From: Segetibacter sp.
GTDB lineage: Bacteria > Bacteroidota > Bacteroidia > Chitinophagales > Chitinophagaceae
Direction of reading: 5' to 3'
DNA length: 47,304 nt
Assembly: GCA_028288505.1 (NCBI GenBank)
Contig: JAQBNN010000070.1
Location: 1-47,304 of the forward strand
This document shows, piece by piece, positions 1-47,304 of the stretch. The notes under the pieces were generated by a model. The model was not told the origin of the DNA, searched no databases, and worked only from the letters and a program-made list of their open reading frames with translations. Position 1 is the first letter of the stretch. Each line of letters opens with the position of its first letter. The position numbers were made by a program, and so were the translations under genes.

Positions 1-2
1 CT

Positions 3-527
3 GGTTTCATGGCTGCCTTTCCGTACGTTTTCTGGGAGTTTTTTCGCTTCATAAAACCCGCACTTACACCAAAGGAGCTAAGCCATTCACGAGGAAGTAT
101 TTTCTGGGTTTCCTTTTGCTTCTTTACGGGCGCAGCTTTCGGCTACTTTTTACTAGGCCCCTTTACCTTTAATTTCCTGGCCAACTACACCCTCGGTACC
201 AGCCAGGTGCTTGAAAGCAGGCCAACCCTCGATGATTACCTTGAGAACCTGTTAAACCTGATACTTGGTTGCGGTATAGCCTTCGAATTACCTGTTCTGG
301 CCTACGTACTCACCCGAATTGGAATAATCACCCCAACCTTCCTTATCACTTATCGTAAATATGCTGCCGTTATTATATTGGTAGTTGCCGCCATTATTAC
401 CCCCAGTCCCGATTGGACAAGCCAGATGTTGGTATTTGTACCGCTCTTCTTATTGTACCAGATAAGCATTGGCGTATCTAAGCGTGCTTACAAAGAGGAA
501 GAGAAAAAAGAAAAAGAGTGGAGTTAA
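3..527 (+). CDS. tatC: Sec-independent protein translocase TatC, C-terminal part
   Basis: TatC is the multi-spanning inner-membrane receptor of the twin-arginine pathway that exports folded proteins. The reading frame is open to the left edge (codons for Gly-Phe precede the first Met), so the 5' part lies outside the window. Seen here are the FWEFFRFIKPAL segment, several hydrophobic helices, a conserved acidic loop (LENLLNLILGCGIAFELPV) and the ITPSPDWTSQ motif typical of TatC before the last helix. The tail is charged (KEEEKKEKEWS). Family identity is secure; only the missing N-terminus limits the call. rpiB follows 74 bp downstream on the same strand. Confidence 0.93.
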   Translation, partial: GFMAAFPYVFWEFFRFIKPALTPKELSHSRGSIFWVSFCFFTGAAFGYFLLGPFTFNFLANYTLGTSQVLESRPTLDDYLENLLNLILGCGIAFELPVLAYVLTRIGIITPTFLITYRKYAAVIILVVAAIITPSPDWTSQMLVFVPLFLLYQISIGVSKRAYKEEEKKEKEWS

Positions 528-601
528 ATTCCATCTATAAGTAAGAAGAAAAACCTTCTTGTTATTACTGTAATTAGGGTTTCCTTAAATTCGCCCACAT
601 T

Positions 602-1060
602 ATGCCAATGAACACAACATTCGATTTTAGTAAGCCTGTTGGTATTGGTGCCGACCATGCAGGGTATGAATACAAGACTGCCCTAACAAAGTACCTTGAA
701 GAGAAAGGTTTTAAAATAAAGGACTACGGCACCTACTCCGCTGGTTCAGTTGACTATCCTGATTTCGCTCACCCAACATCAAAAAGCGTGGAAGCGGGAG
801 AAGTGGCTTGTGGCATTTTGGTATGTGGAAGTGCAAATGGTGTAGCGATAACAGCAAATAAACACTCGGGCGTTAGGGCTGCAATCTGCTGGCTTCCCGA
901 ATTAGCATCTCTTGCACGGCAACACAATAATGCCAATATAATTTGTATTCCTGCCCGTTTTGCAAGTATAGAAGAAGCCTTGCAAATGGTTGACACTTTT
1001 CTTACAACTACATTCGAAGGTGGAAGACATGAGACAAGAGTAAATAAAATAGCATGCTGA
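602..1060 (+). CDS. rpiB: Ribose 5-phosphate isomerase B
   Basis: Interconverts ribose 5-phosphate and ribulose 5-phosphate in the non-oxidative pentose phosphate pathway. The 152-residue protein has the normal RpiB/LacAB length. It shows the N-terminal GADHAGYEYK motif, the GILVCGSANGVAI segment (a Cys followed by the phosphate-binding loop), RAAICW, and the HNNANI motif near residue 117. An internal Met three codons in is a possible alternative start. It is followed closely by the M28 peptidase gene, so the two may be cotranscribed with tatC, although their functions are unrelated. Confidence 0.95.
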   Translation: MPMNTTFDFSKPVGIGADHAGYEYKTALTKYLEEKGFKIKDYGTYSAGSVDYPDFAHPTSKSVEAGEVACGILVCGSANGVAITANKHSGVRAAICWLPELASLARQHNNANIICIPARFASIEEALQMVDTFLTTTFEGGRHETRVNKIAC

Positions 1061-1080
1061 TAAACACGAAAAATTTGATG

Positions 1081-2634
1081 ATGAAGAGTTATATTACGGG
1101 TTTTCTGTCTTTGGCTATAGGTTTTTATGCCGGCGCACAAACCAACGTAGAAAAATATGCCGCTACAATTACTGCGGCGGATCTTAAAAGTCAGCTTACA
1201 ATAGTTGCTGGCCCTGCAATGGAAGGAAGGGAAACAGCTACCGAAGGGCAGCAAAAAGCGGCTGCGTATATTGCCAGCCAATTCCAGCAGTTTGGGTTAA
1301 AGCCTGCACCAGGCACCAGTAATTACCAGCAACTCTATCCCTTATATTACGATACTGTCACGAATGCATCATTAACTATAAACGGCAAAGCGTACAAGTT
1401 TGGAGAAGACTTTTTATCACTTGCACAAAACAATGAAACAAAAAACCTAAAAGGTAAGCAGGTAATTTTTGTTGGTTATGGTATAAGCGATAGTACTTAT
1501 GATGATTATAAAGGGAAGAACGTAAAAGGGAAAGTAGTAATAATGTTTGCGGGGGAACCACGCAGAGACAGCATTTCCCTGATCACTAACACAACAAGAG
1601 CAAGTAAATGGACTTTCCCTGGCTTAAGTGTGAAAGCTGCTGCTGCCGCCAGTAAAGGTGCTGTGGCTGTTATAATTGTAAACCCTAATGCACCCGGCAT
1701 CCGTCCTGAAACTGTTACCAGGAGAACTAACATCACTTATCCCCGTGCTGCTGCTGGTAAAACTGTAAATACCTTTTCAGTTTCACAGGCAGTTGCTTCA
1801 GAATTATTAACCCAAAATGTGTTTGATGGATTACTGGCTAAAGCAAAAGCCGGCGCGCAGCTTCAAGATGAAAACGTAAAAGTGAAGAAAAAAGTACTTT
1901 ACAATTTTGCTGAGCAAAGGTTTGCCAAAAGCTCGAGTAATGTAGTAGGATATATTGAGGGAACAGACAAAAAAGATGAGTACGTTATTTTAACTGCACA
2001 CTACGATCACCTGGGTAAAAGAGGAAACGTAATATTTAACGGCGCTGATGATGATGGAAGCGGTACCGTAAGCGTAATAGAAATGGCTGAAGCATTTGCA
2101 AAAGCCAAGGCTGAAGGAAACGGTCCAAGAAGAACAATGGTATTCATGACTGTTTCGGGGGAAGAAAAAGGTTTGTGGGGAAGCGAATATTATGGCGACA
2201 ACCCATTGTTCCCGTTAGCTAAAACTTCGGTTAACCTTAATACTGACATGGTTGGAAGAATTGATCCAACACGCAAGGAAGGCGATTCTACCAATTACGT
2301 TTATATAATTGGCGACGATAAAATAAGCACTGATTTGGCAAAGGTTACCGACCAGGTGAACGAGAAGTATGTGAAATTAGAGTTGGACAGGCGCTTTAAT
2401 GCAAATGATCCTAACAGGTATTATTACCGTAGCGACCATTACAATTTTGCCAAAAAAGGTGTTCCTATTATCTTCTATTTTAATGGTACCCACGCCGACT
2501 ATCACAGGGCTACAGATACAATTGATAAAATTAATTTTGACGTGATGACCAAAAGGGTTCACCTTGTTTTTCATACTGCGTGGGAAATGGCGAACAGGAA
2601 TGAAATGATGGTTAGAGACATTCCATTGAAATAG
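1081..2634 (+). CDS. Secreted M28 family metallopeptidase with PA domain
   Basis: A predicted exported aminopeptidase-like zinc enzyme of about 517 residues. From the chosen start there is a signal peptide (MKSYITGFLSLAIGFYAGAQ); upstream in-frame ATGs at 1054 and 1078 exist, the first overlapping the end of rpiB, but starting at 1081 gives the cleanest signal sequence. A PA-type insert spans roughly residues 90-270. The M28 zinc ligands are visible in order: AHYDHLG, GADDDGSG, SGEEKGLWGS, NTDMVGR and a late THADYH. This order matches the two-zinc centre of the family. Substrate is unknown; a role in extracellular peptide breakdown is inferred. Confidence 0.9.
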   Translation: MKSYITGFLSLAIGFYAGAQTNVEKYAATITAADLKSQLTIVAGPAMEGRETATEGQQKAAAYIASQFQQFGLKPAPGTSNYQQLYPLYYDTVTNASLTINGKAYKFGEDFLSLAQNNETKNLKGKQVIFVGYGISDSTYDDYKGKNVKGKVVIMFAGEPRRDSISLITNTTRASKWTFPGLSVKAAAAASKGAVAVIIVNPNAPGIRPETVTRRTNITYPRAAAGKTVNTFSVSQAVASELLTQNVFDGLLAKAKAGAQLQDENVKVKKKVLYNFAEQRFAKSSSNVVGYIEGTDKKDEYVILTAHYDHLGKRGNVIFNGADDDGSGTVSVIEMAEAFAKAKAEGNGPRRTMVFMTVSGEEKGLWGSEYYGDNPLFPLAKTSVNLNTDMVGRIDPTRKEGDSTNYVYIIGDDKISTDLAKVTDQVNEKYVKLELDRRFNANDPNRYYYRSDHYNFAKKGVPIIFYFNGTHADYHRATDTIDKINFDVMTKRVHLVFHTAWEMANRNEMMVRDIPLK

Positions 2635-2695
2635 TTTGTTGATGGCGATATAAAAGGACCAGGAACAGTTAGCAAAGCTGAATTAAGAACAGAAA

Positions 2696-2752
2696 GTACA
2701 AGTGAGTGACACAACGATGTTGAAGAAAGTTATTCAGGCTAGCTACCTAAAA
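2696..2752 (+). repeat. GTAC-palindrome element, copy 1 (class B)
   Basis: Starts GTACAAGTGAGTGACAC and continues ACAACGATG, a 24-base stretch shared exactly with the copies at 4927, 7246 and 8126. The tail reads GCTAGCTACCTAAAAG. It lies between two plus-strand genes, upstream of the terminator at 2794. Confidence 0.85.
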
Positions 2753-2793
2753 GAAATTTTATAGAGTATTCGGATTTATCCAATCTTTTTCTA

Positions 2794-2819
2794 AAGCCTC
2801 CTAAGTGGAGGCTTTTTTG
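2794..2819 (+). terminator. Rho-independent terminator after the M28 peptidase
   Basis: Stem AAGCCTCC / GGAGGCTT with a five-base loop (TAAGT), followed by six T residues. It sits about 160 bp after the peptidase stop and just before the next gene, which argues that the downstream gene starts at the ATG at 2846 and not at the GTG at 2819. Confidence 0.8.
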
Positions 2820-2845
2820 TGCGAGAATTTCTTAAGTTGCATTTA

Positions 2846-3454
2846 ATGGAATTACTGCAAGCTTTTCCTGCGTTTAACATGCGTGCTTTTGCTAAAAACA
2901 GGAACCTGTTGCCGGTTGTGTTTACAGCTTATGGAAACCCCGTGACTTGTAGCCATTGCAGCTTTGTAAATAAAGCGGTTAATAATTTCTGTACCAATTG
3001 CAGCTATCCTATTTGCCCTACAAAAGATCGGTTAGTTCTTTATAATTTTAGAATGAAGGCTCGAAAGGAGCTGCTGGTGAGGTGCGAAAATTCTATTATT
3101 TATGCCCGCAATGTGCTTTACATTCTTTCCACGGTGTGTTTTTTAGGATTGGCTTTTTTGTTTAGGGACAGCAAGCAGGCAGAATTTAAAGGCGTGCTAA
3201 TGAGTGTGCTGGCAGTACTGTTTTTGTTGCTCGCAAGGGGGAGTATAAAAAATCCTTTCCCTTCTTTGCTTATTAGCTTTCTAATGCTGCTTACCGTGGC
3301 AGCCATTAATACCTGGAGTAATTTCGATACTTTATTTACCACCGCTACCGGTGTTTACATGTTGATTGCTCAATGTATAATTCTCTTTTATTTATTGAAT
3401 GGTGTGAAAGGCGCTTTCCGGCTTGATGTAATGGTGGAAGAATTTAAAATTTAA
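2846..3454 (+). CDS. Zinc-ribbon membrane protein of unknown function
   Basis: I do not recognise a named family. From the ATG at 2846 the protein has 202 residues. It carries an N-terminal zinc ribbon (VTCSHCSF and NFCTNCSY, two CxxC pairs at about residues 35-52, plus a further Cys) and then about four hydrophobic segments likely to span the membrane. A GTG at 2819 would add nine residues but falls on the terminator tail. The gene abuts the CPBP protease gene with no intergenic base, and that neighbour has the same plan (ribbon followed by membrane helices), so the two products probably act together. Confidence 0.75.
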   Translation: MELLQAFPAFNMRAFAKNRNLLPVVFTAYGNPVTCSHCSFVNKAVNNFCTNCSYPICPTKDRLVLYNFRMKARKELLVRCENSIIYARNVLYILSTVCFLGLAFLFRDSKQAEFKGVLMSVLAVLFLLLARGSIKNPFPSLLISFLMLLTVAAINTWSNFDTLFTTATGVYMLIAQCIILFYLLNGVKGAFRLDVMVEEFKI

Positions 3455-4240
3455 ATGGTGGAAGAAGCATACCAGGTACAATCGAGCTGCGACGAATGCG
3501 AAGTGAACGTGTTGGATCACCAACGATTTTGCCCTAACTGCGGCGCTCATCTTAGTGCCGAACCGGTTACTATCAACATTTTTAACCATTCTTCCCTACG
3601 ACAACTCTTCTTTTTTTACTTCAGCTACTTGTTTGTTTGCCTGCTGGTTAAATACACAACCTGGTTCGATTCATACGACGAAATGTTCTGGATTGAAATT
3701 GTGCTGGCTGTAATTACCCTTCGCTTTGCGTGGCTTAACCGCACAGAACTACGGCCTGTGCTCAAGTTCAATAACTTCAGGTGGTACTTGTTGATTGGTG
3801 TAATTGGGCTGGCAGTTGGGGCTTCGAGTGTAATTAGCTATAGTGTACAGGAGGTAAATGTTACCTTTTTTAATTCTGAAGTCAGTTATTACAAGGCTTA
3901 CAGGCTGTATTATTTTCCCGCTCTTTTAATGATCTATTCAATTGCCCTGATGCCCGCCATATTCGAGGAAATCACTTTTCGCGGCGTGATGTATAATTTA
4001 ACCGCTTCGTTTTTAGACGAGCGGCTGGCAGTTATTGTAACCGCTTTCCTGTTTGCGATTATGCACTTAAGTCTTATTTCATTAATCTGGCTTTTGCCTT
4101 TTGGCATTTTTATCGGGCACTTACGAAGAAAATACAACACCATTTGGTATGGTGTCGTATTTCACTTCATGTTTAATTTCACCGCTGTTTTTATTGATCT
4201 CTACCGGCAGGGAGAGGTTCCGTCTTTTATTTCTTTTTAA
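3455..4240 (+). CDS. CPBP family intramembrane metalloprotease with N-terminal zinc ribbon
   Basis: A 261-residue membrane protein. Residues about 10-35 form a zinc ribbon (SCDECE and FCPNCG). The membrane part has the CPBP (CAAX protease and bacteriocin-processing) signature: FEEITFRG with the EExxxR motif, a following FAIMHLS with a conserved His, and HFMFNF near the C-terminus. Family members are intramembrane proteases acting on varied targets; the substrate here cannot be told. The ATG directly follows the stop codon of the preceding gene, suggesting translational coupling. Its last 14 bp overlap the end of the convergent TPR gene. Confidence 0.9.
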   Translation: MVEEAYQVQSSCDECEVNVLDHQRFCPNCGAHLSAEPVTINIFNHSSLRQLFFFYFSYLFVCLLVKYTTWFDSYDEMFWIEIVLAVITLRFAWLNRTELRPVLKFNNFRWYLLIGVIGLAVGASSVISYSVQEVNVTFFNSEVSYYKAYRLYYFPALLMIYSIALMPAIFEEITFRGVMYNLTASFLDERLAVIVTAFLFAIMHLSLISLIWLLPFGIFIGHLRRKYNTIWYGVVFHFMFNFTAVFIDLYRQGEVPSFISF

Positions 4241-4787
4241 AAAACCAAGGCATTTTTCTAGAGCTGTTATTAGGCTGCTGTACTACCGGCTCGTTATTTC
4301 CAACAATTTCTGCCTTTATCTTGCAACGATTAATGTCATTTTGGTATTCCCTTATTTTATCATCGTTCATCGTCGTTAAAATAGCTTGCTCATAGCTTTT
4401 AATTGCCGCTGTGTAATCTCCCTTCGTTTCATACATCATTCCAAACCTATCGTGTATCCAGCTTTTGTCAATGGTATAAACTTCCATGCAATGCTCAAGG
4501 TGCTCTTCCAATTCTTTAAAACGATCCGAATCCAGCATTACACTTGCCAGGTGAAAGTACGGATGCGGGTAAAAAGGATCTGATTTTATAGCCGTCCGAA
4601 AATGCTTTTCCGCTTTTTCGTGGTTTTCAAATTGCGTTTTATAAATCCACCCAATTGAGTTGTGAGCGGGGGCATAAGTTGGGTCATCATAAAGAATAGT
4701 TTCGTATTTCTGGAAGGCTTCGTGGAACGAACTGTTCCTAATATCTGCTTCGGCCTCCAGGTATAATTCTTCGTTTCTTGTCGTCAT
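4227..4787 (-). CDS. Tetratricopeptide repeat protein
   Basis: A 186-residue, probably cytoplasmic protein without signal peptide. At least three TPR units are visible: one around AFQKYETILYDDPTYAPAHN, one around AEKHFRTAIKSDPFYPHPYF and one around AAIKSYEQAI. TPRs are protein-protein interaction scaffolds, so no enzymatic role is implied. The C-terminus is basic (PWFFKKK). It converges on and overlaps the CPBP protease gene by 14 bp. Partner is unknown. Confidence 0.85.
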   Translation of the reverse strand: MTTRNEELYLEAEADIRNSSFHEAFQKYETILYDDPTYAPAHNSIGWIYKTQFENHEKAEKHFRTAIKSDPFYPHPYFHLASVMLDSDRFKELEEHLEHCMEVYTIDKSWIHDRFGMMYETKGDYTAAIKSYEQAILTTMNDDKIREYQNDINRCKIKAEIVGNNEPVVQQPNNSSRKMPWFFKKK

Positions 4788-4870
4788 AATTTGTTTTTAA
4801 AAGGCTAAACCGTTCTAAATTAATACTTTCTCTTCTTTGGATTGGGTGAGTTCCCAAATTTTGACAAGCT

Positions 4871-4890
4871 TTTGACGTTTAAACGCCAAA
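4871..4890. promoter_or_regulatory. 20-bp near-palindrome upstream of the TPR gene
   Basis: TTTGACGTTT followed by AAACGCCAAA: two 10-base arms with a single mismatch and no spacer. It lies about 84 bp upstream of the TPR gene start. The form suits a dimeric DNA-binding protein, but no regulator is linked to it here. Confidence 0.35.
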
Positions 4891-4926
4891 GAGAAGTGCC
4901 GGATATATAAGAGAAATAAAGGAAGA

Positions 4927-4982
4927 TTTTTTTAGCCAACTCTAGAATATCTATTAAACATCGTTGTGTCACTCACTTGTAC
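4927..4982 (-). repeat. GTAC-palindrome element, copy 2 (class B)
   Basis: Minus orientation. On the minus strand it begins with the same 24 bases as copy 1 and ends in an AT-rich tail (GGCTAAAAAAA). It faces copy 1 across the zinc-ribbon/CPBP/TPR genes. Confidence 0.85.
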
Positions 4983-5166
4983 TTTTAGTTTTTTATTCAT
5001 CTTTCCACAACTGTACAAAAAGACTACTTTATGAACGAGTTTGCAGTCGGCATAAATTTTATACAACACTTTAAATGCAGGAAGTAGAAGGATAGCTTCT
5101 GTAATTCAGGTAAAATTATTTTATTGCACTACGTAATAAACGTAATAACTAACAGATTCATTTTAC

Positions 5167-5697
5167 ATGGCAGGCTCAATTAAAATTTTACCGCACTACA
5201 CTTACGAGGATTATAAAAACTGGAAAGGCCAATGGGAATTGATCCACGGGATTCCTTTTGCCATGAGCCGTGAGCCAAACCACCAGAAAATAGCCAGTTC
5301 AATTATTGCCGAATTCGGATTTGCCTTAAAAAATACAGAGTTTGTAGTTTACATCCCGCTCGACTATAAAGTAGATGAAGAAACGGTTCTTCAGCCGGAC
5401 ATGTTGGTAGTAAAGGGCGATATAGAAAAAAGCTACCTCGATTTTGCTCCTGAACTTATTGTCGAAGTTTTGTCTACCGCCACCAGTTTAAAAGACAAGC
5501 ACAGCAAATATTCCATCTACGAATCGCAGTTAATAAAATACTACGTAATAGTGTGCCCTGATACTAATGATATAGAAGTTTACGAGATGAAGGGCGAGGC
5601 TTATGAACTCAAGCAAAAAGGAAAAGCATTTACTTACCAGTTTTCCTTTTCAGAAACCTGCATTGCAGAGATCGACTTCAACGAGATCTGGAAATAA
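5167..5697 (+). CDS. Uma2 family (DUF820) endonuclease-like protein
   Basis: A 176-residue protein of the Uma2/DUF820 family, which has the PD-(D/E)XK nuclease fold. It shows WELIHGIPFAMS near the start, LQPDMLVV (Asp), PELIVEVLS (Glu) and a following Lys in TSLKDKHSKY, then IKYYVIVCPDTNDIEVYE, in the order expected for this family. The family is strongly expanded in cyanobacteria and present in Bacteroidetes, often near mobile DNA; its cellular role is not established. The gene stands alone, between repeat copies 2 and 3 whose palindrome ends point toward it, so it is bracketed by an imperfect inverted repeat. Confidence 0.88.
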   Translation: MAGSIKILPHYTYEDYKNWKGQWELIHGIPFAMSREPNHQKIASSIIAEFGFALKNTEFVVYIPLDYKVDEETVLQPDMLVVKGDIEKSYLDFAPELIVEVLSTATSLKDKHSKYSIYESQLIKYYVIVCPDTNDIEVYEMKGEAYELKQKGKAFTYQFSFSETCIAEIDFNEIWK

Positions 5698-5744
5698 AAC
5701 AACGACTGTAAATAGCTATCGTTCTTGCTGTGTTTAAATAAAAA

Positions 5745-5800
5745 GTACAAGTGTGCGACGCAAGAGAGCTTCATAGTAATTCTTCGGCCCGTGACCAAAA
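5745..5800 (+). repeat. GTAC-palindrome element, copy 3 (class A)
   Basis: Begins GTACAAGTGTGCGACGCAA, then a diverged middle (GAGAGCTTCATAG) and tail CCCGTGACCAAAA. It lies in a convergent gap, with the tail facing the stop of the minus-strand PQQ dehydrogenase gene. Confidence 0.8.
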
Positions 5801-5843
5801 GAAAAAACCGGAAAAAATTGGCGTGCAATTGCAGGTAATAAGG

Positions 5844-7160
5844 TTACTTTTTTACCGATACCTGCCATACAATTCCGCTTACGTCATCTGCTACCAACAT
5901 ACTTCCATCTAATAAAACGGTGACGCCTACCGGCCTTCCGTAAACTTGTGTAGCATTAAGATCTTTTATAAAGCCGGTAAGAAAATCGATCGGTTTACCA
6001 GCAGGCCATCCATCTTTAAAAGGAACAAACGCAACTTTGTACCCGCTAAGCGAAGAGCGATTCCAAGAGCCATGCTGGCCTATAAAAGCACCGTTGTGGT
6101 ACTGCGAAGGGAAAGCAGTTTTATCGTAAAAAGCAAGGCCTAAAGAAGCAGTATGGGAGCCGAGTGATACATCAGGTACAATCGATTTTGCTACAAGATC
6201 GGGGCGTGGCTGCTCCTTCATTCTCGGGTCTTCATGTGTGCCAAAGTAGGCGTAGGGCCAGCCATAGAAACCGTTCGACTGCACACTTGTAAGGTAATCT
6301 GGCACTAATTCATCTCCAAGGTTGTCACGTTCATTTACCGCTGTCCATAGTGTTTCTGTGCCGGGTGCCCATGCCATGCCAACAGGGTTTCGTAAACCAC
6401 TTGCATAAATTCGTTCCCCCGAACCGTCGGGGTTAACTTCTAAAATATTAGCGCGGCGCACCTCGTTTTCCATCCCGTGCTCAGCATTATTACTGCCCGA
6501 ACCCACAGAAATGTAAATTTTAGTGCCCTGTTTATTGGCTATGATGTTGCGGGTCCAATGGTTATTGTAGCCGCCAGCTGGAAGACTTACAATTTTTTTT
6601 CCTGCACCTGATATATGGGGCGCAACTGAAGTGTAGGGATATTGAACTAAGCCATCTGTGTTTGCTACATAGAAATAATTATTAAGTACCAGCATACCTA
6701 ATGGCTGGTTCAATCCTTCCAAAAAAGCAGAACGGCTTTCGTAAATACCGTCCTGGTTATTATCCTTAAATATGGTTATTCTATTTGCACTTTCTCCATA
6801 ACCGTGCGTCCTAATCTTTGGATGAATGCTGGCACCCAACTTTTTAATACCCGATAAAATCGTATTAGATTCTGCTACAAAAATGTCTCCGTTTGCTGCC
6901 TGGTAAATCCAGCGGGGATGGTCAAGCCCATCTGCAAAACGCTTGACAATAAAACCTACGGGTGCTACCGGCGTTTTATCTTTTGGCCATTTAATTACTT
7001 TACTAAAAAGCGTTGTTGATTTCGTTTCGTTAGGAGCAGGCAAGCTATCGGCCTGGTAACTGGTAGGAGTAGGTGTTTTAGAAGCACTATTACAAGAAGC
7101 AAAAATAATTATTGAAAGGACCGCAAAATATTTAAAGGACGGCAAGAAGGATTTAGTCAT
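5844..7160 (-). CDS. PQQ-dependent sugar dehydrogenase-like lipoprotein
   Basis: A 438-residue predicted lipoprotein: the N-terminus has a hydrophobic stretch ending in IFASC, a lipobox. The body is a beta-propeller of the soluble glucose/L-sorbosone dehydrogenase family, with typical blocks GLDHPRWIYQAANGDIFVAE, GLRNPVGMAW, GFYGWPYAYFG, GAFIGQHGSWNR and GRPVGVTVLLDGSMLVADD. Such enzymes oxidise sugars with PQQ in the periplasm or at the outer membrane. The substrate and whether PQQ is really bound cannot be read from sequence alone. It is a single gene flanked by repeat copies 3 and 4. Confidence 0.88.
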   Translation of the reverse strand: MTKSFLPSFKYFAVLSIIIFASCNSASKTPTPTSYQADSLPAPNETKSTTLFSKVIKWPKDKTPVAPVGFIVKRFADGLDHPRWIYQAANGDIFVAESNTILSGIKKLGASIHPKIRTHGYGESANRITIFKDNNQDGIYESRSAFLEGLNQPLGMLVLNNYFYVANTDGLVQYPYTSVAPHISGAGKKIVSLPAGGYNNHWTRNIIANKQGTKIYISVGSGSNNAEHGMENEVRRANILEVNPDGSGERIYASGLRNPVGMAWAPGTETLWTAVNERDNLGDELVPDYLTSVQSNGFYGWPYAYFGTHEDPRMKEQPRPDLVAKSIVPDVSLGSHTASLGLAFYDKTAFPSQYHNGAFIGQHGSWNRSSLSGYKVAFVPFKDGWPAGKPIDFLTGFIKDLNATQVYGRPVGVTVLLDGSMLVADDVSGIVWQVSVKK

Positions 7161-7245
7161 TGTGACCTGTTGCGTTTTATGTATTTATACAAAGTACGCA
7201 AGTCAGCTTTAAATTAGATTTAAAATTATGTAATTTTTAGGTGAG

Positions 7246-7300
7246 TTTTGGGACGGGCTAGGGTGTTTCATGGCGGCATCGTTGTGTCACTCACTTGTAC
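7246..7300 (-). repeat. GTAC-palindrome element, copy 4 (class B)
   Basis: Minus orientation. It contains the exact 24-base class B palindrome block; on the plus strand it starts TTTTGGGACGGGC and passes through TTTCATGGCGGCATCG. It faces copy 3 across the dehydrogenase gene. Confidence 0.85.
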
Positions 7301-7398
7301 TTTTAGCTCAATGTTCTACCGCAGTGCGTACACTCACTCAAGATTTTGTTTTTTAACTCGCCAAATAAGCGTGGATGCTTTTCTTCTAAAATAAAGTT

Positions 7399-7860
7399 CT
7401 ACCTATAAAAAATCATGTAGTGAACCTGGGAGTAATGCCGGGGCTCGCCTGGCACACTATTTACCTTCAAGCCTAGCTTCATGTTCTCGGTCGGATTGAA
7501 AATGATCATGGGGTAATTAAACCTCTTTTGAAAAGGCTTTGGTCCCTGGCTGTTATTGTTTGCGTGGGTGTATAAGTTTCCATTGTCGTACAATGCTTCC
7601 AGGTCGTAACTCTTTATTGCACTATTTCTTGTGAACGCTACAATAGCATACTTACGGCTTGTATCAAAATTATAATAGTGCACCTTATTATGTTCTATGG
7701 CAGTTGGCTCCCTGAAATTGTTATCAGGACTTAAAGTCCAACCGATGCTTTTCATAAACGAATATATTTGAGTGTGGTTTGTTTGAGCAGGGGCTTGTGA
7801 AACAATAACTAACAAAAAAAGAATTGTAATGCCGCTTGATAAATTGTAAATCTTTTTCAT
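7399..7860 (-). CDS. Small secreted protein of unknown function
   Basis: A 153-residue protein with a clear signal peptide (MKKIYNLSSGITILFLLVIV, cleavage probably after APAQ). I do not recognise the mature part; it contains several aromatic residues and an ending rich in Tyr and His (HYSQVHYMIFYR). There is no lipobox Cys. It is a monocistronic gene between repeat copies 4 and 5. Function unknown. Confidence 0.7.
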   Translation of the reverse strand: MKKIYNLSSGITILFLLVIVSQAPAQTNHTQIYSFMKSIGWTLSPDNNFREPTAIEHNKVHYYNFDTSRKYAIVAFTRNSAIKSYDLEALYDNGNLYTHANNNSQGPKPFQKRFNYPMIIFNPTENMKLGLKVNSVPGEPRHYSQVHYMIFYR

Positions 7861-8125
7861 AACGCATTTTTATATTACAAAATTTGTAAATAAAAACGGC
7901 TTTGTCAAGTGGAAAAGTGACGCCTGTAAAAGGAATTTAGGTGCGGAAAAATAGGTTGATGTAGGTGCATTTCACTGATCGTCCTTGCCAGACTTCTCTC
8001 TCTTGTTTCAGTTAGACCTGGTCCTTGGGGGTAGAGAGCCGAAAGGATGTATACAGATGAACCTCTGAAGTTGAACCGCAGCTCCTAAAAGCAAAACATA
8101 GAAAATGCAGCATGAAAATATATAA
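7861..8125. other. Intergenic region without a recognised gene
   Basis: Upstream of the small secreted protein gene. Near the start (around 7880) an odd palindrome TTACAAA-T-TTTGTAA can be read on the minus strand, about 20 bp before the ATG. Otherwise nothing recognised until repeat copy 5. Confidence 0.4.
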
Positions 8126-8180
8126 GTACAAGTGAGTGACACAACGATGACGCCATGAAAACCCAATGCTTGTCCCCAAA
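8126..8180 (+). repeat. GTAC-palindrome element, copy 5 (class B)
   Basis: Carries the exact 24-base class B block, then ACGCCATGAAAACCCAATGC and a tail TTGTCCCCAAA. The tail faces the stop codon of the minus-strand paaZ gene. Confidence 0.88.
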
Positions 8181-8187
8181 GAATATC

Positions 8188-8213
8188 TAATCCCTTTAAA
8201 TAATCCCTTTAAA
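8188..8213. repeat. Two tandem copies of a 13-bp sequence after paaZ
   Basis: TAATCCCTTTAAA occurs twice in direct tandem, ending four bases before the paaZ stop codon. It is a short duplication; no function is evident. Confidence 0.7.
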
Positions 8214-8216
8214 CTC

Positions 8217-10259
8217 TTAGCTTAACTTTTTAACCATGGTAAGTATCGTTCCTATAGCTACGGTTTCATTGGTTTCGTCGTAAACATTAACGTACCACTT
8301 TACAATTCCCTTTGCTATTTCTTCAGGCTCGCGCTTATCCTGCTCAATCTTTTCTTTTACAGTAAGCTTTACACCTATGGTGCTACCGGCATATACGGGC
8401 TTGGTGAACCGGAACTCCTCCAGGCCGTAATTTAGTAAAACCGGTCCCTTTTTAGCGTCAACAAACAGCCCGGCAGCGGCACTTAAAATAAAGTACCCGT
8501 GGGCAACGGGTTTTTCGAAAAGGGTTCCTTCAAGCGAAGTATGATCCGTATGGGCGTAGAAATGATCCCAGCTTAAGTTGGCGAAATTGGAAATATCGGC
8601 TTCGGTAATTGTTCGTTTTGCTGTTACCAAAGTATCTCCAATGTGCAATTCCTCGAAGTGCTTTCTGAAAGGGTGCACATTGTCTTCTGTTTGCTTTCCG
8701 TTGGGCTGGTAAACATTTGTGATGGCACTAAGCATGGTAGGCGAACCCTGCAGAGCCACCCGCTGCATGTAATGTTTTACGCCTCGTACTCCGCCCATTT
8801 CCTCGCCGCCACCTGCTCTGCCGGGACCACCATGGACCAACAAGGGTAGCGGACTGCCGTGGCCGGTGCTTTCTTTAGCACATTCATTATTTAAAACAAG
8901 GATTCTGCCATGGTGTGTGGCGGCACCTAAAACAAAATCTTTTGCAATACGGCTGTTGGCAGTTACAATAGAACATACCAACGAGCCTTTGCCTTTTTTT
9001 GCCAATTCTATTGCCTCTTCGGTTGTATTATAAGGCATCAGAGTACTTACAGGACCGAAAGCTTCTATTGTATGAGCTTCTTCGCTACCGAAGGGATTTT
9101 GGTTTAACAATAATATAGGTGACATGAATGCACCTCTTGTTGCATCCGCATCAATTACATCAACTTCATCAAGATTACCGTATGCTATTGTAGCGTTTCG
9201 GAGAATTTCGTTTACATGCTTTTTTACATCTGCTACTTGGCTCTTGCCTGCTAAGGCACCCATTCTCACTTTTTCGTTCTGAGGATTGCCGATAGTGGTT
9301 TGGCTTAACGCTTTTCCTAAAGCAATATGAACATCTTCTAATTTATTTTCGGGAACGAAGATGCGACGGATGGCGGTGCATTTCTGACCTGCCTTCACGG
9401 TCATTTCTTTACGAACTTCTTTTATGAAAATATCCCACTCGGGCATCTGGTGGGTAACATCAGTTCCGAGGACAATACAGTTTAGGCTATCGGCCTCCAT
9501 ATTAAAGGGAACACATTCTTCAAGGATTCTCTTATTAGATTTTAGCATTAGGCCTGTTGAAGCAGAACCTGTGAAGGTGATTACATCCTGGGCCGTTACG
9601 TGCTCGAGCAGATCGCCAGTGCCGCCACAAAGAAGTTGTAGTGCTCCTGCAGGTAAAATATTGGAAGCAACAATTTCTTTTACCACTGCCTCCGTTACAA
9701 ACGAAGTTACTTGTGCAGGTTTTACAATAGCCGGAACACCTGCTAAAAGGTTCACAGCAATCTTTTCTAACATACCCCACACTGGGAAGTTGTACGCGTT
9801 AATGTGAACTGCAACTCCCTCTTTAGGAACCAATATATGTTGCCCTATAAAACTGCCGCCTTTACTTAAATTATGGCTCTCTCCATCAAGGCAAAAAGTT
9901 TCGTTAGGAAACTTGCGGCGAAGAGAGGCATTTGCGAAAAGGTTTCCAATGCCGCCTTCAATATCAATCCAGCTATCCAAACGAGTTGCGCCAGTTTGGA
10001 AACTTATTGCATAAAATCTTTCTTTTTGTTCAGTCAAATGCAGAGCGAGAGCTCGCAGCATTCTGCCTCTTTCATGAAACGTCATTTTACGTAGTGCCGG
10101 GCCTCCAACCGATCTTCCATAGTGAAGCATACCGGCAAAGTCTAATCCGTTTGTTGTAGCTGCTGCTACAACGTCACCTGTAACAGCATTATACAGAACT
10201 TGTCCCTCGCCATCTCCTGTTATCCACTTCCCTGTTACGTAATTTTCTAATTTCAGCAT
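8217..10259 (-). CDS. paaZ: Bifunctional oxepin-CoA hydrolase / aldehyde dehydrogenase PaaZ
   Basis: In the phenylacetate pathway PaaZ opens the oxepin-CoA ring with its hydratase domain and oxidises the resulting semialdehyde with its dehydrogenase domain, both in the cytoplasm. The 680-residue length is normal. Residues about 1-510 are an aldehyde dehydrogenase, with the general-base Glu255 (NMEADSLN) and nucleophile Cys294 (VKAGQKCTA). Residues about 540-675 are a MaoC-like hot-dog domain with the DHFYAHTD catalytic pair. No other paa genes are nearby, so it may serve another CoA-ester pathway or lie apart from the rest. A -7 box lies 19 bp upstream. Confidence 0.92.
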   Translation of the reverse strand: MLKLENYVTGKWITGDGEGQVLYNAVTGDVVAAATTNGLDFAGMLHYGRSVGGPALRKMTFHERGRMLRALALHLTEQKERFYAISFQTGATRLDSWIDIEGGIGNLFANASLRRKFPNETFCLDGESHNLSKGGSFIGQHILVPKEGVAVHINAYNFPVWGMLEKIAVNLLAGVPAIVKPAQVTSFVTEAVVKEIVASNILPAGALQLLCGGTGDLLEHVTAQDVITFTGSASTGLMLKSNKRILEECVPFNMEADSLNCIVLGTDVTHQMPEWDIFIKEVRKEMTVKAGQKCTAIRRIFVPENKLEDVHIALGKALSQTTIGNPQNEKVRMGALAGKSQVADVKKHVNEILRNATIAYGNLDEVDVIDADATRGAFMSPILLLNQNPFGSEEAHTIEAFGPVSTLMPYNTTEEAIELAKKGKGSLVCSIVTANSRIAKDFVLGAATHHGRILVLNNECAKESTGHGSPLPLLVHGGPGRAGGGEEMGGVRGVKHYMQRVALQGSPTMLSAITNVYQPNGKQTEDNVHPFRKHFEELHIGDTLVTAKRTITEADISNFANLSWDHFYAHTDHTSLEGTLFEKPVAHGYFILSAAAGLFVDAKKGPVLLNYGLEEFRFTKPVYAGSTIGVKLTVKEKIEQDKREPEEIAKGIVKWYVNVYDETNETVAIGTILTMVKKLS

Positions 10260-10278
10260 TCGTAGTTTTTAAGAACGA

Positions 10279-10286
10279 CAAAACTA
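10279..10286 (-). promoter_or_regulatory. Probable -7 promoter box of paaZ
   Basis: TAGTTTTG on the minus strand fits the Bacteroidetes TAnnTTTG consensus and lies 19 bp before the paaZ ATG. A -33 box is not clear. Confidence 0.45.
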
Positions 10287-10358
10287 ACACTTGTTAGGTA
10301 ATTTGATTAACGGCTGCTTTTGGAACAATATGGTAATTTGAAGGAGCTATTTTTTGTT

Positions 10359-10549
10359 ATGAGCGTAGCCGAATTGAAATAACTTTGTACGAAAAAGTAG
10401 AAACCTTTTCTTCTCAGGATGACCTTCGAGTTGTTCCTGAAGTTGTTGAAAAGTTAGAGGCGAAAGAAAGTTCGACTCTTGATATTAATGCCGTTTTCGA
10501 AAAAGCGGCAAGCAAGTATGGCAATACTTTGCAGAAACTTGCTCAATGA
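10359..10549 (+). pseudogene. Degenerate antitoxin gene upstream of a doc remnant
   Basis: An ATG opens MSVAELK and then meets TAA at 10380. In the next frame the sequence continues with ITLYEKVETFSSQDDL and on to KYGNTLQKLAQ before a TGA at 10547, so one frameshift splits a gene of about 63 codons. Its size, its position overlapping the doc remnant by an ATGA junction, and its small charged product suggest an antitoxin of a type II pair, but I cannot name the family. The frameshift near its start makes production of the protein unlikely. Confidence 0.6.
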
Positions 10550-10924
10550 TAAGTCTTGATAAGTTCTTAAATTACATGAACTTTCCATAGAAAGGTTTGG
10601 AGGTTCGCATGGTACTAGATTTACTTAGATGTTGGAGTCTGCGATCGTCCGACCTTATCAAATATTTGAAGGAGCTGGTTTGTACACATCAGGAATTGAA
10701 AAAGCTGCTGCTATTGCTGAAAGGCTGATAATAAATCATCCTTTTGTTAACGGGAATAAACGTACAGGATTCCTTGCAATGTTTTTGTTTTAGCGGAAGA
10801 AGGCTTTGAATTAATTGCGGATGAAGAAGAGGCTTATACTATCACCCTTAATATTACCACTGGCGTCTACTCTTTCGAAAAAATAGTAGAATGGCTTCAA
10901 GCCAACACAACAAAAAATAGTTAG
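10546..10924 (+). pseudogene. doc: Fic/Doc-type toxin pseudogene
   Basis: Doc toxins are Fic-fold kinases that inactivate EF-Tu. Read across frames, the remnant shows the whole family outline: LHELSIERFGGSHGTR, LESAIVRPYQIFEGAGLY, then the Fic core HPFVNGNKRTGFLAMF and AEEGFELIADEEEAY, ending VEWLQANTTKNS. The frame is broken at least three times: the N-terminal frame ends at a TAG near 10588, a TAG follows GGSHGTRFT, and a further TAG after FLF is bypassed only by a shift into the last segment. The catalytic HPFxxGNKRT motif itself is intact. The gene is therefore dead unless there are sequence errors. Confidence 0.85.
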
Positions 10925-10962
10925 CCCGCCCAGCTCTAAGACTGCAGAACAATGTGCAGAAA

Positions 10963-11021
10963 GTACAAGATTGCGACGCAACGGCTGCACCATATTACCA
11001 CAACTGCTGACTACCACAATA
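10963..11021 (+). repeat. GTAC-palindrome element, copy 6 (class A)
   Basis: Begins GTACAAGATTGCGACGCAAC; the middle is diverged (GGCTGCACCATATTACC) and the tail is CTGACTACCACAAT. The tail faces the adk terminator and stop. Confidence 0.8.
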
Positions 11022-11046
11022 AAAAAAACCTCCGTAAAGAGGCTTT
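11019..11046 (-). terminator. Rho-independent terminator of adk
   Basis: On the minus strand: AAGCCTC / GAGGTTT stem (one G-T pair), six-base loop, then a run of T residues. It begins about 23 bp after the adk stop. Its T run touches the tail of repeat copy 6. Confidence 0.7.
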
Positions 11047-11068
11047 GCAGTTGGTATCGGTGCTAACT

Positions 11069-11647
11069 CTATTTTAAACGTTTATCTATTTCTACACAGA
11101 GGTTATTGAAGATTTCATCAACCGAACCCTCACCGGGAACATGTACAACTTTATTAAACCTTGCGTAGTAATCTGCTACTACCGACGTTTTTTTATGGTA
11201 TTCTGTTATACGTGCACGTACCACTTCTTCACCATTATCATCACTTCTGCCGCTTGTAAGACCCCGCTGTAAAAGGCGCTTTACCAGCTCTTCTTCGCTC
11301 ACAATTAAAGCCAACACAACACCAATTTCGGTTTGTTTAAGTTTTAGTAACTTATCTAAAGCTTCACTTTGTGCTTCGGTACGAGGGAAGCCGTCGAATA
11401 AAAAGCCTTTGGCCCCAGGATTTGCTTCCAGCGCCGTGCTTATCATTCCAATAACCACTTCATCAGGAACTAATTGTCCCTTATCCATAAAGCTCTTGGC
11501 TTCCATGCCTAGTGGTGTTTGACCAGCAATTTCTGAACGTAAAAGGTCGCCGGTTGATAAATGCTTGAGCCCGTACCTAGAAATCAACTTTTCGCTTTGG
11601 GTGCCTTTGCCACTACCCGGAGGACCAAACAGTATGATATTGAACAT
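11069..11647 (-). CDS. adk: Adenylate kinase
   Basis: Catalyses ATP + AMP to 2 ADP in the cytoplasm. From the ATG at 11647 the protein is 192 residues, starting MFNIILFGPPGSGKGTQ with the P-loop. Also visible are the AMP-binding STGDLLR, DGFPRT, and LLQRGLTSGRSDDN, which shows a short lid of the non-zinc type. The frame is open 15 codons further upstream, but the P-loop position fixes the start at the internal Met. A -7 box TATATTTG lies 26 bp before this ATG. Confidence 0.96.
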   Translation of the reverse strand: MFNIILFGPPGSGKGTQSEKLISRYGLKHLSTGDLLRSEIAGQTPLGMEAKSFMDKGQLVPDEVVIGMISTALEANPGAKGFLFDGFPRTEAQSEALDKLLKLKQTEIGVVLALIVSEEELVKRLLQRGLTSGRSDDNGEEVVRARITEYHKKTSVVADYYARFNKVVHVPGEGSVDEIFNNLCVEIDKRLK

Positions 11648-11673
11648 TTTGCTTACAAACCTTAAATGAGCAG

Positions 11674-11681
11674 CAAATATA
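11674..11681 (-). promoter_or_regulatory. Probable -7 promoter box of adk
   Basis: TATATTTG on the minus strand matches TAnnTTTG and lies 26 bp upstream of the adk ATG. This position also supports the shorter adk start. Confidence 0.5.
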
Positions 11682-11781
11682 CGGGTTGACACTTATAAAT
11701 ACTTTAACAGAAATGCTTTTACCTTAAAATCTAAATAAAACTCCATAGCGTACATTAACACAATCGGCTTTTTTTATGTCG

Positions 11782-11789
11782 TAAATTTG
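11782..11789 (+). promoter_or_regulatory. Possible -7 promoter box of msrB
   Basis: TAAATTTG fits TAnnTTTG and lies five bases before the msrB ATG. No clear -33 box is seen 19-21 bp upstream. Confidence 0.35.
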
Positions 11790-11794
11790 AACTT

Positions 11795-12373
11795 ATGCGT
11801 ATTAAGATCAATTGGTATATAACAACCTTCATTACTATTTTTATGTGGTACGGTTGTTATTCTCAACCTTCAGCAAAAAAAAATAATATGGATACAGTTA
11901 AAAATAACCCTGTTTTTAGTAAAACAGATACCGCTACCGTAGCGTTGCCCGAAGATGAATGGAAGAAAGTTTTGACACCCGAGCAATACTATGTTGCCCG
12001 ACAAAAAGGTACCGAGAGGCCTGGAACTAGCAAGTATGAATATTCGAAAGAAATAGGAACTTATTATTGTGCGGCTTGTGGCAATGGTCTTTTTAAAAGC
12101 GATACAAAGTTCGAAAGCGGCTGCGGCTGGCCCAGCTTTTACGAGCCAATAAGTAAGGCCGCCATTATTTACACCCCCGATAATACCCACGGAATGCAAA
12201 GAACGGAAGTGCAATGCGGACGTTGTAAAGCGCACCTCGGTCACGTGTTTGAAGATGGCCCACCACCCACCGGTTTACGTTATTGCATCAACGGTGTCAT
12301 CCTCGATTTTGAAAAGGCAAAAGATGTAGAAAAAAAGTATAAAGCAAATCCTCCCGCCTCGGGTGGTGAGTAG
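11795..12373 (+). CDS. msrB: Peptide-methionine (R)-S-oxide reductase, lipoprotein
   Basis: Reduces methionine-R-sulfoxide in proteins with thioredoxin-type reductants. The 192-residue protein begins with a hydrophobic segment ending in MWYGC (Cys21), a probable lipobox, so it should act in the periplasm or on a membrane. The MsrB domain shows the zinc pairs Cys92/Cys95 (YYCAACG) and Cys141/Cys144 (QCGRC), the resolving Cys110 in SGCGWPSF and the catalytic Cys164 in RYCIN. TAAATTTG lies only five bases before the ATG, so the mRNA may have almost no leader, or translation may start further inside. Confidence 0.93.
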
Positions 12374-12427
12374 TTGGTTGTCAGCCGGGGTTTTTCATGT
12401 CATCATCGTTGTGTCACTCACTTGTGC
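12374..12427 (-). repeat. GTAC-palindrome element, copy 7 (class B)
   Basis: Minus orientation, starting at the first base after the msrB stop codon (TTGGTTGTCAGCC). The palindrome block ends in GTGC instead of GTAC. Together with copy 8 it makes a head-to-head pair of 244 bp in total. Confidence 0.82.
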
Positions 12428-12493
12428 AGTTGCTACAACTGGCATCTTTAAGACAATCTCGGGTAAAGAACATCATAACTATATTTGGGGAAG

Positions 12494-12518
12494 AGGTCGT
12501 TGAGAAACGGCCTTTTTT
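12494..12518 (+). terminator. Rho-independent terminator after msrB
   Basis: Stem AGGTCGTT / AACGGCCT (one wobble pair) closed by a GAGA loop of the GNRA type, followed by T residues. It lies about 120 bp after msrB, between repeat copies 7 and 8. Confidence 0.7.
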
Positions 12519-12559
12519 CATTTTGTAAAATGCAGGAAAAGCTGAACAGAAAACAGAAG

Positions 12560-12617
12560 GATGAACGGATTGCGACGCAACGATGATGCTATGAAATACC
12601 AATGCTGGTACCAAAAA
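12560..12617 (+). repeat. GTAC-palindrome element, copy 8 (class A)
   Basis: Begins GATGAACGGATTGCGACGC, then AACGATGATGCTATGAAA and a near-consensus tail AATGCTGGTACCAAAAA. One of the best full-length copies. Confidence 0.9.
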
Positions 12618-12792
12618 ACACGGACTTCTGTTTTTACCACTTTCAAATAAAACCGTTAAGACAAGAAAAATAAACAGGGTTAGAGAAACTTATACTTCTT
12701 TTATTCAAGCCATACGGTAATAATTTAGAAGTTTACTAATAAAACACAGAAATCATTTAAAGAATCAAAAGAAGATTATCATCGTGTTATCT

Positions 12793-12800
12793 TACTTTTG
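12793..12800 (+). promoter_or_regulatory. Possible -7 promoter box of the aminotransferase gene
   Basis: TACTTTTG fits TAnnTTTG and ends four bases before the ATG at 12805. This leaves little or no 5' untranslated RNA if it is used. A -33 box is not clear. Confidence 0.35.
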
Positions 12801-12804
12801 CGGC

Positions 12805-14061
12805 ATGAAATTAAGCCAGCTTGCCGAAACGCTTATCGGCTCAGAAATAGTGAAACTTGGGAATGCAATAAGTGAACGCATTCGACAAGGCGAAAAAATT
12901 TACAACTTCACCATCGGTGATTTTGATCCTTCTATTTTTCCAATACCACAACAATTGGAAGACGAGATCATTACCGCGTATAAACAGCACTTCACCAACT
13001 ATCCTCCTGCAGACGGTATTGCAGAACTAAGAAGCGCAGTTGCCGGCTTTTTACAAAAAGGCCAGGGGTTGGATTATAACATTAGTGAAATTCTTATTGC
13101 TGCCGGTGGACGCCCTCTTATTTATACAATTTTTAAAGTAATTGTAGACAGAGGTGACAAGGTAATTTACGCTGTCCCTAGCTGGAACAACAACCACTAT
13201 GTGCACATGAATGAAGGGGTGCATTGTAAAATTGAAGCAACGGTTGAGAACGACTTTATGCCTACTGCAGAAAGTATTGCTCCACATATTGCTGGTGCTA
13301 CTCTTCTTTGCCTTTGTTCACCTCAAAATCCTACGGGTACCACACTTCATAAAGAGGAGCTTGAAAAGATTTGCGACCTCGTGATTGAAGAAAACAAGCG
13401 CCGCAGCGATGATGAAAAGAAGTTGTATGTAATGTACGACCAGATGTACTGGACGCTAACCTTTGGTAGCACAGAACATTACAATCCGGTTATTTTAAGA
13501 CCAGAAATGCGTGAATACACAATTTTTGTTGATGGAATTTCTAAAGTATTTGCGGCAACAGGTGTAAGGGTCGGTTGGTCGGTTGGCCCTGCTGCTATAA
13601 TTGCAAAAATGAAAGCTATACTTAGCCATATAGGTGCATGGAGCCCAATGGCAGAACAAAAAGCTACTGCAAGGTTTCTTACACAGGAAGAGAAAGTAAA
13701 GCAATACTTAGTGCACTTTAAAGCCGAAATTGAAGAAAGGTTGAGAAGAATTTATGAAGGTTTTATAAAACTTAAACAAGAAGGCTTTTCTATAGACGCT
13801 GTAACCCCACAAGCTGCTATTTACCTCACTATAAAAATTGATCTTGCAGGTAAAAAAACGGCTGCAGGAGATGTATTAAACAACCAGGGAGATGTAACTG
13901 CTTACTTGCTTAGTGAAGCTAAGCTTGCAGTGGTTCCTTTTTATGCCTTCGGTGCAGAGGATCATTCTCCATGGTACCGCCTGAGTGTTGGTACTTGTAA
14001 GAAAGAAGAAATAGACGAAATGCTCGGAAAACTAAAGGAAGCATTACAAAAGTTACAATAA
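12805..14061 (+). CDS. Class I/II pyridoxal phosphate aminotransferase
   Basis: A 418-residue PLP enzyme of fold type I, probably acting on an amino acid of the aspartate/aromatic group. Visible signs are YPPADGIAELRSAV, the substrate/cofactor segments CSPQNPTGT and YDQMYW, and the PLP lysine in DGISKVFAATGVRVGW. The start at 12805 (MKLSQLAETL) is preferred over an in-frame upstream ATG at 12784, because an upstream start would place the promoter-like box inside the coding region. It lacks biosynthetic neighbours, so its substrate stays open. A strong terminator follows the stop. Confidence 0.88.
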   Translation: MKLSQLAETLIGSEIVKLGNAISERIRQGEKIYNFTIGDFDPSIFPIPQQLEDEIITAYKQHFTNYPPADGIAELRSAVAGFLQKGQGLDYNISEILIAAGGRPLIYTIFKVIVDRGDKVIYAVPSWNNNHYVHMNEGVHCKIEATVENDFMPTAESIAPHIAGATLLCLCSPQNPTGTTLHKEELEKICDLVIEENKRRSDDEKKLYVMYDQMYWTLTFGSTEHYNPVILRPEMREYTIFVDGISKVFAATGVRVGWSVGPAAIIAKMKAILSHIGAWSPMAEQKATARFLTQEEKVKQYLVHFKAEIEERLRRIYEGFIKLKQEGFSIDAVTPQAAIYLTIKIDLAGKKTAAGDVLNNQGDVTAYLLSEAKLAVVPFYAFGAEDHSPWYRLSVGTCKKEEIDEMLGKLKEALQKLQ

Positions 14062-14062
14062 A

Positions 14063-14094
14063 ATTAAAGGGACCAAATGGTCCCTTTAATTTTT
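14063..14094. terminator. Bidirectional rho-independent terminator
   Basis: A nearly perfect stem: ATTAAAGGGACCA and TGGTCCCTTTAAT with a two-base loop, flanked by A and T runs on both sides. It lies exactly between the convergent aminotransferase gene and the 14094 gene and can serve both. Confidence 0.85.
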
Positions 14095-14342
14095 CAGTTC
14101 TTGTTAAACAAAAACTGAAAAGGCTTCAACTTGTTCTCACGAATGATCTGTTCTATCACGTGCCTTTTTCGTATTACTTTATATTGGTTTACATCAATGA
14201 TCTCGTTAGAGATACAAAATTGCTGAAGTGATTCTACAGTAAACAACATTTCGTTAAGCCTTTGTACTTCATGTTCTAACTCGGTGGGATCTGGAAACAT
14301 ATTTTTGGATAGTACCAATAAATCCCGGTTTGCTGCTTTCAT
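14094..14342 (-). CDS. Small hypothetical protein
   Basis: I do not recognise the family. From the internal Met at 14342 it has 82 residues (MKAANRDLLVLSKNMFPDPT), charged and likely helical, with no signal peptide or membrane segment. The frame extends to 14396, but that extension is cysteine-rich and unlike a normal N-terminus. It lies downstream of, and in line with, the small lipoprotein gene at 14410-14544, so the two are probably cotranscribed. Confidence 0.6.
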   Translation of the reverse strand: MKAANRDLLVLSKNMFPDPTELEHEVQRLNEMLFTVESLQQFCISNEIIDVNQYKVIRKRHVIEQIIRENKLKPFQFLFNKN

Positions 14343-14409
14343 AACCGTTGGTTTACAGAATTTAGATTTAGTAATGCAGTTATGAAAAAGCGCCAAAATT
14401 AATCCTATC

Positions 14410-14544
14410 TTACCGGTTTTTGTTTACGCTTGGACAGCCACAACCTCGTCCTCCAGACTTTCCAAAAACACTGCAACTGCTAATAGTTACCGATATAGTA
14501 ACCAGTAATAACAATAAAACAGATATTTGGTTAACTTTTTTCAT
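14410..14544 (-). CDS. Very small lipoprotein (44 residues)
   Basis: A short gene read directly from the minus strand: MKKVNQISVLLLLVTIS then VTISSC, a lipobox with Cys24, followed by a 20-residue mature peptide containing the SGGRGCGCP motif. The signal part is typical of Bacteroidetes lipoproteins. The mature part has a CxC pair and is basic at the end (VNKNR). Function is unknown. The gene starts 61 bp from the divergent glycosyltransferase start and is followed by the small hypothetical gene on the same strand. Confidence 0.7.
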   Translation of the reverse strand: MKKVNQISVLLLLLVTISVTISSCSVFGKSGGRGCGCPSVNKNR

Positions 14545-14555
14545 AATTCATTTTC

Positions 14556-14585
14556 TTGAATCGAAGCTAATAAAAAACGATTCAA
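14556..14585. promoter_or_regulatory. 8-bp inverted repeat in a divergent promoter region
   Basis: TTGAATCG and CGATTCAA separated by 14 bases, between the divergent small lipoprotein and glycosyltransferase genes. Both arms are exact. It could be an operator, but no regulator is linked. Confidence 0.35.
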
Positions 14586-14604
14586 TAATAAGAGTAAAAC
14601 ATTC

Positions 14605-15729
14605 GTGCCAAAAAAATTTAACACTACAGTACTTGTTGCACCTCTTGATTGGGGCATAGGACATGCGACCAGGTGCATACCAATTATCAATCAATTACTA
14701 CATTCGAATTGCCGTGTTATTATCGCTGCCGAAGGTCTTCAAAAGCATTTGCTGCAGTTAGAGTTCCCGCATTTACAAATTCTGCCTCTTATGGGTTATC
14801 GTATTACCTACTCTACTAATAAACGACTTTTACCTTTAAAAATTATCCTCCAACTACCAAAAGTTTTTAAAGCCATTCGTAATGAAAGGAAATGGTTGAG
14901 AAATGCAATTACTGAATTTGGAATCAACGTAGTGATCTCAGATAACCGCTATGGTTTGCAGGACTCGAGGGTAAAATGCGTAATCATAACACACCAGTTA
15001 ACAATTAAAGCGCCTCTCGCAATAATCGAACGTGTTATGCAAAGTATCAACTACAGTTTTATTAAAATGTTCGATTACTGCTGGGTACCTGATGAAAAAG
15101 GAGAAACAAACCTTGCTGGTATACTTTCACACCCTAAAAAGCTTCCCACAATACCCGTGCAATACTTAGGTGCACTTAGCCGCTTAAACACAAAAAAGGC
15201 TTCGGAAACTAAGTATGATTTGCTTTGTATTATTTCAGGTCCTGAACCCCAGAGAAGCCTGTTAGAAAATAAGCTGCTTAAAAATCTTGAACAATACAAC
15301 GGAAGGGTTTTATTTATAAGAGGCCTACCCGGAAGCAGGCGGGTAATCCCTTCATTTAAAGATCTTACAATAGTCAACCATCTTCCTGCGGCAGAGCTTG
15401 AAAAAGCTTTTAATGAAAGCACCTATGTTATAAGCCGTACCGGGTATACAACTGTTATGGATCTTTGTAAGCTGCAAAAAAAGGCCATTTTAATTCCAAC
15501 CCCGGGACAAACCGAGCAGGAGTACCTTGCGAAACACTTGTACAAACAGCAATGGTGTTTGTATTACCAGCAAGACAAATTCAGCCTAAACGAAGCGCTT
15601 AAAAAAGCAGAAACATTTCCCTTTAAAATTCCCCCCTTTACTATGGATTCCTACAAAGAAATAGTAGACGAACTTGTGAATTCCTTACATAGGGCAGAAG
15701 TAGATGTAACTACCTTTGCCATCAAATAA
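14605..15729 (+). CDS. MurG-like glycosyltransferase (GT28 type)
   Basis: A 374-residue putative glycosyltransferase with the GT-B fold. The start is a GTG (GTGCCAAAAAAATTT). The N-terminus VLVAPLDWGIGHATRCIPI has the glycine-rich loop of the MurG/GT28 group, and a C-terminal block (ISRTGYTTVMDLCKLQKKAILIPTPGQTEQEYLAKHL) resembles the nucleotide-sugar binding region. It is not MurG itself, being divergent and outside a mur cluster. Donor and acceptor are unknown; a membrane-lipid or cell-surface glycan role is inferred. EamA follows six bases downstream, suggesting an operon. Confidence 0.82.
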   Translation: MPKKFNTTVLVAPLDWGIGHATRCIPIINQLLHSNCRVIIAAEGLQKHLLQLEFPHLQILPLMGYRITYSTNKRLLPLKIILQLPKVFKAIRNERKWLRNAITEFGINVVISDNRYGLQDSRVKCVIITHQLTIKAPLAIIERVMQSINYSFIKMFDYCWVPDEKGETNLAGILSHPKKLPTIPVQYLGALSRLNTKKASETKYDLLCIISGPEPQRSLLENKLLKNLEQYNGRVLFIRGLPGSRRVIPSFKDLTIVNHLPAAELEKAFNESTYVISRTGYTTVMDLCKLQKKAILIPTPGQTEQEYLAKHLYKQQWCLYYQQDKFSLNEALKKAETFPFKIPPFTMDSYKEIVDELVNSLHRAEVDVTTFAIK

Positions 15730-15735
15730 AATCGT

Positions 15736-16638
15736 TTGAACGAACAGCGAAAAGGACATCTTGCAGTACTTGCGGCTAATATTATTTTCGCTGCAAACTT
15801 CAGTGTCGTTAAGTTTATTACGCCTTCTTTAATAAAGCCTTTTGCTTTAAACGTGGTACGTGTTGTTGTAAGTGTCGCCCTGTTCTGGATCATGTATTTT
15901 TTAAAGCCATCAACTATAGGTATTCAAAAGAAACATATCTCTCGTTTTCTAGTTTGCGCTGCTACCGGGGTCGCATTAAACCAAATGCTGTTTATAAAAG
16001 GAATTTCCTTAACCACCTCTATTCACGGAGCCCTGCTTATGTTAGGCTCTCCAATCTTTATCACCTTTATTGCCGCCTGGCTTTTGAAAGAAAGATTAGG
16101 CCTTACCAAAATACTCGGGCTAGTTATAGGTGTTGGCGGAGGCGTTCTTCTTATCTCGATGAAGGAAACTTCGGGCACTGGGAGTAATATAATTTTAGGC
16201 GACATTCTTGTTTTGGTAAATGCCATTTCTTATGCGTTCTATCTGGTGCTTGTTCGCCCATTAATGAAAGAGTATACACCTATACATGTAATGCGCTGGG
16301 TATTTACGTTTGGCATGTTCATGATCCTTCCTTTCGGTTTGCATGAAACTGCTGGTGTTAATTGGCAGGCCTTTAATAGTGCATCGTGGATCTCGCTTTC
16401 ATTTGTTGTGATCGGTGCTACTTTTTTTGCCTACCTGTTCAATATTTATGGCGTTAACGTTATTGGCCCATCAGCTACTGGTGCATACATTTATACGCAA
16501 CCTGTTTTTGCTACCATCGTTGCAATGGCGTTTTTAGGCGAGCATATTACAACTCCTAAAATTCTTGCAGGGTTATTAATCTTTGCAGGTGTTTTCCTGG
16601 TGAATTATAAGAGTAAAGCGCCAGGCCAGCCAGCGTAG
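15736..16638 (+). CDS. EamA family (DMT) transporter
   Basis: A 300-residue inner-membrane protein with about ten transmembrane helices arranged as two EamA halves (residues about 10-140 and 155-290). The first half ends near GLVIGVGGGVLLI and the second near GLLIFAGVFLVNY, the duplicated signature of drug/metabolite transporters. The start is TTG (TTGAACGAACAG), since no ATG precedes the conserved first helix. It lies six bases after the glycosyltransferase gene. Substrate is unknown. Confidence 0.88.
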   Translation: MNEQRKGHLAVLAANIIFAANFSVVKFITPSLIKPFALNVVRVVVSVALFWIMYFLKPSTIGIQKKHISRFLVCAATGVALNQMLFIKGISLTTSIHGALLMLGSPIFITFIAAWLLKERLGLTKILGLVIGVGGGVLLISMKETSGTGSNIILGDILVLVNAISYAFYLVLVRPLMKEYTPIHVMRWVFTFGMFMILPFGLHETAGVNWQAFNSASWISLSFVVIGATFFAYLFNIYGVNVIGPSATGAYIYTQPVFATIVAMAFLGEHITTPKILAGLLIFAGVFLVNYKSKAPGQPA

Positions 16639-16668
16639 AAGCCAAGACTGCAGAGTTTTTATTTTTCT

Positions 16669-16727
16669 TTTTTGTATACAGGCTGTATAGTCCTAATTCA
16701 ACATTGTTGCGTCGCAATTCGTTCATC
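16669..16727 (-). repeat. GTAC-palindrome element, copy 9 (class A)
   Basis: Minus orientation, in a convergent gap. On the minus strand it begins GATGAACGAATTGCGACGCA, with a diverged middle, and ends in TGTATACAAAAAA. It faces copy 8 across the aminotransferase-to-EamA genes. Confidence 0.78.
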
Positions 16728-16764
16728 TCTAGTGCTACTATTAAGCTTTTCCCGTGTTTTGTTT

Positions 16765-17478
16765 TTATGAAGCCTTTCCCAATATTCTCACTGCTACCTG
16801 TTCATGCAATTGATTGTAGCACAGGTATTCGTATTCATATCCGGTTTCTTCAATCCATTCCTGAAATGCTTTAAACTCATGCTCCTGCCACCTTGGATAA
16901 TTGAAGTACTCATCGAAGATGATGATTGTTCCCTCTATAATCCGGTGTTTCATAAAATCAAAAATTACCTTAGTCGACGAGTACAAATCACAATCTACGT
17001 GTAGTAAGGCCAGCGGTTGTGAGTTTTGCTGGACAAATAATGGTAAAGTTTCGTTGAACCAACCTTTATGTAAAACAACATTTGCTTCGAATTTCGGTAG
17101 CGCTCCCTTTAGGTCAAAAAAACCTTCCCCATATCCGGGCTTCCAGTATTCGGGTAGTCCTTCAAAAGAATCGAATCCATGAAAAGTGACGTTTTTATTT
17201 GGAGCCATGTAATTAATGGAGGAGCCTTTATATACTCCAAACTCACAATACAACCCATCTTCTATGAGCGGCACCTTGTTAAAAATGAAATCGTATACTT
17301 CAAACGAAGTATTTAAGGGAATAGCAAGTTCCATGTTATTTAAAACATAGTAAGCGGTCTCCGTATTGGCAATTTCGAGCAGCCTGTTTTCGATGTTGGT
17401 TATGGACTTTTTAACTTCGTCTTTAACATGAACACGTACACGCTTTATTACTTTGTTGAGGCTCTTAAACAGGTACAT
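16765..17478 (-). CDS. TylF/MycF-like class I SAM-dependent methyltransferase
   Basis: A 237-residue protein of the macrocin O-methyltransferase (TylF/MycF) family. Seen are the SAM loop YCEFGVYKGSSINYM, the FHGFDSFEGLPEYW segment, LLHVDCDLYSSTK and IIFDEYFNYPRWQEHE, where the acidic residues bind a metal in characterised relatives. Family members methylate sugar hydroxyls in antibiotics and surface glycans. Here it stands alone between repeat copies 9 and 10, with no sugar or antibiotic gene around, so its target is unknown. Confidence 0.85.
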   Translation of the reverse strand: MYLFKSLNKVIKRVRVHVKDEVKKSITNIENRLLEIANTETAYYVLNNMELAIPLNTSFEVYDFIFNKVPLIEDGLYCEFGVYKGSSINYMAPNKNVTFHGFDSFEGLPEYWKPGYGEGFFDLKGALPKFEANVVLHKGWFNETLPLFVQQNSQPLALLHVDCDLYSSTKVIFDFMKHRIIEGTIIIFDEYFNYPRWQEHEFKAFQEWIEETGYEYEYLCYNQLHEQVAVRILGKAS

Positions 17479-17724
17479 TTAATATTTGTTTAGTTGTTTC
17501 CAATCCGGTTTTACATATAACTTTTCCAATCGTTCTGGTTGTTTCTTAAGCTTACCTGCGAGGCTTAAGCACTAAACATAAACTATTTACTGGCGCAAAA
17601 AATATAGTAAGGTTCTCGGGCACAGCTAAGAGTTGAAATACTTACACATACTAACCTAAAATGGTAGCCAAAAAAAGAAGTAAAACGAATGCAGTTTGAA
17701 ACTTGTGGTGCTATATGATAAACA
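17479..17724. other. Intergenic region without a recognised gene
   Basis: Upstream of the methyltransferase gene and up to repeat copy 10. An exact TTAAGC/GCTTAA-type inverted repeat lies near 17548-17571 (TTAAGC TTACCTGCGAG GCTTAA). No gene seen. Confidence 0.4.
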
Positions 17725-17780
17725 GATGAAGTGATGCGACGCAACGATGATGCTATGGAATACTAATGCTTGTATTAAAA
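17725..17780 (+). repeat. GTAC-palindrome element, copy 10 (class A)
   Basis: Begins GATGAAGTGATGCGACGC (one base shorter than consensus), then AACGATGATGCTATGGAA and tail ACTAATGCTTGTATTAAAA. It ends 12 bp from the stop of the SixA-like gene. Confidence 0.88.
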
Positions 17781-17791
17781 TTATTTTAACC

Positions 17792-18283
17792 TTAGTGGGT
17801 TAACTTGGGAAAGTCGAAGAACAAGAATTCTTTTGGGGCGTTTTTAAAATCTTTCCAAAGTTTTATATTGGCTTTAACTGCAAAGATACCACAGGTAGGC
17901 ATGTTGTTGATACGGGCATTACTTAGCGAGTTTGCAAACTCGGTAATACCGGGATTGTGAGAAAAAATAGCAACTGTTTTATCAGAGTCATTCTGGTCTT
18001 CAACTACAGAATAAAAAACATTTAGGGTTGCTTCATATAATGCCGGAACCGTGATGATATGTTTATTTTTTACATCGTAGGCTCCAGCAAAATATACAGC
18101 TGTAGTATATGCACGTGTTGCGGGGCTGCTTATAAAACGATCTATCTCAATCTTCTTTTTAAGCAACCGCTTAGCCATTTCGGGGGCATTTTTAATTCCC
18201 CTTTCATTTAGTGGGCGGTCGCGATCGCTAACGGCGTAATCCCAACTGCTTTTAGCATGGCGTATCAACAATAACAATTTCAT
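17792..18283 (-). CDS. SixA-like histidine phosphatase
   Basis: A 163-residue cytoplasmic protein of the histidine phosphatase (RHG) superfamily. It starts MKLLLLIRHAKSSW with the catalytic Arg8-His9 pair and shows RPLNERG, ISSPATRAYTTA and a late FSHNPGI containing the second catalytic His. Length and motifs match SixA, which in E. coli removes phosphate from a His residue of phosphotransfer proteins; the target here is unknown. The upstream in-frame Met at 18337 is rejected because the RHG motif lies at the internal start. Confidence 0.86.
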   Translation of the reverse strand: MKLLLLIRHAKSSWDYAVSDRDRPLNERGIKNAPEMAKRLLKKKIEIDRFISSPATRAYTTAVYFAGAYDVKNKHIITVPALYEATLNVFYSVVEDQNDSDKTVAIFSHNPGITEFANSLSNARINNMPTCGIFAVKANIKLWKDFKNAPKEFLFFDFPKLTH

Positions 18284-18406
18284 AATAGAGATTTGATTGC
18301 TGAAATTACTGTATAAAAATAACCGTAGAAAAAGCACTGATTGTGAATAAGTGTGAGGTCTCTCTTGCTTACTGCGTTTGTTGTTTTCTATGGCTAAAAA
18401 TATTAT

Positions 18407-20254
18407 TTAGTAACCTCTCTCGTTCTTGCCTTCCATGTAGTTAATGAAAGCCTTGTTAACCACTTTATTGCCACCAGGTGTTGGGTAATTGCCTGTAAAA
18501 TACCAATCACCCGTGTTGGTTGGGCAACTTGCATGTAGGTCTTCAATGGTTTGGTAAATAACTTCAACCGGGGTTTCAATATCAGGAGGCGTAATCAGTT
18601 GAGCGATCTTGTTAGATATTTCTTCTGTAGTAAAAGGTTTGTATACTTGTCTTACTACATTTTCTGTATGTAGCTGGCTGTTGCACTGCAGTTCTTTACA
18701 CCTTGCATACAGTTCGTCTAATAAAGGCATCATGTTCCTTTCTTTCAGCAAAGCAGTAGCAGCTTTAAAAGCAATAAAATCACCCAGCTTACTCATATCT
18801 ATTCCATAGCAATCGGGGTAACGTATCTGTGGGGCAGATGAAACAACAATGATCTTTTTCGGCTTCAGCCTCGAGAGCATTCTTACGATACTTTCTCTAA
18901 GGGTAGTGCCTCTAACTATCGAATCATCAATAACTACAAGGGTATCTACAAAATCACGAACCGTTCCGTAAGTTATGTCGTACACGTGTTGCACCATTTC
19001 ATTACGATTGTTATCCTCGGTAATAAATGTGCGCAGTTTTACGTCTTTTATGGCAATTTTTTCCTGCCTGATCTTTCGGTTGATCATAGCAGAAAGTTTC
19101 TCTTCGTCAACCTCGTTACCCCAGCTTAAAATACGTGATACTTTAATCTGGTTCAGGTAATCTTCCATGCCTTTAACCAACCCAAAATAGGCTACCTCTG
19201 CTGTATTGGGGATATAAGAAAAGATAGTATTCTTTAGATCGTAGTCTATTCGCTCAAGTACGGGTTTACTAAGTTTATGGCCAAGTGTAATTCTTTCGCG
19301 GTAAATCTTTTCGTCGCTACCACGGCTAAAATAAATTCTTTCGAAGCTGCAGGCGCGCCTTTCTTTTACATGTAAAACCTGTTCAATTTTGTAAGTACCG
19401 TCAGACTTTACTATTAACGCATTCCCGGGCATTAGCTCCAGCACTTCATTTTCACCTACATTAAAAGTTGTTCTAATAGCTGCTCTTTCACTAGCGGCAA
19501 CTATTACATCATCGTTAATATAGTAATACGCTGGGCGGATGCCATTTGCGTCACGTAAAACGAAACTATCGCCTGTTCCTAATAAGCCACCTATTGTAAA
19601 GCCCCCATCAAACAATGAAGCTGCCTTTCTTAATACTGAAGCTATGTTTCGCTCATCTAGGTTGGCCTCATCTTCCTTAACTAAAAAGTGATGTATCACT
19701 TCCAGCATTGCAGCAAGATCGCTTTGCTTGGAAAAATCGCCAACTTCAAAATTAATATGCTTGAAAAGCTCTTCTGTATTAATGAGATTAAAGTTGCCCG
19801 CCAGTGCAAGGTTACGAGCAGGTATCGCGTGTCGTTTAATAAAGGGATGACAAAATTCAACGTTGTTCTTTCCCTGGGTGCCATAGCGCAAATGCCCCAG
19901 TAGTAGTTCGCCTAAAAAAGGCAGGTGACCTTTAAGTAGTCCCGGGTGTTTTTTTATGTCAGGCTGGTATTTCTCCAGTTCGTTAAATTCTTTACCAATA
20001 GTAGCAAAAAGATCAGCTATTGCTTGTTGAGCATTGCTGCGATGGCGGTACATAAAAGGATAACCTGGTTCTACATTCAATTTTACTGCGGCTAATCCTG
20101 CACCATCCTGTCCACGGTTGTGTTGCTTTTCCATAAGCAGGTATAGCTTATTTAAGCCATACATAACGCTGCCATATTGTTGCAAGTAATAAGAGAACGG
20201 CTTTCTTAAACGTATGAATGCAAGTCCACATTCATGTTTTATTTCATCACTCAT
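18407..20254 (-). CDS. purF: PurF-like amidophosphoribosyltransferase
   Basis: Homologous to amidophosphoribosyltransferase, which makes phosphoribosylamine from PRPP and glutamine in the first step of purine synthesis. From the start at 20254 it has 615 residues, longer than E. coli PurF (505). The N-terminal nucleophile is Cys9 of MSDEIKHEC, so a short propeptide must be removed. The glutaminase domain (LLGHLRYGTQGKNN) is followed by a PRTase domain with the PRPP loop VVIDDSIVRGTT. The extra length is at the C-terminus and in insertions. No other pur gene is near. It may be a variant with a modified role. Confidence 0.82.
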   Translation of the reverse strand: MSDEIKHECGLAFIRLRKPFSYYLQQYGSVMYGLNKLYLLMEKQHNRGQDGAGLAAVKLNVEPGYPFMYRHRSNAQQAIADLFATIGKEFNELEKYQPDIKKHPGLLKGHLPFLGELLLGHLRYGTQGKNNVEFCHPFIKRHAIPARNLALAGNFNLINTEELFKHINFEVGDFSKQSDLAAMLEVIHHFLVKEDEANLDERNIASVLRKAASLFDGGFTIGGLLGTGDSFVLRDANGIRPAYYYINDDVIVAASERAAIRTTFNVGENEVLELMPGNALIVKSDGTYKIEQVLHVKERRACSFERIYFSRGSDEKIYRERITLGHKLSKPVLERIDYDLKNTIFSYIPNTAEVAYFGLVKGMEDYLNQIKVSRILSWGNEVDEEKLSAMINRKIRQEKIAIKDVKLRTFITEDNNRNEMVQHVYDITYGTVRDFVDTLVVIDDSIVRGTTLRESIVRMLSRLKPKKIIVVSSAPQIRYPDCYGIDMSKLGDFIAFKAATALLKERNMMPLLDELYARCKELQCNSQLHTENVVRQVYKPFTTEEISNKIAQLITPPDIETPVEVIYQTIEDLHASCPTNTGDWYFTGNYPTPGGNKVVNKAFINYMEGKNERGY

Positions 20255-20443
20255 ATAAAAATCAAGTCGCGAAGGTATTAAGATATTTGTTTTGCCAATG
20301 TTATAATAACTGCTTTTGAACGAGAAAGGGTGTGCATGTCGCAATCTCTTTCTATAAAACTGGCACTACTTGACTAAGCAGCTTTACTATTTGTCGAAAA
20401 ACTACGTTGTACTATAAAAAATTTTGCGTGGTACATACTTTTT

Positions 20444-21004
20444 TTATTTTCTGTTTTGGGTAAGCACCAACTTCTCGGCAAGCCATAAAAATTCCTGAAC
20501 AAAAACATCAACAGACTTTTGAAAACTTTTTTCGAGCAGGTTTCCTTCAAAATCAAACTTCTTGTCAACGAAAGGCGTCACCATCATATAAGGGCTTGGA
20601 ATACCAAACAAAGCACAAATAAACTGTTGCATTTGCATTGCTGCTCTTATGCCACCCAAAGCGCCTGGAGAGGCGGTAACAATACCAAAAGGCTTGTGCG
20701 TTTGCTTCGGAAAATGATCGAACAGGTTTTTCATTGCAGCCGTATAGCTTCCATTATATTCTGGCGAAACAAGTATAAAAGCATCAGCAGCAAACATTCT
20801 TTCCGACAGCGGTCTGTACACTTCCGGTGTTCTTTCTACTGCAGTATAAACTTCTTGCTGAAGGGCTAAAATGTTCCATTCCCGTACGTCAATTATTCCT
20901 ACTTTATGGGCAGTAGTCGTCGATAAGTATTTATGAAGGAACAACGCTACTCTTTGTGTTATACTTTCTTTCCTGGGGCTTCCGGCCACTATTTCTATAT
21001 TCAT
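20444..21004 (-). CDS. NADPH-dependent FMN reductase family protein
   Basis: A 186-residue flavodoxin-like protein. Visible are MNIEIVAGSPRKESITQRVA (flavin-phosphate loop), FILVSPEYNGSYTAAMKNLFD, and GIVTASPGALGGIRAAMQ, all in the positions found in the NAD(P)H-dependent FMN/azo/chromate reductase family. It should be cytoplasmic and reduce quinones, azo dyes or similar compounds; the natural substrate is not known. It lies about 190 bp upstream of purF on the same strand. Confidence 0.88.
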   Translation of the reverse strand: MNIEIVAGSPRKESITQRVALFLHKYLSTTTAHKVGIIDVREWNILALQQEVYTAVERTPEVYRPLSERMFAADAFILVSPEYNGSYTAAMKNLFDHFPKQTHKPFGIVTASPGALGGIRAAMQMQQFICALFGIPSPYMMVTPFVDKKFDFEGNLLEKSFQKSVDVFVQEFLWLAEKLVLTQNRK

Positions 21005-21020
21005 TTCCTATGTCTGTTAT

Positions 21021-21077
21021 TTTTTTTGAAGCGAGCATTAGTTTACATGGCAACATTGTTGTGTCACTCACTTGTAC
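21021..21077 (-). repeat. GTAC-palindrome element, copy 11 (class B)
   Basis: Minus orientation. Palindrome block with one change (CAACAATG for CAACGATG) ending in TTGTAC; on the plus strand the other end is TTTTTTTGAAGCGAGC. The palindrome end is six bases from the stop of the pirin gene, and the element faces copy 10 across the SixA, PurF and FMN reductase genes. Confidence 0.85.
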
Positions 21078-21083
21078 AGTTTT

Positions 21084-21794
21084 TTAATGATTGATCGGTA
21101 CCTCTATCACCAAAAACTCTGTCTCTTCGGCACTAACGATGGTGTTGATATTTGTTTGCCAAACACCCATAGCATCTCTTCGATTCAATTGCTCCCCGTT
21201 AATAGTTAATTGACCTTCCAAAACAAAAACGTAAACGCATTTGTTCTCAGGTTCAAAAGTGTAAGTAATCTTTTGAGGTGTTTCAAAATAACCTAAGGTT
21301 AAAGTAGCATTCTGGTTAATCCAGCAATGTTGTACGCCTTCTTTGTTGCTTACAACTACCTGTAATTTGTTCTTCCGTTTTTCTTTCGGGAAAGAACGCT
21401 TCTGGTAACGAGGCTGTATGTTCTGCAACTTTGGTTCAATCCATATCTGCAGAAACTGTACTTCTTCATTACCTACATTATATTCTTCGTGCCGGAGACC
21501 ACTTCCTGCGCTCATTATCTGTACGCCACCTTCTTCTACAACTTCACTGTAACCAAGGCTGTCCTTGTGGTTCATTTTGCCTTTAAGCATTATGCTTATG
21601 ATCTCCATATTGGTGTGAGCATGAAGGCCGAAGCCACCACCTTTCTCCACGCTGTCATCATTCAAAACCTTCAACAGGCCAAACCCACGATTTACAGGAT
21701 TTTGATAAGATGAAAACGCAAATGAAAGGTGGCTTACCAGCCAGCCAATATCTTTTACACCACGGTCACCGGCACGATGAATAATAGATTGCAT
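21084..21794 (-). CDS. Pirin family protein (first copy)
   Basis: A 236-residue bicupin of the pirin family. It shows NRGFGLLKVLNDD, GFGLHAHTNMEIISIMLKG with the metal-binding His-x-His and Glu, then GVQIMSAGSGLRHEEYN with a further His, and a C-terminal cupin (YVFVLEGQLTINGEQLNRRDAMGV). Bacterial pirins have been reported as quercetinases or regulators of pyruvate metabolism. It overlaps the upstream yceI-like gene by one base (TAATG), so both are cotranslated. A paralog lies at 22550. Confidence 0.92.
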   Translation of the reverse strand: MQSIIHRAGDRGVKDIGWLVSHLSFAFSSYQNPVNRGFGLLKVLNDDSVEKGGGFGLHAHTNMEIISIMLKGKMNHKDSLGYSEVVEEGGVQIMSAGSGLRHEEYNVGNEEVQFLQIWIEPKLQNIQPRYQKRSFPKEKRKNKLQVVVSNKEGVQHCWINQNATLTLGYFETPQKITYTFEPENKCVYVFVLEGQLTINGEQLNRRDAMGVWQTNINTIVSAEETEFLVIEVPINH

Positions 21795-22321
21795 TATGCC
21801 TGTTTAATCATTTCAACATTAAGCACCAGTCTAACCTCGTCGGCCACTACAACTCCACCGGCTTCCGTAACCGCGCTCCACTTAAGGCCGAAATCTTTAC
21901 GGTTTATCTTACCATTTATTTCAAAACCTTTTCTTTCCATTCCCCATGGGTCAACAACGTCGCCGTTGAAATCAACTTTCAATGAAACTGGTTTAGTTAC
22001 GTCACGTATTGTTAAGTCGCCTTTTAGCGTGTATTCCTCGTTGGAAACTTTCTCGATGCTTGTACTCTTAAAAGTCATTTTAGGAAATTTTTCTGCGTTG
22101 AAAAAGTCGTCACTTTTTAAGTGGGCGTCCCTGTCAGCACTTTTTGTATCTACGCTGTCAATATCAGCTTCAAAAGATGCTGTTGCTTTTGTAAGGTCGT
22201 TTTCGTCAACTTCAAGGGTAGCATCGAAGGTTTTAAAAATACCTGTAACGGTAGAAATCATAAGGTGCTTAACCTTAAACATTACATCGGAGTGCGCAGG
22301 ATCGATTTTGTAAGTAGCCAT
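21794..22321 (-). CDS. YceI family protein
   Basis: A 175-residue protein of the YceI family, a lipocalin-like barrel that binds isoprenoid-type lipids. It starts MATYKIDPAHSDVMFKVKHL and has GIFKTFDATLEVDEND, the SADRDAHLKSDDFFNAEKFP block, FKSTSIEKV and LTIRDVTKPVSLKVDF, all diagnostic. There is no signal peptide, so this copy is cytoplasmic, unlike the periplasmic E. coli YceI. It is translationally coupled to the first pirin gene (TAATG overlap), and a MarR regulator lies close upstream on the same strand. Confidence 0.92.
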   Translation of the reverse strand: MATYKIDPAHSDVMFKVKHLMISTVTGIFKTFDATLEVDENDLTKATASFEADIDSVDTKSADRDAHLKSDDFFNAEKFPKMTFKSTSIEKVSNEEYTLKGDLTIRDVTKPVSLKVDFNGDVVDPWGMERKGFEINGKINRKDFGLKWSAVTEAGGVVVADEVRLVLNVEMIKQA

Positions 22322-22387
22322 TTTTTGTTGTTTTTATGATTAATAATAATTTGCTTCATGAAAAACACTTTGAGCACAGCACCGTAA

Positions 22388-22443
22388 GTACAGTGAGTGA
22401 CACAACGATGCTTAATTGAAAAACTAAACCCCTGTAAGCAAAA
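22388..22443 (+). repeat. GTAC-palindrome element, copy 12 (class B)
   Basis: GTACAGTGAGTGACACAAC, one base short of the class B block, then a diverged middle and the tail CCCTGTAAGCAAAA. It lies between the yceI-like and second pirin genes. Confidence 0.75.
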
Positions 22444-22549
22444 TTTCCTATTAGGTTTAATTATATAAAAATTAGTCCTAGCTCAAACATTAAGCCGTCG
22501 AGTTCTTTTTACCCGTAGAAGAAGATTTTTTTGTTCTTCAATACTGGGT

Positions 22550-23263
22550 TTAGCTCAAACTCATTGGTACATCAATTAATAAAAGTTGTGCATCGGCACT
22601 TGCTTCTATGTCAAAATCCTGAACTTCTGAAATGCCTAGTGCATCCCTTTTTTTCAAAACCTGGTCGTTAATTGTTACGGTGCCCTCTAGTAAAAATACA
22701 TAAACACCGTTGCCTTCTTTTTTAACTTTGTAAGTGATTTTTTTACCCCCCTGAATGTCTGATAAAGAGAACCATGCATCCTGGTTTATCCAAACTGCAC
22801 TTTCATTGTCAGGAGCTACCACGATTTGGAAGGTATTTTTCCTCGCTTCGGCATTAAAAGTTTTTTGATCGTAACGAGGATCGATATTTCTTTTTTTAGG
22901 GATAACCCATACCTGTAGAAAGTTGGTTGTTTTATCCGAGTAGTGATTGTACTCGCTATGTTGCAAACCCGTGCCTGCACTCATAATTTGTACGTCGCCT
23001 TGGCGGATTACTTCCTTTGTTCCTGTACTGTCTTTGTGCTCTAAAGCACCTGCAAGAGGTATAGATACAATTTCCATATTATCATGTGGATGGGCACCGA
23101 AGCCTGAGCCGCCGGTAATAATATCGTCGTTTAAAACTCGTAGTGCACCAAAATGCACCTTTGCAGGATTGTGGTACTGGCCAAAACTGAAGGAATGATG
23201 ACTGTCTAACCAGCCAAAGTTTGCGTGTCCTCTTTCGGAGGCTTTGTGGAAAATCGTTTTCAT
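22550..23263 (-). CDS. Pirin family protein (second copy)
   Basis: A 237-residue bicupin, paralog of the pirin at 21084 with the same motif order: GFGAHPHDNMEIVSIPLAG, DVQIMSAGTGLQHSEYN and VYVFLLEGTVTINDQVLKKRDALG. The metal-binding His/Glu set of the N-terminal cupin is complete. It is the first gene downstream of the MarR regulator, with a 14-bp palindrome in the gap, and so is the best candidate for its regulatory target. Substrate is unknown. Confidence 0.93.
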   Translation of the reverse strand: MKTIFHKASERGHANFGWLDSHHSFSFGQYHNPAKVHFGALRVLNDDIITGGSGFGAHPHDNMEIVSIPLAGALEHKDSTGTKEVIRQGDVQIMSAGTGLQHSEYNHYSDKTTNFLQVWVIPKKRNIDPRYDQKTFNAEARKNTFQIVVAPDNESAVWINQDAWFSLSDIQGGKKITYKVKKEGNGVYVFLLEGTVTINDQVLKKRDALGISEVQDFDIEASADAQLLLIDVPMSLS

Positions 23264-23278
23264 AATTTTAATATTTTG

Positions 23279-23292
23279 CGTGTATATACACG
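23279..23292. promoter_or_regulatory. 14-bp perfect palindrome upstream of the second pirin gene
   Basis: CGTGTATATACACG, a perfect palindrome 15 bp before the pirin ATG, in the gap to the marR stop. The half-site TGTAT also occurs in the operator-like palindrome at 23778. Binding by the neighbouring MarR protein is an inference. Confidence 0.5.
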
Positions 23293-23314
23293 TACTTTTT
23301 CAAAAAAAAATCGT

Positions 23315-23770
23315 TTATTCTGCAGACCTCAATTGCTCTAATAAATTGTTCAATTCGCCGGCCTTTACTTCGCTAAGTAATAAACTGTTCTTAAAAACCT
23401 GTTCAACACGTTTTGAAGCGTTGTTTAAAATATCAATGCCAGCTATTGTAAGGTGTATAACCGTTTCACGCTTATCAATAACAGATGTAGAGCGTTTGAC
23501 CAGTTTTTTTAATTCCAGCCGGTCAACTATACGAGGAACATTAGAGCTTCTTTCAATCATTCTACAACCAATATCTCTTACGCACATTTGCACGGGATGC
23601 TTACCGTTAAGAATTCTCAGCACGTTATATTGTTCATGTGTTAATCCAACCTCTTTTAGCTCTTTGCTGATAAGCGTTTTTAACCACCATGCGGTATATA
23701 AGACATTAAGCCCGGCTTTCTGTTTCTGGCTTTCGAACTTAGTACTTTGTAAGGCGTCTTCAAGTTTCAC
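23315..23770 (-). CDS. MarR family transcriptional regulator
   Basis: A winged-helix regulator of about 151 residues. The core LTHEQYNVLRILNG, IGCRMIERSSNVPRIVDRLELKKLV (recognition helix) and KRETVIHLTIAGIDILN (wing and following helix) is typical. An in-frame ATG at 23797 exists, but it lies inside a promoter and palindrome, so the GTG at 23770 (VKLEDALQS) is the better start. The gene is followed by the second pirin and then yceI and pirin on the same strand. MarR proteins usually repress their own gene and neighbours and release DNA upon oxidants or ligands; the signal is unknown. Confidence 0.87.
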   Translation of the reverse strand: MKLEDALQSTKFESQKQKAGLNVLYTAWWLKTLISKELKEVGLTHEQYNVLRILNGKHPVQMCVRDIGCRMIERSSNVPRIVDRLELKKLVKRSTSVIDKRETVIHLTIAGIDILNNASKRVEQVFKNSLLLSEVKAGELNNLLEQLRSAE

Positions 23771-23774
23771 AACG

Positions 23775-23806
23775 CAAATGTATGTACATACATGCAATTT
23801 GCCAAA
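23775..23806 (-). promoter_or_regulatory. marR promoter with overlapping 16-bp palindromic operator
   Basis: On the minus strand a -33 TTTG, a 20-base spacer and a -7 TACATTTG match the Bacteroidetes promoter form. A perfect 16-bp palindrome, ATGTATGTACATACAT (23778-23793), covers part of the spacer and -7 box, so a bound dimer would block the promoter. The -7 box ends four bases before the GTG start. Confidence 0.65.
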
Positions 23807-23910
23807 TAATTCTTTTTCTGGATATCATTTTTGTTTTTTAAGAAATGCTAGAAGACGTTTAGTAGAATGAAGAAGGGGCGAAGGATCAAGAGTTGGACCG
23901 GAATTAAAAT

Positions 23911-23942
23911 AAAAAAGCCCTCAATTGCATTGAGGGCTTTTT
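23911..23942 (-). terminator. Rho-independent terminator of tRNA-Phe
   Basis: A strong hairpin: AAGCCCTCAAT and ATTGAGGGCTT with a three-base loop, flanked by A and T runs. It directly follows the tRNA 3' end on the minus strand and could also stop plus-strand transcripts. Confidence 0.88.
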
Positions 23943-24017
23943 GGTGGTGTGGGCCGGGATCGAACCGGCGACACAAGGATTTTCAGTCCTTTGCTCTACC
24001 GACTGAGCTACCGCACC
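23942..24017 (-). tRNA. tRNA-Phe (anticodon GAA)
   Basis: A complete 76-base cloverleaf with encoded CCA. It reads GGTGCGG (acceptor), GCTC/GAGC (D stem), AAGGA CTGAAAA TCCTT (anticodon arm with GAA) and GCCGG TTCGATC CCGGC (T arm). The 3' acceptor strand CCACACC leaves one C-A mismatch at pair 5-68, which is unusual but the rest is canonical. It lies between asnS and marR. Confidence 0.95.
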
Positions 24018-24123
24018 ATCCTTTGCAATCTTTTTCGCTTGCGGGCTGCAAATATATAACCTTAATTAAAAAGGCAAAATTTAAATTGATGTTTTTTAAA
24101 TTAGCCTGCCGCGACTATAGATT

Positions 24124-25560
24124 TTAGAACTCGCAGTTGTTTGGAGTCCTTGCAAATGCTATAACATCGCGTATGTTCGTCATGCCAGTTACGAATTGCA
24201 CCATTCTTTCGAAACCTAAACCAAAGCCGGCATGTGGCACACTTCCAAAACGACGTGTATCTAAATACCAACTCATCTCTTCAACTGGTAAGTGCATTTC
24301 TCTCATGCGCTCTTCCAACTTCTCCAATCTTTCTTCTCTTTGAGAGCCACCCACTATTTCACCAATACCAGGAGCCAAGATATCCATGGCTGCGACTGTT
24401 TTACCGTCGTCATTCTGGCGCATGTAAAATGCTTTTATCTCTTTTGGATAACCGGTAACAATAACGGGCTTTTTAAAATGTTTCTCTACCAGGTATCGTT
24501 CATGCTCACTTTGGAGGTCAATGCCCCACGTTACATCGTACTTGAATTTTTTCTTTTTATAATGCGAACTTTCAAGTAAGATATAAATTGCATCAGTGTA
24601 CGTGATCCTTTCAAAGTTGTTGTTTAAAACAAACTGCAGCTTTTCCATTAGACCCAATTCGCTTCTTTCGTTTTGTGGCTTTTGTTTTTCTTCTTCGGCC
24701 AGGCGTTGATCTAGGAATTCGATGTCCTCGCGGTTGTTATCAATTGCGTGCTTTATTAAGTATTTCATGAAGTCCTCTGCGAGGTTCATGTTGTCTTCGA
24801 TATCGCAGAAGGCCATCTCGGGTTCTATCATCCAGAACTCTGCAAGGTGGCGGGTTGTGTTACTATTTTCTGCTCGGAAGGTGGGACCGAATGTATAAAT
24901 TTCGCTGAAGGCCATTGCACCTAACTCTCCTTGCAGCTGTCCGCTTACTGTAAGGTTTGTACTTTTTCCGAAAAAGTCTTCGCTGAAATTTATATCACCA
25001 TTTTCCCCTCGGGGCGGATTGTCGAAAGGCAACGTTGTTACACGAAACATTTCACCAGCACCCTCAGCATCGCTACCAGTTATAATTGGTGTGTGCAGGT
25101 ATACAAATCCTTTGTCGTTAAAAAATTTATGTACAGCAAATGCCAATGCATGACGAACACGAAAAACTGATCCGAATGTATTAGTTCTAAAACGTAAATG
25201 TGCAATTTCGCGGAGGAATTCAAGACTGTGTTTTTTAGGCTGTAACGGGTATTTCTCAGCGTCGCTATCTCCTAAAATTTCTACTGACTTAGCTTTTAAT
25301 TCTAATTTCTGGCCTTTGCCTAAAGAGGCTACTACTTCGCCAGTTACTTTTAGCGAGGCGCCTGTAGTTATCCTCTTAAGGTTGGCTTCTTCCAAAAGAC
25401 CTAATTCAATTACTACCTGCAGATTATTGTTGGTACTTCCGTCGTTTAAAGCTACAAACTGGCTATTGCGAAAGGTTCTAACCCAACCCATTACTGTTAC
25501 CTCATGTCCCGTTTGCTCACTCTGCAGCAGGTCTTTTACCTTTACTCTTTTGTTATACAT
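24124..25560 (-). CDS. asnS: Asparaginyl-tRNA synthetase
   Basis: Charges tRNA-Asn with asparagine. The 478-residue protein has an N-terminal OB-fold anticodon domain ([21 protein letters not shown]) and a class II catalytic core. Visible are [27 protein letters not shown] (motif 2) and [21 protein letters not shown] (motif 3), ending in the RTPNNCEF tail common to AsnRS. A -7 box TATCTTTG lies 22 bp upstream of the ATG. It is transcribed toward the tRNA-Phe gene. Confidence 0.96.
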
Positions 25561-25582
25561 TTTATAAAAATTATAAGTGCGG

Positions 25583-25590
25583 CAAAGATA
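25583..25590 (-). promoter_or_regulatory. Probable -7 promoter box of asnS
   Basis: TATCTTTG on the minus strand, followed by CCGC, is a textbook Bacteroidetes -7 box, 22 bp before the asnS ATG. A -33 element is not obvious. Confidence 0.55.
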
Positions 25591-25699
25591 AGGAGTTGGT
25601 ATAAAGACTTTATTGAAGGTTAGAAAACAATAAGTTGAGGCGTAAATCTTTAGACAGGCTTACAACAAAAAGTAGGAAAACGCTGCCACTATCACTGCC

Positions 25700-25756
25700 G
25701 ATGAAGTGATTGCGACGCACCGGTGATGCTATGAAAAACAAAGCTGGTATTAGAAA
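25700..25756 (+). repeat. GTAC-palindrome element, copy 13 (class A)
   Basis: GATGAAGTGATTGCGACGCA, then CCGGTGATGCTATGAAA and the tail AAAGCTGGTATTAGAAA. It lies in the divergent asnS/rho gap. Confidence 0.87.
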
Positions 25757-26090
25757 TAATATTAGGTTTATGGAGAATTAATACAAATACTAATTTTTAC
25801 TTTAATCCGTTTAATTAAAAAAAGGAACAGTAATTGCAATATAATTTTTGAGGGTTTAAACTGTATAAAGCAAAGTGAGTAAGGTTATTATCGTAATTTA
25901 GCATGCCCTGCAAATCGATCCAAATTTTTGAATATCAAAATAGTAACGTAAACTTGCAGTTGAATTAAGCTGATCAGGAACAACCACTCTTATACTCATC
26001 AGTTATTTCAGATCCCAAAAATTTCATTTCACTCAAACATTTTTCCTTTTACAATTGGACTCTTTTGAGATTTAATTACCAGAAAATTTT
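25757..26090. other. Long leader region upstream of rho
   Basis: More than 300 bp, AT-rich, with no gene. Rho genes are commonly autoregulated through their leader in other bacteria, so this may hold the promoter and a regulated leader, but I see no specific signal. Confidence 0.35.
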
Positions 26091-27767
26091 ATGTACGACA
26101 TTTCGCAATTGAACGACATGCTTGTTCCAGAGTTGCTAGATATTGCTGAGCAACTTAGCATTCCCCATGCAAAAAAACTTGATAAACAAGACATGATCTA
26201 CAAGATTTTAGATAAACAAGCTGTAGATGCAAGCGCACCTGCCCCTGCTACTGCAGATAAGGGGAAGCGTAAGCGCATTGTAAAAGCTAACAATACTGTT
26301 GCTAGCACCCCGGAAGAACCGGGGGTTGCAACTGCAGAAAAAGAAGAAGAAGAGCCTAAAAAGGAAACTAAAATATTAAAACCTCGTGGCCGTAAAGCTA
26401 AGAAAGAGGACAGCACACCGGTTGTAGGCACCGAAGTAAGCCAGGCAACTATTGACCAGATGTTTGCAGCAATTGATGCATCGGAACAATCGGTAAACAC
26501 CTCAAGCGTTGCACAAACTCAGCCACCTTCGGCTGATGGTAACACCCGGCAGGAAGATGAGAATGCGCAGGCATCCCGGCCTGCACCACAGCCCCAATTA
26601 CAAAGGCAGCAACAACACCAACCTCGTCGCGAACAAAATTTTAATATAGAATTCGACGGTATTATCCAGGGTGAAGGTGTGCTGGAAATGATGCCTGATG
26701 GTTACGGTTTTTTACGCTCATCGGATTACAATTATTTGTCTTCTCCAGATGACGTTTACGTATCTCCATCTCAAATAAAATTATTCGGGCTTAAAACAGG
26801 TGACACTGTTTTAGGTTCTGTTCGCCCTCCTAAAGAAGGTGAAAAATATTTTGCATTACTAAAGGTTGAAACTATAAATGGTAAGGCACCGGAAGAAGTA
26901 CGCGACCGCGTACCATTCGATTACCTTACCCCGCTTTTCCCTTACGAGAAGTTGAATTTGTTTACAACGCCAAACAATTACAGCACTCGTATTATCGATT
27001 TGTTTGCGCCAATTGGTAAAGGCCAGCGTGGACTAATTGTGGCCCAGCCGAAAGTTGGTAAAACAGTTTTGTTGAAAGAAGTTGCAAACGCAATTGCTGC
27101 CAACCATCCTGAGTGCTACTTAATGGTGGTCTTAATTGACGAACGCCCGGAAGAGGTTACAGATATGGAACGTAGTGTAAAGGCTGAAGTTATTGCTTCA
27201 ACTTTTGACGAGCCTGCTGAGAAGCACGTAAAAGTTTCAGCTATTGCTTTACAGAAAGCAAAGCGCCTTGTTGAGTGCGGACACGATGTGGTGATCTTGC
27301 TTGATAGTATTACCCGTTTGGCCCGTGCACACAATACTGTTGCACCAAGTAGTGGTAAGGTGTTAAGTGGTGGTGTTGAGGCAAATGCAATGCAAAAGCC
27401 TAAGCAATTTTTTGGTGCCGCCCGTAAGATTGAACATGGTGGATCACTCACTATTCTTGCAACTGCTCTTATTGAAACAGGTAGCAAAATGGATGAGGTG
27501 ATTTTTGAAGAATTTAAAGGTACCGGTAACATGGAATTACAGCTGGATCGTCGTTTGGCTAACAGGCGTATTTTCCCTGCTATCGATTTAGTGTCTTCAT
27601 CAACCCGCCGCGACGATTTGTTGCTTGACAAGGAGATATTACAGCGTATGAATATCTTGCGCCTTTACATGAACGACATGAACACTGAAGAAGCAATGAA
27701 CGAATTATTACGACGTATGCGTGGTACAAAAGATAACAACGAGTTTCTTGCCAGCATGAATGGATAA
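26091..27767 (+). CDS. rho: Transcription termination factor Rho
   Basis: A hexameric RNA helicase that ends transcription. At 558 residues it is longer than E. coli Rho (419). The N-terminal HTH-like part (residues 1-45) is followed by an insertion of about 150 residues, low in complexity and rich in Glu, Lys, Ala and then Gln/Pro/Arg. The RNA-binding domain shows [15 protein letters not shown], and the ATPase has Walker A ([11 protein letters not shown]) and [16 protein letters not shown]. Such insertions are known in Bacteroidetes Rho. A terminator lies downstream. Confidence 0.96.
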
Positions 27768-27791
27768 TTTATTATTTGAATAATATTATAG

Positions 27792-27814
27792 AGCCGCCTT
27801 TTGGGCGGCTTTTA
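27792..27814 (+). terminator. Rho-independent terminator after rho
   Basis: AGCCGCC / GGCGGCT stem with a TTTTG loop, followed by TTTA, about 25 bp after the rho stop. Confidence 0.82.
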
Positions 27815-27870
27815 TTTTTTATATCAATCGCTCATTGTCCGAGAGATAGAAACTTTAGTAATGAGAATAT

Positions 27871-27924
27871 TTATGTTACCAGCATTAGTATTTATAAAGA
27901 GACTTTGCTTGCGACGCTCCGTTC
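27871..27924 (-). repeat. GTAC-palindrome element, copy 14 (degenerate)
   Basis: Minus orientation: the tail half is clear (TTACCAGCATTAGTATTT on the plus strand), and the palindrome half is eroded (TTGCGACGCTCCGTTC). It faces copy 13 across rho. Confidence 0.6.
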
Positions 27925-27991
27925 AAAAGTTGTTTTTCAATTATACTTTTTGCTGAAAGTGTTATCTTTCCACCCTCTTAATAACTAATAA

Positions 27992-28264
27992 ATGAAAAAA
28001 CAACTTTTCTCAATTGCAGCATGCTTGCTTATATTAACTTCTTGCTCAAATGATAATACACCCAGCCAGGGCGAAACAGACGATGAGTACCGCCGCACTT
28101 TCGAGCATAACGGCGACGTGAAGAAAGATGCACATAACAACCACGCACCTGAGCAATCAAAAGACCATACTGACAGTAAAGAAGGAATGACTGATTCAAC
28201 TCATCTTCCTGCACATGGAACCGGTGCCGCTGAACATCATGCTGATACAACAAAGCATCTCTAG
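27992..28264 (+). CDS. Small His-rich lipoprotein
   Basis: A 90-residue predicted lipoprotein: MKKQLFSIAACLLILTSC has the lipobox LTSC with Cys18. The mature part is short, acidic and low in complexity, with many His, Asp, Thr and Lys (for example AAEHHADTTKHL at the end). It has no folded-domain signature. Metal binding is possible from the His content but is only a guess. A terminator candidate lies about 60 bp downstream, inside the opposing gene. Confidence 0.72.
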   Translation: MKKQLFSIAACLLILTSCSNDNTPSQGETDDEYRRTFEHNGDVKKDAHNNHAPEQSKDHTDSKEGMTDSTHLPAHGTGAAEHHADTTKHL

Positions 28265-28281
28265 AATTTTTCCCCGAGCAA

Positions 28282-28869
28282 TTATTCGCTTTTAATATTA
28301 TAAAGTCTAAAAAACATATCATCTACCCTGATCATCCAGATCAGGGTATCTTTTTGTCCGTTACCTGTTTTATCAAAAGTTCCAACGATCATTGCATCCG
28401 TTTTATCTACCCATTTAGCGCTTAACACTTCAGAAGAAGGTCCTACAAACATTAACCGCGTACGTTCTTTTTTTACAGGGTTTATTAATGCAATTTCTGT
28501 GTCCGGTTCCCCTGCTTCTAATGTAATATGCCCGGTTTTGTCTTTTACTATTACAGAACCATAAGAGCCAATATCAAGTACGTGACTACTATCGGGCGAC
28601 CAGTATAAAACACTTTTGTAATCATTATAAAAATCCTGGTTTGCACCAAAATGCACAAAAGGCATTTCCGGTTCCTTCCAATTCTCTTCATGGTTTACAT
28701 CATACCTGTTACTTATCCAGGCTAAGTTGGTTGGATTAAAAATAACACTGCTGTCTTCTGCAATTATCTTTCTCACCGTCTGCAAAGAGTCGGTAGTGTC
28801 AGTCTTATCCTTCCCATTGTTACAGGCTGCCAATAATATTATGAAAACAAGATTAGCAAGTTTCTTCAT
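28282..28869 (-). CDS. Lipoprotein of unknown function
   Basis: From the ATG at 28869 it is 195 residues with a signal MKKLANLVFIILLAAC and lipobox Cys16. I do not recognise the domain. The sequence contains FVHFGANQDFYNDYK, YWSPDSSHVLDIGSYGSV and MIVGTFDKTGNG, patterns that recall beta-propeller or WD-like blades but are too few for a call. The frame is open further upstream to 29043, but that stretch is antisense to the start of mnmH and lacks a signal sequence. It converges with the small lipoprotein gene. Confidence 0.72.
   Translation of the reverse strand: MKKLANLVFIILLAACNNGKDKTDTTDSLQTVRKIIAEDSSVIFNPTNLAWISNRYDVNHEENWKEPEMPFVHFGANQDFYNDYKSVLYWSPDSSHVLDIGSYGSVIVKDKTGHITLEAGEPDTEIALINPVKKERTRLMFVGPSSEVLSAKWVDKTDAMIVGTFDKTGNGQKDTLIWMIRVDDMFFRLYNIKSE
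28324..28355 (+). terminator. Candidate terminator for the His-rich lipoprotein, inside the opposite gene
   Basis: TACCCTGATC and GATCAGGGTA form a perfect 10-bp stem with loop ATCCA, followed by TCTTTTT. It lies 60 bp after the plus-strand lipoprotein stop, and within the coding part of the minus-strand lipoprotein gene (near its 3' end). Confidence 0.6.
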
Positions 28870-29013
28870 CGCTTGATTTTTATAGATGAGCTTAATCGTC
28901 GCAAACCATCTAATCTTAAAGTTACTCCAATATACCACCATCGTTATCCCGTTTGCATATAAAGGTCTTCCTTTGCCAAAAATTTTGCTTTTTATTAAAA
29001 AAGCAACTGATTT

Positions 29014-30081
29014 ATGCCTGTTCAAAAGATCGATGTAACCCAATTTCTTGCTTTAGCTAAAGAATATCCTGTTTTAGATGTAAGATCTGAAGGAGAGTAT
29101 GTACATGCTCATTTCCCCGGTGCGCTGTCATTACCGCTATTTACTAATGAAGAAAGGAAAGTAGTAGGCACAGCCTACAAGCAGCAAAGCCGCGAAGAAG
29201 CGATAAAAATCGGTTTACGGTTTTTTGGTGTTAAGATGGTTGAAATGGTAGAAGCTGTTGAAAAGCTTGTTGTGGAAAGACCGAATAAAAACATAGTAGT
29301 GCATTGCTGGCGGGGAGGAATGCGAAGTGCTGGTGTTGCCTGGCTTTTAGATCTTTATGGCTTTAAGGTTTATTCACTTGTTGGAGGCTACAAAGCATTC
29401 AGGCAATGGGCGGTGAGGCAATTTGAAGTTCCCTATCCTTTTAAAATATTGGGTGGCTATACAGGCACAGGTAAAACATTTATTCTGCAGGAATTGCAAA
29501 AGAAGGGTGAGGTGACGATAGATCTGGAAGGACTTGCGGGACATAAAGGATCAGCCTTTGGTAATATTGGCTTGCCTGTTCAGCCTACGCAGGAAATGTT
29601 TGAGAACTCCTTAGCACTTGTGATTTATGAAAAAACTTCGGTTTTGGGCAGCAAGTTTATTTGGCTGGAGGATGAAAGCCAGCGAATTGGGTCTGTAAAT
29701 ATTCCTGCTCCGCTCTGGCGTCAAATGCGTTCGGCACAGGTTACTTTTCTGGATGTTCCTTTTGAGGAAAGATTGCTGGAGATTATGAAAGGATATGGCA
29801 GTTGCGAGAAGGAAAAATTAGTGAACGCAATTATGCGAATCCAAAAACGATTGGGTGGACTTGAAACAAAAACTGCGATCAACTTCTTGCTTGAAAACAA
29901 TTATAAGGACTGCTTTGCTGTTTTGCTTAAATACTATGATAAGCTTTATTTAAAAGGACTCGATAAACGCGAGGACCCAACTGTTGTTGTTGACAAAATT
30001 GGTGTAGAGAAAATTGAGTACTCGAGGCTTGCAAGCGACGTAATTTTGAGAACTAAGGAAACAACTGCGCAGCAATTATAA
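29014..30081 (+). CDS. mnmH: tRNA 2-selenouridine synthase MnmH
   Basis: Converts 2-thiouridine at the wobble position of some tRNAs to 2-selenouridine, using selenophosphate; it can also geranylate the sulfur. The 355-residue protein has an N-terminal rhodanese domain with catalytic Cys98 (VVHCWRGGMRS) and a C-terminal P-loop domain with GGYTGTGKTF (about residues 147-156). The SelD partner is not in the window. Its start region overlaps nothing coding on the other strand with the short start chosen for the lipoprotein gene at 28869. Confidence 0.93.
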   Translation: MPVQKIDVTQFLALAKEYPVLDVRSEGEYVHAHFPGALSLPLFTNEERKVVGTAYKQQSREEAIKIGLRFFGVKMVEMVEAVEKLVVERPNKNIVVHCWRGGMRSAGVAWLLDLYGFKVYSLVGGYKAFRQWAVRQFEVPYPFKILGGYTGTGKTFILQELQKKGEVTIDLEGLAGHKGSAFGNIGLPVQPTQEMFENSLALVIYEKTSVLGSKFIWLEDESQRIGSVNIPAPLWRQMRSAQVTFLDVPFEERLLEIMKGYGSCEKEKLVNAIMRIQKRLGGLETKTAINFLLENNYKDCFAVLLKYYDKLYLKGLDKREDPTVVVDKIGVEKIEYSRLASDVILRTKETTAQQL

Positions 30082-30118
30082 ATCGCTGGGATTTTTCTTG
30101 CTGAGTAGAATACAAACC

Positions 30119-30175
30119 GTACAAGAGTGCGACGCAACAGTGTTTAATTCTTATTCCACAGCTTAGTACAAAAAG
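30119..30175 (+). repeat. GTAC-palindrome element, copy 15 (class A)
   Basis: GTACAAGAGTGCGACGCAAC, diverged middle, tail CACAGCTTAGTACAAAAA. Convergent gap; the tail ends four bases before the stop of the metallophosphoesterase gene. Confidence 0.85.
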
Positions 30176-30178
30176 AAA

Positions 30179-30919
30179 TTACACTTCGAAAATGTAGAAC
30201 GGTGGATTAAAACCAGCCTTCAATAAAATTGGTTTTGCCACGTTAAAAACCTTTACACCATTTGACGTTGTTCCTTCTAACGTACCAATGTGAGCGTGGC
30301 CATGGAAAGCAGCTAAAACATTTCGACGATTGATAGGCTCTGCAAGACGCGAACAACCAAGAAAAGGAAAAATAGGCTCAGGCTCTCCAACCACGGTTGC
30401 CTTTATTGGTGCATAATGTAAAAGGGCGATCTTTTTTAAATCTTCGTAATCCTGGTCGAGGCGGGCAAGAGCGCGGTCCAAATGTAATGCTTCATCAACG
30501 GCTTCCTGGACGTACGCCTTCATCGCACCTTCGCCAAACATCGAAAGCATGTGGTTATCGAAACCGCCACCAAAACCTTTTACACCTGCAAATCCTACAT
30601 CACCCATTACAATTGCTTCACCATCGAGAATGTGCATGTGTTCGTTCTGCAACATTTGCCTTATCAACTTATGCCTCCCCTTCTCATAATCGTGGTTACC
30701 CAAAACGCCAATCACAGGAATAGTGCAGCTTTTTAATTCATCGGCTAATACCTGCGCCTCACCTTCGTCGCCGGTATCAGTAAGATCGCCGCAGATTAAA
30801 AGCACATCGGCCTCGCGAGAGACGGTTTTAAAATATTCAACCCACTTGCCTCTGTCGCTTTCCTTTACATGCACATCTGCCACCGCTGCTATTCGTGTTA
30901 TTTTAGTTTCGTTGGCCAT
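30179..30919 (-). CDS. Calcineurin-like metallophosphoesterase
   Basis: A 246-residue cytoplasmic phosphoesterase. The family motifs are in order: AVADVHVKE (DxH), LICGDLTDTGDEG (GDxxD), VLGNHDYEKG (GNHD) and FHGHAHIGTLEG (GHxH). These ligate a two-metal centre. Substrate is unknown. The upstream nucleotidyltransferase-fold gene ends only three bases before this start, so the two form an operon. Confidence 0.92.
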   Translation of the reverse strand: MANETKITRIAAVADVHVKESDRGKWVEYFKTVSREADVLLICGDLTDTGDEGEAQVLADELKSCTIPVIGVLGNHDYEKGRHKLIRQMLQNEHMHILDGEAIVMGDVGFAGVKGFGGGFDNHMLSMFGEGAMKAYVQEAVDEALHLDRALARLDQDYEDLKKIALLHYAPIKATVVGEPEPIFPFLGCSRLAEPINRRNVLAAFHGHAHIGTLEGTTSNGVKVFNVAKPILLKAGFNPPFYIFEV

Positions 30920-30922
30920 AAG

Positions 30923-31666
30923 TTATGTTGTTTTAATGGTGGAAACTTTGTAATCCCATTCCTTAATGTCGATGCTGTATTGTGTTTGATCGATCACTGG
31001 TCCCCTGCAAACTCTTTCAACTGCTGATGGCAAGTCGTACTGTTCTTGCGCACGGCCCATTAATTCATCGAACAACCATTTAGGAATAATTTCATGGTAC
31101 TCACTGGGGTACACAAACTGGAACATGATTAGTTGAGATAGCAACAAGTGCCAGTGCGCATCCAGCCTGAAAAGTATGCGCTTCCAATCCAAATTTTTCC
31201 CCCATTTAAGTATGATGTGGTTTACATCAGCACCGTCATAACGTTCACGGTTTTGAACATAGATTTTACACCAGATCAACTCTTCTGCAGGCAGCATTTT
31301 AACCGCCTCTCCCACAAACTCAGCTGTGGTTGCATTATCATACCAGCTATCATCAACAGTGCAAATATTATTCACCGTATCAAAAATGATGTCGATGAAA
31401 TACTCTCCTTTAAAAACTTTCGCCAGCCAGCGTGCATCGGTTAGCTCTGTGGCAAAACCTTTCTCTGCAAAAAACTTTAAAATCTTGGGATACTCACTCG
31501 GCTTACAAAAAACATCAAGGTCTTTCGTGTCCCTATAAATGCCCGTATAATGAAACATTGCAAACGCACCACCTAACATAAAATTTGTCCCGCTTTCATG
31601 CAAGAGCTGTATCGCTTCTTTGTAAAATGCATGCGCCTCCCTCTTTTGCTCTTCAGTAACAACCAT
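30923..31666 (-). CDS. Nucleotidyltransferase-fold protein
   Basis: A 247-residue protein. Near the start, FMLGGAFAMFHYTGIYRDTKDLDVFC has the GG motif and the DLDV acidic pair of the polymerase-beta-like nucleotidyltransferase fold, as in DUF6036 and AbiEii-like proteins. A second Asp lies in FIDIIFD. Some relatives are toxins, others have unknown roles. Here the partner gene is a phosphoesterase three bases downstream, so the pair may form and hydrolyse the same kind of bond; that is an inference from context only. Confidence 0.75.
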   Translation of the reverse strand: MVVTEEQKREAHAFYKEAIQLLHESGTNFMLGGAFAMFHYTGIYRDTKDLDVFCKPSEYPKILKFFAEKGFATELTDARWLAKVFKGEYFIDIIFDTVNNICTVDDSWYDNATTAEFVGEAVKMLPAEELIWCKIYVQNRERYDGADVNHIILKWGKNLDWKRILFRLDAHWHLLLSQLIMFQFVYPSEYHEIIPKWLFDELMGRAQEQYDLPSAVERVCRGPVIDQTQYSIDIKEWDYKVSTIKTT

Positions 31667-31746
31667 AATTTTTGTTTCTATTTTTCACACTTCCAATTAC
31701 CTTTTTCTTGACTGCTTTCTAATTCCCACAAGTTTACAACTACTCA

Positions 31747-31805
31747 TTTTTATGATACCAGCACCGGTTTTCATAGCAGCATCGTTGCGTCGCAATCACT
31801 TTATC
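31747..31805 (-). repeat. GTAC-palindrome element, copy 16 (class A)
   Basis: Minus orientation. On the minus strand: GATAAAGTGATTGCGACGCA, ACGATGCTGCTATGAAA, GGTGCTGGTATCATAAAAA. Full length, one change from the class A block. It faces copy 15 across the phosphoesterase/nucleotidyltransferase operon. Confidence 0.88.
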
Positions 31806-32171
31806 GGCAAACCAATGTTCATCTTAAGTTTCTATTGCAACAGCTTTAATTATCAAACAGCTTCTACAGTCATACAATTTTTGTAGAACTACAATTTCAG
31901 GAAAAAGGCATGCCAGCAGTGTTGAAGTAATTTTGTAGATTTTCCACCCTTCACAAGCCGACTAATTTTCGTGCTCACTTTTTAAATAAAGCTTCAACCA
32001 CTTATACAACTAACTTTTTTGTAACTAATAAAAATTACTTTTGAAAACGATTTAAGACACTGCTTAATACTTGAGAATATGAAGTTCTAATTAGCGCCCC
32101 CCGCGCACATCATTTTGCCAACATGCTTTTGCATGTATCAATAATCCTTTACTTATAATTAGACTTCACAA
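31806..32171. other. Intergenic region without a recognised gene
   Basis: Between repeat copy 16 and the MATE gene. It contains a small exact hairpin, ACATGC-TTTT-GCATGT at 32121-32136. Otherwise no recognised feature. Confidence 0.4.
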
Positions 32172-33590
32172 ATGACCACACATACAGTTACCAATAGAAG
32201 AACCGCTTCTTCAATTTTTAAATTTATACAGCTAGCCATTAAAGGCGGCCAGCACGACTTTACAACAGGAAGCATACGAAGAGCAGTATTCCTGTTAGCC
32301 ATACCCATGATACTCGAAATGGTTTTTGAAAGTGTGTTTGCTGTAGTAGATATATTTTTTGTTGGCAAACTTGGCAAAGAGGCAACAGCTACAGTAGGCC
32401 TTACAGAATCGGTACTCATGATTATCTACTCACTAGCCGTCGGCTTAAGCATGGCAGCAACAGCCATGGTGGCACGAAGGATTGGTGAAAAGAACCCGGA
32501 AGAAGCTTCGAAGAGTGGCATGCAATCCATGTTACTTGCCCTTCTGTTAACCATTATTATTTCAATTGCAGGCGTTGTTTACGCAGAAGATATTTTAAGA
32601 CTGATGGGAGCGCCTGCCGAAGTATTAGCTATTGGAGTAGGCTATGCGAAAATAATGTTTGGTGGAAGCCTTGTCATCATCATGCTGTTTTTAATCAATG
32701 GTATCTTCAGGGGAGCCGGTGATGCAGCTATTGCTATGCGCAGTTTAACGCTGGCTAATATTTGCAACATTATTCTTTGTCCTATACTTATTTACGGCCT
32801 TGGCCCTATACCTGCTTTGGGTTTAACAGGAGCCGCCATTGCTACGACTATTGGAAGAGGCATTGGTGTTCTATACCAGCTATATCATCTATTTAATGGA
32901 AAGCGCATCTTGAACATGAAGTTGCAGCACTTGCTTCCAAACTGGCCAATTTTGAAATCACTATCAAACATAGCGTCAACAGCAACACTGCAATTTTTAA
33001 TCAGCTCTGCCAGTTGGATTTTTCTTTCGAGAATAATTGCAAGCTTCGGCAGTGATGCTATCGCCGGCTATACCATAGCACTAAGAATTATCATGTTCTT
33101 TCTTCTGCCTGCGTGGGGCTTAAGTAATGCCGCGGCAACTTTAGTTGGACAAAACCTGGGTGCACAGCTACCAGAACGAGCTGAAAAGTGTGTATGGAAG
33201 ACCGCACAATACAACGTCATCTTTATGAGCATTGTTACGGTGATATTTTTATTTTTTGCGGCGCCAATTGTTTCATTAATAAACAACCAAAAAGAAGTAG
33301 TGTCTTATGCAACACAAGCCCTGCGGGTGGTTAGCCTGGGCTATATCAGTTATGGAATTGGACTTGTTTTAATGAATGCTTTTAACGGAGCAGGGGATAC
33401 AAAAACACCAACGTGGATTAATTTGTTTGGCTTTTGGGCTTTCCAAATACCGTTAGCTTATACACTTTCCATTTATTTTAATCTCGGACCTTTAGGTGTT
33501 TTTCTCGCGATCCTTATTGCAGAGACAACAATCACGTTTGCTACTTATCTCATTTTTAGAAAGGGAAATTGGAAAACCATTAAGATTTAA
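32172..33590 (+). CDS. MATE family efflux transporter
   Basis: A 472-residue inner-membrane protein with about 12 helices. Typical are SIRRAVFLLAIPMILEMVFES at the first helix, VDIFFVGKLGKEATATVGL, a repeated pattern in the second half (LPAWGLSNAAATLVGQNLGA), and NAFNGAGDTKTPTWIN. MATE proteins export drugs or other compounds in exchange for Na+ or H+. The substrate is unknown. A 77-bp gap separates it from the AI-2E-type gene on the same strand, so they may be cotranscribed. Confidence 0.92.
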   Translation: MTTHTVTNRRTASSIFKFIQLAIKGGQHDFTTGSIRRAVFLLAIPMILEMVFESVFAVVDIFFVGKLGKEATATVGLTESVLMIIYSLAVGLSMAATAMVARRIGEKNPEEASKSGMQSMLLALLLTIIISIAGVVYAEDILRLMGAPAEVLAIGVGYAKIMFGGSLVIIMLFLINGIFRGAGDAAIAMRSLTLANICNIILCPILIYGLGPIPALGLTGAAIATTIGRGIGVLYQLYHLFNGKRILNMKLQHLLPNWPILKSLSNIASTATLQFLISSASWIFLSRIIASFGSDAIAGYTIALRIIMFFLLPAWGLSNAAATLVGQNLGAQLPERAEKCVWKTAQYNVIFMSIVTVIFLFFAAPIVSLINNQKEVVSYATQALRVVSLGYISYGIGLVLMNAFNGAGDTKTPTWINLFGFWAFQIPLAYTLSIYFNLGPLGVFLAILIAETTITFATYLIFRKGNWKTIKI

Positions 33591-33667
33591 AAAGTCAATA
33601 AATCATGGCTTAGTCTTTTTAGCCCAGGCATTTATATTCATAACTAATTTAGTGGAAATTCTAAACC

Positions 33668-34711
33668 ATGGCTAACCTCTCATTAAACCAAAAAGTAAAA
33701 CAGCTCACTTTTTTCGCTTTACTGCTGTTCCTTTTTGTCTTCCTCTTCCTTCAAATGCGATCTTTTCTTCCAGCCTTTTTGGGAGCAATCACGTTTTATA
33801 TGATCCTGAGAAGATGGATGGATAAACTTACCGTACAAAAGAAATGGAAAAAAGGTCCTGCAGCCGCTTTCCTTTTATTAATCTCTTTTTTAGTAGTGCT
33901 GGTACCTGTCGGCTTATTTGTTAATATACTTTCCAGCAGAATTGGCTACGCTATCAGTCACTCCAATCAAATAGTGGAATCCGTTACAAAGTTTATTACC
34001 GGGCTTGAACAACGTTTCAATGTCTCGTTAATGAGCGGTGTTAACCCCAACAGTATAAGTTCAACAGTTGCAGGAACACTTAGGCAGGTCGTTAGTGCTA
34101 CATTCAATTCGCTTACATCGGTAATACTAATGTACTTTATCCTGTACTTTATGCTTGTTAGCAGAAAGGGTATGGAAGAATGGCTTTATAAGTTTATCCC
34201 GCTCAGAGACAACAACGTTAGTACAGTAGGTAAAGAAATGAAGATGTTGGTAATATCAAATGCGATGGGTATTCCGCTTGTAGCCATTCTGCAGGGCGTC
34301 GTTGCTTTTATAGCTTACCTTATTTTAGGCATAAACGATATCTGGTTTTGGTTTGCCTTTACCTGTGTTGCCGCGATGATACCATTTGTAGGCGCTGCAC
34401 TTGCTTACATTCCTTTAAGTATCATCCTGTTTTCTAATGAACCTGCATGGAAAGGAATCTTTATGCTCATCTATGGCTTCGGGGTGATTGGAACCGTGGA
34501 CAATGTATTTCGTTTTATGTTGGCAAAACGAATGGGCGATGTTCACCCTCTTATTACAGTTTTTGGGGTCATAATCGGGATCAATATCTTCGGATTTATC
34601 GGGCTCATCTTTGGGCCGATCCTCATTTCAATGTTCATTCTGTTGGTAAAAATCTACATAAATGAGTATGTTGAGGAGCGAAAACCAGCTTCAAAAGCTC
34701 TTGAAGTGTAA
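33668..34711 (+). CDS. AI-2E family (PerM/YdiK-like) membrane protein
   Basis: A 347-residue protein with about eight transmembrane helices. It begins with two close helices, has a central soluble segment (residues about 85-140), and shows the family block GVVAFIAYLILGINDIWFWFAFTCVAAMIPFVGAALAYIP and GVIGTVDNVFRFMLAKRMGDVHPLI. The family was named for autoinducer-2 export but includes Na+/H+ antiporters and permeases, so a specific job cannot be given. It follows the MATE gene. Confidence 0.9.
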   Translation: MANLSLNQKVKQLTFFALLLFLFVFLFLQMRSFLPAFLGAITFYMILRRWMDKLTVQKKWKKGPAAAFLLLISFLVVLVPVGLFVNILSSRIGYAISHSNQIVESVTKFITGLEQRFNVSLMSGVNPNSISSTVAGTLRQVVSATFNSLTSVILMYFILYFMLVSRKGMEEWLYKFIPLRDNNVSTVGKEMKMLVISNAMGIPLVAILQGVVAFIAYLILGINDIWFWFAFTCVAAMIPFVGAALAYIPLSIILFSNEPAWKGIFMLIYGFGVIGTVDNVFRFMLAKRMGDVHPLITVFGVIIGINIFGFIGLIFGPILISMFILLVKIYINEYVEERKPASKALEV

Positions 34712-34819
34712 AAAAATACCCAAATAGGGTTATTTAGGGTTATTGGGTCACAATATTTTTCTACTTTAGAGGTTACCTATTTAGAAAAATAATTTTTAAC
34801 CCAACTTCCTCATTTGCTA

Positions 34820-35689
34820 ATGCCCCAATTTACAAAAGTTTTAGGAAAATTTTTATTGGCAGGATGCCTGTTGGTTACCGATCCCGCAATTGCTAAATCA
34901 GGTAACCATTTACCAGATGACAAAATGTTCCCTTCATTGTTCGGCAACAATTATTCTGCTGAATCTCCAATAATGAAGCGCACGGCTGATTCTTTATACG
35001 ATATTATTGGCCTTGGAATGTATGGACTTGAAAGAGACGTTTTTTTTAACGGATATAAAGGCTACCAATACTTTTTAAATAAAAGTATGCTTAGAAAAAC
35101 TAATATTCTAACGATTTGTGATTATAGCCAAAGTAGCAACAATAAAAGACTGTACGTTATTGATGTTTTAAACGGAAGACTTTTGTTCAATACTTTCGTT
35201 TCTCATGGCAAAAATAGTGGCGAAGAGTTTGCGACCAGTTTTAGCAACATGAATAACAGTAACAAAAGCAGCCTTGGCTTTCTTATATCTGCAGAAACAT
35301 ATTCTGGCAAAGCTGGTTTGAGTATGCGCTTTAATGGCATGGAGCAGGGCTTTAACGACCTTGTAAAAACAAGAAACATTGTTTTACACGGCAGCAGGTA
35401 TGTTAACGAAAGCATTATGAACGACAGGGGTACAATTGGTAAAAGCCTTGGCTGCCCTGCGGTTCCTTACGGAATACATACTCGTATAATCGATGCTATC
35501 AAAGGTGGAAGTTGTTTTTTCATTAATTCTCCTGACGAGCATTATGCACGTTCTTCAAAAATCCTCAATTCGAAATTTGACATGTTTCCTGCTAATAATT
35601 TTTTAATAAATGCAGTTGCAGGAAAGATTGTAACAGGTGTTGATGGAGTTGCAGGCAACGAAAGCTTTAGCAGTGCAGGAGGAAAATAA
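34820..35689 (+). CDS. Murein L,D-transpeptidase catalytic domain protein
   Basis: A 289-residue exported protein with a signal sequence (LLAGCLLVTDPAIAK; the Cys suggests a possible lipobox, but the cleavage after AIAK is more likely). The catalytic part belongs to the YkuD-like (family 2) group: TFVSHGKNSGEEFATSF, GKAGLSMRFNGMEQGFND, NIVLHGSRYV and GTIGKSLGCPAVP, where the His and the Cys are the catalytic pair. It should act on peptidoglycan peptide stems. The ATG at 34820 is used; a TTG two codons earlier is less likely. A terminator follows. Confidence 0.87.
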   Translation: MPQFTKVLGKFLLAGCLLVTDPAIAKSGNHLPDDKMFPSLFGNNYSAESPIMKRTADSLYDIIGLGMYGLERDVFFNGYKGYQYFLNKSMLRKTNILTICDYSQSSNNKRLYVIDVLNGRLLFNTFVSHGKNSGEEFATSFSNMNNSNKSSLGFLISAETYSGKAGLSMRFNGMEQGFNDLVKTRNIVLHGSRYVNESIMNDRGTIGKSLGCPAVPYGIHTRIIDAIKGGSCFFINSPDEHYARSSKILNSKFDMFPANNFLINAVAGKIVTGVDGVAGNESFSSAGGK

Positions 35690-35708
35690 GAGAAGCTAAA
35701 ATAAAGCA

Positions 35709-35740
35709 AAAAGCCATTGAGGTATTTCTCAATGGCTTTT
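35709..35740 (+). terminator. Rho-independent terminator after the L,D-transpeptidase gene
   Basis: AAAAGCCATTGAG and CTCAATGGCTTTT form a perfect 13-bp stem with a six-base loop; the T run is part of the right arm. It begins 20 bp after the stop. Confidence 0.85.
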
Positions 35741-35930
35741 GTATTTTGAAGGAAATAATCCTTTTTTGTAACCGTAAGTACCAATTCTACTTCACTTTTC
35801 AACTAATCAATCTGCCCTTATCGTCTAAATCAACGATATTTTTGAAGAGTCTTTAGAAAGTCGATCCCTTATAATGTTTATGCTGAGAACTACTCATTTA
35901 ATACCTGCTATGCAGTATAGTCTCGGGCCC

Positions 35931-36032
35931 TGTGGCTTGTTATTGCAACGGAACTCCACACGTTGGTTGCTGAAACTGCTTCGCTTGGCACCCAACCGAC
36001 TGATGTCCCTTATGCAATAACTTTTGTTAGGT
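35931..36032. other. Structured element with nested inverted repeats
   Basis: Outer arms GTTATTGCA (35939-35947) and TGCAATAAC (36013-36021) are exact. Inside are GTTGGTTGC (35962-35970) and GCACCCAAC (35988-35996), one mismatch. A smaller TGTGG/CCACA pair crosses the left outer arm and so cannot form at the same time. GTTAGGT follows at 36026. It could be a structured RNA or a recombination-type DNA fold; unassigned. Confidence 0.4.
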
Positions 36033-36184
36033 GCGGGTATTAGGGTTATAGAGGGGTAAATATAAAAATCCAAAAATTCGATCAATGGATTTCCTGCCGA
36101 ATTTCGTTTTGATACCGCAAGTAATTAGAAAAGAAAGTCTGAACATGATTTTTATATAGACAGGTTTTTACGCCATTGGTCGGT

Positions 36185-36225
36185 TCATGACTCTATCCCC
36201 GCCCATGCGCTCTTGCATGTCATGA
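36185..36225. other. Inverted repeat TCATGAC/GTCATGA
   Basis: TCATGAC at 36185-36191 and GTCATGA at 36219-36225, with CATGC/GCATG nested inside (sharing one base). A possible stem of unknown meaning. Confidence 0.35.
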
Positions 36226-36283
36226 TGCTTCCATTTTTGTGATAGCTATTAGCAAAACACAATTGCCAAAAAGAGTTATGTAA

Positions 36284-36340
36284 GATGAAGTGATTGCGAC
36301 GCAACGATGACGCTACGACTACAAATGCTGGTACCAAAAA
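36284..36340 (+). repeat. GTAC-palindrome element, copy 17 (class A)
   Basis: GATGAAGTGATTGCGACGC followed by AACGATGACGCTACGACTAC and the tail AAATGCTGGTACCAAAAA. The first 26 bases equal those of copy 18. The tail ends four bases from the stop of the PAP2-like gene. Confidence 0.9.
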
Positions 36341-36344
36341 TACC

Positions 36345-37013
36345 CTACATTATAAAGTAGCAGGCTACTAGTTGGCAAATGGCGCCAAGAATAACACCGG
36401 TGTAAACTTCCATTGGGTGGTGATCGGAAATGATTAAACGGGAGGTACAAACAAGGCCGCCAATAAGAGTTGTAAGCGAGATGGCGAGACCAATAGGTTC
36501 ATCAGTGGTGAGACCGAGTAATATTATGAAAGCTACTGCACCACCTACACCTTGCCCGTGCATGCTTATTTTAAAATAATTATTGAAGATGACGGCAAGA
36601 CTTACGCAAAAAAATAATCCCAGGAAAAAGAAGACAATGGCTGGCGGTGTTCCCGGCAAATTTTTATTTACATAAAAAGCCCAGAAATAATACATGGTAG
36701 ACGTGATATAGGGAACGATCCTTTCTTTCTGTGTGTGTAAAAAAATAGAGTCTGCAAACTTTAAACGCCACAATAAAAACACGGTGAAAGCAGGAAAGAA
36801 TGTGGAGATAACGGCTATCGAAATAAGGCGAATTAGTTTCTGCTTATCGTCGTATGTATCGAAAAAATAAGGGTGACCATAAATGAGATAGGCCGCAATG
36901 TAAACAGGGATAAACAGTGGGTGAAATAAATATGAGACAATTTTTGCAAGCAATCGCAAAGGTTGTGGTTGCGGCAAGGGATAAGTTACCTCTTGCGAAA
37001 TATTCTGGATCAT
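36345..37013 (-). CDS. PAP2-like integral membrane protein
   Basis: A 222-residue protein with about six hydrophobic segments. Remnants of the PAP2 phosphatase motifs are visible: KERIVPY (motif 1), ISMHGQGVGG (in place of PSGH) and TSRLIISDHHPMEVYTG (motif 3, with SR and His). Because the usual residues are partly replaced (MHG for SGH, Glu for the last Asp), it may be a divergent lipid phosphatase or an inactive relative. The stop of rpoN lies nine bases upstream of this gene, so the two are probably one operon. Confidence 0.72.
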   Translation of the reverse strand: MIQNISQEVTYPLPQPQPLRLLAKIVSYLFHPLFIPVYIAAYLIYGHPYFFDTYDDKQKLIRLISIAVISTFFPAFTVFLLWRLKFADSIFLHTQKERIVPYITSTMYYFWAFYVNKNLPGTPPAIVFFFLGLFFCVSLAVIFNNYFKISMHGQGVGGAVAFIILLGLTTDEPIGLAISLTTLIGGLVCTSRLIISDHHPMEVYTGVILGAICQLVACYFIM

Positions 37014-37022
37014 TTTTAAGAG

Positions 37023-38507
37023 TTAAAGCTGTTTTCTTAGGCGGGCTACCGGCAAGTTCAGTTGTTCACGATACTTGGCAACCGTTCTGCGGGCAATGTT
37101 ATAACCTTTTTCCTGTAGCAAATCAGTTAATTGCTCATCGCTTAACGGCTTGCGTTTATCTTCGGCCTCTATCAGGTTGCTTAGGATCTTCTTCACCTCA
37201 CGGGTGCTTACTTCTTCCCCTGAATCTGTACTTAGAGATTCGCTGAAGAAGAACTTCAGCCTGTAGGTACCAAATTCTGTCTGCACGAATTTACTGTTGG
37301 CAACACGGCTAACAGTACTAATATCAAGACCGGTCATTTCAGCAATGTCTTTCAGGATCATCGGTTTCAAAGTAGTTTCATCGCCAGTAAGAAAGAACTC
37401 TTGCTGGTAATTCATAATGCTCGACATAGTTGAGATGAGCGTTTGCTGGCGCTGCTTGATCATGTCGATAAACCACTTTGCTGAGTCTATTTTTTGCTTA
37501 ATAAACAGTACAGCTTCTTTCTGTCGCTTATCTTTTTTGGTGCCTTTTTCAAAATCTTTTATAAGATCACGGTATCCTTCGCTAATACGAAGGTCAGGTG
37601 CGTTTTTACTATTTAGAGTGAGTTCGAGTACGCCATTGTTGTTGTAAATAAAAAAGTCTGGTACCACATAACTTTCCGCCTTGTTTACCTCGCCCATATT
37701 ACCACCCGGCTTGGGGTTAAGCTTTATTATTTGGTTGATGACAGCTTTTAATTGCTCATCAGTAAGGCTGAGGCCCCGCTGTATTTTCTCGTAGTGCTTT
37801 TTGGTAAATTCATCAAAGTATTTTTCGAGCACTTGCATGGCAAGTTCTACTTCTTTGCCTTCACGCAGCTTACGTTGTAGTTGCAAGATCAGGCATTCTT
37901 TAAGATCTCTTGCACAAATTCCGGGAGGATCAAATTGCTGGATCCTCTTAATTAAACCCTCTATCTCATGCTCTGATGCGAGCACGTTTTGCCTGAAAGC
38001 AAGATCGTCGGCTATTGATGTTATTTCCCTGCGCAAGTAACCATCATCGTCAATACTTCCTACAATTTGTTCTGCAATTTTTTGGGTACGCTCATCCAAC
38101 TCCATCATGCCGAGTTGGTTAATCAGCACCTCATGAAAAGATGTTTCTACTTTTATCGGTATCACTTTGCCTTCATCCAGTTCAGGATAATTATCGTCCC
38201 TAAGTTTATAGTCGCCTACCTCATCGTCACCTTCCGACACGTAGTCGCTCAGATCAATGTTGTCGTATTCGTCGGTACTGCTTTCTTCGTAATCGTCTTC
38301 ACCGTCACTTGAGAATTCATCCTTCATTTCAGAATCAAACTCGTCGTGCCCTTCTTCGCTTACTTCCAATGCCGGATTTTCTTCCAATTCCTCTTTAATC
38401 CGCTCTTCAAGATTGGCAGTAGGAACCTGCAGCAACTTCATTAGCTGAATTTGCTGTGGAGATAATTTCTGTAATAGCTTCTGTTGTAATGATTGACTTA
38501 ATGACAT
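37023..38507 (-). CDS. rpoN: RNA polymerase sigma-54 factor
   Basis: Sigma-54 directs transcription from -24/-12 promoters with the help of AAA+ activators. The 494-residue protein has the N-terminal Gln/Leu-rich region I (MSLSQSLQQKLLQKLSPQQIQ), an acidic linker (about residues 50-115) and a C-terminal RpoN box (ARRTVAKYRE, about residues 472-481), just before NLPVARLRKQL. Between them is the HTH (MTGLDISTVSRVANSK). All regions are present, so it should be functional. No activator or -24/-12 promoter is recognised in the window. Confidence 0.96.
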   Translation of the reverse strand: MSLSQSLQQKLLQKLSPQQIQLMKLLQVPTANLEERIKEELEENPALEVSEEGHDEFDSEMKDEFSSDGEDDYEESSTDEYDNIDLSDYVSEGDDEVGDYKLRDDNYPELDEGKVIPIKVETSFHEVLINQLGMMELDERTQKIAEQIVGSIDDDGYLRREITSIADDLAFRQNVLASEHEIEGLIKRIQQFDPPGICARDLKECLILQLQRKLREGKEVELAMQVLEKYFDEFTKKHYEKIQRGLSLTDEQLKAVINQIIKLNPKPGGNMGEVNKAESYVVPDFFIYNNNGVLELTLNSKNAPDLRISEGYRDLIKDFEKGTKKDKRQKEAVLFIKQKIDSAKWFIDMIKQRQQTLISTMSSIMNYQQEFFLTGDETTLKPMILKDIAEMTGLDISTVSRVANSKFVQTEFGTYRLKFFFSESLSTDSGEEVSTREVKKILSNLIEAEDKRKPLSDEQLTDLLQEKGYNIARRTVAKYREQLNLPVARLRKQL

Positions 38508-39009
38508 TTTCTGCTCTCCATCATCCGCGAAAGTCGCAAATAAGATGTTTTAAAATTCCCAAAACTTTTATACTCTACTCCTAACACAAATGCTGTAGCA
38601 TTTTAGCGACAAATTTACAGACAAAACCTTCTCTAAAGCGGCAGCAGCAATTTGTTTGTTTATCAATTTATTTGTATGCCCGAAACAACACCGAACTATA
38701 GGCAATTCTTCAACTAAGGTACTTATAAAATGATGCCACCCAATTCTTACAACATGAGAGGTAATAATACATAACGTGCTAGTAGTTAAAATATTCTGCT
38801 GCTATTAAAATAGCGGATACAGTAAAATGACGTGAAGGTTTTTTTGTACTTAGCAATAGAACAATAATTAAGCAGCCGTTGCGTTGCACACTGCAACTGT
38901 ATACCGCTATCTGGCAAGTGAACCATTTCTTATTCAAGGCTGTTTACGAAAGTTAGTTGTAAAGGCAGCTAGCTTTTACAATGAACCTGCGGATGCAAAA
39001 AAATTTGCC
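38508..39009. other. Intergenic region upstream of rpoN
   Basis: About 500 bp between the divergent rpoN and uvrB genes. No gene, hairpin or promoter that I can support; it ends at repeat copy 18. Confidence 0.4.
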
Positions 39010-39067
39010 GATGAAGTGATTGCGACGCAACGATGATGCTATGAAAATGGCTGCTGGTACAAAAAAA
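39010..39067 (+). repeat. GTAC-palindrome element, copy 18 (class A)
   Basis: GATGAAGTGATTGCGACGC, AACGATGATGCTATGAAAA, then a tail GCTGCTGGTACAAAAAAA. It lies about 90 bp before uvrB. Confidence 0.9.
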
Positions 39068-39158
39068 CTTTTGTAAACACGAACGGTAATCTCACGTTAA
39101 GAAAGAGCTGGCAGATCACCAGCCGCTTTTAAAATACAGACTTTGTGTAATTTGCGTG

Positions 39159-41189
39159 ATGGGTTTTAATTTAGTTTCTCCATATACACCCGCCGGCGAT
39201 CAACCGGCCGCTATTCAGCAATTAACCGAAGGCATTTTGCAGGGCGAACAATACCACACACTTCTAGGCGTGACTGGTAGCGGTAAGACGTTTACAATGG
39301 CCAACGTTATTCAAAATGTACAAAAGCCCACGCTGGTACTTACCCATAATAAAACCTTAGTTGCCCAGCTCTACGGCGAGTTCAAGCAGTTTTTTCCTGA
39401 TAATGCGGTTGGCTATTTTGTAAGCTACTACGATTACTACCAGCCCGAAGCGTATATGCCGGTAAGTGATACATACATTGAAAAGGACCTGAGCATTAAC
39501 GAGGAATTGGATAAGCTGCGGCTGCAAGCGACTTCGCAACTGTTAAGTGGGCGGAGGGATATTATTGTTGTGGCTTCTGTAAGCTGTATCTACGGTATGG
39601 GTAACCCTACCGAGTTTAAGAATGGCATTATCCGCATTCAGCAAGGGCAAACAATTTCGAGGCAAGGCTTTTTGCACTCGTTAGTAAATAGTTTATACAC
39701 CCGCACACAGGGAGATTTTGCAAGAGGTTCATTTAGGGTTAAAGGCGATACGGTTGATATCAATCTTCCTTATGTTGATTTTGGTTATCGCATTACTTTT
39801 TTTGGAGATGAGATTGAAGAGATTGAAACCCTGGAACTATCAACAAGCAAAAGAATTAGCACCGTTGATAATGCGGCCATTTTTCCGGCTAACCTTTATT
39901 TGGCACCAAAAGACATGCTGCAACAAGTGCTCTACGAGATACAGGATGAAATGGCGGCGCAGGTAGAATATTTTAAGAGTACAGGCAAGTTTATTGAAGC
40001 GCAGCGATTAAGCGAACGGGTGAATTACGACTTGGAAATGATTCGTGAGTTAGGCTATTGTAACGGCGTAGAAAACTACTCCAGGTTCTTTGACCGCCGT
40101 TCGCCAGGTGCAAGACCGTTCTGTTTGCTTGACTATTTTCCTAAAGACTTTTTATGCGTGATTGATGAAAGTCACCAAACCATTCCGCAAGTTGCCGGTA
40201 TGTACGGTGGTGACAGAAGCCGTAAACTAACCCTGGTTGAATTTGGTTTCCGCTTACCCAGTGCTTTAGATAATCGTCCACTTAACTTTCACGAGTTTGA
40301 AAGCATTGTAAACCAGGTGGTGTTTGTAAGTGCAACACCGGGAGATTATGAATTGGAAAAAACGGGTGGAGTTGTGATTGAGCAGGTGGTAAGGCCAACA
40401 GGTTTATTAGATCCTCCAATTGAAGTGCGCCCAAGTGTGAACCAGATAGACGATCTTTTAGATGAAATAGACAAACGAGTGAAAATGGGTGACCGCGTTT
40501 TGGTAACTACGCTTACTAAACGCATGGCCGAAGAGATGGATAAATACCTTGCCCGAATAAACATAAAAAGTAAATACATCCATAGCGAGGTCGATACCCT
40601 GGAAAGGATAGAAATTCTTCGCCAATTAAGGCTGGGAACGATTGACGTGCTAGTAGGGGTAAACTTATTGCGTGAAGGTTTGGACCTTCCTGAAGTTTCG
40701 TTGGTAGCAATACTCGATGCAGATAAAGAGGGTTTCCTCCGCAATGAAAAAAGCCTTACGCAAACGGCAGGCCGTGCCGCAAGAAACGTTGACGGCCTCG
40801 TAATTTTTTACGCTGACACCATGACCGAGAGCATGCAAAGAACGATTGATGAAACTAGCAGAAGAAGAGAGAAGCAGATTTTATATAACATAGAACACAA
40901 TATTACACCCACAACTATTAAGAAGTCCATCGAGCAAATCATGCGACAAACTTCTGTTCTTGATATTAAAGGTGACGGGGTCAATAAGTACGAAATAGAT
41001 AGCGACGGCCAACTTATAACTGCTGCCGAGGATGAGGCAAATTATAAGTCAATCCCTCAGATGGAAAAGGCCATCGTACAAACAAGAAAGCAAATGGAAA
41101 AGGCTGCCCGAGATCTTGACTTTATGGAAGCTGCAAGGTTAAGGGATGTAATGTTCAAGATGCAGAAAGAACTGGAATCTATGAAGTAA
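39159..41189 (+). CDS. uvrB: Excinuclease ABC subunit UvrB
   Basis: The damage-verifying helicase-like subunit of nucleotide excision repair. At 676 residues it has the usual length. It shows Walker A (GVTGSGKT, about residues 37-44), the beta-hairpin YYDYYQPEAYMP that inserts into DNA, the DESH box (VIDESHQTIPQ), the SATPGDYE segment, QTAGRAARNVDG (motif VI) and the C-terminal UVR motif (DLDFMEAARLRD) that binds UvrA/UvrC. The ATG at 39159 is used instead of the GTG just before it. It stands alone, bracketed by repeat copies 18 and 19. Confidence 0.97.
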   Translation: MGFNLVSPYTPAGDQPAAIQQLTEGILQGEQYHTLLGVTGSGKTFTMANVIQNVQKPTLVLTHNKTLVAQLYGEFKQFFPDNAVGYFVSYYDYYQPEAYMPVSDTYIEKDLSINEELDKLRLQATSQLLSGRRDIIVVASVSCIYGMGNPTEFKNGIIRIQQGQTISRQGFLHSLVNSLYTRTQGDFARGSFRVKGDTVDINLPYVDFGYRITFFGDEIEEIETLELSTSKRISTVDNAAIFPANLYLAPKDMLQQVLYEIQDEMAAQVEYFKSTGKFIEAQRLSERVNYDLEMIRELGYCNGVENYSRFFDRRSPGARPFCLLDYFPKDFLCVIDESHQTIPQVAGMYGGDRSRKLTLVEFGFRLPSALDNRPLNFHEFESIVNQVVFVSATPGDYELEKTGGVVIEQVVRPTGLLDPPIEVRPSVNQIDDLLDEIDKRVKMGDRVLVTTLTKRMAEEMDKYLARINIKSKYIHSEVDTLERIEILRQLRLGTIDVLVGVNLLREGLDLPEVSLVAILDADKEGFLRNEKSLTQTAGRAARNVDGLVIFYADTMTESMQRTIDETSRRREKQILYNIEHNITPTTIKKSIEQIMRQTSVLDIKGDGVNKYEIDSDGQLITAAEDEANYKSIPQMEKAIVQTRKQMEKAARDLDFMEAARLRDVMFKMQKELESMK

Positions 41190-41245
41190 TTTTTGGTCCC
41201 AGCTTTAGTAGTTCTAGTCATTATCGTTGCGTCGCACACTTGTAC
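41190..41245 (-). repeat. GTAC-palindrome element, copy 19 (class A)
   Basis: Minus orientation, starting at the base after the uvrB stop codon (TTTTTGGTCCCAGC). The palindrome end reads GCGTCGCACACTTGTAC on the plus strand. It faces copy 18 across uvrB. Confidence 0.87.
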
Positions 41246-41282
41246 TTGCATAACTTTGTTGTACGATTGAACAACTAAGCTA

Positions 41283-41337
41283 CTAAGACGCAAAACTGCA
41301 CTAAAACTTGCTGCGGCTTAGTGCGCTTTGTGCATTA
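41283..41337. repeat. Imperfect hairpin of the CTAAGACGCAAA / TTTGTGCATTAG type
   Basis: Arms of about 22 bases around GCACTAA (41298) and TTAGTGC (41318), with mismatches outside the exact seven-base pairs. It is unrelated to the GTAC-palindrome family. Similar strings recur in other Bacteroidetes genomes as far as I recall, but I could not check this. Confidence 0.5.
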
Positions 41338-41351
41338 GTGGTTAAAAGAAA

Positions 41352-41828
41352 TTAAATGGTCAACCGCTTCTCCAAATAAACAACCCCAGGCAAAGGATTA
41401 GCATAATAAGCCGAGGTATTTACAAAGCCATAGTGTTGGTACAACTTTAAAGCTGCAGTCAATCTTTCAAGCGTATCTAAAACCATTTTTTTATAACCTA
41501 GTTTATTAGCATTTGCAATAATTTGCTCAACCAGCTTGTTGCCAATTCCAAAATTTCTAAAAGCAGGCCTTACAAACAATCGTTTCATTTCACAAATGCC
41601 GTCTTCTTTAAGAGCTTGTAAGGCTATGCAGCCAGCAGGTTCTTCATCCCAATATGCTAAAACAAGGCTACCATTCGGAGGTCCATATTTTTTTAAAGGA
41701 TCTTCCAGTTCTGCATCAAAGCTTTGGAAACAGAGGTTCTCATTTAATTCAAGCGCATACTCTTTAAAAAGAACTTTTATCTCTTCAAGCCCGGTGCTAT
41801 TGTAAGTAATGTGTACAAGTGAAAGCAT
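41352..41828 (-). CDS. GNAT family N-acetyltransferase
   Basis: A 158-residue acetyltransferase of the GNAT fold. The acetyl-CoA site is seen in MKRLFVRPAFRNFGIGNKLVEQII (motif A with R-x-x-G-x-G/A) and the later LDTLERLTAALKLYQHYGF (motif B). The acceptor is unknown. A TACTTTTG box lies 15 bp upstream of the start. It is convergent with uvrB and divergent from the amidohydrolase gene. Confidence 0.9.
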   Translation of the reverse strand: MLSLVHITYNSTGLEEIKVLFKEYALELNENLCFQSFDAELEDPLKKYGPPNGSLVLAYWDEEPAGCIALQALKEDGICEMKRLFVRPAFRNFGIGNKLVEQIIANANKLGYKKMVLDTLERLTAALKLYQHYGFVNTSAYYANPLPGVVYLEKRLTI

Positions 41829-41843
41829 ACTTATTTTTCAAAG

Positions 41844-41851
41844 CAAAAGTA
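41844..41851 (-). promoter_or_regulatory. Probable -7 promoter box of the GNAT gene
   Basis: TACTTTTG on the minus strand, 15 bp before the ATG, fits TAnnTTTG. Confidence 0.45.
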
Positions 41852-41906
41852 ATCTGTAGTTATCATTTCAGTTTATCCCTATCTTGATAAAAATTTAAAC
41901 CCTCCT

Positions 41907-43469
41907 ATGAAGTGGCTCATGTTGCTTTTATTCATTCCATTAACTGCTACTACCCCAAAAACTGCAGACATCATTATTCGTAACGGCAAAATAATTGACG
42001 GCACTGGTAACAACTGGTACTACGGAGACATCGCAATCCTAGATGGCAGAATAGCAGCTATCGGAAAATTACAAGGTTGGAAAGCGGGGAGAATCCTTGA
42101 TGCCTCAGGCCTTGTAATCGCCCCCGGCTTTATTGATGTTCATACCCACATTGAAGACGACGAGGTGAAGAACCCGACAGCATCAAATTTTATTTACGAT
42201 GGTGTTACTTCGGTTGTAACCGGTAATTGTGGCTCTTCAAGGTTAGATCTAGAGAAGTATTTCGGAATGCTCGATAGTTTAAAACTCTCCGTAAATGTGG
42301 CATCGCTTATCGGGCATAATGATGTAAGAAAAGCTGCCATGGGCAGGGCTTTCAGGGATCCTACCGTTGAGGAGTTGGAAAAAATGAAATTTATTGTGGA
42401 GAAGGCAATGAAGGATGGTGCAGTGGGTATGTCAACAGGTTTGATTTACATTCCTGGCACTTATTCTAAAACGCCTGAGATAGTTGAACTGGCAAAAGTG
42501 GTGGCAAAGTACAGTGGTGTTTATGCAAGCCACATGCGCAACGAGGGAGATAGCGTTGTAGAGGCAATAGAAGAAGCACTAACTGTTGGACGGGAAGCAA
42601 AATTGCCTGTTGAAATCTCTCACTTTAAAGTGGGCGGTAAAAACAATTGGGGCAGGTCAAATCAAACACTTGAATTGGTGAAGAAAGCGCGGGAAAGTGG
42701 ATTAGATGTAACCATTGACCAATATCCATACACTGCAAGCAGCACCTCGTTAAGTACAATGCTACCCGAATGGATCTTAGCCGATGGACAGGACAGCGTT
42801 AAAGCAAGACTTTCAAACCCGGCAATTAGAAAGGATGCTATCAGCACAATGTTGAAAGGTCTTAAGAGAAGGAAGCTGAAGCATTTTGATTACGCTAGGG
42901 TATCGTACTACAAGCCTGATACAACCTTTAACGGTAAAAGTATCGAGCAGGTAAATCTTCTATCGGGTAAAAAGCATAAGGCAAAGGACGAAGCCGAAAC
43001 TGTTTTGCAGATGATGGAAAAAGGCGGAGCACAAATGGTTTTCCATGGCATGAGCGAGGATGATGTAAAGAACATTATGAAATATCCTTTCAACATGTTT
43101 GCAAGCGATGCAAGCATTCGGATCTTCGGGCAAGGCGTACCGCACCCGAGAGGTTATGGAACCAATGCAAGGGTGCTCGCTAAGTATGTTCGGGAAGAAA
43201 AAGTGATAACACTTGAAGAAGCAATAAGAAGGATGACTTCGCTACCCGCTCAGAAATTTAACCTCGCCAACAGGGGATTATTAAAAGAAGGCTTTGCCGC
43301 TGATATTGTTGTTTTTAGTGAAAGCGAAGTAAAAGACATGTCAACGTTTGATAAGCCGCACCAGTATTCTACCGGCTTTAAATATGTTTTGGTAAACGGC
43401 GCACTAACTTTGGAGAACAACCAACACAATGGCACAAGAAAAGGAATGATATTAAGGCAACAGCTTTAA
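41907..43469 (+). CDS. N-acyl-D-amino-acid deacylase-like amidohydrolase
   Basis: A 520-residue exported metal-dependent hydrolase (N-terminal hydrophobic segment MKWLMLLLFIPLTATT). It has the amidohydrolase barrel with FIDVHTHIEDDE (HxH), GNCGSS, GMSTGLIYIPG, ASHMRNEGD, EISHFKVGG and DQYPYTASSTSL, a pattern characteristic of D-aminoacylases and dihydroorotase-like relatives. These cleave N-acyl-D-amino acids or D-amino-acid dipeptides. A role in handling peptidoglycan-derived or foreign D-amino acids is inferred. Confidence 0.87.
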   Translation: MKWLMLLLFIPLTATTPKTADIIIRNGKIIDGTGNNWYYGDIAILDGRIAAIGKLQGWKAGRILDASGLVIAPGFIDVHTHIEDDEVKNPTASNFIYDGVTSVVTGNCGSSRLDLEKYFGMLDSLKLSVNVASLIGHNDVRKAAMGRAFRDPTVEELEKMKFIVEKAMKDGAVGMSTGLIYIPGTYSKTPEIVELAKVVAKYSGVYASHMRNEGDSVVEAIEEALTVGREAKLPVEISHFKVGGKNNWGRSNQTLELVKKARESGLDVTIDQYPYTASSTSLSTMLPEWILADGQDSVKARLSNPAIRKDAISTMLKGLKRRKLKHFDYARVSYYKPDTTFNGKSIEQVNLLSGKKHKAKDEAETVLQMMEKGGAQMVFHGMSEDDVKNIMKYPFNMFASDASIRIFGQGVPHPRGYGTNARVLAKYVREEKVITLEEAIRRMTSLPAQKFNLANRGLLKEGFAADIVVFSESEVKDMSTFDKPHQYSTGFKYVLVNGALTLENNQHNGTRKGMILRQQL

Positions 43470-43482
43470 TTAATCGTTTTTA

Positions 43483-43538
43483 TTTTGGTTACCAGCATTC
43501 GTATTTCATAGCATCATCGTTGCGTCGCACTCTTGTAC
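43483..43538 (-). repeat. GTAC-palindrome element, copy 20 (class A)
   Basis: Minus orientation. Near-consensus tail on the plus strand (TTTTGGTTACCAGCATTC), TTTCATAGCATCATCG, and the block GTTGCGTCGCACTCTTGTAC. Head-to-head with copy 21. Confidence 0.92.
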
Positions 43539-43615
43539 TATCTTTTATCTTATGATCGCGATGTAAGCTTAAATGGGTCGAGCTGGTGCAGCAACGGCCG
43601 CATAATGAACCAACA

Positions 43616-43672
43616 GTACAAGAGTGCGACGCAACGAAAGTTACATCTCCGTTACTGCTGCTGGCTACCAAA
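43616..43672 (+). repeat. GTAC-palindrome element, copy 21 (class A)
   Basis: The first 22 bases equal the reverse complement of copy 20 (GTACAAGAGTGCGACGC onward). Its middle is diverged, and the tail is GCTGCTGGCTACCAAAAAA. With copy 20 it spans 190 bp with a 77-bp spacer. Confidence 0.9.
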
Positions 43673-43685
43673 AAAATAACTGTAA

Positions 43686-45227
43686 TTAAGCGGGTAATAA
43701 AACAGTAAAAGTGGCACCTTCTGCTAGTTGCGAAGAAGCAAAAATATACCCATTGTGATTTTCTATAACCTTTTGAACAATGGCAAGGCCAACACCGGTT
43801 CCGGCATATTCACTACGGCCATGTAGCCGCTGAAAGATCTTAAAAATCCGCTCTGCATGTTCCTGCTCAAAGCCGATTCCGTTGTCTTCCACTTCTATAC
43901 AATGAAACGACTTTTGGTCATCCTCGGGTTTAACCTTACCAGTCATCTCGCTGCCTGGCAACAGCTTTGATCGGATTGTAATTTGGGGAACAATATCAGT
44001 TCGGTTGTACTTTAAAGAATTGCTGATAAGATTTTGAAACATTTGGGTTAACTGCACAACATCACCTTCAAGGGTTGGAAGATGATCGACACTTACGTTT
44101 GCATTGGTTTCATGAATTCGCGTTTCCAAATCTACCAGAACCTGTTGCACTACACTATTAGTATCTACAAGTTCAAAAGGTTCTCTTGTAGAACTTACTT
44201 TGGAATAGGCAAGCAAGTCTTCAATTAGAGTGCTCATACGCTTCGAAGCAGCTTCAATGCGGTCTATCACAACGGCTCCATCGTCGCTTAAAGCGGAATG
44301 AAAACGTGTTTTAAGACGTTCGGCGTAATAGGTAATTTTACGTAGTGGCTCCTGCAAATCGTGTGAAGCGGCATAAGCAAAGTCTTCGAGGTTAGCATTC
44401 GAGCGTTTTAAATCGAGGTTTGCTGCCTCGAGTTTTAGTTGTAGTTGCTTGATAGAAGTATAATCAGTAAAAGTTACGAGCACTTCATTAGCGTGCTTTG
44501 TCGATAATATATCAAGCCATACGTCAATGCCATCGGCATTATAATGAAAATCGAAACGGTTCGTCTTTCCTGTTTCGTAAGTTTCTTTGTAAAGATCGAA
44601 CAAGCCGTTGGTCTTGTACGTAGGAAACCATTTACTACCAAGATCGTTTATTAAAGTCTCCGGCTCCTGCCCTACGTAAGAAGCAAGTGAACGGTTGGCG
44701 TAAGTAAAAGAAAAATCTATGATCTCTTTTGCCTCATTAAGAACAGGACTGAAAAGGAACATGCCAGATTGTGCAATATCAATAATAGCATTTAACTGCT
44801 TCATCGATCGTTCAATATTCTGCTGGTATTGCTTCTTTTCTGTAATGTTTACAAAAGTTACTACCAGGGCGTCTTCATGCGGTGCAACTCCTATATCGAA
44901 CCAGCCAGTTAATGTTCCATCGTCGTAAAAAAGTTCTTTTCGCAGTACTTCCTTCTGTTGTAATGCAGTTGCATATACCTCGAAAAACCCTTGGTCTATA
45001 GAAGTTGCAAATACCTCTGTAAGTGGTTTACCTATAGTGCTTTCACCTTTAATACCTACCTGCTTTTCAAAAGCAGTGTTAGCTGCTTTTATTATAAAAT
45101 CAATGATGACTCCGTCTTTCGATTTGATCGGGTCTAGTAGCATAATACCGTGCATCGATGCGTCAAGCATACTTTGTATAAAGCTGTCGTGTCTTTCTTT
45201 TATTTCTCCCGGTTGCTCAAGTACCAT
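43686..45227 (-). CDS. PAS-domain sensor histidine kinase
   Basis: A 513-residue soluble kinase without membrane helices. Two PAS domains span about residues 15-130 and 145-260. The HisKA domain has the phosphoacceptor His289 in YAASHDLQEPLRKI, and the ATPase shows MFQNLISNSLKYNR (N box), IEVEDNGIGFEQ (G1) and GTGVGLAIVQKVI (G2). The H box with ASHDLQEP is of the bacteriophytochrome-like group. No response regulator is beside it, so the partner is unknown. The signal is also unknown, presumably sensed by the PAS domains in the cytoplasm. Confidence 0.92.
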   Translation of the reverse strand: MVLEQPGEIKERHDSFIQSMLDASMHGIMLLDPIKSKDGVIIDFIIKAANTAFEKQVGIKGESTIGKPLTEVFATSIDQGFFEVYATALQQKEVLRKELFYDDGTLTGWFDIGVAPHEDALVVTFVNITEKKQYQQNIERSMKQLNAIIDIAQSGMFLFSPVLNEAKEIIDFSFTYANRSLASYVGQEPETLINDLGSKWFPTYKTNGLFDLYKETYETGKTNRFDFHYNADGIDVWLDILSTKHANEVLVTFTDYTSIKQLQLKLEAANLDLKRSNANLEDFAYAASHDLQEPLRKITYYAERLKTRFHSALSDDGAVVIDRIEAASKRMSTLIEDLLAYSKVSSTREPFELVDTNSVVQQVLVDLETRIHETNANVSVDHLPTLEGDVVQLTQMFQNLISNSLKYNRTDIVPQITIRSKLLPGSEMTGKVKPEDDQKSFHCIEVEDNGIGFEQEHAERIFKIFQRLHGRSEYAGTGVGLAIVQKVIENHNGYIFASSQLAEGATFTVLLPA

Positions 45228-45360
45228 TCTTCTTTCTGTGTAAGTATTAGTAAAACGATCTGCGAAGTATAAACATATTTTACAAATGAAGGTTTAAACT
45301 TTTTGACATCTCTCTTTGAAAGAATTAATAGAACCTTTTTAAATGCTCCGGCCGCTTAAG

Positions 45361-47304
45361 TTAGTAATTCAATAGTTTTTGAACATATTCATCCAACCTC
45401 GATTTCGCCATAAATTTTTTCTCGAGTTCTACGTTAAACGGTACCGGTGTATCTAAAGAAGCACAGCGTAAAACGGGTGCATCTAAATGTTCGAAGCAGT
45501 GCTCGTTTATCCATGCGCTCAGCTCTCCACCTATTCCTCCAATTAATGTATCCTCGTGAAGAATGAGCACTTTACCTGTTCGCTTTACACTTTCATCAAT
45601 TGCTTCATAATCTAATGGAAGTAGTGTACGCAGGTCGAGGAGATCTATTGAGTAGGATGGATTTTGTTTAGCATAATCAGTGGCCCAATGTACACCGATT
45701 CCATATGTAATTATGCTTACATCGTTACCTTGCATTACGTGTTTTGCTTTACCGATTTCGATTTCGTAATAATCTTCCGGAACAGTTCCGCTTACACTTC
45801 TGTAAAGGGCTTTATGCTCGAAAAACATTACTGGGTTTGGATCATTAATAGCTGCAATTAGTAGCCCTTTAGCATCAGCCGGTGTTGACGGGTACACAAC
45901 TTTTAGCCCCGGAGTATGTACAAACCATGCTTCATTGCTTTGGCTATGGAATGGGCCTGCTCCAACTCCTCCGCCTGTCGGCATTCTTACTACCACATCT
46001 GCGTTTTGCCCCCAGCGGTAATAAATTTTAGCCAGGTTGTTTATTATCTGGTTGAAGCCTACCGTAACAAAGTCAGCAAACTGCATTTCCATTACACTTT
46101 TAAATCCCTGCAGGCTTAGGCCCAATCCAGATCCAACAATAGCACTTTCGCAGAGGGGCGTATTGCGAACACGTTCTTTTCCAAACTTGTCGACAAAGCC
46201 TTCCGTTATTTTAAATGCACCCCCATATTCTGCAATATCCTGTCCCATTAGTATGAGGTTCGGATGTTGTTCCATGCTTTGATGAAGGCCTTCTTTAATT
46301 GCATCAATTACCCTTAGCTCTCGTTTCGAATCTTCTAATTCATCGGTACTAATAAACGAAGTTGGTTGGCATGGAGCATAAAGGTCGTTTAACTCTTCTT
46401 CTGTATTTGGCTCCATTGGGGAAGCATTATAAGCTTCCTGTAATTCACTTTCTATGTAGGTCTTAACCTCTTCTTTCAGGGTGGAAATATCATCTTCAGT
46501 AAGTATACTTTCCTGCCTTAAAAAATGTTCGTAGTTCTTCAAAGGATCGTTCTTCGCCCACTCATCAAACAAGTGCGAGGGAACATACTTTACACCACTC
46601 GCTTCTTCATGACCGCGCATTCTAAAAGTCATGCATTCTATTAAATACGGCTTCTGGCTTTTGATGCAATAATCCCGAACACCTTTTATAGTATCATATA
46701 CGCTAAGTACATTATTTCCATCAATACGAACGCCTTCCATGCCATAGCCTTTTGCCCTGTCAACTAGGTTTTCGCAACGGTACTGTTCATAAACAGGCGT
46801 GCTTAAACCATACCCATTATTTTCAATAATAAAGATTACCGGAAGATCCCAAACCGCGGCAACATTTAAAGCTTCATGAAAATCCCCTTCGCTTGTGCCA
46901 CCGTCGCCGGTAAAAGCTACTGATACTTTATTTTCCTTTCGTAGTTTGTGTGCCAGTGCAACTCCATCTGCAATTGCGAGCTGCGGCCCAAGGTGAGAGA
47001 TCATACCGCAGATGTGGTGTTCTTTACTTCCAAAGTGAAAGCTTCTTTCACGTCCTTTGCTATAGCCTTCTTTGTTGCCCTGCCATTGCATAAATAATTT
47101 TCGCAGCGGCATATTCCTGCTGGTAAAAACACCTAGGTTCCTGTGCAGTGGCATAAGCCATTCGTCCAAATCAAGTGCAAGGGTAGTACCTACAGAAATA
47201 GCTTCCTGCCCGATGCCGCTAAACCATTTACTTATTTTTCCCTGGCGAAGCAGTACCAGCATTTTTTCTTCTATTGCCCTTGGAAGCAGTAGTGCTTTGT
47301 AAAT
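45361..47304 (-). CDS. Fused E1 alpha/beta subunit of 2-oxoacid dehydrogenase (5' end missing)
   Basis: The thiamine-diphosphate E1 component of a 2-oxoacid dehydrogenase, probably branched-chain 2-oxoacid (2-oxoisovalerate) type. The frame is open to the right edge (14 codons before the first internal Met), so the N-terminus is missing. The alpha part (about the first 310 residues) has the TPP motif FTGDGGTSEGDFHEA ... IIENN. The beta part starts near ELRVIDAIKEGLHQSM and has MGQDIAEYGGAFKITEGF and the transketolase C-terminal domain. The fusion of both subunits is usual in Bacteroidetes. Confidence 0.9.
   Translation of the reverse strand: MYKALLLPRAIEEKMLVLLRQGKISKWFSGIGQEAISVGTTLALDLDEWLMPLHRNLGVFTSRNMPLRKLFMQWQGNKEGYSKGRERSFHFGSKEHHICGMISHLGPQLAIADGVALAHKLRKENKVSVAFTGDGGTSEGDFHEALNVAAVWDLPVIFIIENNGYGLSTPVYEQYRCENLVDRAKGYGMEGVRIDGNNVLSVYDTIKGVRDYCIKSQKPYLIECMTFRMRGHEEASGVKYVPSHLFDEWAKNDPLKNYEHFLRQESILTEDDISTLKEEVKTYIESELQEAYNASPMEPNTEEELNDLYAPCQPTSFISTDELEDSKRELRVIDAIKEGLHQSMEQHPNLILMGQDIAEYGGAFKITEGFVDKFGKERVRNTPLCESAIVGSGLGLSLQGFKSVMEMQFADFVTVGFNQIINNLAKIYYRWGQNADVVVRMPTGGGVGAGPFHSQSNEAWFVHTPGLKVVYPSTPADAKGLLIAAINDPNPVMFFEHKALYRSVSGTVPEDYYEIEIGKAKHVMQGNDVSIITYGIGVHWATDYAKQNPSYSIDLLDLRTLLPLDYEAIDESVKRTGKVLILHEDTLIGGIGGELSAWINEHCFEHLDAPVLRCASLDTPVPFNVELEKKFMAKSRLDEYVQKLLNY

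Follow-up and report, generated by a model that had tools for sequence, protein, structure and literature searches.

Facing copies of an intergenic repeat in a Segetibacter genome and a tentative reading as BIME-like dimers

The facing copies and their surroundings

The window is the whole stretch of DNA analysed, a contig of 47,304 nucleotides from Segetibacter sp. It contains the following facing copies of a directional repeat, which has a head side, a core and a tail.

43481..43539, minus strand: left copy of the pair under study, B subtype; head inward, tail 11 bp past ORF 41907-43469
43540..43614, no strand: spacer of 75 bp between the two heads, without a terminator-like site
43615..43672, plus strand: right copy of this pair, B subtype; its tail points to the stop codon of the minus-strand ORF 43686-45227
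12371..12428, minus strand: left copy of a second pair (A subtype), beginning at the ORF 11795-12373 stop codon
12488..12519, plus strand: terminator-like hairpin with a T run in the spacer of the second pair (1 found against a shuffle mean of 0.4)
12556..12617, plus strand: right copy of the second pair, C subtype
38835..38900, minus strand: left copy of a third pair, B subtype with a variant core (38885); limits approximate
39006..39067, plus strand: right copy of the third pair, C subtype (39024), with its core approximately 130 bp upstream of uvrB
4920..5783, no strand: wide head-to-head bracket (4970 minus, 5757 plus) enclosing a Uma2-family gene
16682..17783, no strand: wide head-to-head bracket (16713 minus, 17738 plus) enclosing a gene with methyltransferase matches

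Direct reading of the window shows CGTTGCGTCGCACTCTTGTACT (43518-43539) facing AGTACAAGAGTGCGACGCAACG (43615-43636), and the second is the reverse complement of the first without a mismatch. The first-pass annotation had described copies facing each other at 43483-43672 with 22 identical bases across 77 bp; the 22 bases are present, and the spacer measures 75 bp. The outer arms (approximately 43483-43497 and 43657-43672) are complementary too. Folded as RNA, the unit reaches −74.3 kcal/mol (z −6.4), and 0 of 200 shuffled sequences folded equally well. A search of the pair for an intrinsic terminator, with a hairpin and a T run at the 3' end, found 0. At the Rfam gathering score the window matched one tRNA only, and the repeat gave no match to a known RNA family.

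The similar pair that had been placed at 12374-12617 is real (12371-12617), and a terminator-like hairpin does lie in its spacer; its halves are of the A and C subtypes and do not have identical ends. The hairpin belongs to the spacer and not to the copies. The first-pass annotation had placed both pairs right after stop codons. A scan of the window for the core returned 22 copies, two of them with two core mismatches. At 27862-27956, two decayed copies overlap in opposite orientation.

Sequence and distribution of the repeat family

A profile built from these 22 copies was run on 381 kb of the genome of the window (G000), the window included, and found 169 copies at E ≤ 0.01, of which 4 fall inside ORFs of at least 120 aa. 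In the repeat unit of approximately 80 nt, a core under strong conservation separates the head side from the tail, whose end resembles GCTGGTACCAAAAA; outside the core, weaker conservation extends to approximately 40 nt on each side. Around GAC, three subtypes have a core in common, which reads GTACAAGTGAGTGACACAACG in A, GTACAAGAGTGCGACGCAACG in B and GATGAAGTGATTGCGACGCAACG in C; their core forms are GTGAGTGACACAAC for A, GAGTGCGACGCAAC for B and ATTGCGACGCAAC for C. In the G000 genome there are 283 matches to the pattern AAGNNTGCGACGCAACG and 0 to a control pattern. Copies are held by 100 of 133 gaps of 120–700 bp in G000 (26/32 convergent, 59/75 tandem and 15/26 divergent).

Among 147 genomes from the GTDB family, 51 contain the exact pattern CAAGNNTGCGACGCAACG, which misses A copies, and 96 do not; the number of occurrences per genome runs from 0 to 389. 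In a class-wide draw it was found in 3 of 247 genomes, all three of the same GTDB family. In the samples searched, the repeat was found only in this family, Chitinophagaceae. The named genera among the matches listed are Segetibacter, Foetidibacter, Ferruginibacter and Pinibacter. A perfect core of 13–14 bases is carried by 143 of 257 copies in the relative G160 and by 149 of 198 in G078. A search of open-access papers returned no description of this intergenic repeat family of approximately 80 nt.

Orientation and subtypes of close pairs

Among neighbouring copies less than 250 bp apart in the 381 kb of G000, 26 are head-to-head, 1 is tail-to-tail and 0 are direct (p 4.6e-15 against 25%). The first-pass annotation had proposed to look for other close pairs, and many exist. 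The corresponding counts (head-to-head/tail-to-tail/direct) are 18/1/0 in named contigs, at 99 loci that had been chosen for having a B copy; two stretches of G160 give 60/8/0 and 13/0/0, and G078 gives 28/3/3. Opposite units at short distance, as in a BIME, are the usual arrangement. Some of the G160 pairs at spacings of 49 and 56 sit in a periodic array of 2.6 kb and are not independent. This array (L253-L255, G160:C1 at approximately 249–295 kb) is made of tandem units of approximately 2.6 kb, many with a head-to-head pair at the junction, and blocks of it match G078.

Close pairs mostly join A with B or C. This holds for 19 of the 26 pairs in G000 (p 0.010) and for 82 of 98 typed pairs in a second genus, g70 (p 3e-13; 3 untyped pairs were dropped), and A with A was seen in 0/26 and 1/98, respectively. 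The family thus combines distinct unit subtypes in the manner of BIMEs; the 43481-43672 pair itself joins B with B, one of 5 such among the 26. Wide brackets follow no mixed-subtype rule (53 of 108 are mixed), which speaks against all of them being stretched pairs.

Neighbours in G000 beyond 250 bp are head-to-head in 40 cases, tail-to-tail in 53 and direct in 28. We considered a long-range alternation of orientation as a separate rule. Once head-to-head neighbours up to 2.5 kb were counted as pairs, the remaining counts fitted random placement in G000 and G160, and less well in G078, and no such rule is claimed. A purge of direct repeats by recombination was also rejected, since same-type direct neighbours are no rarer than mixed ones.

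DNA and genes between partners

At G160:C1:124914-125130 the cores of an A/B pair lie 120 bp apart. The orthologous G078 locus has the same A/B pair between the same flanking genes, at a distance of 2.1 kb and with a 613-aa ORF inside. Head-to-head neighbours also predominate at 250–1300 bp (73, with 23 tail-to-tail and 7 direct) in a pool of five data sets that possibly overlap in part. Conservation of genes inside head-to-head brackets is not clearly reduced (17 of 26 cases, against 56 of 67 for tail-to-tail, p 0.09; p 0.33 against the rest). Between G160 and G078, the genes present are not the same at 9 of the 21 junctions that have a head-to-head pair, at 5 of the 24 that have copies in another arrangement and at 1 of the 43 without copies, a contrast confounded by the fact that longer intervals hold more copies. 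Gene gain between heads was not upheld as a general rule; inspection by eye gave two clear cases (124914 and 312737) and approximately 5 for and 4 against.

Folding and position relative to genes

Single copies folded as RNA no better than shuffled sequences (26 each of A, B and C, both strands, median z approximately 0), and the 26 G000 pairs folded better than shuffles (median z −2.8). The individual unit is not a palindrome of the REP kind and contains only a dyad of 7–11 bp with a one-base centre. Covariation in this dyad could not be read within subtypes, the columns being nearly invariant. A search for hidden partners of single copies found 3 of 117 on the head side and the same number, 3, on the control tail side.

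The tail is directed at a stop in 62% of the copies in G000 (104 of 167), 54% in G160 (134 of 247) and 53% in G078 (98 of 184), and on these percentages a strict orientation rule for 3' ends was rejected. Tails that face a stop do stand close to it. Cores lie 30–65 nt from the stop for 35/104 tails against 11/85 heads in G000, 64/134 against 25/130 in G160, and 50/98 against 7/95 in G078.

Conservation of sites between species

G160 and G078 belong to the same genus, show 67–84% identity in aligned blocks and share 88 orthologous gene junctions. We dropped 17 junctions with extra genes and more than 600 bp. In the 71 that were kept, copies are present in both genomes at 23, in neither at 42, in G160 only at 5 and in G078 only at 1. 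Where both gaps are at least 80 bp (n=31), the numbers are 22, 8, 1 and 0, respectively (p 1e-6). Sites with a single copy in each species number 12, and all 12 have it in the same orientation; there is one orthologous site with discordant arrangements (<> against <<<). Among 28 copies matched by orientation, 23 have the same subtype. Many copies thus keep their place and orientation between the two species, but the sequence on the head side is not kept. Its identity is 0.40 for matched orthologous copies and 0.40 for random same-type copies, whereas the tail gives 0.57 against 0.50 and the region beyond the tail 0.53 against 0.38. The places are thus old and the head side is saturated, and the cores stay family-like. 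Core identity is 0.85 for matched orthologous against 0.89 for random same-type copies, which is no clean measure of constraint because the profile that found the copies is dominated by the core and under-counts decayed ones.

Relatives of G000 were compared at loci of the window. A search for a syntenic empty site of the 43483 pair found none, and the relatives match the left gene only. At seven loci of left-gene orthologues, a copy lies downstream in 2 (approximately 75 bp past the gene in G009 and 340 bp in G004) and none in 5. The empty-locus comparison proposed earlier was also made at the second pair. Within the genus of the window that locus is syntenic in four relatives; G009, G004 and G005 have a single copy there, oriented like the left partner, and G003 has no copy. 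In G008 a copy with the left partner's orientation precedes the right gene, and the left gene is on another contig. By eye, the copy follows a terminator-like hairpin in G009 and G004 and precedes one in G000, so its position is not exactly kept.

Upstream of uvrB, beside the third pair, G009 (128 bp) and G005 (131 bp; a weak match of 17.7 bits) each show a B-type copy oriented like the right partner, which in G000 is of the C type. A weak copy in the opposite orientation stands at approximately 255 bp in G004 (at 271 bp in G000). No copy was seen within 330 bp of uvrB in the remaining relatives scanned, and a doubtful one in G002 (12 bits) lies further off. Single copies in relatives resemble one partner, which fits the loss of the other from a pair but might also reflect later gain or reoccupation.

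RAYT genes and nested palindromes

Of the 147 genomes from the GTDB family, 114 have matches to REP-associated tyrosine transposases (RAYTs). A repeat copy lies within 450 bp at 16 of 82 RAYT loci, many of which come from genomes with few or no copies, and at 15 of 52 among those from the genus and from repeat-bearing genomes. Copies of this repeat are no regular neighbours of RAYT genes. At six loci checked, other repeated palindromes accompany the gene in four (L240, L231, L226 and L225), and none is clear in L195 and L205. The repeat copies lie beyond these palindromes in L240 and L231 and inside them in L226. Among the loci checked there was no RAYT for which, in several genomes, the closest palindromes on its flanks were copies of this repeat. 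The palindrome set differs for each of these four RAYT genes of G160 and G078.

The only match to NF047646 in G000 is a degraded RAYT on contig C56 (L002:1234-1635, minus strand; E 7.7e-10, 38.8 bits against a curated cut-off of 80). It lies between two facing copies, and by eye CAAGGTG..CACCTTG palindromes separate it from both. Copies within 450 bp of RAYT matches turn their head to the gene in 15 of 18 cases (p 0.008 against one half), and RAYT units may settle between heads. No transposase gene owning these repeats was found in the RAYT loci and genomes searched.

Some spacers contain other palindromic repeats of two kinds, CGCAAAGAC..CTTTGTG and GTTGCGAGGAACGA..CAATGACG (L135:3459, L135:6820, L132:17306 and L137:7451). 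In two spacers, palindromes that look by eye like the CGTC type were seen.

Discussion

The REP motifs of E. coli BIMEs fall into distinct subtypes, Y and Z1/Z2. The present repeat resembles these BIMEs in its facing halves of distinct subtypes, its intergenic location and the coexistence of pairs and singles. It differs in its sequence, in halves of approximately 80 nt that do not fold alone, and in that a link to RAYTs was not found. BIME units alternate in orientation (PMC2817692). A 2013 survey describes GTAG/CGTC REPs as stem-loops of 20–40 bp with a GTAG or CGTC tag, in which head-to-head dimers predominate, head-to-tail ones are rare and heterodimers are preferred in many families; DNA is inserted between partners, and singles are dimer remnants in one species (PMC3733652). 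On that description, head-to-head predominance, rare head-to-tail neighbours, mixed dimers and DNA between partners are common to both, but our units are approximately 80 nt long and have no GTAG tag. The TIRtrons, or TIR repeats of RAYT-like genes, are also similar, with longer inverted repeats and some families repeated and dimeric (PMC3733652); for the present repeat, unlike these, no owning transposase gene was found.

The first-pass annotation had offered a miniature transposon or a REP/BIME unit. The architecture, its variable spacer included, is indeed BIME-like, and strict REPs and, in G000, a MITE with 56-bp terminal repeats and a core find no support. In a MITE-like unit the copies would serve as the terminal inverted repeats, long ones whose two ends differ slightly, and a transposase encoded elsewhere would move the spacer too. 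The head-to-head geometry, the mixed ends and the wide variation in copy number between genomes agree with this, as does G160, where 19 of 42 spacers resemble that of another pair. For one G160 pair with its spacer, matches of 135 bp or longer were counted by eye at 28 or more other places in G160, and six copies align through tails and spacer with unrelated flanks, so that pairs in G160 moved as units. Against it, direct repeats of 4–9 bp outside 23 pairs of G000 and 101 of g70 show no excess over shuffled partners; no target-site duplication, which the annotation had proposed to look for, was thus detected, although duplications lost by age would escape this comparison. In G000, 22 of 26 spacers are unlike any other, the 4 similar ones look like other repeats nested in the spacer, and 117 of 169 copies stand outside any close pair. 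Many positions are also common to two species, and a MITE seems rather unlikely to us.

It is more doubtful still that the copies are classical REPs mobilised by a RAYT. The C56 remnant hints at this, and RAYT matches are widespread in the family, but the single copies do not fold, a GTAG tag with a stem-loop was not seen in consensus sequences read by eye, and few RAYT loci have a copy nearby while most of those checked have other palindromes; on the last two grounds a RAYT was dismissed as the mobiliser, and we regard the explanation as highly improbable. The copies could instead be inert fossils of selfish dimers that are old, play no part in the host and are lost slowly from tolerant intergenic DNA. 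The patchy distribution and copy number would suit this, and divergent gaps hold fewer copies, as they would of any insert. Cores at orthologous sites do not exceed random copies of the same type in similarity. Yet orthologous places keep recognizable cores, mostly of the same type, with the head side at random identity, and the perfect core is retained in many copies of G160 and G078. We consider inert fossils unlikely.

We tentatively favor, at somewhat less than even confidence, a BIME-like dimer of an intergenic repeat family whose old copies would act at gene ends. The family would have spread as dimers through a putative enzyme, in bursts in some lineages. Singles would arise on loss of one partner, and the settling of DNA between the heads would produce wide brackets. 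Since perfect inverted repeats are unstable over short distances, the pairs that survive may be those of mixed subtype. Old copies would persist because of a role at gene ends, for which the tails that lean toward stops and stand close to them, and the hairpin that pairs give in both directions, are our grounds. This would be the most likely role, probably as a protein-bound DNA site that marks transcript ends or gene boundaries, with pairs forming an RNA hairpin in both directions. The weak lean of tails in G160 (134/247) and G078 (98/184) counts against this explanation, and the range of 0 to 389 exact matches, the 96 of 147 genomes without any, and the pair spread over G160 would suit a dispensable or selfish element. 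Further points against it are the core identity at orthologous sites, which is no higher than among random same-type copies, the one orthologous site with discordant orientation, the C copy near uvrB in place of B copies in relatives, the changed order of copy and terminator at the second pair, the wide brackets with neither a mixed-subtype rule nor clearly less conserved genes, and the rarity of hidden partners beside singles.

A bolder and doubtful extension is that the directional core of approximately 14 bases, present in most longer gaps of G000 and two relatives, is an orientation-coded gene-boundary signal read by a putative host protein. If so, the tail side would be tied to the gene end and the head side would face variable DNA, and head-to-head pairs would be boundaries as well as tolerated landing places for new genes.

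This repeat is found in approximately three quarters of the longer intergenic gaps sampled, with neither a transposase tied to it nor single-copy folding. Repeats of such a kind are usually read as RAYT-driven or selfish, and this one often keeps its position and direction between two species. The 2013 survey states that the heterodimer preference 'has no obvious explanation' (PMC3733652). The many natural pairs of this family, close and wide, mixed and unmixed, offer material for testing ideas on that preference.
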